Assembly: GCA_900708905.1 (NCBI GenBank)
Contig: CAADRB010000007.1
Location: forward strand, 2,773,389-2,837,388
From: Hymenolepis diminuta
Taxonomy: Eukaryota > Platyhelminthes > Cestoda > Cyclophyllidea > Hymenolepididae
Direction of reading: 5' to 3'
Length of the DNA: 64,000 nucleotides
This document shows positions 1 to 64,000 of the stretch, piece by piece. Positions within the stretch are counted from its first letter, which is position 1; the number at the start of each line of letters is the position of its first letter. The translations under genes were made by a program, and so were the position numbers. Under the pieces are notes generated by a model. It worked only from the letters and a program-made list of their open reading frames with translations. It was not told the DNA's origin and did no database searches.

Positions 1-333
1 CGTGGGAGAGCCCCGAGAAATAAGACTTGGGCAATTACAATGGTTGATACATCAACTGCTCCAGGGATAGGATNCGCTCAAGTTGTTCCCAGTCGTGACT
101 CCAACGTACTTCTTCCGATTATTCGAAGAGTTATTCGTTACGGGTCAGAAATACATACGGATGAATGGCCTGCATATAACGCCCTTGATCCGGCAGATGA
201 ATTTATTCACAAAAAGATAACACACAAATATCACTTTGTGGATCCGATTACTGGAATCCATACACAAAATGTTGAGTCTTTCAACAATAAACTCAAAGCG
301 TTTGTGAAGATGCAAAAAGGTTGCATTTTTTAG
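1..333 (+). mobile_element. Merlin-type DNA transposon, transposase fragment (ISXO2-like domain)
   Basis: The frame is open from base 1 to a TAG at 331-333, so the gene begins upstream of the window. The translation matches the ISXO2-like DDE transposase fold of the IS1595/Merlin group. It has a VEVVP-like strand (AQVVPSRDSNVLLPIIRR), then IHTDEWPAYNAL carrying a catalytic aspartate, then YHFVDPITGIHTQNVESFNN and LKAFVK, which resemble the HFVDP..TGAHTQ-SVEGFW..LK signature of the family. The product would cut and paste its own element. The protein stops about 15 residues after the last signature, so its C-terminus is probably truncated. There is an N at base 74, which leaves one residue unknown. 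No terminal inverted repeat could be confirmed. The family call is fairly sure; whether the copy is intact upstream cannot be seen. Confidence 0.8.
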
Positions 334-336
334 ACC

Positions 337-387
337 GGGGGGTATATTGACCTTGATGCATATTACGGGGGGTATATTGACCTTGAT
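337..387. repeat. 21-bp direct repeat, two units at 30-bp spacing
   Basis: An identical 21-base unit (begins GGGGGGTATATTGACC, ends TTGAT) occurs at 337-357 and again at 367-387. The first unit starts four bases after the stop codon of the Merlin-type transposase. The 9-base spacer is AT-rich. It could be a subterminal part of the transposon or a small tandem duplication. No third unit is visible. Confidence 0.85.
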
Positions 388-1706
388 CCAAAGTTTTTTA
401 CTGTGTCTCAGGCATATAGGTAGAGTAGTTTGGAGACAATCTTTAGGTCACCCCAATGTGTTTACCAAAATTTTAATGAATACACGCTGATTAGGAACCG
501 TAAACATACAGCCGCCACGCCGTGTACTTTTGAAAGATGAGCAATACACGGGACGGTCTCTGCTAAAGTAATATGTGGACGCATGCTGGCTCGAGCACCT
601 GGACAGTCTAGGCGAATTTCTTCATCATAGGAACAGTCGTCAATTTTATTATTCTATAAATAGTCTTAAAAAGTTAATAAAGCGATTTTGGAGTAACTGC
701 ACATTATCTGTCTTGTCTCCCCTCTCTGAGTGTGACTGAACTGTGCCCTTGCAATATCTTGTGGGCGAATATATCAGAACCAGATCTCCTATCAGTACTA
801 CAGCATGGAAAAGTCTAATTTTACACAAATGGGTAACTGATTACCGTTCGCCTTAGTCGGAAGATCAACCGGTAGACAGGAGGAATGCTACCAAGCCAAT
901 GGAGGGTAATATCTTGATCGTTTCTTTCGCGTTATTACATCACAATGGGGATCATATACTCTTCTGGAGTGGGAGAGCTGCAAGATATAGAACACAAAAA
1001 TTAATAACATCAAGACTATATAAAGAATGATATTTCTCTCATTTCCACACATCGAGCGGTCTTGGTCTGAGTTTTTTGTGGTCACAAACTCAAGTATCCT
1101 TTCCGGTCTCCGATCCACAATATAGCCACGCCTCGGGTTATACTTCTTCGAAGCACAAAGTTGTTTTGATCGCATTTGTTCGCAATTTCAGAACGCTTTT
1201 TTTGTAGTTGCGAAATAAATTCACGACACTCGCCTGTCAACCTATATCGTAAAACAGCCTTCCTCTTGACAGGAGTGGAAAAGCTATTATTTGTCGTAAA
1301 GGGAGTTGGAATGGCTTTCATGTCACTTACATAGGTATCCTAAACCATAGGTATGAGAAAAGTAAATGTGATTATTGATGTCGGGGGTAATCGGGATTAA
1401 GAAATTCGGCTTCCTCGCTATAAATGATAAAGAACGCAGTTTAGAAATGCTTACAACAGTCATCACGAAGGCCTATGCATTCATCAATGTTGTTATGTCA
1501 GCCGCAGAGTTGGAAAATGGGACAGCCTCGCAGTTTTTCTAAGTCAGTCTGTTTTACATCTTGTCAATTTTTTTCATGAATTCTCCAAGCTATCGAAGTT
1601 TTCTATTCACTAGATGTAGCTAATTTTTTTTACACAATACGAACTTATAGTTTTGTCTTAGACTATCTAAACTTTATTTTATATTAACTCACATTTTGCC
1701 TTTCAG
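388..1706. other. Non-coding stretch upstream of the CLIP-like exons
   Basis: I see no gene that I can name here. Minus-strand open frames at 888-1175 and 1082-1321 show no recognisable domain, and the first overlaps a dispersed repeat (872-1110). The 5' exons of the CLIP-like gene should lie in or before this stretch, since the exon at 1707 begins in the middle of a codon, but none could be identified with confidence. Confidence 0.5.
872..1110. repeat. Dispersed repeat, copy 1 (pair with 9806-10055)
   Basis: This stretch resembles 9806-10055 in the same orientation. Shared blocks include ATATCTTGATCGTTTCTTTC (ATATCTTGATAGTTTCTTTC in the other copy), GAGAGCTGCAAGATATAGAA (GAGAGCTGTAAGATATAGAA), TCAAGACTATATAAAGAATG (TTAAGACTATTTAAAGAATG) and GTATCCTTTCCGGTCTCC (GTGTCCTTTCCAGTCTCC). 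The copies have diverged with small indels, and neither has a clear reading frame or defined ends. It is probably an unclassified transposon fragment. Confidence 0.75.
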
Positions 1707-4700
1707 AATCGCCGAATTCCTCCTTGATCACGGCTCTTGTTTGGAGGCCCGATCGGGCTGGGAAGACCTAACACCACTTCACCTCGCAGCCTATTTTGAC
1801 TGTCCACAAATCCTCCGTCTACTTCTCTCTCGTGGCGCTGATCCACTTGTCCGATCTGCTGCTTTGGAGGGAGCCACTCCCCTGCATTTGGCGGCTGCAC
1901 AACTCTCACTGGCTTCAGCTCGTCTTCTGGCTCCCCTGCCGCTTTCTGTGGCGTCGAACGACACCTCCCCTGGTGCAATGGAAGATCTGAATCCATTGGA
2001 ATCGCCGCTGATGTGCAAGGATGCTCTGGATGCTGCTATGCGAACGCCTTATGGTATGAATGTAATTTAATCGTATCTGTTTTTGTGAAGCATTGCCTCC
2101 TTCGATTTTTTCTTAACCTAAGATTTATTTTACATATATTGATGTACTTAAATATTAGCCTTTCAAAACATCCATTATTGAGCTACGAGTCTTTTAAATC
2201 TCAACCTTCTATATTTCGAGTGTGGTTTGTCGTCATACATTTGATTTCATCATTCTAAGTCGAGGAATTGCTGCAAAAGAATAGGCTTATCTTCAATTCT
2301 CATACTCAACGCTAGATAAGTAAGCCCAAGTTTAGTTGAGATAAATGTCAAGTGTTGTTAACAGCCAAATTTGGTCTTAAATATTAGTATATTTTCCTTT
2401 GAAATCTGATTTAATATTGCTTTCCTTTCTCTGGTAGCGGATATTACACAAATATATCCTCGACTAAACCTTAGTAATCCTCTTATAAGTTTAATTAGCT
2501 GCATAAAAGTACAATTAGCCTCTATTTGTATCCTCTAGTATAAGTTGTCCAAAAAATTAGCTGGGCTACATCCAAACTAGCAAGAACACGGGAGGTATCG
2601 CGTGGAGTTTTTGTTGAAATTGCCTTAGTAACTGAGTACGATTAACGCCAGGCCACAGGAACATTGATCACTGATTGGTCTGGGAGGCCTCTGCGCGCAC
2701 GTCTGCGCTTGCTCAACATACAATCGGTAGCACGTGCGCATTTTCCAGTGTTCTACCGCGCGCGAGATCCCTTTGGTCAGCCTTGGTAGCGTTGTACGTT
2801 CCGAGCACTATTTTTAGTGTTCACACTTTGAATTAATTATTCCAAACGGTCAATCTCGGTTAATCATACACAGGGGAAGTGATCATGCACATAATGCACA
2901 ATAAACTATTTCCGCCTATTAACGGAAACCAGTAGAAAAAAAGAAACGTCAAATGAATTTTGTCTGTTTTGCTACTTTATTCTCATTTTTTTAGTCTAGT
3001 CAGGTTTGTGAAATTTTTTATTGCAAACACTCTTAGTTAAGACGTACTTTTCTTATTTTTAAGTTTCTTAATGACATTTAAAATGTTTGAGTAAAAAATA
3101 TACGGTGTTCTAGCCAATAAAGGCGAGGAATGAAAATCGTAAGTAATAGGCCAGCTAAAATCAAAACTGTTTTACTCTTTTCTAGTAGTTAAATCCTTAT
3201 TTTGATCATCCATTTTAATGTTTTTTTTGGGATTTTGCTTTATTGTAGTAATAAATTGTTCACCAAAGGCAAAATGCAATTTTTGGGAAAAGTGACAGAA
3301 TTAAGCAAGGGATATTGAATTGTTCTAATTATTACATTTTCTTCACTCGTTGCATTATAAAGCACGAGGTCCTCTCATCTGTTAGATTTATGACCCAATA
3401 AAGTTTCATTTCAGTAAACCGATTAATAAGACTGATATGGTAAATCTGCATTTCAACTACTTTAATTTTCCAAAGCCTAGTTTCTGCTTCTGTGATGGAG
3501 GTATTCACTAGGTATCGCTAAGTTACCGTTAACTTAGGGCCATAGAGAGAGAGAAGATAGAAGTGCGGTTACCTTAAGACACTTTAACTTACCAAAGATT
3601 CTTCGTATAATTACTGTTTAAAGTTTGATCCAAAGGTGTGAATAGGCTCCTTGGCCTTGAGTTATTTTTTTGGCGTCCTGTCAGTGGCTTATACAATGTT
3701 TAATCATTGTAATTTATTTATACCTCCCTTAAATCACAGTTTTTTTTAAATTTGTCTCTGGTAATATTGTGATCGGTGGTAAAAGGACATGATATTTCCA
3801 CTATGGCTGATTTTTGTACACAGACTGCCTTCCACCAGCTGATGAACTACCGGAGCCCCTTTCCAGTATGCGGGACCGAATGGCCGAGCTTTTGGGTCCC
3901 CCAGTAGACAAGAAAACCAAACTTCAGGTGAGCATCGCTCTTAACTACTTAGGATTAGCAGACAATCACTTCTCAACATTTCTCTTTTGTGTCCAGTTGG
4001 CATTTCTGGGAGCTGGATGCAGTGTAAATTCAGGCTACCGGGTTCTACCATCGGTCCCACAGCATCTTCTTCAAGGCACTTGGGGGAGAGAGACCGCTTC
4101 GCCGTCACTTCAGCACTCCCACTCGACTGTCGACTCTTGTTCGAAGAATGCAGTGACTGGAACGAATGGATCAATAAATCCATCAGAATCGGTGCTTTTT
4201 GGTATTCTTGCACCTGCATGCAGTGCTGATGAAATTGCTGCGCCAAGACCTGGTTAGTTATCTTCCTTATAATTCATTTCCACTACATGTTATTTAGTAC
4301 TACGATATACCGATTGATTTCATTCAAAATGAATCCCATGGTTAGGGGCAACAAAAACTATTATAGTCCATGGGGTACGTAGTGATGTGTCGCAAATTTT
4401 GCTTTTACTGGATGAATAGCTGCAGCATTCTCATATTCATTTGACTTCTCTAACGGGATAAGAATAATCTTTTGTTTTTTATTATCTTACTGATATTACG
4501 AAAAGGTTCATCTCCTTGTGGGTTTTTGATTGACTCATCTTGTCGTCCATTTTATGGCACTTGAGTCGAACCTGAAAGCTGCAGATATTGAAGTATCTTG
4601 CTTAATTTTATGTTAAGTTGTTCCTTTCTTGAAAAATGATTTTTCCTCCAAAATCAAAAAGGAATCCTTTGGAAATGACATTTGATCAAAGTCGAGGTGT

Positions 4701-7700
4701 GGATTTGAGTGTACGGTTGTGTGTTCTCAAATATCCTAGTGGTCTATAAGTGTGTTTCAAATGACGGGTGAAAATGATTGAAACATAATTTGCTGCTGCT
4801 GAGCATAAATTGGTAGAATACTATCTGGTTAAGTTCAGTTGTATGGAACGGACATTTAACTTGGTCATAGGTTATTTAAAGCAATAAATGTTTAATTTGT
4901 GTTAACTTTGCGTGCGAATCACTGATATTTATGAATCGTATGGAATTTTTAAAATTAAATCATTCGCCAGTTGAGGTAAATAGATGCCTACTTAAATGTA
5001 TTCTCCATGTGATCTTATCTCGTTGGATGCAGCCTGTCCAATTTAAAGCCTAAGTATTATGTGCTATATTTGCCGTGTGGTTTTCACTAATGGTTTTCAC
5101 CATTAGTGTACCGGTGGGGCAGCGCCAAGTCGGAGGTTATGACTGTGCGCACCCAGTGATGGAGATGGGCAACTTCTCTGATTAATTTTGGTTAATAGGG
5201 GCAGTTGCATTTTGAGTTTTTATCAGAGAGATTTCATGATGCCCCTCGTACTCCCAATACGTATGTGGGTTTGTGAGTTATTATTATATTCTTACTATTT
5301 TTAATGAATTATTTTGTAAAATAATATTATTTTTTCTTCCGTAGCTGAAACTGGAGTCCTCTCACCAAGGAGACCACGTAGAGCTGCTACTGCATCCACA
5401 GAACCCAATACACCCTTTGCATCTCCTGCCCGAACTCGCATTTCAATCAATTCACCGCCACCTCCACCTCAACGCCAATCTCAAACGCAGTCTTTGCTGC
5501 CACCAGCTGTGGTCTATCCTACTCAACAACAACATCCAATGCCTCAAACCTCCGCCGTGTCCGCCAAGGTCACACTTCGAGCAATGGGACTGGCTCTTGG
5601 TGACCGGGTATGTGTTGGTCCAGGTGGTAGTGAATCTAAAGCAATCGACCCGAATTCAGTAGCAACCAGTGGACGTATGGGCCGCTTGAGGTACTGTGGG
5701 CCAGTGGAATTTGCGTCAGGAATCTGGGTTGGTATCGAATTGGATGAAGCCTTTGGAAAGAACAATGGATCTGTGAATGGAGTGTTTTACTTCGATTGTG
5801 AGGAGAAGCATGGCATTTTTGCTCCTATAGGTCGAGTGTACAAGGTCAGCCGGACAAGCGGAGAAGTTCGGCCTTGTGTTGTCGAATCAAATGGTGGTAG
5901 ACGATCTGTATCCACCCCATTACAAAATATCCCCATTGATGTTTCTCATGTTGGCGCAAAGGTAGACACTGGTGGGTAAAATCTTCCTCCTATTACCAAT
6001 GCCTCTTTTAAATGTATCTTATCCTGCCATTTTATTGTCAATTAGGTTTGCACAAATCTCAAATTTCAGAAGATTATGCACTCGGAGACAGAGTTCTGAT
6101 TGCTGGCCTTAGACGGGGAACCATCCGCTTTATTGGCGAGACTCAGTTTGCTCCTGGTAAGTCGTCTTTAAATAACTGTTATTGTGATCTATTATACTTT
6201 ATAATGTTTTGCTATTTTCCTTTTTTCAGGAATCTGGTATGGAGTGGAATTGTCAAAAGCGGTGGGTAAAAATGACGGCTCGGTTGAAGGCGTTCGATAT
6301 TTCACTTGTGAACCCAAACATGGAGTTTTTGCACCTGCTTCGCGATTACAAAAGTCATTTTTATTATTTTGTTGTTTTTTATCGTGCAAAATAACTTACA
6401 TAATCTTAATTTCCATCTAATCAGACTTCCGCCACGCACGACAAAATCTCACCTCTTGGCTACCAATAATAACATGAGCCAATCAGTGCATGCGGATTTC
6501 CTACCAGATTGTCAACGAAGGCCCCCTACTCCTGACTGTCCACGCAGATGCGTCGACAACTATGCATCTCTTGGTCGCCCCCGACCTGCAACCGCTTCTT
6601 CGAATATGTCTACTTCTGTTTACTCAAATGGGGAGGGTTCGAAAAAGAATGGCTCAGGAACAGGCGAAGAATTTCATCTGCAGATTGGAATGCAGGTCCT
6701 CTGCACTGGGGAACTTGGTTAGTTCATACGCCTTTTATATTTTCTCGCTCATAGACTTAAACAAATTACAGAATATAACGTGTTAACTGGATAATTTGAT
6801 GCGTCTGTTAATGAGTTAAGCGTCATGCTACTAACTGACGACCTGAAGTCTTTGTGATTTAGTACTTTCGGTTTTAATATATTGTTGTCTTACAGATCTG
6901 TAAGCTAAGAGTTTATTCAAATGTTCGATGACAATCTTTGAGTGTATGCAACTTGTTGACTGAAGTATTTGTTTGACAGCCGGGTGGAGTGATTTGTAAG
7001 CCATTAATCACTTTGATTTTAAGAATTTGGAAATATGCTGAGCTACCAACCTCACTAGTCAATCATACTGTGCTTGTCAGCAAGCAGAGTGAGCCAATAC
7101 AAACTTAGAACCTTTATTAATCTCATGCTGCTTTAGACGAAAGTACCCATTTGTAGGCAAGATGGCTAATTCCCTTCATTTTTGTACTCTTAAATGTTTC
7201 CTAGTACGCCCCTCTACCTGTCTTACTCTTATGAGCCTGTCATGCCCTTCAATTCCATCTTGCGTTGTCTATAACATCCAAAGTAAATCCTTATTTAGAC
7301 CATTATTCCTTCTTAATTTTTTATCGCTGGTCTTGAATGAGTCATTTTTCGATTATAGGTGTTATAGTTGACCCAATTTTCATTGTCCCTTACTTGCGCC
7401 CTCATTATTTTTTGTGGGAGAGAAAAATGAAGGCAGGAAAGAGTAAAAAGGATCTTACTCTTTCGTCAGGTTTTATTCTTTATTAATTTATTTCTATCAG
7501 TCTCGTAGATTCATTTTGACATGATTTATTAGTCGTCCTCTCCAAACGTATTGTATAATAGCTAACTCTTGGGTAGAGAAACCCGTTAGTCGATCATCCG
7601 TGGTTTCGTAGTAATTAATCAGTGCCTTTTATCTCCCTTTAAATAGCGAAGAGTCAACAAAACCGAAAGTCCATCCTTTGGTGAAAAGTGTTTACTATTA

Positions 7701-8524
7701 AACTCATGACACTTCATGAAGGCTTATCTGTGAACCTTGTCTTTTTTTCAAATTGATATGCACTTTCGGTCAAAGCGCAGAAAACACATCAAACTCATTC
7801 CGTACGATTACATTCATATTTAGATATTGAGCTGACTGTTTTCTAATCATATTTGCAAACATAAATACATAAATATAATTTAAATTTTGTACAGATTCAT
7901 CAGGATCATCCATTTTTTAAGCGGTTGTTAAGAAATTCACACTCTAGATGGGAACACTGCATGTATTCGTTGGGATGTATTAGAAACTACGTACAAAACC
8001 ACGGAGGACTTCAGGGAGGACACATCTCACCTAGTGCACATCGTTTTATATATTGTGTGAATTACAACTGATTGGATAGACAAACTAGACACATTTTAGC
8101 ACAGGAGGAGATCATTTGTACTCAAGTCGCCGTATTTCAAAAGGAATTTGTCATATGGAATGAGAGGATACAGTCATGTGCTCTAATTATATTTTATTTC
8201 CAGCGGTGTTCTCACAGAATAACGACCTTATTTTCCTTCGCCATAGGAACGCTTCGATATATCGGACCAGTAGATTTCACCGACGGCCTTTGGTTGGGTG
8301 TGGAATTACGTGGTCCTCACGGCCGACATGACGGTGCAGTCGCTGGTCGTCGTTACTTCACCTGTTCACCCAACCATGGTGTCCTCGTGCGACCCTCACG
8401 GGTGACCTTTAGAGGAATCAACGCTGTCAAGTTACTGCCACCTGGTCTGGTTGCCACCTTCGAAAGGCGACCCACTGCATTCGAAAAACCTTCGGATACA
8501 CGATCGGTCATGACGCATCCTTGA
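1707..8524 (+). CDS. CAP-Gly domain-containing linker protein 3/4-like, 3' part of gene
   Basis: The exons are 1707-2053, 3824-3927, 3997-4252, 5345-5971, 6046-6156, 6230-6353, 6425-6717 and 8247-8524. All joins keep one frame and give the last 713 residues. The first exon lacks its start and begins mid-codon after a TTTCAG acceptor, so N-terminal exons are missing. Residues 1-80 hold ankyrin repeats ([29 protein letters not shown]). A low-complexity Ser/Pro/Gln linker follows, then three CAP-Gly domains at about 320-403, 457-524 and 610-675. Their microtubule-binding motifs read GKNNG, GKNDG and GRHDG. Ankyrin repeats followed by CAP-Gly domains are the layout of CLIP3 and CLIP4, which bind microtubule plus ends or act at the trans-Golgi; three CAP-Gly domains is closer to CLIP4. 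The donor after 6353 (GTCATT) is weak but needed for phase. No AATAAA was seen in the 350 bases after the stop. Confidence 0.9.
2054..3823 (+). other. Intron of the CLIP-like gene (1,770 bp)
   Basis: This is a phase-1 intron with a GTATGA donor and a TACACAG acceptor. It is AT-rich apart from a conspicuous GC-rich patch at about 2650-2800. I see no other gene inside it. Confidence 0.85.
4253..5344 (+). other. Intron of the CLIP-like gene (1,092 bp)
   Basis: This is a phase-1 intron with a GTTAGT donor and a CCGTAG acceptor. It carries a SINE-like copy at about 5105-5185 and nothing else recognisable. Confidence 0.8.
5105..5185 (+). repeat. tRNA-derived SINE-like repeat, copy 1
   Basis: This is a decayed copy inside a CLIP-gene intron. 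It shares with the copy at 15736-15852 (read on the opposite strand) a GGTGG-G-CA start, a GAGGT block, the core GTGCGCACCCAGTGA (GATGCACACCCAGTGA there), then a GGCAAC/GGCCAAC block and a TGATTAA/TGACTAA end. The Pol III A box is poorly kept in this copy. Confidence 0.55.
6718..8246 (+). other. Intron of the CLIP-like gene (1,529 bp) splitting CAP-Gly 3
   Basis: This is a phase-1 intron between the GELG turn and the TLRYIG strand of the third CAP-Gly domain. The donor is GTTAGT and the acceptor is CCATAG. Short open frames inside it have no recognisable similarity. Confidence 0.85.
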
Positions 8525-8671
8525 TCTCGTTTTGTCTTTTCTTTATCTGGGAGTTGTACGTGCCTCCTCTCTTCGCTCTAGTTTCTAGTCCTCACTTTGA
8601 TCATGATCTCGTCATTTTATCTTTCTCCTTTTCCTCGTCATTAGCATGATTTCGCTATCTCTCTATTACTG

Positions 8672-8699
8672 AATATTATTATTACTATTATTATTATTG
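8672..8699. repeat. ATT/TTA trinucleotide microsatellite
   Basis: This is an imperfect run of ATT units interrupted by one ACT. It lies in the 3' flank of the CLIP-like gene. Confidence 0.9.
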
Positions 8700-9805
8700 T
8701 GTATCTATGCTTTGTGGCATTTGCATTTAATCAATTGGACAATTCTATTGATTTGGAAGTGCCGTATTTCGATTTGTTTCTGTGAGTGGAGGTTAATGGG
8801 TCTATATAATTGGTTATGACGAATGTACATTGTAATTGAAATAGGGCTGCATCTTAGAAAAGTTATTAAGTGTTCGAGGAATCTTATGCGGTCTTCGTAG
8901 CAAGCAGGATAGAAGGGTAATGTAACTTGCAGCGATTCGCTTATTCCATTTGGTCAGAAATTCGTTTCAACTTCACGATTTTGCAGGGAAATATGTAGCT
9001 TTCTGCTAGGCAGCAATTAACACTTGACGTTGGAAAGTGATGAGATCTTGATACCAGCATAGGGGCTGGGGGTGGTCCAGCTGTATATTCGTACATAGAT
9101 ACGTAAACAGATGTCAATCATCTCGTGGGGGCATAACTGCCGTCGAATGGAGGATTGTTTCCTATACAAATTCGAATTTATCTATCTGTAGAAAGAGTGG
9201 CTCGCCCGCTAACTCCATACTGATTTAGCGATACAAGTACCACAAGTTATTCCTTATATGTGGATCCGGTCACAAATTACTTAATTTCAATGGAAATGAG
9301 ATGCTAAACAGATAGTAAGCTTGAAATTGGTGAGTTGAATTATAAGTAAACAAATATCTCATACGTGGAACTGCACTATTTAGATGAGTTTTCTTCCTGA
9401 ATACTAAAATCTGGGAAGTGTTAAGATTCGTAATCTCCATGCTAACCGTTATTAACTTTGTAATCTGCTCTTCTCTGCAGTATACCATAATCAACTCTTG
9501 GGTTAACTAAGGCATTTCACTAGTTACAAATACGACCCGACAACACCATGATACAAAATGACCCAAACCATTATATCAAAGTAAGGCACACGTTCCGTAT
9601 CAGTAGGTCGATTTATATTATGTGCTATTTACAATCGCAATGTAAATAAATTCGTTTGAATAAAATGGAATTCAAAAAAGCAGGAATTAAAAGGTGGTAA
9701 ACAAAAATTCTTACGTATTAGAATTATTTTTGGGAAAAATATTATTTTCTTATATGTAACGCACCCATTCGTAGGTTTAATCATCCCCTCGTCTTTGTTG
9801 CCAGA

Positions 9806-10055
9806 CCGACAGGGAGGCGGGAGCAATTCCATCGAGTCCTGGTGGTACATGGAAGATAATATCTTGATAGTTTCTTTCGGAAATAGAAGACTGTTCAGGA
9901 GTTAGAGAGCTGTAAGATATAGAACACAAAATATTAATAGTATTAAGACTATTTAAAGAATGATGTTTTTCACAATTCAACAGATCAAACTTTCCCGATC
10001 TGGGTTGTTTGTGATCGCGAAATCAAGTGTCCTTTCCAGTCTCCATGTCATAGAC
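9806..10055. repeat. Dispersed repeat, copy 2 (pair with 872-1110)
   Basis: It is collinear with 872-1110 over roughly 240 bases, in the same orientation. Conserved blocks are listed under copy 1. The two copies flank the CLIP-like gene, about 8.9 kb apart. Confidence 0.75.
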
Positions 10056-12141
10056 ATTGCCTCCATGCGGTCTGGTGATTATGACAACTGTCCACTAGTG
10101 ATTTCAATTATGGTTGAGGTCATACACAAGATCGCCCACGCTATATGCGCGCACCGGGTCACACCCTGTCGGAACACAACAGCATCTCTTCACTCGCTGT
10201 CCTCAGTCTTGACCTCTGAATTCTGCTGCGTGGGCGGATTGTCCTAACACGGCGAAAGATCTCTTTAGCTGAATAATCGACCGATTGGGACAAGATTAGG
10301 CAAAATGTAGATTCAGACTGCGTACTTGGATCCGTGGCTAGCGTTTTTGGCATACCACAGGCTTACTGAAGATAGAGATAGCTGATCTGCTTGTTGTCGG
10401 CCCGAGTAGAGTAACGTCGGACTCCTTCGAATGTGAATTTATAACCGTATTGCAATAACCTATTAGATTTTAAAATTATGTTTATTTATAAGTAGTGGGG
10501 AGCCTTTAATTTCGATTAGCACTACGCAAGAGAAAGTTGGTACGGTTGGAATTTATTCCTAAATAAGTTTTATGATTTGTGATGATATGTGGAGACTTAT
10601 TTTAATATCGTATATGATTTCCATCCAATTTCCTTTTTTGTTCCACCGAAGGACTTTATAATGCTTCACAAGTATTCCCATAGAATGAGGATTTGTTTTG
10701 TATTAAATCTCCAGAATCTGGTACTTAATAACGCTATACTGAATCCGACATTAATAGTTTCTATCTAATTATCCGTGAAGAAAATTGTTGTGTCTAATTT
10801 TGTATATGGTGATATATTAATTTAAAGAAAACTTATCTTAAATGCACTTAAAATGAAATATACTTATATAGACACAATAAGTTTAAAATAGGGATTTAAA
10901 TAATTTTATTTAGTCCGATCGTTTATGATTGCTCGAAGAAATTTGAAACTAGATTGCTAAAGAAAAATTTGACGATAATTCATCAATAGCATCCGATGAA
11001 TGTTCACACAGTCAAATAGGACAAACTGTGAATTACGAACATTCACTGCTATTAAAATGATTACGCCGAATATGGCCTTCTAAAAATCAGCGACATGGAA
11101 TAATCTCTGCAACACTGCCATAGGCAGCAAATGTCCTTCATCACCTAGTGATTAGAAATGATTGACTGGCGATAAGATCCACGCTACAGCGTCCACAGGC
11201 GGTCCCGCTGTGTGTTTGTGTGTTAAGCATAGATACCTAAACTAATGTTTATCACCACGCCGAGCCTCCGACAACGAGACATGACCGACGTCCAACAAAG
11301 AAATGCCTTGTATATAAACCTAATTAATTAATTGGAGTGGCTTATCTGCCACCTCTGAACTGATCTGACGACGGGAATGACTTGACTTATTCTACCAATT
11401 TGGTCTATATGGTACTGATAGATTTTTCAACGTTATTACAAACACAATATTTGAATTTGACAAAGACTGCAAGTTTAAGTAAATTTTCCCCGAAGTACAC
11501 TGGTAAATGCGACGTTTTATGCTAATATTATGGCCTTTTCGTTGATATCAAACTTTTACATAGTTAATGAATGTTTTGTCAAAGACTTTAAATGATTTTT
11601 AAAAGTTTAATGAGTACTGCATTTCAGGCTAAGTACTTGTGTGGTATTAACAAGCTGTTCGTTTCATTTTAACAGCTCGCAATTGATTTGAAAAGCAAAT
11701 CGGTTTAAATAACAATCCTGACAAAAATAATTATATGTCTTGTTCAAAAACAAAACCTCTGAACAATAACAAGGGAATAGATTGATGCATTATTGTATGA
11801 TTAGGGGACTAAATAATATGGATATTCTTTATTCCATCCCTTAGGCGTCTATAGATATAATTAATTTATTCACCTTGCTGCATATTTAAACATTTGGATG
11901 TGAAATGATCCATGGCGACAGAGTTCAATAATAAATTGACAAATTCAACGGATAAAGGAAATATATAACGTAAAAACATTTATCATTCACTTTAATAATT
12001 CAAAACATAATTTATAATTAAAATAAGGAAACCTTGAACATTTTTGTTTTAATATACTATTTAATATAATTTGGATATAGGTCAAAGATATTCACGCGTT
12101 TATAGGTATAGCAGTGCTTACTATGATGACATAATTCCGTA

Positions 12142-15100
12142 ATGGCCATCTGTATGGTGAGATGGATTGTGTTTTTGCTATTATGTTTTAGCCTAGTGCC
12201 GGTGATTTGTTTCCTCATATATTTAATCTCATTAACAGTAACATAGGGGTCGGTCTCCTCGCTATGCCTTATTGCTTTCATGAGGTAAATATTCATTTAA
12301 AATTATTTCCTTTAGTGTGGTATCCTATTAACAGCCATTATTTTATTACTTATGTCCGTTGCAACATATTTTTCCTGTGTATTAATTCTGAAAACAACTC
12401 ATCAGTTAAAATGTGACTCGCTAGAACGAGCAGGTTGGATATATTCTGTGCAGTAATCTCGCGTTCTTTAGCTTTTAAGTCCCATGGAGTTGCAGGGAAA
12501 CGAATAGTTGATTTATGGTATGTGATTATAGGAAATATTTTTTGTTTTAGTGTAATCGGCCTTCTATTCGGAATGTTAGTCGGCCTCAATGTTGCCATCA
12601 GTGATCTAGGGAGCGAAATATTTGACACTCTTTATGGAGGGAAGGTATCACTTTAAACTAATTATCTTTAACCTCTTTAGGCCTCCTTAACTGTCAGGCG
12701 GAGCGTTTTATTATTTACTATTTTCATTGTTCTGCCATTTTGCTGCCTGAGACGTGTTGTTTTTCTTAGCACCTCAAGTTTTTTAGCAGTTTTCCTCTAT
12801 GTTACCTTCCTTCTTAATGTATGTTGTTGTTGTTCCAGTCTTTTCGAAATGGCGAAATTTTTGTATAGTTACTTTGTAATTACGCAATTCCAAAAATGCA
12901 GTCGAAACAGTTCACCTTTGGATATTTTCGTCTTTGGAGACCACAGGGTCTTGTCCATTGTGTCCCTATCATCGCCAGTTCTGTTTGCTGCCAGGTGTAA
13001 GATTCTATACAAATATAATTTTCATTGTTTTATTTATGAAAATAAAATATGTCGAAATTCGTTTTTTTATTTCAGCCAAGTTAATTCAATCTACTCAAGT
13101 TTGCGGAATCCATCGGTAACAAAAATGAAGAAGATTCTTATTTCTGCAGTGACTTTCATATTCTCCTGTTATTTATTTGTAAGTTAGAATTTACTATACT
13201 ATAGAGTTTAGTTCCTAATTCCTTCTTATTAAAACATCCTAATAAAAGCAATTTATTTACGCTCTGATGTTAGTCGGACATGCTTATGTATAGGTTTTAG
13301 GTATTGATTTTAAAGGGAATTTAGTTTATGAATCTCGAGGTTTTCAGATTGAAGAATGCTTGTAGGTATACTTATACCTCACTCTCCTTATAACGTTCAA
13401 ATTTCATTAGATTAGCGTCGTACTTAAAGCCGGGATCGGTAATGACTTTCTGACAGATGATAATTTGATTTATTTTACGCTTTAAAGCATCTGAAAATGG
13501 GACCTCCAATTTCGCCTTTGATGGTTATATTTATTAAAAAATCATCTATTCGATAGTGCAAAAGCATTGGTTTCTTTATTTTCCTTTGCTTTCTCCTTAT
13601 TTTTGTACTTAGGAAAAAGCTGCAGCCATGGACTTTTTGGTATATTGATATTTATCGGTATCATAGCATGCATAGTTCTAAAGCTGTAGACGATTATTTC
13701 GACACTCATTATCGCCCCTTTTGTGAACGGTCTGGTGAACCGCGTTGATTACAAGTGTATAAAAGAGGGGTGGTGTAGTGTAGGTTTTTCATTAAGACTC
13801 CAGCATGTGATTTTTCTGATGAAAGTGAATATTGGTTCAACTCTGGTCTATTGGGGTTGGGTTTCGTAATCGTGTCATTTGATACTGATTCCTCATTTCA
13901 TTTTCAAAGATATTAAGTGATCCTACTCCTCTTCAAGATGAGTGTTGAAAATGATTTCCAAAATGGAGTGGGGAGTAGTTACGTTAAAAGCAGCTACTCG
14001 TGTTTATTGGAGGAGATTTGAATTGACATGACCATCCTTTCAATTTAATCTTCCGATCAAGTAGGTCTGAATATCATGGACATGATGCCACCCATGAACT
14101 TCGACGTCGACTCATGAACTTCGGATCTTGGATTATTAAAACTTGACGCATTGAGCCATGTCCATGAAGTAAAAGGTGAACATTCTGGATTCCAGAACTC
14201 CGATGAATGAAGAATTTTGATGTTCCTTTCTCTGTTTGTACATAACCCCTTTCAACTCTTAATTGACTTCCGAATTGTTTGTTGCTCACTTGAGTTTTCA
14301 TTTTTTCCAAACGAATTATACAGTCCGTTACTGTTTAAACAAAAATTTTCAGAAGCGCCCTTTTATTGTTGAATATGTCTTCTTTAATCCTTTATTTGCC
14401 TTTGTTGTATCAAAATTTAGTTTCAAAATCTTGGTACTAACAAGGCATCATCACTACTTTTACTGTTGATTGAGAGAAACGTCTATTTCGGATTTGTCGC
14501 TCGTTTTTTTAAGATGTGGCTGAAGTAAACAAAATGTCTCTTTTATGGTTTAAATAAATCACACATTCTGATGAACAGAAGTCAGTATATGCTTCTTAAA
14601 ACTAGGGTGCGATTGAATGAATCAGGTAAGGCGTCATCTCCTACCTGCATGCTATTCATGTGAATAAATTTTGCTATTGTGCTTATTTCGTTATGGGAAT
14701 AAATCATTTTGATAGTTCTCCATTTAGAAAGTTGTAGTATGGCCATTCTTACTAGATTCCTCTTATCACTTTGAAATTAGAATTTTTTAGGAGTTATACT
14801 CTGCTAGGCCATAACGTATACTTTTATAATAATAAGATTCTTTCTAATGGTTAATAGAAGGCAGCAGCCCCTTCTCCAAACCATAAGTAAACTAAAATAT
14901 TATTTTGCAGCACCGAAAATGCGGAGAAAAAAGGGAAGCGTCTGAGTAGAATGAAAAAGTCAGGCTTTACGCAAAACTCAGGCAGAGGAGCAAAGCTATA
15001 TTTGAATAGAACGAGTGCAAAATGATAATCGGTATGTATGTACACTTTGGGCATGAAGAGGTAGATGAAATTGACTGCTTTCGGTTTATGTAAGCACATG

Positions 15101-18100
15101 AACACAGCATGACACTTCATTCCTATCTCAGCCAATTTATTTGATAACTTCTTTCATGGGTAGTGCTTTGCGCTCACTAGGAAAGGCATGTTTTTACCAT
15201 GAAATGAGCAAGTGCTTTGTGTATGAATTCATTAAGCTTAAACTAGTGCTTATGGGTGTATTCAAACTGCTTTATTCGTCATATGGATTGTTAAACTAAA
15301 TGACGACATTGGTTCTTTTTTATCTCAATATGTTATTAGATCAGCACATAGGGACGGAAATAAATATCTGTGAGTATGGAGTGCCTTTGTTGGTGAAGTA
15401 AATTTGTGCTTATAGTTTGCCGAATTGTGAGTAATAATTACTTATGTGTTTAGTTATTAGCGTGGCGTAGAATCGAAACCCTTCTCTGTCCACTCGCACT
15501 GATTAATCCTTGTTTACAGACCATATTGATAAGCATAAAAATTTGTTTAACCGAATCGGCAAAAAGAAATTATGATAAGTTTGTAGTAACCTGCTGATCT
15601 GACCCTCTTCACTCAGATGTTGCGATAATAATTACCAGGTATATTTAAGAAAGCGTTTTCCCACGTCCATCTTGGCTCAGAGGCTATCACTGAGCCTCCA
15701 TAGTGAGAAATTCAATTTCTATCAGCTTTCTTATTAATCAGCTTAGTCAGTGCGGTTGGCCATTCTGCTCACTGGGTGTGCATCGATAGGCATTGAGCCT
15801 GTGACCTCAGATTGTGCAAAAGAGCACATTAGCTACGGTGCCACCAGCCCACACATTTAGATGTTGAATATTATTTCATTTTAGTGGCAGGTGTTATCTG
15901 CTATTTATTTACCTTTTTTTGGCCCTATTTTGTCCTATGTAAACGCTACCTACCCTGTATGCTATCTGTAAGCTGAACTAAATGTCAAAATTTATTCTAG
16001 CCTGGTCCAGGATGGTTTTCTGGTCGAGTGACTTTGTGTCCATTTACATCTCCATTGGCATCCTCATTTCTCTTTCTGGGTGTGCAGGAGATGTTAGTAA
16101 TTTTGAAGATTAGGCCAGTGCTTGGACAGGCAGATGTATAGATTTCATATCAGTCCTAGTAATAAAAGTATTAGCCACACATGATTGTGATAGATGGGAC
16201 GTATACTGGAACCATTTTACTGAAAAAAACTCGTATTCTACAATCTTTGTTGTTTTTGTGAGCATACCTTCTCGTTTCAATATTATTTTTGTGAAAGGCT
16301 TGCAATGATCTACTGACTTAATCCTCCGCATTCGAACTTCAAGTGTAATCTCTAATTAACAGTAGATATTATTTTTCTCCTTATCCGTCCACTCAACCAC
16401 TAATACTCTAAACATTAGTTGTGCCTTTATCTAAGTGTCATAATTTGGACCCACTTAGTTCAGTATGGTTTACTGCTAGATGTATGTGCGAATAAAGTCC
16501 TGTCTTTTAGTGTATCTGATTTGGCCTTTTTTTCTGATCTCGGATGCAGTGGGATTGTTGTAATTGGAAAATTTAATAATCTTCGTCCCTATACAGATGA
16601 GTTCCATTTTGCACAACTTTTCACTTGTGGCTGGTGTCTGTAGTCGCCGCAACTAACTCCGTGTATGAGCAGATTTTGGATAGATGGAAATTCAAAGGCC
16701 TTATGGTTGATTTATCATGTTTTCCGGAGACCTAATTCTCATTTTTGTAATATGCGCTAATGCTTCTCAAGGGAACTCCTTAAGCTAACTTCTAATATTC
16801 ATCTCTTTCGTAATCTGAAGGCGTCAAGCAATGTTCCAAACAACCGTTAATATGTTATTAATTGTCTTTTAATAGATGGCAGTAAATGTACTGTAAAATT
16901 GTCAAATGTAGAGTATATTAAATGTGTTAATTAGATTTCGCAAACCTAGACGCACGTCTATGAGGAATGAGCGTAGTGGTATTTCGAAATGCAATGTCTT
17001 ATGAAACGATCTGAAGCTTATTTCATATTTTGCACTCTTTTTAATATAATCTAAAAAAAATATTTTCCACGGTAGGGCAAAAATAATTTACAACTTTTTA
17101 TCATGGTAAAACATCCAAACACGCAGGGAGGAAAGGCAGTTCAGTTTTAAGAACAATCTGGTGTCAGTAATCCAGCTACTGGGAGACCGGATGGTGAAAA
17201 GGTCCTGTTCTGAAAACAGCATGGTCAATTCAAATTTATGGATTGATAAACTCTGAATATATTAATACTAATTGGATAAAACTTAAAATAAATTGTCTTA
17301 AGAAGATGCGTTTCGTTCTGTTTTCTTCGGTTTAGATCACTCTCTACGCAAACTTGATGCTAAGTTCTTTAAGTTATACGATTAAATTTCTAATATGTGT
17401 GTTTTCCGATTTTGTACGCTTAACCTCTATGTAAGCAACAGTTTTTCTTAGGCTTTGAAGGGTATTTGTGATTTTGAGTCCAAAGGCAGAAGAAAAGAAT
17501 GATCAAATGATCCAGCTTGAGTTTCGAAGGTCAGACGGTTTTAATATTCTTTTTTAACCTTAAGCAAGTGCAAGCTTATCCCTGTTTATTTAATGTTATA
17601 ACCTTATTGGGTTCGCAAAATCGATTTTCAACCTCTCTTCTCCTTTTATAGCCATTTAATTGTGATGCAGTTCATTGACATTAAACTTTAATCTCCGTAT
17701 AATCAATTAGCTAACCGTGTTTTTATGCTAATTTTGCTACTGACGTACAAATTACCTGAGATCGCACGAATTTAACAAATAAACTACAGAATTATCGACG
17801 CACTGACTCGAGATACCGCTTCGCTAAAAGGTGCTTAATTGTTGAATGCAACTTAGTATCTCATGGTTTTGATTGATATTAATAAATTGATATTATTGCT
17901 TGTATCTATGGGCATAAGATAAAGTATCGCTTTCACTATTCATCATTTTTTATGATAAAGCAGATGTCAGATTTTGCTTAATTATAGACTCTCGCGTCTT
18001 CAGTAAATTCCTAAGTTGGTGTTATCAAATTACGTTACATGGAGTGGGTCAACCCTTCATTCGACTGCTGTGAAATCAGAATGAGATTAATTTAGTCAGT

Positions 18101-20996
18101 CTACCGTTCAACTTGCTGTACTCTACCAAGTTATAAGAAGCTTAGTTAGTATTAAGTAGCGACAGATGTATCGGGTAACTCCTCATACCACGAGGCAAAC
18201 TTCTGTGTACTCTCACTACAACTAATCACGCTATATCTATGTCTTTCCACCTTGTTTGTAACGAGTTTCGTAGAGCTTATAAGAATGATAGCTTAGCTTA
18301 AACTTTGTTCCATACTAATGACTCCTAAGTTACGGCTTTTTCAAAAAATAGTAACAAGGATGCTACATCTTGGTTAGCGAATCCGGGATCTATAATTTAT
18401 TCTAAGCACCGGTGCAATAAATACTGTTATGCTGCTCAGTGACAGGCCGCGAACGAATGCCCCTAAAAGAAAACATGCATACCACATGTCGACTTAGTTT
18501 GATATCTATTTTTTTGGTTGATTTGTTGCGCAGTTCTTATATCCTGTGCCGCCTTTGTAAGTAGCTAATTTCGAAGAGTCAGAAATAAGTCTTACTCGAA
18601 GGAGGACAAATCAGCTATCACATCCTACAAAGAGTTTGTGTCCAATTTATGGAAGAACGAGGAGGGATTAGTCATTAGTCTTGGAGGAGAAGAAAAGCGT
18701 ACGATCACACTAAGCCGACGAGGCTTGGTGAGATTGTTTATCAATGTGCCAAGATTTTTTCCTTTTTCACATGTGGAATACTGCTACAAATCCCACGTAT
18801 TCACAATAGCACCTTTTATCTAATAATGCTATTACTTTTATCATAACGTCATTACTTTGTCTTAAATTTTGCTCTATTTATTTCCCTTACGGGCCGGTTT
18901 GTTGGGCTACGTAGCCTTCTACCATGGTTCGGGAGCCGCTGTTGCCGGTGATATGTTGGCAATGTATCCGGAAGATAATCGTGCATTCCACATTCGTGTG
19001 GGCTTTCTCTACACGGTGGCAGCGTCTATTCCTCTCATTCTCTTCCCTCTCCGAACAGCACTCTACAGTCTACTCTTTAAAGAGGATTTGGTTAGTTGCT
19101 TGCATCCCTTGACTACTTGTAATTATCAGTGGTATGCATGATGTTAGATTGAGCGAAGAATGCTCCCGTACGTGGAATATTCAATGCTTGTTGTGACATA
19201 TACAAATGCAGGAACGAGAGAGTTGATTGTAATTATGATTTGTTGTTTCAATGATAACCTCGAAGAAAAAAATAACTTTTCAAATATCAAGTTTCCTTTC
19301 ACTCCTATCTTTTACTCATTCTAGTTTCTACATATCTAAAATGGTTTTAATAAATTAAACCGATCTTTGATCTTCTCTTTGACCTCTTTAAGGTTGATAT
19401 GAGATGCTGATAGATTGTCTATTTCTATTTACCAACTCAAGAAACTTTCAGCAGTAATCATTCAATTTCATTTTAATCTACCACAGAAACCTTGGGTCTT
19501 GAGACTATTTTCCAATTGATATAAGACGAGATTCTCTAATTGATCGTTTTTGCATTTTAATGCCCTTATTTTAACGTAAACACGAGGGATTCCATTTAAT
19601 TATGTTATACCCACAGATTTACAGACATCAGAGAATCGAACATTCTCAGCCTCAATAATAGCTTTATTTTTAAAAGAATCAGGATAGATATGCTCTTAAA
19701 ATGCATTTGGAGACTACCTAATTAAATGTTACATGGGTGTCAGGACTCTGACATTTGCCAATGTCGATTGAATTTACTCATTAAGGACTTATCAAGTGGA
19801 AGCTCTAGTATCTCTGTATTATTAATTTTGTCCCGTTTAAATTCATTAAGTAGTTTTCAGACCACGCTCATATCGTTTTCCATTAAGGATTCATACGTTT
19901 GGCAGACGTGAATAAAACCTCAGGATGTATTCTGTCCGCTCCAAGACACTACAAGTGGTAGGTGTTACTAAATCTAGCGGTTTGACACACTAACTGCCTT
20001 TTGACTGCTTTTCAGGAAGTCAATGTGATTTTCAATGAACTACGTGACCACTGAAATAAAACTACGACTGCGTTTGATTTAGACCCAGTTCACTAAGAAG
20101 GAGCCAAAAATACCGAGGACGGTGTTTTAATTGTATTAAAAGTCGTTTGGTACCATCGATATATGAAGATCAAGTCGTATTAGCTTTGTCCGTTTATCCT
20201 AATTGAAGTGCCTTTTACCCTATCAGGTTTATATTGTGTATCTTTTTGCTACGCGACTCTAAGTCATGCTTATCTCAGCACTTATGATTTATGGCGTTTG
20301 CCGAACTACCCTTTTTTAAATAGCATAATAAGCACCTTACTGTATATTAAAGTTTAATTATTTTTATCAGTTAAAATTCCTGTCGTAAATTTCAATCAGC
20401 ATTTTCTCGCTATTTTTTAGTATGAAGAAGGACCGCTCACAGTTCAATTTCCGCCAACTATTCCAGATGTATATTTCCGGTATCTTACTCTGGGCATCAT
20501 ATTCCTCTCCATGATAGCCAGCCAGACCACAGATAGAGGTAAGTCCTGCTCATTTATTGCTTCATTACAAAATTTACAAAAAACTCTAAATCTAGGACTC
20601 TTTCAATTGGGTTATATAAGGATGCCATTGACAATTTCAAATTGGTTTACTTTGTTTATGGCATCGCATTGGCCTTTTCTTCTCCCATCTATCCTTATTA
20701 TTCTTGACCTCAGCAATATTATGTTTTCATTGGCTAAAATTACTCAATTTGTTATAATCTAATTTATACTTAGTTGAACTTTGATATTTCTAATTTTAGT
20801 TGAGGTAATCCTGACATACACTGGTGGATTGGCAGGAGGAGCTTGTTGTTATCTTCTTCCGGCAGCAATTGGTGCTCGAGCTCTTGGCGTTCGAAAACGA
20901 TCGCTCGAAATGGGATTAATGATCCTCCTTCTTTGCGGTCTCGGTGTTTTAATACTTCTCAGTCCATTTCTCACTTTCCTTGGTGTAGACGTGTAG
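12142..20996 (+). CDS. SLC38A10-like sodium-coupled neutral amino acid transporter
   Basis: The exons are 12142-12156, 12192-12284, 12316-12433, 12472-12644, 12681-12875, 12911-12996, 13076-13178, 18893-19090, 20421-20538 and 20800-20996, for 431 residues with every junction in phase. The protein is almost entirely hydrophobic membrane segments. It follows the vertebrate SLC38A10 transporter core in order: NLINSNIGVGLLAMPYCF (unwound TM1 region), AFKSHGVAGKRIVD, a GDLGS-like ISDLGSEIFD, FIVLPFCCLRR, LVHCVPIIASSVCCQ, NSIYSSLRNPSV, GLLGYVAF, VGFLYTVAASIPLILFPLR and a final ILLLCGLGVL segment. It lacks the long hydrophilic C-terminal tail of vertebrate SLC38A10. The family moves neutral amino acids across membranes; the substrate here is not known. 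The five-codon first exon is the least certain part. Introns 1-5 are 31-38 nt, while intron 7 is 5.7 kb and needs a GG acceptor at 18891-18892. Other SLC38/SLC36 members are possible, but A10 fits best. Confidence 0.88.
13179..18892 (+). other. Large intron of the SLC38-like gene (5,714 bp)
   Basis: This is a phase-0 intron with a GTAAGT donor. The acceptor position expected from phase and homology reads TTACGG/GCC instead of an AG. It contains a SINE-like copy at 15736-15852. Open frames within it, such as 14851-15135 minus and 18638-18823 plus, resemble no family I know. Confidence 0.8.
15736..15852 (-). repeat. tRNA-derived SINE-like repeat, copy 2 (best preserved)
   Basis: Read on the minus strand it starts GGGCTGGTGGCACC and has a tRNA-like A box (TAGCTAATGTG). 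About 30 bases later it has a B box (GGCTCAATGCC, against the consensus GGTTCGANNCC). A shared body follows: ATCGATGCACACCCAGTGAG, then ATGGCCAACCGCACTGACTAA. This arrangement of Pol III boxes at the head of a short dispersed repeat is typical of tRNA-derived SINEs. It sits in intron 7 of the SLC38-like gene. Confidence 0.65.
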
Positions 20997-21124
20997 TATT
21001 TTATTTGTCCTTGTAATTTAATATGACAAAGGAACTGCATGCCCTGGCTGTTTTTATAATCGTGTTTGTTATTTTTACTTTGCCCTTCCCAGCTAATGCC
21101 TTATCTTGCCTTACTGATTTTTTA

Positions 21125-21130
21125 AATAAA
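21125..21130 (+). terminator. Candidate poly(A) signal of the SLC38-like gene
   Basis: AATAAA lies 129 bases after the stop codon. It is the first such hexamer downstream, which supports 20996 as the true end of the gene. Confidence 0.5.
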
Positions 21131-22775
21131 CCTAAGAGTGGAGACATTTTTACTCAATTTCCTCAGCTAGAGTGGAACAGAATTTTCTCATGTGATTGAG
21201 TTTGAAATACTTACTCGTATCAATGGGGCAATAAAGGGAATCCATAAGTTTTAAAAATTAAAATGATTCACTTTGTGTGATTCTTTAAGATTTTGGTTTA
21301 TCAGTAGTGTAGTTGTAATTTTATCATTTGAAGGTCTTAATTGCGAGGCATCAATCATTGTTCAACAATTCCAAAAATTTTGTTGCTATTGTTCTCAGAA
21401 TATTGAAACCAAATTTTCGCATAATAATCTGTTTCAATATATTAGTTGTACTAACAGAAATTTTTTGTGATTCAAATTACCTAGAGAAGCTAGAAGTTTC
21501 CTAATTATTTAAGCAGGCAGTCGTTTTCAGCGGGCAGACAATTATGGGGTCTTATGATTTACATCTTGTTTTCATAACTTAGTAAGAAATGAAACCATCT
21601 GAAGTCCAATATTACTGGTAGTTTATTATTAAAAAAATGTCATGTTTGCATAATAAAAATCGCGATGAGTACTTTAGCTTAATTTTCTTGGAAGTGTTTC
21701 CCTGAAATAACCATAAACTTTGGGCATTTTAAAAACACATCCATTCGGTTAATTCTTAGATTAAAACATATAAATAATTAACGTCTGCTTGATTCATATC
21801 TGTTTTCAAATGACAATATGCGAAATTGTTGTATACATGTCGTTTGATGTTTCCAAGAATGTTAATTATTATATGAAGCATGTAATGAAAATATTGCCTA
21901 ATTTCGTTTTCCAGATCTAGAATCTCTTTAAAGTAGATAACGGTATATATAACTTTAATTTTTAATGGAACTCAGAATTCACCTCCACAATGAATTGTCT
22001 ATCTCATGCATGAGGAGATTGGTCAATCAAATACATTGAACAGTTTTTGAAGAAATTATTGCACATATATTTATGACGCCAACTCAAATTTGATATTTTA
22101 GAAGTAGTACGGGCGATTAAGTATTTGAATTTTATTCATAGCTAATCTTCAGACAATACATTTTTTCCTTTACATATCTTCACTAACACAATAGAATATG
22201 GAGAGAAGATGACCGCAACCAGCAAAAGTAATTAACATCAAACTTCTTGAAGAACTGATCGACAGTATTTGTGGATATCCTAATTGGAGGGCAGATGCGG
22301 TGGACGTAGCGAGTGTTTTGTGAGTCTTCGGAGGGTATACGAACTCTAGAATTAGAGATATCTTAGTTGGTGCAGAAGACCGCAGATGGCTGAACAGTCA
22401 GGTTAATATTAACTCAGTGAGACGGTAGCGTCGAGTGTTCTGTACTGATGCAGGTCAAGTTACTTGCTAGAGGTAGTGAGTGGGCAGAGGACGCTCAGAT
22501 GCCAAACCGAAAAGTAACGTCGGCCTGTCCCGCAGCAGTGAATATTTATATGTATCCACAAAGAAGATATATGTGCCAATGTTTGTGACGAGATGTTTTG
22601 GGAAATATAAGTAAAATTTTCTCAATTTAATCACTTAAATATCGGGGTTGACAGAATTGACTTACTATAAGACGTCTCTCCTAAATAAAATATGTGTTTA
22701 ATTAATAAGAGTGAGCAATGTGACAGAGATTTCTGCAAAAAGATTGGTGATGAGTTCCACTAACCACACAGACGC

Positions 22776-22868
22776 AACAGTGGTACAGTGATCATCGTGC
22801 ACGCTAGAGACCATGACCATCGGGGTACATCAAGTGATGAGGATGCCCAATCGCATTGGTTAAACTTG
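22776..22868 (+). repeat. tRNA-derived SINE-like repeat, copy 3
   Basis: It carries GTGGTACAGTGATCATCGTG (the A-box region), then CATCGGGGTACATCAAGTGA and GATGCCCAATCGCATTGGTT, which line up with ATCGATGCACACCCAGTGA and ATGGCCAACCGCACTGACT of copy 2. It is diverged and its ends are approximate. Confidence 0.5.
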
Positions 22869-23310
22869 ATCGAGCGGAGAGAACGATGATTCCCCAGGAA
22901 AGTAGTTTTAGAAAGTACTCTTCTCAGCTTCTGTCAGTCGTGGTCAAACATATCTTTACAGAGCTTTGATATTTTTATTCGCAGATACATCGGAAGACCG
23001 GTGGATGGTCATGCATTTACGACCCGATAAAGCTCGCCTTCAAGTCCTGCTCAATCATGATGGGGGGATATAAATCGCTGCTGTATCGTGTTAGAAGTTA
23101 AGAGGGGAGATTTCGTTTAAGGCCATCAAGAGAATTATCGATATGCCAACATCATATTTGTTTAATGTTCAAAGAAGTCAAAAGATCCCATTATTAATGT
23201 GCGAAAATGTGATATATTTAGAGTCTTTAACTCTAATCGATTTTAGTCTTCAGTATTGCATTTTCCAGGCCATATCGAGCATTTTAAAACTTACACAATA
23301 CAAACAGCAT

Positions 23311-23316
23311 TTTATT
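23311..23316 (-). terminator. Candidate poly(A) signal of the C2H2 zinc finger gene
   Basis: On the minus strand this reads AATAAA, 80 bases after the proposed stop codon at 23396-23398. Confidence 0.45.
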
Positions 23317-23395
23317 GGGCTAATATTTACATAGTCCGTGGGAGAAATGCAAGAAATAAAATTGCACTAAAAAAGCATTACACCTCATTCAAACA

Positions 23396-24299
23396 CTATC
23401 CTAAAATGAAAAAATGAGTTGAGATAAATTCAAATACTCGCGAGAGAGAAAGTATAAACAACCTGTATGTTTCCTTGTTGAGTGGATTTTCAGAGCTTGA
23501 ACAGTAGCAAAAGACTGATTACAATATTTGCAAGAATGCTTTGGCACGGGTTTCGGCTGTTCATGAACAAATTGACAATGACGATTATAGCTTTGCAGAG
23601 TGGAAAATAACTTTCCGCACCGGAAGCAGAACTTAGCTAGTCCATCTAAAATAATACAGCATTCAATTCAACATTTTTACTTATTTTTTGCTAGTAGCAT
23701 TCACTTTAATTTAAACCAATTTGAATTTACCTCCATGAGTTAGATCATAATGAGCCTCCAGCAGTCGCCTCTCATCAAAAACTGCAGAACAACTAGAACA
23801 CCTGTAGGGGACTAGAATATAGGATACATAATAGAGAATGTTGAAACAAACCATTATGAGATGTTTTTAGGTGATCAAGGAACTCGTCATAATTATCTAT
23901 TGGTTTTCGACAATAAGAACAAGGTTGATCGCATTGATGAATACGAGCCTTATGCCGAAAGAGGTTACCATGATCTTTAAACCTCTGGTGGCACATATCA
24001 CAACCAACCCATAAGATTTTTAAACCCGAATCTGGTGCAAAGATTAAAAAATGGAAAAGAAGTAATACTATTTTTAAGGATATTCGACGGTTCATATGGG
24101 GCATCAAGGATATTTAATTTAGCCAAAGGATGCCCCCACTCTGAAACCGAAAAAAATTGATAAAATAAAAAAGGTATTACATATGTACTTAAGCATACGA
24201 AAAACACTCACCTTCAAGAGCTTTTTGATGATATCCATCTATATTTTCAATCCAGACACGTTCAATAAGTGAATCGATTGATGAATCATCAAAATTCAT
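23396..24299 (-). CDS. Five-finger C2H2 zinc finger protein
   Basis: Minus-strand exons in reading order are 24299-24212, 24140-24069, 24031-23852, 23811-23731, 23645-23463 and 23400-23396, for 202 codons plus a TAG stop. All five introns interrupt after the first base of a codon. The N-terminal 54 residues (start MNFDDSSIDSLIERVW) contain no finger. Five fingers follow, all with spacing C-x2-C-x12-H-x4-H, starting CDMCHQRF, CSYCRKPI, CSSCSAVF, CFRCGKLF and CKYCNQSF. Most lack the TGEKP linker of classical DNA-binding arrays, so both DNA/RNA binding and protein contacts are open. I cannot assign it to a named family. The last exon supplies only five coding bases (GA plus TAG); if the final 59-nt intron is retained instead, about 20 further residues are added. 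The intron at 24032-24068 is only 37 nt. Each internal splice site has GT and AG ends. Confidence 0.85.
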
Positions 24300-25783
24300 C
24301 TTTAACTTGCCAAAATTATACCAGAAATGTCTCCAAAGTTAAACACAAGTATTTGAACACTTTACGCGCGAATATGCCGCTGTAAGTGTGTTGATTAAAA
24401 CAAATTAACTTAAATAAATATTGAATAAAATTAATATATTTATATACTGCAAAATAATATATATTTCATTAGAGCAAGTTTATTTAAATCTATTTACAAA
24501 TATATTTTTTAATTGTCAAATTAATTTTTATTTTCCACGATATTTATTTTTGGTAAATATGACTAAAACTAACCCTCTACTTTGATAAGGCAAAAATTAA
24601 TTCTTGTTTATTATTCAACGGTATTTTACATTGACTATTTTTTTATATAAACATTTTTTTCCTCATAACACCTTTAACATAAAATCAGCGTAATAAACCC
24701 ATGTAACATGGCTGCATTTTATTTATTTATTTTTTATTAATATATAAAAATTCTTCTGACTTTTTGTGTTTCACATTTTTTGTTATCTACTATGTATTAG
24801 TTTAATCTTCATTCATTATTGCAATGGTAAATATAATCAAACATAAATTTGTATAAATAATCGTGATTAAATAAATATTTTCTTTCAGATTAATTTTATC
24901 TGCATTTTTTTAGGAGTTTTTTATTCCTATCATGACCAATAATCCGCAAAACAATACATATCTTAATGTCAAACTCATATATTTAAATAAGATATAAATC
25001 CATTAAATCGGTATTAAAATAAAACGTTTGATTTTTCCTCTTTTTTGCCATCATTCGAAATTTAAGAAGATAAAATTTCGTTATTCATATAGTTTATCTC
25101 ATTAAACTCTATATAACTTAAGTAATTTTTGTTTGTTATTAGTCAATAATACCGTCAAATATGAAAATTGGTTTTCAGTTCACAATTTAGATAATATTCA
25201 TAAATATCTTCATTATGTAATCCTCATTTATTTAAAAATTTATTTTTATTTCTAAAAAATTGGAAATATAGTAAAACCGCAGAGCAAATGTAACATAATC
25301 CCCATGATCATAGAAGTGGAAAATATCATATTCTTTTAAGAAGGGTGCTAGCAACATTTGACTTTTTTGAGAGAATCAGTCGTATAAGAAACTCGCACTT
25401 GCATTAATATTTAAGCTAGGTGGTTGGATGTGAGCGAAAAACATTGTTCTCGTGACGTTCGACATGGAAAAATTGCTTTCTGATCATGGTATACTCGAAC
25501 TGAAATTATCGAACTGTATATATCTTGGATAGAGTACAAAGTTTAAGGAGCATTCTTGCCGGGAAAATTTGCATTCTGCTTCCCACTTACTGATTGGAAA
25601 TGATCAGTTCTAATGCTCATCTCATTCTGTATGTTACTGGAAGGGAGGGAGACCGCTAAGTTAAGAGAAATCAGACTAAGGTGATGATTTCACAGATTGG
25701 TGGCCTCTTAACATCAGCCAGTGGCGTGTCAGCTATGGCTATGTTGATATTTTTGTTTAAAATATTGTTTCCATTTTAGTACT

Positions 25784-26949
25784 TGTTAAAGCGTAACCAA
25801 CTAGAAGTCCTGGTAGTAATCTCGCAGAGCCAACAATCTAGACAACTCGGTAATATGGCAACTTAACACAGAAGCTAATAACCCACGGCAGATCGCAAGA
25901 CACGTTATAGTCAACACGAGTGTATTAACGAAACTCGCTCTCAATCAGTATCGGCTTAAACAAATAAGTATAATTATCAAGTGTCTTTTATCGGTGGGAA
26001 ATAAAGAAAGAAATTACATTTATATTCATAGAAGAAATATCGAGAGTAGGGGAAAATAATTATCACCTCTTCTAACAAATGTTTATCTCTTTAATTGTTT
26101 AAATAAACTAATACGAATTATATTATACTGAACATAGTTCGAGTTCGACTGTAGAATAACGGGAACTTGTGTTTCCCATCTTCCTGGCCTTGAAATCGCC
26201 TTGTTGGTCGTAAAAGTTCCCAATGTATGGCACATCAATTGGTGAATCTTATATCTGAATGGAGATCCACCATTTAAACTTTCACGGTCTTCACGAGCTC
26301 AATATCACAATTTTCCCAGACAAAGAAGAAAAGAGAGAACACAAAAGCGAATTTAAATTATGATCTCGAACTATAAAAATTACACGAGGGAAATATAGCA
26401 GATATTAATAAAAAGATATAATTTTCTCAAAGTGAAAAGTTTTTAAATATTTCCATCACACTAAAATAATACTTCTCCCTTTACATGAAGCTACTCATGT
26501 AGCTTTAGCTTTCACTAAATTTGTGTTGGTAAATTTTGTTCTTAATTCAGGCTAATAAAAAACCAGAATGAGAAAATTTGTGTAAAGTCCAATTCCTAAA
26601 GAGAGATAAACGATAGTTTAAATTACAAGTTTATATAGGCTTTATACAATAAATCACGAAATTCCTACGTCAGAATTCGTTGGCATCCCTACATATTATT
26701 AAGAAATGAGATGAATAGCCCAAAAACGAGGAAATATTCTTACATATATATTAATGGTGCTGTTATAACGTAATAAACTAGAAATCCCGGTAGTAATTAC
26801 GCAGAACAATCAAAATATTCGACAATATAGCAACTTTACACAGAAGTCAATAACCCACAACAGAGTACAAACACCTCCTGGTAAACATGAATGTATTAAC
26901 GAAGCTCAGTTTCCATCAGTATCGGCCTAATCAAATAGGCATAATTACA
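25784..26949 (+). mobile_element. LTR-like element: two similar direct repeats about 190 bp long
   Basis: The repeats are 25784-25979 and 26761-26949. Both begin TGTTA and can be ended at TCA/ACA, so TG...CA termini fit. Matching blocks include AACTAGAAGTCCTGGTAGTA (AACTAGAAATCCCGGTAGTA), AACACAGAAGCTAATAACCC (TACACAGAAGTCAATAACCC), TGTATTAACGAAACTC (TGTATTAACGAAGCTC) and CAGTATCGGC. The roughly 780-bp interior has no open reading frame of note, so this could be a non-autonomous LTR element or two solo LTRs. No target duplication or tRNA primer site was recognised. Confidence 0.55.
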
Positions 26950-29299
26950 AGTTGCAATTCTTGATGATCTCTGCATAAATCTTAGCGTTTTCTTTTGTTA
27001 GAATCCATCGACATCTTTGCATTTAAACAACTGTTTTCAGAACCACGTAGTTAGATGGTTTTTTGGCACTTATTATGACATTTAAATATTTGGAGATTTT
27101 TATGTGGGAATTACTACAAAAATAAATAATTAATGATTTACGATTCCACTTAACTTAGCTAAAATAATGACTTAAAGAATCCAAAAGTCTTTTACACTGA
27201 TATTAATCAGTAAAATATTAAAAAAAAATATTTTAAAAATTGTAAATTGTGTAATACCCTTAGTTTATTATCTAATTTAAAGTTCGTGACTGTTTGTTTT
27301 CAGTATTATTCGAAACCTATTATGTGTGAGTAATACTACTGCTAATTCTGTTATAAAATGAGACTAAGTAACAGTTGGTTCTTATCACCTTTAACTACTT
27401 TCCTCAAACTCATCCTGATACGGATGACTTTAGACTGAGTATGAATATCTATGAATAGTCGAGAATTCTGGTCCAATCACCTCTCATTCCGACTGATGAG
27501 AATATCTTGTCTCTTAAGCAACAGCCTTAAACAATTTCTGTGACTGTTACAATTTCTGAAATTGTGAAATTATTTATTTCATAATCATATTACAAAATAG
27601 GTTTTGAGAGATTATTTGGAGGTAAGCTAGATTTTAATTAAAGTATTTAAGTGGCATTTTTCCTTTTGATCGCTTTTCCAAATGAACTGTGAGATGCTAA
27701 TTATATGCAGTCTTTTTTTTCTCTAAGCTTGATGATAAAAGTTCATACTGTTACTTTTATATGAATTTTCATCTAATCCGGAAATCTGGGATGTTACCGT
27801 CCAGAGACTTAAGACGAAATTGACTACCTAATGGTCTTTTTCCCCCTCTTTATTCTCCTTATTGACAAGTTAAGTCTAAACAGTGTTTGATCGTGATATG
27901 AAAATAGACTTAAGAACATCAATGAACATATGACACTCTGGGCCAACATTAGGTCGTCATTCCACTTTCGGAATGTGAACTTGAACCATGTCAAGCAGTT
28001 AGGCTTCGTACGGAGACATCACTGATTTAATATGGGCATTGGAGTGCCATGGATATACACTTGTGCACATTTGTTAAAATCTTATGCTGACAAATCGAGG
28101 TGGTTTCTACTAATCCATTTGACTTGATTCATTCCAAAAATGTGGTTGGTGAGTATGAATAGTTCGTAGAGGAAGTAGAAAATGAAACCTCTGTGTCTAC
28201 AAGACTATATAAACTCATAAAGCTCTCATTTAGAGACTGAAAAATGGCAGATATGCTCACTGATACTATCTGAACCCGTTATAAATCATCAGACCCTTTA
28301 TGCACTATTTTAAATGTGATAATGATCTGGTTGTTATAAGAAAATACGCGAATCGTCCTCTTAGCAATTCCAATCCGTTCTAAAGTCTTTTTTAGATGAA
28401 TATATTCCGTAATTCTTGGAGTTCTTAAAAGTGAACGTAAAGATAGTTTTCAATTCCTTGGCCTTTATTCGATTGCATAACTTCCAATAAAAGAATAAAA
28501 TGAATTTTTAACTTCGTTGGGAACCAAAATTTCAACAATTCTATCAACAAAAATCTCGATTCATTAATGGTTAGAATGAAGAGGGATCTCTGACTGTTAA
28601 ATCCCTGCAAGCTATTCCAGATGCTCACTTTCGATGGCCTGGCGACGGTCCTTATTCCTCCTCAAGGTGGCTAGTCTGACTAGAAACAAGGGCAATGTTT
28701 TACGAGATGTACCAGATACCTTAATAATATATGTGATAAGAGAATGATTAAAAGAGCAAATCGTTGAACATTGCTTTGTTGATTATAATGGTAAACAATC
28801 TTTATTACACTTCTCGTAATATACTTTAATCTACACAAATCAAACCAAGTCATAGTCTGGAATTCACTTAATCTGGATCAACTAGCTGTTTCAGTAGACT
28901 GTCTGCTAGTACTTTGACAGTTACATACGCGTGTTGAAATGAATGAGTTATATCGTATCTGTTTCAGCATGCTATTTCAGTCTCAACTTTTATTAAATAT
29001 CAAATAATTTCCCTTAATTAATAATTTATTTCAATTATAAATACATTTAAAGGAATATTTTCTGTGCAATTTTCCATTGTGATTCAATTTGACTTGAAGT
29101 TCTTATTACAACGGTAAAGTCTCCCTGCTATCTAACAAAACCCTGAATCCTCTAATCCTGGGTTAACTGAGCTTAACTTTGGATTGACCTAACACAGCCT
29201 ATTCCTCCCGACCGTGTCTACTCTTCTTCTAAATCGACTTGTCTTCTTACTCGCCTGACGTTTTGTTCCGATTACGAGCGATCAGAATATGATTGGGTT

Positions 29300-29580
29300 T
29301 CTGAACGACTTCTCAAAAGCAAATAAGCCAATACGCTCTGGATAACAGATACACACATCTGACTGCAGCATAGCTGAGCAAACAGATTCTGCTAGAGGAG
29401 ATAATTATTATTTCTCCCCACTTCCAATATTTCTACTATAAATAAAAATGTAATTTCATTCTAAAGTCTCCCACTGATAAAAGAAAATTTGTAATTATGC
29501 CTATTTGATTAAGCAAATGCCGACTGAGACTGAGTTTCGTTAGTATACGTGCGTTTACCACCATAACGTGCCTTGTGTTC
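29300..29580 (-). mobile_element. Inverted relative of the LTR-like repeat with flanking leader
   Basis: Read on the minus strand it contains ACTAACGAAACTCAGTCTCA, CTTAATCAAATAGGCATAAT and TACAA, which match the 3' half of the LTR-like repeat. It then continues as TTTCTTTTATCAGTGGGAG and GAAATTACATTT, which match the sequence just after the copy at 25784-25979 (TGTCTTTTATCGGTGGGAAA; GAAATTACATTT). The match past the LTR end shows that it is part of a larger element. No intact coding frame follows. Confidence 0.55.
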
Positions 29581-30082
29581 TGGCGACACAGTGATGAATT
29601 CAATCGAACAGTGAACATTTCGGCCACTGTTCGAAGCACCATGAAATGAATGAATTTATCGAAACACAATAAGGATCCCGAAGACTGCGTTAAGAACATT
29701 AGTGAGTTCCATTATAAGCCCTCTGTAGGTGTGGTATTTGCAACGTGGTTGCCCAGAATGGGTACCCCTATGAAAATCGAACAACAGGATTGCCGGAAGA
29801 AATGAAAATCATCATGCTGTTTCGGAAGTTCAACGAAAATTACCACGATCTCTTTCTGGCTTATCTCCAGAGTAACAACACCTCTCTTTTCAATAGGCAT
29901 TATTAATGCCTTAATCTTGCCATACGGGAAGGTTAGGATATTCACAAGTACACGGCCATTTTGAATCGAATGGGCAGTATAGTTTCATATGGGTCGCTGA
30001 AGATGCCATGTATTCATTCAAGAAAAGAAACGACGTTAAAAATAAAAGCGAATTATTTATTATATTAAAGAGATGAAAACAT

Positions 30083-30170
30083 CTTCAAGGGTATTTCCAT
30101 GATATTCATCTGTTTCGTCCGCCCAGACATGTTCAATAATTGAATGGATTTTTGAAGCATCAAAATTCAT
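30083..30170 (-). pseudogene. Diverged duplicate of the zinc finger gene's first exon
   Basis: This 88-base stretch on the minus strand encodes MNFDASKIHSIIEHVW followed by a DEYH and an LE motif. It matches the 88-base first exon at 24212-24299 (MNFDDSSIDSLIERVW...GYH...LE) at 16 of 29 residues, with the same length and no stops. Sequence just upstream of the ATG is also similar (GCCAAAA block on the plus strand). The donor GT of the original is AT here, though a GT lies two bases later. No zinc finger exons were found downstream, so it is probably a fragment of a duplication. A working alternative gene is not excluded. Confidence 0.6.
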
Positions 30171-30787
30171 TTTTGATCCGCCAAAATGAGGCGAGAAAAT
30201 TATAATAATGCCAATTAAAACAAAATACAGTGAGTTAATGAAGTATGTGGTTCTATGTTAAGTGAGTCATTGTTGTTTATATCGATAGATATATTAAAGT
30301 TACAACGATATTTTAGCGAATCGTTGTTTTATTTTAATTTTACTAATTTTGATCTAAGAGTAAATTTTCTCCAGAAATAAAATTAAATTAATTTTATAAA
30401 TATTTTTAAATAATTATCAACAAATTGAACAGTCGGACACTATTAACTTGAATATCACTTTTTAAATTTGAGAAGAATAAAAATTCTTTGTTCAACTGTT
30501 TTAAATTAATAATTCACATTAAATTTGAGCGCTTTTGATTAAAGTTTGAGGGCAGTAACAATAAACAAGTAAGTTTATATTAAATATACAGATATTTTCG
30601 TTGCAACTTTCATATTTTAAAACTGACATTTAATTTTTTCATAATTATGAAGGGAATAAATGTAGATTACATATGCTACAATCCTCAATACTATGAAAGG
30701 AAAGGATGTCTAAGCCTATGACATTTGGAGAAAGAACCACTCGTTTTATAAATTTGCATCCACATTAATTTTTGGGGTGAGAACATA

Positions 30788-30880
30788 AGTGTCAGTGCAG
30801 TCGGCCATCCACTGGATGTGCATCGATGAGAATTTACCTCATGATTTTTAAACTGGCAGAGTTGCATAGTGGCCGGCGAA
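30788..30880 (-). repeat. tRNA-derived SINE-like repeat, copy 4
   Basis: Read on the minus strand, its 3' body has CATCGATGCACATCCAGTGG then ATGGCCGACTGCACTGACAC, closely matching copy 2. The head (GCCGGCCACTATGCAACTCT) is more decayed. Confidence 0.6.
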
Positions 30881-33800
30881 AGTTGCACACTAACATTCAC
30901 CCGCAGTTACACTAGTCACTAGGGCACCTTAAAACTGAGCAATTTGAAGTAGGCTAAGCTAACGACCAAAACAGACGCACTTGGTAACACACAAAGTGGA
31001 CCAACGAAGTTATCGATCGGAGGAACTCCAGGTGCACTCAACTATACGTCCCTTTCTACTATGGGGGGTAGTAGTCATTGTGGAAAGATGGCCGCTAACT
31101 CTCACCGTTGTGCGCTTTCTTTGATTCTTGATACAATAATTAATTATGTCTTGGTACATGCATCTTTCTTTCTTGCTCTCATAAATCCTTATGTCTTTCC
31201 ATATTAACTTAGCTTATCTTTAAAATAATCCTTGCTAAAAGCCAATCCAGGTGACGCTTGCTAAATACTTATATTACAAAGACACTCATGATTTTCTACC
31301 ACGAAAAGGCTACCTATGAACGGGATATCAATATTTATATTTGCAGACTTCCAAAAGTCATCCAAAAAATATTCGTCATCATGACCCATTTCACTCCATG
31401 GTAAATCACACCATGAGGTGATCTGTTATAAAAGCCACCAACTCGATATTTTCACAACTCTTTTTAAGTTGTATGTCTTCATGCCCCACTTGTATAATAA
31501 AAAAAAATTAACATTTTGCCAATTCACATATCATTTACATCAATACATTTTTTATATTCTTATTACTTATTAATAACTATGCTTCATTTTGTACAAAATC
31601 TAATAACAATGGTCTTCTCGCTATTATTGCTATCTGTGGGAATGCAAAATAATTGCAATTTTTAGTTAATTCGTAAACACGTTGCTACTGAGAAATTGAA
31701 AGTAGCGCAAGCTAGCAAACTCGCTAGCTAAGGGAAGCATTTGTCAGCTCTAAGACCAACTTGAACATATATTGGACGAATGAGAACATAGGATCAAGAT
31801 AGATTCATACACAACTTCATGGTTCTGGAAACGGATGTTTACCTTTCTAACTTGATCATCTTTGTATACCTTCATGAAATTCCTAAAATATTTTTACAAT
31901 AATTTCTTATTCAAACCGAAATTCCAAATTAAAGATTCATAATGCGAAAACGCCACTGATGTTATATGAATGACATGGCCCATAGATACACATATGCCTG
32001 CAAGTCAAATACTGACCTGAAAACAACACGAAGAACCCATTTGTCCTGAAAGTTAGCCAACAAGTTTTGTAAACTTTACCTTTCCTCCGACGTCTTCGTA
32101 AGAGAGCCGGATCTAGTTATATTTAAAAAATCATCCATCTTTTTTGAATGATAGCACAAATATATTTCTGTATAGTATATTATGATTCCCGCTATTTTAT
32201 GGCGGATTGTGGAGAAACCAGTACGAAAGGTATGACGGACTAGTTCCATCATATATGAAATCAGTTAAAATATGTTTTTTTGCGAGCAAGAGTTTGTTAC
32301 TCATCTGAAAAATGCCGAATCCTTAAATTGCAAGTCGATGTTCAAACAATAATTCATTTGTTATTGTAATTATTATTATCTATGTCACAGCTGGAAACTT
32401 AGAACTTGTAATCATGGGAAAACATCTGAATAAAGGATCAGCGGGAGAGTCAAATAAGGAACGAAACAAATGAGGGACTCAATAACAAATAAGTAATGAA
32501 GTCGGTATGTGATAAATCTTACTTCATTTGAATCCTTGAGCAATGAGTTATACACTTTCTCATAAGACGGAGAGTTCACTTTGTAATTTTTTGGTGTTTA
32601 ATATTCAGCGTTTAACTCGCAAGTTCATGGGTGTGATTTCGTCCACGATATTCAGTGTCTGCTAATTTAATTCTACAATTGATAATTTTATTCCACTGAT
32701 TTATTGTATCATCATTTATATAATTTATTCAATCCTTTTATTGTTCCATTTCCTGCTACTATATTTTAATTTAACTATTAAATTAGTATTTAACTGGGAA
32801 AATCCCAATCGCTACGTTTGAAAATTAAACCTGTGAGCCACGGAATGATTTTTATTTCGTCGTGGCTAAAAGAAGACTGGATCATGCCAATAGATGAATT
32901 TAATGCCGATCTCGTCTTTATCACGCATACGCACTCACATTGTAACGAAATGAATGGAATTCTCTAAGTATGGTACATGAAAACGAAATAAAAATCGATG
33001 AAAATCTAAATATTTAAGTTTACTGAAGCTTAAAATCATCAAAACCTTATCAATGAATTTTGTTTTAAGAGTAAATATCGAAGAATATTGTTGATATTTG
33101 TTATTTAGTTTATTACCTGAACGCCAAACCTCAACTAGACTGGCCACACTCAGTCACCTCAACCTAAGTCACAGGGAAATGTTTAAAATCTTAAAATTTC
33201 AGAACGCATCTCGCCATTGACGTTATTCTACATTCCGCATCTAGGAGAAGGGACTAGCAATACTTTTAGCAAATGATCTTGGCGAAGGAGCACATGAGTA
33301 AGGTAATGATTAGCACCGAGGGCCCAGATGCAAATTCGTGTAAACCTACCTCAACTTTGATACATTTTTACAACTTGGGGAGGAAGAGTGGGATGTTTTG
33401 GTTTAATATAATTAATTCTCTAAGCTTTGTTAAACTCCTACTTTCAAAGTTGATTGAAATCGGTTATTACTCTTCATATGAGAAGACTAGGTTTAAAAAG
33501 AAATACTGTACAATCGCCTGTAATTGATATTAGTATTTTGGCCTTCGAACAATAAAGCTTGCACGATTCCATCAAACCCTAATGCTAGTTCGTAAATCTG
33601 CGTCGTCCTTATTCCCGAATGACGATTTTTTGTCATTCACCCGACGAAAAGAACGAAAAATCGTCAACTCCTCATAGCATATTTTAAATGGCCTTCTTTG
33701 TTCTCTGCTCTTCCAATACCTAATGTTTCTTCTCAATTCTTTCTTTCTTCCTCTTTTATGTCTTTACAATTATTCGAAACAACTCTGTTTAAACTCAGCC

Positions 33801-36293
33801 TTCAGCTCTCTCTTTCATTCACGTTAAAAGGTGATTTTTCTGAGGTTAACGGGATTGGTGTTTCTCTAAGTTATTACTGTTCTCTCTGAATAAATATCGG
33901 CAAACCCGACACAATAAGAACAATATCTTAATTTATCAAAATAAATTACGCGGAAAAATTATGAAACATTTCATTAGGTTTATCACGTATTGACATTGTC
34001 AAAGGAAAAGGAAGTAACAATTGATCAAACGCTGTTCATTTTTAACGTCGCAAAAACGTTGTTGCGTGTATTTACCTTCACAAATTGGTGATCAAAGTCA
34101 CTATTAAAAAAATTTACAAATTTATGGTGCTAAATCTGTCGTAAGGTGAATCTTTTTTTAAATTTTTTCTAATAATAAGGAATAATATTTGAGAAAATAT
34201 TTTATTAAATAAATTATTATCAATAAGTTAAATTCATCAAGTTACTAACTCAACACGACAGTTAGTGTAACATTTGGTTTAGAAGCCAAAGAAAAGTAAA
34301 TTGTATGCATTAATTATTTATTTACTTTAGAATTTGTTTTATTTGACTATGGGCTCTGGATCGAACCATTTCGGTAAAAGCAAACTGACAAATTTGTCTC
34401 CATTTTCAAAACCAAAAAAATATTTTTTAATATTTTTCAAAGGGGGAGTATTACAGGAACACAAATAAAAGAAGTTTTTATTTGACATTAAAATTATGCA
34501 ATACCAATCGCACGCATTCCCCTAAAGCACCCGGAACTTTATTATAGACTGTTGGACATTGATTTCGTAGGATTGTTTCTGATCGTACCTCTGTAATGAT
34601 CCTTTCGTAAAGCAAAGATCTTCTATGATGCTGAATTGCTAGGAGGTCTAGTTTCTGCAGCTACGATCTATATGCCCAGACTCCAGATCCATGGCAAAAG
34701 GCAGTAACTTCAAGACGCTCTAATTACTATACAAAGGCTTAATATACGAATTCAGACCACCCTTATATTTTTAGTTTTTGAAGATCAAAACAATGTCAGA
34801 CTAAAAACAGTTTATGTCCCAAAAAATTGTCAGATTGTCAGTAACAGGGTGCACCAATATGGTTGGTGGAAATTTATTATCCCAAGAAGAACCAGCAATT
34901 CTGCGCCTCTGAACTTTTTTGTGGGCTGTCTTTCAGATCCATTGCAATCGTTGCATTTGAAAAACTAACTGAGTGCCCAAAATTTAGCGATGATTGTTTT
35001 GAAGGACCTGCAATTATTTTCGTTTCCACGTCAATCTCAACTTTTCCTAAACGAATAATTAATAATCAAATCCTGGTCAGCTTTTAAAAACCGAATTTTC
35101 TTACGTAGGCCTTGATTTGATCACGCTTATCCACAAAATTGTTTAAGCCTGGTTTAAGAGGAACATTTTAAGAAAATAAAAGATAAACTAAATCACTTAT
35201 CTTCAAACAATGTTAGCTCAAAAATAATCTCGCCAGATGGAAGTTGGGAGAAAGAAATTGGTAATGCAGTCGTTCTTCTGGAATTTTATGCTGTCGGGTG
35301 TGTGTTTTCATGAAGTTATTTCAAATGTAAGATTGCTCTACAAACTGAAGGGAAAAGGTTTTCATGAATTTGACCATCAAAACTACATACTACAAGAAAA
35401 ATCTCTCAATGTCAAAATGCAAAGGTAATTATAAAGTCTCAGTCCTCTCTTCAAGGGACAAAAATGCTCAATTTGTGCCCTCGACACGGTCTCCAAATAA
35501 ATGGATTTATTATTATAGTCAAATCTATCCAACTTAATGATTAGCTTACTAAAAGTGATTCAAACGTAAATTTAAATTTAGAGGAACAACGGGACCCACA
35601 CCTAATCTTTTTATTCTAACAATAGTAGTAGTCGTTGCTCTCGACTACTGGATAACATCAATAGTTTAAAATAAGTTTTTACTCAAAATCTTGCTATGAT
35701 TTTAGTGACTGGAAAATATTTTTCAGATAAATATTTCTCAAATCGAAAATATCATGGGAAGTGATAAATGAATGACAACAGATGTTACACCAACCCTACA
35801 TTCATTTCCCATTCATTTATTATTCATATTATATATTATACAAATATGTTCGCTTAATACTAATACTATTCGCCTAAGCAGATACACAGCTATAGATGAG
35901 ATAAATTAATTTGGAAAATGGTAGAGAGAGAGTTTGGACCATAGACTTCCGTATTTTACCACTGCTTTCCGCAGTACCTGTTTTTTAAAAGATCTCTTGA
36001 AGAGATTCGTTGTGAATGTTATTCTGGTTTGTGGCGCTTCAGTTGCCCTAAAACAACATGAAATCAGACACTAATAGTCCTTATAGATCGTTGTACTTAA
36101 AAAATGACCACAGTGATAGTACAGGACTATTAACTTCTTTTTAGCTAACATTCACGCACAGTTGACAGCTTGAAATTTCACTCTTTCGATCGAGTTCCTT
36201 TGAAATAGTGATGTTAGCTTTTGGAGACCATCCTCATTGTATTCTGTCTGATAGAAGAGATAAAGATAACAGTAATTGACTTTGTTCATTTCC

Positions 36294-36316
36294 ATATATA
36301 TATATATATATATATA
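36294..36316. repeat. TA dinucleotide microsatellite
   Basis: This is an uninterrupted run of alternating A and T, about 11 units. Confidence 0.95.
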
Positions 36317-37439
36317 ATGTGCGATATGGCATTCTGATAGGCTAAGTAAACCTATAGCTGTAAAAAAGTTGAAGAAAAGTAAAAGGATTTGATCCGTGAG
36401 AATAAATACTCTCAATCTGTTGGTTTTTTAAAAAAATTCTTTGGAGATACTAAGGTTTCTAATGTCATTATTTAAGATGCTATTCTCAAAAACTCATATC
36501 TTTCACAAGATTTAAAGTAATCGGATATTGGGCACCGGAAGTTCTTGTTGATCATTGCGCCTAAGGTGCATTGATACAGTCGATGACGCGCAAAGGAACA
36601 TTCGCAAACAGTTGGCAGCTGTGCTCTTCACCCTTTCGCTCGAATTCTACTAAGGTGGTAATGTTCACTTTTGGAGGCAGAAATTGGCATCGCTGGCTAT
36701 TTTAGCCATAACACCCGTTCAAACCAAAGACTTCCTTGGCACCTTGATCGATTTGTCCTATTTATGACTTTGCCAAAGCCTTCTTTCAAGTTCTCAAAAA
36801 AATTTTTAGGGTAAGATAACTGGGACTTCTTTCAATCAACTTGAATATGGCCAAAAAAGGCTAAAATAATTGATCAATTTCAAGTCGATAAAAAATCTTG
36901 GAGAGAATATTCACCAGTATTTGAGATAAAAGTCAGTGATAACATCTAAATAAGCAAAAAGCTTGACGATCAAAACAAGGGATGATAAATTTGAGCATAA
37001 TTAAGAGAGGGATAAAATGCCTAACATTACATAGTTAGTTAAATCGAAAGTGAAAAAATAACAGAATCAACAAAGTGGAATGCCACTGATGCCTATAGTA
37101 AATTTTAAATTAATGCAGTTGGTAAATAAATAAAGGATTACAGGAAGTATGCGCTTAAACAATTAATAGGTTTTTCAATAAAATTCAGATAGTTAAAACT
37201 AAGAACCCTCTCATATTATTTAAACAACAAGAAAATTCTAAATGTGATTCGTCTAACGAATTTATTTATCTTGGCAGAACATCAAAAACTATGAAAATTA
37301 TAAGTTCATAAAGAGGGCCTATTTCCACTTTTAAGAGGAAGATTTAAGGCAGTAGAAGTAAGATTCAGGAAATCAGGAGAACTCTACTTCATCTTAATTC
37401 CAGAATCGTCAGGCCAACTGGCCCTTCGAGACGAAGATT

Positions 37440-38792
37440 TCAGACATTTTTTTTCTTTTCATCATCCTGGTTTTCTTGCTGAAACTCTGGATAACAAGCT
37501 TTCATGTGGTTTCGTAGCCATCTTCTTTTCACACTATTCTTGTAGCACCTATCTAGTGGCCAGGGGAGACTATCAGTTGGTAGACCATCCTAGGGTTTAA
37601 AGTGATCGATTTGTCTGTGCCTATCCATATCACTTTTACTTGCAAAGGGTGGATGACACCATCGGATAAATATGATCAAACTTATAATACTTGAAAAACA
37701 AAATTTTTGTTACTATTAACAAATGCTTGCATATTGACGTAATAAATCGATTAATATTTAGGAACAAATTTAGGCAAAAATATCTACTGAACGCAACCTA
37801 ACAATTGAAAAAATTGAACAAATACTACAGTTCAAATTCATCCCTTTTCAGTAAAACTTAACCTATTCCAGAACCTCAGTTATCACACAATTGTTTAATT
37901 TACCATTTATTTTTTTGCAAAAGGATTATACTAAGAAAATTATTGGGATAAAAGAACTTGGGATTAGTGCTTTCCGAAGGTTTAAAAACATCTTTTAAAA
38001 GCCCAAACCGAATGTTGGCACTCTATACTCAAAATGCTCATGCACAAATGCAAACACGAATACTTCAAGCAGCATTTATTTATCAAAAAGGTAAATTTTG
38101 ATAGTACAAATTAGACAGTGCACAAAACCTTTAGCCATGTATTTTGAGAAAATTCTAAACGAAGTTGAAATTAATTTGGAAGGGTGATTTGCCACCCCTG
38201 CTTCTACTTGTTCCTATACTTCGGAGAAATTCTTTAGCATCACAGGGACGGTTTATGCAGACTTTGGTAACAAGGCGAACAAATAAGAAGGTCTTATCTT
38301 TGCAGGCATTCCAAAGATTGTTTACCTCAGGCTGGGTTACATTGACGGTGAAACTTGTGACTTTTTCGTGATCAGTAGTAACGCCGGAAAGGAAAGAATC
38401 TTGATCAGGACTACAGTGCATATGGCAGAACAGATCCCGCATCAGCTTATAGCATTTGCTGCAAAGTTAAGAATATGAATATTTTTAATATAAGTTTAAT
38501 ATTCAGATTCATGCTAAAATATCAATACTTACCCTCCAAACCAGCGGCGGCCCTCATGCAAACCTTTCTCTAACATTTTGATTTGATCATCATTGCAGCA
38601 TACATTAGAACCAGTGGGATATTTAGGACAGAGTTTGTGAACTTTTTTAGTTGCTTTTAGATAACCGATGTTGGCCGGAAGACAAACATGGTTTCTTTGA
38701 CTTCCACAAATACCCTGTACAACACAGGTAGCATTAATAGAAACAATTATTGCGAAAAATATCACAAAAACGATCCCGTATTTTACCATCAC
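37440..38792 (-). CDS. Stand-alone NPC1 N-terminal (sterol-binding) domain protein, secreted
   Basis: Exons are 38792-38533, 38458-38161 and 37589-37440 (235 residues). A hydrophobic signal peptide (residues 1-21, KYGIVFVIFFAIIVSINA) is followed by the Niemann-Pick C1 N-terminal domain: CVVQGICG, KLCP, VCCNDDQIKML, YKLMRDLFCHMHC, NNLWNACKD and SPFQINF match the vertebrate domain in order. In NPC1 this luminal domain takes cholesterol from NPC2. Exons 1-2 hold 12 cysteines matching human C25, 31, 42, 63, 74, 75, 100, 109, 113, 160, 177 and 184, which are six complete disulfides. Human Q79, which contacts the sterol hydroxyl, is kept (Q70); N41 is V36. Exon 3 joins in phase and has PLDRC and KAC about where human C227 and C243 lie, then a charged tail and a stop. 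No membrane segments follow. Without the last splice the protein ends at 38155 after 187 residues; AATAAA occurs after both ends (38075-38080, 37261-37266). Exons 1-2 are firm; exon 3 is moderate. Confidence 0.8.
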
Positions 38793-41439
38793 TGATAAAG
38801 AAAAAAATGCAGGTTAATATTTTAATATAAAATTAGTACAAACGACGTGGAATAATACTAAATAATAATATGATAAACTGATTTCGCTTGAAAAAAAAGA
38901 AATTTATATTAAATGATTTCTTTATTTTATCCCACCTGATGATTAAGGCTAAGATTTGATCGCAAGAAAAGTGAGCACTCCCTGCTCTTAAAAAGGGACT
39001 GATTAGCAGAACTCGAGACCGAGTCATTAAAACACTTTAAAGGCTTTTATTAATATTCAATGGTCTTTGTTTAAAAATAAAAGAACGCTGATATTGAGGG
39101 AATTTAAAAATAGATTATACTAAATTTCTAAAAAATTATTATTAAGGTGAGATGATTTGTTCCGCTGCATACATCTACATATTTTGCAAAATGAATTGCA
39201 AATTGTACTTGTTAATTAAGTTATTCTAGCCTTAAAATTTAATATATATATATTTAATTACGAGCACTTTATAATAAGGTCGATTTTCATCGTACGTTTA
39301 CTGTATTATTTGCGCATAACTTGCATAAGCGTCATCATAAAATGATTAAAACTTTTGTTTTATTTTAATGTTGCTTCTAAATTCAATATTTATATATTAA
39401 AACTTCTCGAACTCCACACATTTATTTATTTATCCTCTTGCTACATGTCACATATGAATAAGTGGATGATTTTTTTTGCCTCAATAATTATCTGATTTTA
39501 AAGTGAATCCACTCCCCTCATTCTTGTTCTCCAGGTATATAGCTAAAGAAAATATTACCATATTACATATAACAGACATATGTCTACAGTCAAATTTTGT
39601 TTATTTTCCTATTTAGAATATTATGAGTACCAATAAACCTTTACTTGTTAAATAAGAGCTTAGTCCGCAGTTGTCGAACAATAAATTAAATCACTTATAG
39701 CTAACCATAATTATACCAATACATTTTCAGAATACCTTGTCTTAGGAAGAAAACGGCATATTCTGTAATTTGCATTCAGAAATTTATATTCAATTTTTTA
39801 ATTACTGAACCCAGAAAATAAACCACAAAATTTTCACCACTAATCTGGGATCAAGAAATATCATCATAGAAAATCTGCGATTAGAAACTCGATTTCTTCT
39901 AGCCTCATTTATTAATCAGTGAGGTGAATAAAAATCATTGATGTATCTTGAGAGCGTGTCAATTGAGTGACAGAAAGGACCACAGAAAACATCAAAAATA
40001 ATTTTAATATCAGGTTAAATAATATTATATGTAAGTTTAAAGTTAAATGGGACTTCAGCTAGCCCTCATGTTTTTCGTTACATACACGTTATTTCATTGT
40101 AATATGCATTGCCATTCCATTGTGTTTTGCATTATCAACTATATACATTTACCACTATTGGTTATTTGAAAGTATGAAACTGATGGCAATATTAAATAAA
40201 TCTATGGCTGTGCTATGTCATATCTACTAACAAAATGAGTTTGTGAACCAAGTCCCTTTTGTCTCCTTATCTTCATCTGATACAAAAAACTGATAGGATC
40301 ACCTCAAGGATTATCAGATGTACTCTAGACAATGAGCAATTACGGAAATATTATCCAAAATAGCTTTTAGTTCAGTCACTATAATTACCTTAGGTGCCCA
40401 GTTACGTTAGGTTAAGAAATATCTCCTTTCAACACTAATAGTCTTCCTAAGGAATAACAGGATACAACACCCTTTTCATATCAGAAAGGCATGTTTAAAT
40501 AAAAGAGATGAGTTAGGAACTTAGATTTGAGGTATTAACGCAGTGAGTGACAACCGGATAATGATATAGAAGATAAATCGGAGTTGATTGTTAATTTCTT
40601 TTATTCCTCTGATAAACAACAATTAACAACCATCGACTGGAAACTATTGTGTATTCACCTCATTCTTTGTAAATACTACCATAAACCAAAGCATATCCAT
40701 TCATCTCTTGCTTTTCATACCTAGATTTCAACATAATAAATAGATTTAAAGTATTAGCCCGTATAACGATATCCATCGGTGGTTTTCCCAGCCGATTGCA
40801 AGAAAAGTAAAGTTTAAAATCCTATGAAGATGATGATGAAAGACACTGGGTCCATTCTTTGGACGGATGGACTTTTCATAGGTCAGGTTACCTTTATCAT
40901 CGGTACAAATGTGTAGACGGTATCAGCTTTTCATTGCTTGTCTAACAGATACAGCCATCAGTGCTTAAGCAGTCAATCCTTAAAAACAGCCAATGTCAAG
41001 AGAATAAATTATCCGAAAGATAAAGTGCTCCTCTCTTTATTCGTTTACCTGACTTAATTCAACAATAACTTCAGCATTATTACGAGGTCGTTTAGTTAAA
41101 AGTAGTAAATCTAAACGGTTGTTTGAAAGTGACGAGAAAGGAATCTAACTTAATACAGTTATTGCTGCACGAAAATACGAAAGCATGATAACGAAATAAT
41201 GGTAGTGAACAGAATCAGGCCAGCATTGAAGCAGAATGTACAATAAAGGTTACTCGGAAATCATTCTTTATTGGCACCTTCAATTTCCCTCAATAAAGGC
41301 AGACCAATAAACTCTAAACCTATTGAAAAAATTTGTTTCCCAATATCCATAATAAATATATAGAGGTATTTAAAAGTCTCTGATAGAAGTTCTCAAGCTG
41401 TCAAGTTATGTCAGATTCGAAATATTTTGTGGATAAATC
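38793..41439. other. Intergenic, AT-rich
   Basis: I see no gene or recognisable repeat here. The minus-strand open frame at 38833-39027 is upstream of the NPC1-domain gene and has no family similarity. AATAAA on the minus strand at 41267-41272 could serve the candidate exon at 41440-41640. Confidence 0.5.
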
Positions 41440-41640
41440 TTATAGCCGGATGAACATCATTGACACTTGAACTAAATAGATGGGCTTAAGTAAGAATTTG
41501 AGTCGAAAAAATATGTCATTCTTGTCATTAACACCAATCTCAATTTGACATTTATAACAATAGTCTCTAACGTGTTCATATAGCATGCGACAATTAAAAG
41601 CATAGCCGTATGCGATGAAAACGAGTAATATTACTGAAAT
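41440..41640 (-). CDS. Candidate exon, unknown product (possible 3' exon of the subunit e gene)
   Basis: After a TACTCAG acceptor there are 66 open codons beginning ISVILLVFIAYGYAF, then CRMLYEHVRDYCYKC and a basic, partly hydrophobic remainder ending in TAA. It starts in phase 0, and the upstream V-ATPase subunit e exon ends in phase 0 at a GTGATA donor, so the two could be spliced to give a C-terminal extension of about 66 residues. Subunit e proteins normally end near that point, so this may instead be an unrelated small exon. No domain was recognised. Confidence 0.3.
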   Translation of the reverse strand: MSVILLVFIAYGYAFNCRMLYEHVRDYCYKCQIEIGVNDKNDIFFRLKFLLKPIYLVQVSMMFIRL

Positions 41641-42040
41641 CTGAGTATTACAGTAACATGAAGACAAATGTAATAAATCAAGGACAGAACACATGTACTA
41701 AATTTCAAGGTTGCAACAATTGATTTTAAATAAGGGAAAAGAATAGTTAAAAATGATCACATGAACAATTAGTAAGGGACTCAAAACATCAAACTACCTA
41801 AGGAAAGAAGTGATAAAGTTTTTATCAATAATCAAGCAAACTATATTTAGAGATCGAATGTATACAATAAATCCACTTGGATAAACATGTAAAATTCATA
41901 TAGAAATGAATGAAAGAAAACGGCTTTTTGTTCCAAGCTACCATTTCGGCTGAAAGTAAAAGAATATAATTTCAATAAAATATAATGGAAGTGACAAGTC
42001 TAAAAACCAACAAGAATATATGCAAAATCAATAGTATCAC

Positions 42041-42347
42041 CTTCCATTCTAATTGCATAACGCGCAAAGTTTTCGAAGATAATGTTGGCCCATAAAATGG
42101 ATGCCACTGTGCCAAAAAGAAAATAAGCCAACTGAAAAATATGCATTTACCAAATTATAACTTACGACAGGTAACAACAGATAGCAGTCAATACAATGGA
42201 AACACGCCACAACCTAAAGTTTACAAAGTAAGAGCAACGAACATACTCTTTATTGGGGCTCTTGGGGACACAAAATGGGCCAATAATCCCAACCAGACCC
42301 CAAAAACTCGTCATTACAGCAAAGGGAATAAAGAATCCAAGAGACAT
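42041..42347 (-). CDS. ATP6V0E: V-type proton ATPase subunit e
   Basis: Exons on the minus strand are 42347-42247, 42213-42166 and 42131-42041, giving the first 80 residues. The family is about 80 residues long. Two membrane segments are present: the first runs MSLGFFIPFAVMTSFWGLVG and ends in the family motif VPKSPNK, and the second runs IVLTAICCYLSWLIFFLAQ and is followed by HPFYGP. The human protein has the same layout (FWGFVG, PKGPN, CCYLFWLI, LNPLFGP). Subunit e belongs to the membrane V0 sector of the proton pump that acidifies endosomes and lysosomes. The introns are 33 and 34 nt. The first has a length divisible by three and no stop, so the frame stays open if it is retained, but splicing restores the exact family spacing between PN and CCYL. 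After K80 the frame can read on for 22 codons to a TGA, or splice at GTGATA to a further exon. Confidence 0.88.
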
Positions 42348-45300
42348 CCCCAGAGTTTCTATTGTGCGACTCAATTGTAAGTAGTTAAAACAAATATAAA
42401 TGTGGTCCAAACGGCAACAGTATCCTTTATTTTTAATTTTATGCTAATTTATTTACTTCATTTAATTTATTTAACTTAACTGGCTATCTTTTTGAAATTT
42501 TAATTGAGCTGTGTATGTTTGCCTTTAAAATATTAATAAAAGATAATGTTTTCAGAGAACAATAGTTGTACAGGGTATTTTAATTAGCATTTTTTATTTA
42601 AAAGCAATTTTTCTATACAGTTTTATAAGTTATTTAATTCACCTCGTTATTTATTGATCTCCCGTCCTTTGTCATATATACTGCCGTTAAACATTTCATA
42701 AACTATTATGACTAAATGTCAAGTTAGAATCTTTGTTTATTCCCTTAATCTTATTATTTTATTATTTTTAATAGTAAATAGCACCAAAATACTACTTTGG
42801 TATTTAGTTGAAATCACAGAATTACGACGTTAGAGTTTTTTAAGCTGTTTAATTAGATCAATAAAAATATCATATTCACTTAAATTGCCGATCAAGTTCT
42901 TTTGGTCGAACGGGGTTAGTAAATGATTTGCTAGGTCTTTATTTCTCAACTTTTTACTTTCTCCAATCTGAGAATATGTAAAAATTTTGCATGGTTCATG
43001 TAAAATGTGAAAAGTGAATTTGATAACATTTTTACCAAATATAAATTCTTATTAATATTGCCTTTCGCGAAAAGAGATCATTTTAAACATTCTACTCAAA
43101 TTTTATCAGTAGCGTGCTTCACCTCATTCCGATGTCAACAGGAGAATTAGAATTCTTGCATTGTTTTTTATATTTTTGTCGGCATTTAATTCAATAATAT
43201 TAAATATAAGTTTAAATTTGATAAATATTTCATTATAGCCGCATTTGGACACCGGCCAATTTAATAAAACCAACCTCGTGGTACTTAGGGTACACTAGGT
43301 TATAATTTTTCTGTAATAATTTCTTATATTTGTAACAAATGTGAATGAGTGCACGATTGTCGATACGAGGAGCCCTTTTAAAATATGTTCTAATTACATG
43401 TACTCCTTAGCAACAACGTTCCAAGAAGCCACGCTCTCTCTGTAAAGTTTTGCGAGTCGTTAAAGCATGAGATATTGTGATAGGCGTAACATTTTGGGAA
43501 CTACCTACAAAACCTTGACGTAATATGGGCTGACAAGATAACATCTTTATATATTATGTTGATTTTAACTGACAAAGTTGTTTTATTTGATGACAAGAGG
43601 AGGTTAATTATACACAAGTCGCCTTCTCAACATGGGTTCGTCATGTTGTACGGCACTGAGAGTCAGGAGTCCACAGTGATATTGATAGCCTTATTGTTAC
43701 CACGGGTGATGTTTTGTCGTCTACTAGAGTCTGGTTAAAGTCCTTGCAAAGTTCTCCGTGCTGCTCTTTAATGGAATCAAACAACTATTTAAAAGGCGGT
43801 CGAAAAATTAAATATTGAAATCGATTAAATAATCAAAAATAGTGTATTTAGGTATTTAGGGAAAGCATTAATATTTACCTTATTCCTTAATTATAGCATT
43901 TCATTCTTAAATGTGACTTGTCTTATTTATCATTTGGTATCAATGACTTCATGGTCGAAAATGATCTTAAATTCTAAGGTAAAAGTTATGTATTGGACCA
44001 CCGAGCACCCACTTTATTCATCATTCTCAACGCCAAATGTATCAAATTCTGTGATAGTGGATTGAAAGGAGGTTGTTGTACGCATAGTTCATATTTGCTA
44101 GATTTGACCTATTTAATATCTCTTTCCGACAAATAAGTCAAGCGAATTTCTGGTCAGGGTATGTGTTCTACGGAAATTATGGATACTCATAATGTTGCAA
44201 AAAATTAACAAATGAAACTCTGACCAAATAAATTAACTCTGTTGATGAAGAAGTCGGTCATAATTACGACTCTCCTTTTCTATTGAAATCTAGTTTTGAG
44301 CAATTGCTGGCAAACAATTGGACAACCGGTTTACCGTGATGTTGAAAAGATTTTAAGGTATTAAAAGTAGTCAAAGGTCTCTCTACTCTGAGGGACTCGC
44401 TAATCGTGATATTTCTACCACGGAAAATACTTTAAGTTCTCAAGTAAATGGAAATTTTGCCTAAATTTGACAACTGAAGGCAATATTTTAATTAAAGTAC
44501 AGTATGAAAGTTTTGCAGATTTATTAAAAAATCCTGCATCTGATTAATAAATAATACTTACATAGACCTCTCCTTCCAAACAAGAATTTTTGAACAAGAT
44601 TAAAGGCTAAAATGCGTCAGCATATGCATTTAGCAATGCTTTTCCTATATGTTTAAAATTTAACATGACTGAAATTTAAATGTTTTTAAAACTTAGGATT
44701 TTCTTAAAATTTTTGAATTAATGAACATAATTTCTTCCTAATATTAGATATAGAGCAGTGCAGGAAGAGATCACTAGTTTATTGAACACCGACAAAGTAA
44801 TGACTTAATGAATAGAGGAGAGAGTAGAGAGGAAGAGGACGGAGAAAGTAGGACCAAAAGATGTTCTCTAAGGGCGTACACACCGACCCACTATATTATG
44901 GTATATTCATTCACATATTGAGGTATTAACTGGCTGCACGTAGTTTGCCCTTCTTCTTCTCTTAAATAAATATAACTACAATGCGTACTGTGACCAGCAA
45001 TTTTGTTTTTGCATTCTTGAGCATTAATCTGTCTTATAAATAAATATATGTATATATTGATATATTATTTAATTCAATACATTCTAGTGAGCATTCCATT
45101 CTTTGACATTCTATGCTATATCATTTTTCATTCTAAACTAAAATTAAAACTTTATAATTTCCGGCAAAGTTTTATTCTTACAAATCACCTTTCACTTTGG
45201 TTTCCTTTGGAAATGATTCGAAGAACTTATTAATGTAAATAAAGAATCAAAACTCCTAAATACTGTTGAATAATTTGATCACACCGCGAAAGGATGTACA

Positions 45301-45459
45301 TTAATATAGTAGGAAGTGCGATCTAAATGGGGCTTAATTGATGAACACCTCATAAACACAAAAAGAAGGGACATAAAGCCCTATCAGAATATGAAAGGCA
45401 GAAAGATAGGCCAAGAAGCACCATCCTAAGTTCAAAGACCTAGTGCTTAACTACTTTAT

Positions 45460-45681
45460 TTGTATCCGCAAATAGATGACAACGAAGTGTACATTTATGA
45501 GTTCACTCCGCATATTTTGTTAATAAAATTAAAACCTTTCTTAGTAATTCCTTCCAGCTTTCGTTTTTACATTCCAAATCACAAGGAGCTAGAAAATACT
45601 CATGACAGGATTAAACTGAAAAATTTATTTAATCGTTTAAATCAAATAATTGAGTCAATTTCAGTAGACGCTTCCGGCTAG
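45460..45681 (+). CDS. Open stretch of unknown product
   Basis: This is a 73-codon open stretch ending at TAG. It contains VYIYEFTPHILLIKLKPFLV, FRFYIPNHKELENTHDRIKL and a final IIESISVDASG. Its composition, with charged and hydrophobic residues alternating and few Asn/Lys homopolymers, looks more protein-like than neighbouring frames. A CAAATAG acceptor at the start of the open part would permit a terminal exon. I do not recognise the product, and no partner exon was found. Confidence 0.25.
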   Translation: MYPQIDDNEVYIYEFTPHILLIKLKPFLVIPSSFRFYIPNHKELENTHDRIKLKNLFNRLNQIIESISVDASG

Positions 45682-47935
45682 TTGTAAGAAAGCTATTATC
45701 CGCTCAACTAGAGCAAAAATACTGAAAGCCGAATAACTCAATTTTTTAGGAGACAACACTTCTGTTGTCAAAAGAACAATAGCTGCCCAGATTCCATTGG
45801 TACGGGTGGCTTAGCGATAAAATTGTGATCTATTGTTCATACGCCGATTATCGTCTGCCTGTCATAATAGTGAAGCAAAAAACCAGATCGTTATTTATGT
45901 TTTAAACAATCAAAATAAACTCCAAAAGAAACGCTCTACCGAAGAATATTAAAAACTTAAGTCGTGGAATAATGTGAATAATACATTACTAAAATTTTAG
46001 TGTCTAGAATAATATTAAACTTTCATTTTTAAGCAATGAATGCAAGGGAATGCAAAGACTGTCTTTATCTAAATAGAGTGACAATCTCTTGCAAAAACAT
46101 AAAATTATTGCCTTAAAATATATTATATTATATATTTGTATTAAACTAATGAACTTTCTGCCGGCTAATGGAGCATCGCTTTTATAAATTTTAGAAGCTG
46201 GGAAACTACATGAAAGAGACATGTTTTAAGGAGAGAGCAGGAAGATGAACAAAAGCAAATGTTGAGTACTAATTTTCAGAGCGTTGATAACCAATAGGAG
46301 ACAAGGCTTATCAATTTCAGATAGCTGATGCTTAAGAGTATCCGTGTGGAAGGTTACAATACACAGATTCTAATTAAATATAAAAGCCTCCCCTGATTGA
46401 GCTAGGTACACATTATCATATGAAGTTTAAGAGAGAGCATACGTGGGTTAACATCCTTGTGGTTATGACAAATAGCTAAGAGACTAATGTCAACATAAAA
46501 CGATAAGAGATAAGAAAAGGGCAAATTCAATAACCTGTAGGAATATACTAATCATTTATCTAAAACAAAGGTGCCGTTGAATAAATAAATCAGGTCTAAT
46601 CCTGTTAGGTCACTAAAGCACCTTTGGCGTTTTGACTTAAGATGGAATATTGAGGTAAATTATGATGTGATGTTAAATATCATTGATTTCCTAGTGTTAG
46701 AAGATGTGTATATTTGTTTGCTTTGATGCTCTCAACATCAGTTTATCAGATTTTCACATATATAGGCCTCATACCTAATCTCATTGATATGTCATTGGCG
46801 AATTATCCGATTAATGGTTCTCTTTCTATAAATATCTTTATTTGATTTTGTCTAACTGCACTTATCTTGTATTAGGGGAACAGAATTCAGTAAACACTAT
46901 TTTGAGAAACTTACATTCGAGTGATCATCTTACTGGCCAGACTTGACCAACACTGTTGACTATTCATGTTACCGGATGTGCACTAATAGTCTGACTTGGA
47001 CTATTGGCCGTTACTAATTGATGCACATTATTTTCCATAAAATTCGTAATATTTTGAAACCCCATCTGGCCAGACCTTAGTTGTTTCTCTGACAATCCAG
47101 AAAGTCCAAAAGAAGTAGGCAAAGGCTACTGCATTGCCTATTCTTTTTGTACGGTATTCATTGGATTTATAAAGATACTTGTGATCAAAGGCCATGTGAC
47201 TAGGCGGTTAAAGTGATGCGCATCAAAATATATTTTCATCTCCACCGGAGATGGAAATGCCTTATATTTCAGGTCATATTCGAATAGGCATTATTAATGG
47301 CAGATATGTTGAAAAGTGTAGCTCTAATAGCAAATAAATAATTCAGTTCTTCAACTTTGAGGATATCGCAATTAATCCATCATTCATCAATTAGAAAACT
47401 TTAACTGGATAAAACAATGCACTTCCAGATCTATCATTTTTGTAATATGTTTATTTGACTTAGGCATAAATAGATTTTGTTTATATTCACTGTTAAAAAC
47501 TACAGAAAAAGTAGAGTTACTTATAACGAATTTACTATGCATGGAACAATGCTGCCATAATGTTTCAACCTAAATATTTCATTTTTTATGAATGCATGTA
47601 TTTGCGGAAAAAGTCTTCGGGATGTATAATGCATATTCAAGTCAAATAGGTTGGTTGTTTATGTTTGTGTTGGGCTTTGTACTTATTTAATAAGGCCAAG
47701 TTGTCTAAAATGCTTAAAAGCTGAAGTTTTCAGAAAATGCAGATTGTGACCATATTTTTAAAGTAATATGATTTTCAAAGAGAATAAGGGAAAAGAAACA
47801 AAGCTGCTATTTTTCTAACCTGGTTCCCATTAGATATCTTACTACTTTGTATTGGTGATTAATTACACTCTTGAATCTGAGTGCTCAAACTTTCCACGCT
47901 GATTAGAAGAAGAGCTAGCATCGTTTAATTTGGCC

Positions 47936-47945
47936 GGGGGGGGGG
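47936..47945. repeat. Run of ten G
   Basis: A homopolymer of ten G in otherwise AT-rich sequence. Length errors or polymorphism are likely at such sites. Confidence 0.95.
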
Positions 47946-50900
47946 ATAGATCCTGGAGTCAGTGCTATGAGAAACTTGAATTCTGCCATTCCGCTTCCGC
48001 TCTTAAACAAGAATTGAGTGGAGTTCCAATTAAGTGAATCCTGCTATGTTTAGATCATATGAACCGCTTAATATCATGCAAGATCATGTTGCTTTCTGCG
48101 GCCTTCGAAAGAAGAAATGAATCGAAGTGGTAAGACCTACCACCATAAATAAAAAAACTGGCCAATAAGCACTGATGGTTGTGGATGGTGAATTAATCAG
48201 TGAACTAGGGGATGAACTACGAACTTTCAATTTTGGAACGTAAAGTTAGTGAAGTGCCCAGAAAGTGAATATCCTGCAACCGGAGTCCAAAAGTTAAATG
48301 AAATTTTAAATCCTCTTATTCCTTATTGAACTTTGCTTAGCTGATTTCAGTTGCTCTTCCACGATAAAAATTACAAAATTTCCCCATTGCTATGGATTGT
48401 AATAAATATGATATGATTTATTTTCTGCTTCGATCGTGGTTAACCATTGGTTATTCCAGTCTATGGAGAATCCATGAAATCTGTTCTATTGACCATATAG
48501 CATAAACGCTGTGGCTGAAGATCATTAAACCAAGAAAAAAAGCATTTTCAACAAAATAAATAACATTGATTAACCAAAAATTTGCTGATTAAGTTAATGT
48601 TATGGCGTCGAAATACCTTCAGCATGATTAAATTGCAAAGGAAAGTGCCTTTTGTTTTACTAGATGGTGAAATCTTAAGTTCAATTTTATGAGACTGCCA
48701 GGGACACCGATTAAAAATAGATCTTATCGGTTTTTATTTTTTCAAATTTAAATATCTCCTCCCTTTTGGGTTTTTTTGACAGGTAAAATAAATAGCAAAA
48801 TTTTGTTTATTTGCAATTATCTTGGATAGATTTTAAGACCCTGGCCTACATTACATAAGCATTATTTTAATAGAAGATGCAACTTTGCACATATCACTCA
48901 AAAGCAGTTTTCTGCGAATTGCTTTAATATTTCGATACCAACTGAATAACCATTAAATCATGAAGTTCTATAGAGTTTAACTTATACTTTTCGCACTCTG
49001 AACCTAACTTTGTTTTAAAAATACAGATAAATATCGGATATATTTTTGCCAGCGTAATTTATAATTTAAAGTTAAATTAGATCAATTGAACACCTCAATT
49101 TTCATTATTTTACTTTTAACATACAGTACCTATGAAAAAAAGTTAAACATAACGGAAACTGGAATAATTTTTACAAACTGGTAAACCAAATTCCCCATCC
49201 TGTTCTAGGAACTCGATTCGACAGTTGAATTGGCCTACAACGGAAAAGCAAAGCGCAAGAAGGTATGAATTTTAATGTCTCGTTAACACGAAATTTTCCA
49301 AAAAGTCTGACTCACACGAGAATTTATAAGAAGTTCAATTTTCATTGTCATCATCACAGATTAGAAATAGTAGATAAGCAAATAGACATCTTCCCATATG
49401 ATTCTTCATCATAACAACTAAATTTCTAGGTTTATTTCAGAATTTAGTTCTTGCCATCAAGAGAAACCTGCCCATTGCCGTAGCACAATTAGGGTAGTCA
49501 TCACTATAGGAAACCGTCGGGCAACCATTGGACCTACCAAGGTGGTCGCCGGAAATTCTATCTGGAGGACTAGAAAGACTTTACTTAATACACTATAAAT
49601 CTAAAAATTTCTTTTTTGTCAAACCTACATAGGGAAGACTAATTTTTTAACCTTCTAAAGAGATATTTTTGCATTAAGTTATTAGAGTTCATCTTGAGTA
49701 ATTCTCTGTGCTACAGTAGAATATCATTACTGGTTTAATCTACTTGTTCTTGTCTGTAAATAGATACAAGTAAATCGAGGTTGGCATATTCAGCTACAAA
49801 ATATGATCGAATAGTCATCAAGCTTTGAATATGCCGGACATAGTGTCTCTATAAACCCGGGAGTTAAATGATGAGGATCGAACATTAGAAAATCACGAAG
49901 TGAACTCCTCATCTTATGAAAATATGAACATACTTCAGAAATCAAATAACTTAAGAATTCTGATACACCAACCCCATTACTTACTTGATGCTGACCATTT
50001 GGACCCGGTTGCTTCCTTTATTCGATTCATTTCCAGTAATTAAAACTTTCAAAAGATTTTATTCTGTGTCATGAACAATAATAAAACATCATAACAAATC
50101 TAAAGATGGGTCCTTGAAAAGGACAATGATTATGAAATTTGTACTTGATGATCAGTAAAAGTACAGCCTTCCCACTTATTAGGCTTGCAATATCAATTAA
50201 ATCTAGCAAGATTATTTCCAGTTATGAAGATACAGAGAGGGTCCATTAAAATAGTACGACCGATGGTCCCAAGTTATGTTAGTTGAGTGTTAACTAACTT
50301 TAAGAGGAGTTCTCCAAAACTATTCAGGTAGGACGAGTAATGTGCCGGTCACGCATTATTTGAAGAGGACACCTGTTTAGTATGTAGTAAATTAAAAATA
50401 TGTTAGAGAGTGAGAGTCATAAATAGAATATAGAGACACTTATTGGGCGAAATAAGTGGACTGGGGGGAATCCGTTAGTAACTTGAAGTACAATTTTAAA
50501 GTTATTGCTACGTAATGGCCATTACTAATTTATGAAGTATATGGCCGGAAGACCTTCAGAATATCTCTTAATACGAAATCTATCAGTGTTCTCTCTAAAC
50601 GAAAAGATAATGCTAACTTCATTTTAAAGATAGAAAAAATAACGCTTATCCATGATCAATGAGCTCCGAATTTCGAAGAATCACGAGCTGAGCAAATGCC
50701 GTTCATCAGTGCCTCATCATTTTGAATTAAGAACGAATATGAATAAATATGAGAGTTTATAGATTGTCTAAAGTTTTTGTAAATGGAAGTGTTTTTCAAC
50801 TATCTATGCATTCTTTGACTAATGCGATTAGCTTGATATTTGTATCCATCAAGCAGGATTTCTATAGTTAAATCATCAGATGTTTCCATGAAGGAGAGTA

Positions 50901-52233
50901 AACGGAAATTTGGAGAGGATAAAAATAATAAACTGAACATTTTTTTGAAATGAATTAGTTACTTAGTTGAGTAATTTGAACCAGATTGCTTGGTCTTAAA
51001 ATGTGAGTCTGTTTGATTTTAGGTGTGTTTTCTTGAAAATGGGAAAGAGTTATAATAATATGGGGGGATAAAACGGCGAAGTGTAAAGGTCAGTAGGAGA
51101 TAAAAAATTTTATATCTTAAATGTCGAAATAGCTAAAATGATAATATCGTGACTTTTCAAAAATAAAACCGTATTTTGTTCTAATCTGCAAACTTTTAAT
51201 TAAAGTAATAGAAAAATGCTGTTAGAAAATTCAATTACATTTCTAGTAAGAAGTTAGAGAAATGTCAAAATAAGAAGCATTTTTGAGAATGCCAATTGTA
51301 CTTCAATTAATTTAAACAATAAAAATTTTTTCACACTGTTCATTTATTTTAATTTCGGTCAAGACTTATATATTTCTTCAAATTTATTGAGAAAAGAATG
51401 AGTCCGTATTCCGATCCTGAAGCTTAGATATCAAAACGGTTTCGGTTATGGTTGTCTTCAATATTTGAAAGATTCCTTAGGATTTGTGGAACTAAGAGGT
51501 TGAAGCATGTCTTTGATGGCAAGAGAATAAAATTGCGGAAAATTCTGGTTTTCGAAATTGAAAGTCTACGTATATTCTGATTGTGATGAAAACCTTACAC
51601 CCCAATGGACAAAAAAGTACTAGACAGTGGTGACACTTTCAACCTCCTATCTTAATTTAAATGTGATAGCTGCCGTGTCCTTTAAAAACTGGCTAAATTT
51701 ACAGTCTAGTAATTCTCTTAACCGACCAAATTAACAATATGAAACAAATTACACGATTTTACTCATTTAATCTAAACAGGAAGTAAAAATAAAGCGAATA
51801 AAATTGTTTCTGTTTAATTGAATTTAGCTATAGTACCTGCGCACTCAGACTCACAGCTCTGCTTGGTCTTTCAGTAAATTGTGAACCTACTGACTCATAT
51901 CCTAATTGCTGCTAACCACCTTATTGCACTCCCATTTTGCCTGTTTCTCACAGCCTGAGTTGCCCTTGTTCAATACTAATGCCTTCCTTGCCAATTCCTC
52001 TTCCTAATCCCTTCACCTTTCCCATCGCATTCACTTCCAGTTGTTTAATATACACGCGATCCTACTTAACTCCTGGTATTCTCATCTGAGAAAGGATCTT
52101 GCATCCTGCCAACCTTAGAAAGATCCTAAGTTCTATGAAGGAACGACCAGCGTGATTTGGTCCGGCTCCTTGAGATTAAAGAGCTAATTTTATTCCTTTT
52201 TGAATAAGCGTATAATCAACCATTCTATCTTAG

Positions 52234-52346
52234 GAACCCAGACATTAGCATTCCCAATTTATCCACGAATTTGTCTGGTTGGGGCACCATCCAATTACGT
52301 ACGTCATCATGGTGAATGTGATTTACGCCTGTCATATTGGCGTACT
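52234..52346 (+). CDS. Candidate internal exon of an unidentified gene
   Basis: A TATCTTAG acceptor is followed by 113 open bases and a strong GTAAGT donor. In the fully open frame, which needs one base from an upstream exon, it reads TQTLAFPIYPRICLVGAP then SNYVRHHGECDLRLSYWRT. It has higher GC and a more protein-like composition than its surroundings. I do not recognise the family and found no neighbouring exon on the plus strand. Confidence 0.3.
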
Positions 52347-53999
52347 GTAAGTGATTATGGGTAAAATAGATTAAATCAAAACATTAAAGAAATAAATCCT
52401 TCTATATACACACCAATTTATTTAAATGCCACAGCCACTGTGGTTGATTAATGTGGTCATAAAATAATTGTTGTATCCACAATATATTATATTGCTTTAA
52501 AATAATCCACAGCAATCCATAGTAAAGAGAGAGGATCGAAAATTCCAAAATTCAATTTTCATTAATGGCCTCCTGGATCACTGATCAAATTCTTACCCAC
52601 AATCTGCATCGATTATTGACCGATTGCTTAATTATGGTGATCGGTCCTGCCACCTCGGTTTACTTATTTCATCATGATCTTACACGATTTTAGCAGAGCT
52701 CACAAAGCAGACCTTCTCTCAAATACATCAACATTCCATCTAATCGAACTAACTACTCTCCCCTTTCACAACCATTTTGTCAAGGTAATGCAAAAGAGAA
52801 CAATAAACAAAGCTTTACACTTATTGCAAATTCAAGATTTCAATGAGATTTTACAGTGAACTTTCAAATAAAAATATCTGTTTTGATCTTAGGATAACCA
52901 TTGGAGTGTTTTAAATTTGATTATTTAGAAAAAGAAACAGTTTAATATTTTTACTGGGATGTGAAGAAAATTGCATTATTAGCCATTTCATATGCCTGTG
53001 GGTAATGTCATTTTATTTCCAACAAGTAAGCGATCCGGAAGAATAAGATTGAGTCTTAAAATAAATCAGCGAAAAATTTTCAATAAAAACTTATTTCGAA
53101 TAAATATAGAATAAAGATAAGCAAATAAATTTATATAAAGATCCAAATAGATTGGGATGCTATGACCAAACAAGGATATTAATCAACCAATCCAAGAGCT
53201 CTAAATATAGTGGACATAATCTCATATATGAATTTGGAAATCAAGTGATGAAAGTTGGACATTACGACATCACAAAGGAGACAGCTTAATACTTCCGTGT
53301 TCAAATAAAATAAAGTTTCATTTCCGGTTTATTGCTGACGCCCCCCTCCCCTCCGTTTCATACCTAATTAGACTCTGCTTTTTTCTTTATTTAGATGTTT
53401 TTCAATGACTAAAACTTTTAAAAGTAATTTAGCTGTGCAGTGGGCTTAATAGTTAAGCAAATGTGGATAAGTATATTATAGGATAAGGAAATCAACTTCA
53501 GTGTTAAAGTGCGCAAATTTTGAAACAGTCCGGCTCAGAGTAATCCTTATCAATTCACCAAATACACATTTTACCATGAAAATATCATTAAATTAGGATT
53601 TTCCTTGGAGCATCATTGCTAACTATCTGAATTTCTTGTTTAATCGTCAAAATAAAGATTGCGCTATCAATTTCGACGAGAATTACAGATCAAATAAGGA
53701 TTACCACAGAGGCATTCTACTAAGTTGAATGAATCAATTGAAAATGTCACACAAATTTAATTAACGACATGGCTAACTTCTAGTAACATGTTTGCGTTTG
53801 TTCATTATCACATGATAGATGCATACCTAAATGTGATTCCTCGTACTATTCAGGTTTTGATATTATAAAGTGCATATGTACGACGGTCTGTACATTTCAC
53901 AACGAATATTTACCCGTGAGTAAGCTCATGAGCGTTATCGATATTGGTAACTGATACACGAATGTTATGTGCCAGTTTGTAACAGGAGTTCTGCCTATT

Positions 54000-55043
54000 T
54001 TTAAATTTAAATTTAAGTGAAAAGTATGTTAAAATACATTTATTCAGTATTCAACATAGTCATCATTTTTATTAATTTCATCTTCCCACTTTGCCATAAG
54101 CTTTCTCATTCCTTCTTCATAGAATTTAGCCAGTTTGGAATCAAAAAAAAGAAACTATCTTCTTCTTCTCTTGAAGTAAGTCTATGTCCCCTTAGATGAT
54201 TCTCTAAGATGAAAATCAGTTGGTGCAAGATCAGGAGGATATGGTGGGTGATGCATGACTTCCCAGCCAAATAGTTCAACGAAATTTTTGGTTAGTTGTG
54301 AAGTGTGTCATGATGCAGAATCACTCCTTTTCGGTTAATCAAAGAAAGCCGTTTTTCCTTCTTTTAAACGAGTTAGCTACTGACGGTAAACTTCACATGT
54401 TATTGTTTGATTATCACCCATTAGTTCATAATAAACACTTCCCTTCAAATCCCACCATACACACAAAAGAAATTTTTTCTGGTGCAGTGCACTTCTCGGT
54501 TGCGGAATAGGCTTTGAATTACGGCTTAGCCACTGTCTTTTGAGCTAAACATTGTTGTAAAGGATCCATTTCTCGTCGCTGTCGATTATGATTCGGTGCA
54601 AAAAAGGTGCCTGAAGTTCGCGAGAACACAGTGAAACAACAGGCCAAACACTGTTGCTTGTTGATTTCTGACAAATCGTGTGGAGGGATCCATTTTCCAG
54701 CCTTTGAGTCTTTTTATTTCCCCATATATGGTCATATGGTGGCTTACGTTAAAGCTTTTGCTCGGTTCTCCAGTAGTGCAGGTTGGATTTTCATCAATGG
54801 CAACTAACAATTGCTCAGAATTAAGGTATTGAGCATCCTCCTCTCGGCTCATCTCTCGTCTTTTAGGCTGAAGTCATCCTTTTTGAAACCACCTGCAGAA
54901 AACCACCTTCTGCCGGTCACTTTATTCACAACATTATTTCCATATGTGTCTTTGGGTGTTGTTGCTGCTGAGCTTGCCGTATTTCCTTTGTGAAATTCAA
55001 ACGAAAAAATATGCCGGATATACTCTTCATTTGAATTGCACAT
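54000..55043 (-). pseudogene. Decayed mariner transposase
   Basis: The minus strand carries a near full-length mariner transposase broken by frameshifts and stops. In order: an N-terminal helix-turn-helix part starting at 55043 (YIRHIFSFEFHKGNTASSA, then GRRWFSAGGFKKDDFSLKDE), the second DNA-binding part (EQLLVAIDENPT, SFNVSHHMTIYGEIKRLKGW), DLSEINKQQCLACC in another frame, the catalytic block HRIIIDSDEKWIL, WWDLKGSVYYEL, and a final block GWEVMHHPPYPPDLAPTDFH holding the third catalytic aspartate. The region around the second aspartate is damaged. Terminal inverted repeats could not be recognised. The gene cannot make a working enzyme; it is a fossil of a mariner insertion. Confidence 0.88.
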
Positions 55044-58000
55044 TAAGGCTGGAAATAGTTATTAACAACGATAATTATCGCGCAATCTGAAAGAAGAAAT
55101 AATATTTTATTAATTACCATAGATAAGCATGCAACATTAATGTGCTAAATTGAAGAAATCGTGCCCTAAACACATAGCTCAAAAATTGGACGAAACTTCT
55201 GCTACAATTTAATACTTCAGATGAAATATTTATCAATCATTTATGTTCATTTTAAAAAGAATTATACAAAAAATAGCTTCTAAATAATGATAGTGATCAA
55301 TGATTCCGTTATGGACTTTTCAGTGGTCAGTTGCTAAATTGAAATCGCTGAATTTCCAAGATTATATAAATCGGTCACTTCTGTAATATCACTACAACTT
55401 CAGTTCATTTAACTTAAAATCAATTAAAATTGTTGGAAGATAACTGATTTGATTTCCATCCAACACGATTTATTAACTTAACAGAGGTTTCATTTTTCGC
55501 AGTGACTCAGATGAGTAACAAAGCAGTCACTTTCCTTTTCTTCCTGACATATACACTAAAGATGTTTGTTATCCTGACCTAAATGACATGTGAAATTAGT
55601 ACTGGTTCTATTCACTCAAGGGAAACGATAAAAGGTTGTTTTCTCCATCATCATGGTACTGAATCATAATTATTTCATCATGGACATAACATTCACTCAC
55701 TATTGTGCATCTAAAGTCATTTGTTCTAGAGTGAAGTTTAAAATCTCAACCTCACTACGACATTTAATCTGATTAATTGCTTTTGATGAATATACTATCA
55801 CTTATGTTTAGGCAAGTCTTGACAAAGCACGGCTGGGTTGAAAGTTCTCATTGATTTCTCATTAACTTCTCTTTGAGTATTCTAAAGGAGGAAATATCTC
55901 CATATCTTAACCAAATGCTCAGTTTGACCAACTTTTCAATAAGCCATGAACACTGTGAATGAGTACTTGCCCAGAAAACAAGGTATCGAACCCTTGAATT
56001 TGAACTCTGGAACAGAGTGCTCAAATTATAGAACTACGGAGAACTTCCATCAATTAATAAGTTAATTTTAATTAAATTTCACTTTAAACTAATACCGAAA
56101 GCTAATTTTCGAAGGTGAGTTTTGAGTATTATTTGTCATTTCTTTATTGCCATTAGTAAACAAAATGGAAAATTTTAGATCTCGACGGAAATCAATTAAT
56201 TTTTTTTGATAATCTATCGAGTCAATGGGAATTATGGTACTAAGATTACATTTAATCGATCTGAAACTGTTTCAGTTGGGAATTTTGGCATTTACTGATT
56301 AAAGCTGACATTTAAACTAATGAGAGTCTGCATTCCATCTCCGTTATCTAGTTTGATCTGTTGCATCAGTTTATCTATCTGAAAAAATCCCACCATAAGG
56401 CAGTGGGGTGGAATTCCAGTATAGTCTACACATACATCAGATCAGTCTCATTATCAGAGGGCAGTAGGGATCTAATATCTGGACACTGTAAAACTGATCC
56501 ATTGAAAATAAATCATATTTGATAATATTGTGAACCTGACAGAAAAATATCCTAGAAAATCTAGTTATAAGAGAGATGTATTGGGTGTCTCAAATCTAGT
56601 ACAGTTTTCTTGAATGTTGTGATTGGTGTCTTGCTGCGTAGATATGTAAAATTCATCTTATCAATACTCATATTGATGCAAAAAGATGATAGTGTTTTAT
56701 TTAAGGGGTAATGTCTGATAACTGAAAATAGCGAAATAGTTCAGTAAATGATGAAGCAAAGTGGTGACCAGAAGTTTATTAAGACGTCAATAGTCTCACT
56801 TAATTTGATTTCTGGAAGCATTACATGATCCTGTTTTATGAAAGGGTTATAATCTAATTTGTAATATTTACATTTCTAGAAAATCGATTTAAACGAATTA
56901 ATCTCTGTGGTTTCTTAATGATCGCATTTCTACGGTATTTCTAGGCTTATTCACCAGTTAATTGTATTGGATGGTTAGTAATATTACCTTGGCTCATTTG
57001 TATCTTCTTACAGACAGGTATAGCAGGCAGATAAGACTTGTAAAGTTCTTTTAAACAAAACAGGATACACTCGATTCTACTCCGGAAAACTAACTTATGA
57101 ATCCGTCAGATATGTATTAGTAATCATCGGTCTCAAAATAGGTAACAATATTTTAAGCATGTAAAATTGTTAATCCCATTTATTTAATGGTCGTATCAAA
57201 GACGCGAATTTGACAATACAATGGATAGCCTTCAAATTCTAGTATACCGAGAAAGAGCCCCGCGAAACTTAATAATTACTTTTTCTGCATCTTGAAAACC
57301 CTTTTCAGTCCGGACTTGTATTTTAAAAATCGGAAGGATAAATTTACGGAAATATTTCTCCTCATTTCTTTGGCAGCCTTGAATTTGTGATAATCATTTG
57401 AAAACATACATCCCAAAATATGAGTGACTACATGCCAATTGTATCCCGTAAGAATATTTTTGGTCTAACAAAACTCCTCAACTTGATTGAAAAGCATGAA
57501 CACAACAATGCACAATTAACTGGATTAAAAATATTTTTCCTTACTACACCCTAGAAAGGCTACCATTAGCTAAATTGTTCATACACTAACTGTATATGAA
57601 TAAGAATGAACAAAAAGGAAATTGGATATAAAGGCAGAGAAGTACAAAGTATCTCAAATGAGTTCTCCAGTTGTTTCGATAAATGGATTAGAATTTGAAA
57701 GCTAGGCTTCGATTATGTACTTAGAGTATCAAAAGTTATAACAACCTGCAATCGATTGATCGTATCAAACATGCGATGTGATGTGTGCCTTCCAATGAAA
57801 AAAAATGAAAATTATGAATTTTACTCCTGAAATGAAAGATTTCTGCTTAGTTCAAATAGTGTCACCTTCTCTTAAAGATCTACACAGAATGAGGTGATTG
57901 AGAGTACTGAGTACAGTTGAAGCTAAGCCTTAAATTTAATCTGTTATATTTTCAACCCACATTAGTTTAGATACGAATGAATCGCATTTAACTGTATTTC

Positions 58001-61000
58001 CCATAGTTTCAAGTTCGTCTAGTAGAATTGTGCGCCAGGATCGGAGAGTTTAACATGCTTGCCTGCACAGTCAGAAGTCATAGTGTTCATCGGTGAACCT
58101 GTTAGAGAAAGCGACCAATCGCTATAGTTAATTGTGAGTAGAAATGGGAGCGGCGGAATTAGGGTTTCTCACTTTAGAGGCACTATGATGATGAATGCAA
58201 AAAAAACGGTTCTCTAAATGGACACCATCGCTGTCTTCAGAGTTGCAAAGCTGTTAGCTTTTCTATAAGCTTGTTTCATTTGCGGCCTTTGCAAGTCAGC
58301 TTAATTCAGCAAAGGACTAGTCGTAATTTACTAAGTCCATATTTCGGATCCTATCTTGAACATGCATAAACAGGAGCATATAATATCCTACTGGTTTATT
58401 TGTCGAAAATAAAAAGGAAGCTCGATTAAAAACAAATTATTCACATTTACTTTTCCATATTTTTTTTATTTTTAGAACCAGGAGTGAAAAAAATTCTGGA
58501 AAACTGTCAAATCATTTTCCACTCTCAAACTGAGACAAAACAAATAATACACAGTTGTTTTAAACTGTCACTGAAAATCCTGAAGTAATATTGGCATAAG
58601 ATAAACTTAATCATTCATCTTATGGTTTTGCTGGTTCTGTTAACATTTAGAGCATTGCATTAAGGTTTTGAAATAAAAAGGAACGATGTAAATAAAGTGA
58701 TTATAAAATATTAAAAAAAGCAATAAGATGTTTAAAGTAAATTATGATGATTGAGGCTTCCTTAGAATTAAGGGAGTGTAGATTTAAAATAAAATCTGTG
58801 ACGATAACTGGGGAGACATGACATTGGTCGAATCAGCAGACCACAATATCGTTCATGTAGGTTTGGAAATAAACTGCATGTTTATAATGTCAAAATTTAC
58901 TGCATTTTAACTTTAATATTTTAAATCCTTTAAAGTAAAAGGTAATTATAACTATTTATTGCAATTATTGCTACAAATGCATAAGTTAATTTTATGTTTG
59001 GAGCTTACGGAATTTTATCTCAATAAACGCTTTGTACGACCTACTAAATTGCCAATGAATTTTGTAGTCCATGCCCTAACAGAACAGTGATGCTTTAAAA
59101 AGCGTTTCCAAGGGATTCCCTTTGGGAAATCTCATATTTAATAAGTTGTGATTCTGTTAGATGATATTTTAAACAGCATAAAATTGTATTTTCACACAGT
59201 CTGATTTATTTTTTGAAAAAACTGGAAGGTCAAATGTAATGCTCAGGGGTTTATTAATAATTAAACTTACTTCTTAAAAATGGGGCTTTTATAATCATGA
59301 CTTCAAATTATATTTCTCACAAATCAATGCCGTATTATATTGTTTTAAATGATTCTACTTTAGTGGCTGGTTGATTTCGATAGTCATCATGTTTGTAAGT
59401 ACATTATAGGTAGAAGAAATCCAAATTGAGATTGAAACAAAAAGCAGATTGTATACTGATACTCTTCCCGCCCCATTCAAATTCAGGTGTGATTCAGAAA
59501 TTATTGTGAAAGTGACATTGATTGACAGTAGATTAAGTTTAAAAATTAGATATATTAAAACTCAATATTAAATTCGTTCCATATACGAATTCGTTAAATG
59601 CATAAGTATATACTATATTTCACATGCATAAAAAGAATAACCATGACAGAAATTGTTTCTGCCTAACAATATATCTTGCCTAAAAACTGAAAAATCAGAC
59701 GTTGTCTTAAAACAGTCAAAGGGAAGTCGAAGACGAAATTAACAGATCTAATATTAAACCCACAAGTGGATATTAGACTGACGTAAACCTTCATATTTCA
59801 TTACACTTTCCTGTGGAAATGAACAGAATGACATTTACTTCTTTTTAACAAATTCAAATTAAGTATGTTCCAAATTCCATAATGACAGTAAATCATTAAA
59901 TATGTTCTTGGTTTTTTTAAATAAGGGTATGAAATAATTTATAATTATATATAAATCGCATTCTTTTGTCCTTCTGAGAGATGCAATTTTGAGACGCCCT
60001 CTGATTGGACAGTGACTGTCCATTTCCTTGCATTTGATTGGCTCACGCAAAAGTGAATGCAATAGCCACAACTAGGTACACTGGTTCAAATCTTTTTTTA
60101 CCTACCGAAACTTGAATCTCATATTTTCTCGTAAGAAAATTTCTTTTGCCATTTTTTTCATTTTCCTAAGCTTGCTAATTTAAATGCATCATTGTTAACA
60201 TCTTTAACAACTTCAAAATTGTTAATTCAGCATTATATATACTAGATTTTTTGCAGGAAAAAAGCATTTACAATAATAAGGATTATGCATGGTTTGTCAT
60301 TTAGTGAAAACCAAGTATATTTCTCTTATAAATTTGTTAACCCTTGTATACGAAAAAAAATCATTTTTTTCCTTTTTTAATTTTTATTTATATATATCTT
60401 ATAAATCAATTTACTGAAATATTTAGCCTAATAAATGAAGGTCATTTTCAGTCTTTTATTAAAGTATTTTATTTACTTAAATACAATAATTATTTAATCT
60501 CTCATTGCCATTTATTAAAAGCGATTTTTATAATTACCTGAGAAATTTCTAATTTACTTATAACACCGGTTTTATGCCTTTCGTATGAACAAAAATTCCA
60601 AATAATTCAATTTCAATTTGCTGGAGTTAATTAAACATTAATTAAAAATTGCCTTTCATTAATTAATTACTGAATGATCGGACGAATTGGATTAGTAGAC
60701 ACTATTAAATGCAAATGTGAATGAGTCGGCGTCGCCGAGATTATAAAAACTTACTCATTCAGACATTTGTTTTGTTTCCATTTGTATATTCTTATAGCAG
60801 TGGAAAAACCAACGCTCTACATGTTTTTTATCATTCGTAATAAATTTAAATAAAAAATTGGAATCTACATTGTATTTCTTTTCCATCTGCTGTTGTACAA
60901 GCCGTTATGATGAGAAGTTAGAAGCGATATGAAATGAATAATAAATATTCATTCTAAGTAAATGCTACTGAGCTCTTCTGTACAAAAAACGTCTCTTCTT

Positions 61001-64000
61001 GTCTCATTTACCTGTAGGGCGTTATTGAAGATGCAAATGAAGAGTACAGGATTACTCCAATACTCGTTTAGATAAACTTATAAAGTAGCTTCGAATATTG
61101 CCAACAAGAACTAGCACTACCAAATTTTCGAAAACTTCGACAATTTTCAGGGATATGTGCTCCTTTGGAGAAATCTAACATGACAATGCATTTAGAATTA
61201 TGGTAGAGTGAGACACCTGATATTATTATTTCGTTGTTTAAATCTATTTGACAATCCTCATATAAAATTAGTTCCTGCTATTTACCTGTTCTCTGTATTC
61301 AGATGATTTCTATAAAAATTATCTTATTTTGTCAAGAAATAAAAGAAATGTTGTACTTTTTTATTACAGAAAGACAACTTAGATGGGTTAGCAGTAGGTT
61401 TAATAAATGATAAAAGGTATGGGATTAGAAATATGTTGAGAGCGATGTCAACTTTCAAATATTCTTATTTCATTGCTTAATGGCCTCGTATTTTACAAAT
61501 TTTAACTTCCTAGGCCGTTTAAACTTCATGAAGTTTTACCCGGATTACTGAAAAAAAATTCTCGTCAATGATATGCATTGCTAATTGATCGGTTTGTGTA
61601 GCTATGGTGATCACTTTTGCCAGTCCAGTTCTGTTTTTTCCTTCAAAAGGCAGAGAAAGTGGAATAGTTTTATTTCATATTAAGATGAGTAATAACATAG
61701 AGCTGGTTTACACACTTTACAATACTATTTATCATTTTTATTTTTTGATTTTCCGTAGTTTTAAAAATATAAAAACTCATGCGGCAGTTTTAAAAATCGA
61801 TTTCTGCTTATATGAATGAACGCAATTTCATGCATTTTACCAGACAAAACACGTGCATTTAAAAAAAGCCATTTATTATATCTGTTTTGTTTCAACAGAA
61901 GACAAAGTGATTAAGTCGTCTTTCATGTCCAACTTAAGCCATATAAAATAGCGATTTCCAGTATCTTCCTAAAGTTCTACTCCTAATAATTGAGCTCGCG
62001 GCAAACTACATTGTAAATTTAGTAAATAATGCATTTCAAGGATGGGAAAAGATCTAAAGCTATTAATCAAACTCGCACGAGGTAGAACCTCATAAAGGAG
62101 GAATTTGTACTCTTTCCGCCGAAATAATAGGCTTAAGAGGAAAAGAAAACTATTTGAACAGTTGTTGAGATCAGATTAGGATAAAGTGGCGGGTTAACAA
62201 ACACGTCATCTTTTAACGGCACTAACTACTTACGAAGTGTTGTGATTCATCAGATAGTTTTTATCTAGCCTTTTAGACTGCATTCTCGGTTTCCGCAATA
62301 TGAATTGACACTGATTTTCCACCTGTGTACTGTCAAAAGTCTCAATATTCCACAAGAGGTGTCACGAACTTCGGTCTAGTAGTTTTAAGAAACCAAAATA
62401 ATGTACAAATATGCACTTCTGATACTTGTGGGACTTTTTCAATGCTTAAAAGTATCCTAATGTAAAGATTTTTTATTTTAAAGATTCATAATGTACATGG
62501 ATGTATCATTACTATACACTTTCCTATTCACACTATTCAGTGCTTATTGATCCCTAAATAAGTAAAATAGCCAGTCTTGCCTCTTCAGCCCTTTTCATTA
62601 ATTCTTTTAAGAGCTGATTAAAAAGGCTGATACAAGCTCACGGAAAAACGTAAACTGCCATTTTAATCAGTAAAAAACAGTGAGACAGACTAACAAGGAC
62701 AGCCCAGTACTATAAATTTCAGATTCATTAAGTGGAATACTTTTTCTCAACGGAAATATTCAAATATGTAATTTTATAACTTTCAAAATTTTAAATTTCA
62801 AATTTTGGTTCAAGCCTTAACTTTTATCCTTGACGTTTAAAGTTTATTGGCTGGTTAATTAAATTTTGTGGTTTTCCAGTAACCTTATCCTGCTTGAGTT
62901 GAAGACATTATTTTTTATTAAATAATAAATTTAAACACATTAAAGGTCAAAAATATGATCTCTTATAATAAGAGTTTCTTACTACAATGGCATTATTATC
63001 TAAAATAATTGTATTTTTTCCATTTTATTTTATAAATCAAAAAATGATCTATGCCTCTCAGATAGAATTAGTCAAAGAATACCCTTTTAAACGGTACAAA
63101 AGAAGCTTAAATAAGCCGCTTATCAAATTAAATACTTTGGTTAAAGAAAATTGGTTACTATGACATTGTTCAAATTATTCTGTTATAATACTTTTATACT
63201 GATGATTGCGCTAACAAATGATAAAAATCAATTACGACTACAAATTTTTTCTTACAACTTGAATAAATTTGCGTTTATGAAACTGAATATTAGATGAAAT
63301 CATCCCCAGTTATGAAAATGCTCATTGCAGATGAAACTTCCGATGTTTCTGGCCCCAATGATAACATTTTCATTTGTAAGTAAAAATATCTTTCAGATTT
63401 ATATATGAATTAAAATTTAGTGAATAAAAAGTGCGTTCTGAAGTGCTGTACTTTTCTCAGAAATCATTTATATATTTTTTTTTCTTAAGATCACTGGAGC
63501 GTTTCAAAGAGTTCTAATATTTCAGTTCTCTATAATTAATACCCGTTTGAAGATTTGCACAACAATACTTCAATCTTTCTTTTTGTATTATTATTAATGG
63601 CAACAAACGAGGTTTTTACTGTTGGGTTAGTCATTGCAATTTTATTCTTCATAGAAAATGATTTAAAGTAATCAATTCAAATCAAAATCTTGACTGACTC
63701 CGCTTTGCGTAAATGTAATAAATTTGCATATTAAAAATGTGTACCTTTTATGTTAGCGACCACTATACGCATTTTTTCACCACCACAGATTGTATTGCAA
63801 TACTTTTTCCAAAATAACTCTCTCCACACTGCTTCTATCATTAAGCTTTCAACACTACTAATTACCGCATAGTGTTAATGAATAATGAAGTTACCACACT
63901 TGCATACGACATCGTACATCCTGGTATGACTCATTCCCCAAACGGTCCAGGCGTGTGATTCAGCAAAATAGAATTTGGAAACGACTATTTCAGCAAAATT
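55044..64000. other. AT-rich region without a gene that I can identify
   Basis: Nearly 9 kb with only short, stop-bounded frames, such as 59859-60071, 60344-60541 and 61604-61819, none with recognisable similarity. A SINE-like copy lies at 58046-58134. The segment 61535-61625 weakly resembles 52560-52660. Confidence 0.5.
58046..58134 (+). repeat. tRNA-derived SINE-like repeat, copy 5
   Basis: Blocks TTTAACATGCTTGCCTGCAC, AGAAGTCATAG, TTCATCGGTGAACCTGTTAG and GCGACCAATCGCTATAGTTA align in order with the A-box region, GAGGTCACAG, ATCGATGCACACCCAGTGAG and GGCCAACCGCACTGACTA of copy 2. It is the most diverged copy listed. Confidence 0.45.

Follow-up and report, generated by a model that had tools for sequence, protein, structure and literature searches.

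A candidate stand-alone NPC1 N-terminal domain gene in the tapeworm Hymenolepis diminuta

The window analyzed here, a 64,000-nucleotide stretch of Hymenolepis diminuta DNA, carries what its sequence indicates is a genuine and intact gene (gene C) for a stand-alone NPC1 N-terminal domain (NTD) with a signal peptide, conserved and structurally coherent. The best explanation, which we hold at a probability of about 0.62, is that C represents a conserved branch of the NPC1 family that consists of a single domain in hymenolepidid tapeworms, probably with an ancestor in common with the membrane-anchored paralogue B and with a predicted role as a soluble sterol or lipid carrier. The original prediction for this DNA, a stand-alone NTD of secreted type rather than a broken gene, thus holds in its main interpretation, while its argument from paired cysteines and its third exon do not.

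The structure of gene C is given in Table 1. The limits first proposed, 37440..38792, are corrected to an ATG at 38789 and a gene end at 38155, and the arrangement earlier described, a signal peptide and an NPC1_N domain followed by a stop, is borne out by a match to PF16414 and by two exons joined through an in-phase GT-AG intron. By alignment, exon 1 carries the equivalents of human C25, C31, C42, C63, C74 and C75, while exon 2 carries those of C100, C109, C113, C160, C177 and C184 and corresponds to exon 2 of the NTDs of paralogues A and B together with the first part of their exon 3, here intronless. The signal peptide is the sole strongly hydrophobic stretch of the protein (maximum 19-residue Kyte-Doolittle mean of 2.79 at the N terminus vs. 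0.75 elsewhere); none follows it, and the protein thus has no membrane segment. The pyrimidine tract that precedes the ATG is a possible 3′ splice site of a 5′ UTR intron or a possible spliced-leader trans-splice site.

Table 1. Coordinates of gene C, of neighboring sequence features and of the two NPC1 paralogues (window positions unless a contig is named)
Feature	Location	Strand	Details
Stand-alone NPC1 NTD gene (C)	38789..38155	minus	2 exons; joined frame of 186 aa
Gene C exon 1	38533..38789	minus	257 nt; phase 2 end; ATG at 38789; encodes signal peptide
Gene C signal peptide	38730..38789	minus	residues 1-20; putative cleavage point
Gene C intron	38459..38532	minus	74 nt; phase 2; GT-AG; GAGG/GTAAGT ... 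TTTGCAG/CA
Gene C exon 2, terminal coding	38155..38458	minus	final strand SPFQINFNFV; stop TAG at 38157-38155
Gene C poly(A) signal AATAAA	38075..38080	minus	75 nt 3′ of stop; GT-rich stretch beyond it
Pyrimidine tract ending in CAG	38792..38811	minus	two bases 5′ of gene C ATG
Dispersed repeat	37430..37640		outside gene C; holds the exon 3 proposed earlier
Paralogue A	contig C2, ~1270-1286 kb; exon 1 at ~1270.1 kb	plus	apparently full-length NPC1
Paralogue B	contig C2, ~1231-1254 kb; start at 1254307	minus	apparently full-length NPC1

The gene C protein matches the Pfam profile PF16414 (NPC1_N) with an E value of 1.6e-19 and 71 bits (cut-off 27), covering profile positions 3-184 of 244, and its Hymenolepis microstoma relative (P0005, see below) scores 62.8 bits against the same profile. 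In contrast to the folate receptor and riboflavin-binding proteins, C scores below the Pfam cut-off for the folate receptor family PF03024 (27.2 bits vs. 29.8). The NPC2/ML domain, PF02221, gave no match in the protein at E≤10, although the HMMER filters drop most matches above ~0.1. The AlphaFold model of the H. microstoma relative is confident and has the fold of NPC1 NTD domain A, corresponding end to end to the human NPC1 NTD (PDB 3gkh) over human residues 23-210, though its Foldseek TM-scores to NPC1-type NTDs reach only 0.65-0.71 by query length. In both structure and sequence, the proteins matched best are NPC1, NPC1L1 and NCR1. The C protein stops at about human residue 208-210 and so is without domain B, the part of the NTD that has two disulfides of its own and is linked by a third to domain A. 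Overall, C resembles the human NTD in fold, as modeled for the H. microstoma relative, in the six domain-A pairs by alignment and in the retention of Q79 and P202-F203, whereas it is 26-27% identical, differs at T112 and W27, is without domain B, the stalk and the membrane segments, and is missing three of the nine disulfides. Compared with full-length NPC1, NPC1L1 or NCR1, it is also without the sterol-sensing, middle and C-terminal lumenal domains, as well as all membrane segments.

Relatives were found by a protein-database profile search with a six-row alignment as query, in which 58 of 725 candidates reached E≤1e-5; many of the 58 lie on short contigs and are possibly fragments. Three of these 58 belong with C. 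P0005, recorded in nr as "Niemann Pick C1 protein" of H. microstoma, has 198 residues, is 63-64% identical to C over 99%, keeps all 12 cysteines and ends in the same final residues, SPFQINF-F-V; it differs from C in one extra cysteine after the signal peptide and in a database model that starts 12 residues upstream. P0039 (99 residues, 79% identity, 77/84 aligned residues after trimming) is from H. weldensis, a cyclophyllidean cestode of the Hymenolepididae, and P0044 has 95 residues and 52% identity; both are incomplete at the front. When the matches of this search and of a search with A, B and C were pooled, 35 of the resulting 61 proteins had the domain-end motif, and only P0005, P0039 and P0044 stop exactly 13 residues from the motif start, like C. 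A check for stand-alone NTD relatives in the protein database, suggested with the original prediction, thus yielded three that share the end residue of C. When A, B and C served as queries, the matches were two proteins of A type and one of B type, with no stand-alone relative among them, and a protein search with C alone gave 23 candidates, none at E≤0.001. The absence of a relative in the latter means little, since the search missed, for reasons that are unexplained, P0005, which in direct comparison with C gives E=4e-95 and has 18 exact 5-residue words in common with it. The H. microstoma copy is already present in nr under an NPC1 name; among the literature matches listed, the open-access text available did not describe an NPC1 NTD that occurs on its own in tapeworms. 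Among the mammal-like fragments in the pooled set (P0055 and P0057-P0061), several read from the PF-x-I strand into an apparent intron, so that the end point of the tapeworm protein may coincide with an exon boundary of vertebrate NPC1.

The genome (170.6 Mb in 203 contigs) was searched with domain profiles in six frames, exon by exon. Three genes account for the NPC1_N matches: C, on contig C7, to which the window belongs, and paralogues A and B, on contig C2; a further weak match on contig C3 (E=1.5) was taken as chance. Across the whole genome there are, at E≤0.001, seven matches to the sterol-sensing domain (SSD; contigs C2, C59 and C6), seven to the NPC1 middle domain (MLD; C2 only) and four to Patched (C2 and C6). 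Contig C7 has no MLD, SSD or Patched match at this threshold in six frames, although strongly diverged exons could escape the search because it proceeded exon by exon. The absence of NPC1 membrane and patched domains downstream of C, noted in the original prediction, is therefore borne out over the contig, and C as a fragment of a split larger NPC1 gene on C7 was rejected, given that the contig has no membrane-domain match at that threshold. Paralogues A and B lie head to head, ~16 kb apart. The NTD of each splices in frame, through GT-AG introns, into the first membrane helix (TM1), as far as which the splicing was followed, and middle-domain and sterol-sensing matches lie downstream on their own strands. 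Paralogue A has NPC1_N and intron 1 in common with C but retains every one of the 18 human cysteines and runs on into TM1. Paralogue B, the favored sister of C, shares with it the site and phase of intron 1 and six cysteine absences, yet it too continues into TM1, has a second NTD intron and is ~30% identical.

With two other apparently full-length NPC1 genes in the genome and relatives that have an identical end, gene C is not the genome's one NPC1 gene in broken form, in agreement with the earlier claim. Nor do we judge it to be a chance frame: 186 stop-free codons have a chance probability of ~1.2e-6 under local trinucleotide frequencies; the coding score of C (~1.5), trained on the codon use of paralogue A and B exons with flanking DNA assumed to be non-coding, exceeds that of all 1110 flanking windows and frames, the highest of which is nearly equal at 1.49; and, more strongly, there are conserved relatives with the same end. 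C is truncated relative to NPC1 and, in the part that it has in common with the A and B NTDs, is short of one of their introns, as a partial NPC1-B duplicate decaying as a pseudogene, or otherwise left with no functional product, might. We nevertheless consider such a decaying copy very improbable, and reject it, in view of the open frame, the coding score, narrow as its lead is, the conservation of 12/12 cysteines and of the end residue in an H. microstoma relative with 63-64% identity, and the two further relatives that share this end. It is slightly more improbable still that the gene continues, with its stop bypassed by splicing into a third exon or into other exons that would supply domain B or an anchor. 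A GT does lie just 5′ of the stop, at 38160-38159, but a poly(A) signal comes right after that stop, the contig is devoid of MLD, SSD and Patched matches, and the relatives end at the same residue. Moreover, the exon 3 proposed earlier, which was to restore a cysteine pair near C227-C243, lies within a dispersed repeat found at no fewer than 40 places in the genome, at least 39 of them elsewhere, at 69-81% identity (40 were scored of 62 candidates found), and that proposal is refuted. The repeat holds an open frame of ~50 codons, which had been read as the exon.

The disulfide pairs of the human NPC1 NTD, as given in the text available from PMC7215871, are 25-74, 31-42, 63-109, 75-113, 97-238, 100-160, 177-184, 227-243 and 240-247. 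The NPC1L1 NTD is described as having six bonds within domain A and two within domain B, with a ninth, C113-C254, joining the domains (PMC3078110, excerpt); by a numbering shift of 16 made in this analysis, the joining bond corresponds to NPC1 C97-C238. After its signal peptide, the gene C protein has 12 cysteines that align with all six human domain-A pairs, so that the earlier count of six complete pairs stands. Equivalents of C97, C227, C238, C240, C243 and C247 are lacking. Both ends of the C97-C238 bond are thus absent, as had been claimed, but the supposed replacement of C97 by glycine is not what two alignments place there, which is a short deletion beside glycines. The paired loss had been taken as a sign of a protein that acts alone. 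However, these six cysteines are missing from paralogue B as well, although it is anchored in the membrane; it has no cysteine from the last domain-A cysteine to the end of TM1, and its linker has a run of threonines before TM1. P0001 of Rodentolepis nana, a B relative that runs through TM1, shows the same absences and one unrelated linker cysteine. Because B and P0001 share it, the loss of the 97/238 pair goes with the loss of domain B and is no sign of a free protein, and paralogue B rules it out as a mark of one. Most simply, loss of the C97-C238 bond would predate, or be independent of, loss of the membrane part. The comparison with B suggests that even an NPC1 relative anchored in the membrane can do without this bond and without domain B.

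A 12-sequence tree computed under LG+G4 and WAG+G4 recovers the C family as a single clade (SH-aLRT/UFBoot 99.4-99.7/100) with B as its sister (94.7-96.8/90-91), whereas support for C+B in an earlier six-sequence tree was only 67. The approximately unbiased test prefers C+B, with C+A and A+B at p-AU values of 0.067-0.106 and hence unrejected at 5%. The LG and WAG models reject a grouping of C with human or with fungi (p ~0.014), which LG+C10 does not (p ~0.10). The C family is thus probably sister to paralogue B. All three genes have intron 1 at an identical site and in phase 2; the intron that follows it in the NTDs of both A and B (phase 0) is absent from C. The shared cysteine losses agree with C+B and could be convergent. 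We favor a history in which C would have arisen from an ancestor common with B that had already lost C97-C238 and the other domain-B bonds.

Alignment shows that Q79 and P202-F203 are kept in C. Other positions have changed: T112 is H in C and P0005 and Q in P0044, and in the C family W27 is V or M and L175, which we take to be a pocket-lining residue, is K or H. By the same numbering shift of 16 (this analysis), NPC1 Q79 and T112 are the equivalents of NPC1L1 Q95 and T128. In the text available from PMC10777396, Q95 hydrogen-bonds the sterol hydroxyl in simulations, and T128 is a pocket residue treated among mutations that impair transport. Mutation of both P202 and F203 to alanine prevents cholesterol binding (PMC6062155, excerpt), while the part of PMC7537887 available contained nothing on NTD pocket residues. 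Since T112, W27 and L175 are changed, cholesterol itself may not be the ligand of C.

It is reasonable to predict that C carries lipid or sterol in soluble form, and this is its most likely job. C keeps only the sterol-pocket half of the NTD, domain A, behind its signal peptide; as a soluble carrier, it would either be secreted or reach the endolysosomal lumen, hold one sterol or similar lipid in a pocket with Q79 and the P202-F203 edge, and move this lipid through water to a membrane or to NPC1-A/B, in the manner of NPC2. The likeness to NPC2/ML proteins, which are small, soluble, secreted sterol carriers, is proposed as an analogy only, as the families differ; the H. diminuta genome has one PF02221 match, on contig C63. 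The NPC1 NTD fold is common to folate and riboflavin binding proteins, and the pocket of a soluble NTD might instead have been re-purposed for a non-sterol hydrophobic or vitamin-like ligand. We find this quite unlikely, as C retains Q79 and P202-F203, residues linked to sterol binding, its best matches in structure and sequence are of the NPC1, NPC1L1 and NCR1 type, and the genome has a separate folate-receptor-like match (PF03024, contig C140:527942-528337, minus strand, E=2.7e-25).

The soluble carrier reading overlaps with one from which it differs in the place of action, namely that C is not exported and acts inside the lumen of the secretory or endolysosomal system, where it would work with NPC1-A/B or compete with them, by trans hand-off or by buffering. 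This would be in line with work on the human protein, in which, according to the sections of PMC6062155 available, an NTD on a separate membrane-tethered chain restores transport together with the rest of NPC1, so that the two can work as separate chains, and in which the NTD can hand sterol to another NPC1 molecule. The split NTD that worked was, however, NTD-TM1, membrane-tethered rather than soluble, and carried a lysosomal targeting sequence (PMC6062155), and we regard confinement of C to the lumen as a possible but somewhat unlikely variant. A bolder extension of the soluble carrier reading, which we put forward tentatively and think unlikely as it stands, is that tapeworms have turned the pocket domain of a B-type NPC1 into an exported shuttle for non-cholesterol steroids derived from the host or its bile, without the domain-B clamp or membrane machinery and with a changed pocket (T112 to H, L175 to K/H), which would act like NPC2 at the host-parasite surface.

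Tapeworms must take sterols from the host. Squalene epoxidase (PF08491) and the C-terminal domain of squalene/oxidosqualene cyclase (PF13243) gave no match in the genome; each search was positive in 2/14 control genomes, none of which is a flatworm. E. granulosus is reported to be without key enzymes of cholesterol synthesis (PMC5955594, excerpt), and in Taenia asiatica an NPC1 protein is listed among the positively selected lipid-scavenging genes (PMC5036155, excerpt). C is a candidate lipid-uptake protein in parasites dependent on host sterols. Studies of the NPC1 NTD treat it as the arm with which a large membrane transporter binds sterol, and the function of an unattached NTD has so far, going by the portion of PMC6062155 available, been tested with engineered membrane-tethered fragments. 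A conserved tapeworm NTD that is predicted to be naturally soluble offers a ready test case for that function.

Elsewhere in the window, an exon match to ATP synthase subunit H (PF05493, E=3e-10) lies at 42165-42443, upstream of C and on the same minus strand; we take it to be the V-ATPase e subunit. An ankyrin-repeat exon and two CAP-Gly exons on the plus strand at 1651-8521 presumably belong to a gene for a CLIP-type microtubule-binding protein. The plus strand also has a weak, below cut-off amino-acid transporter match (Aa_trans) at 18866-19138, and a C2H2 zinc-finger exon lies on the minus strand at 23796-24113.
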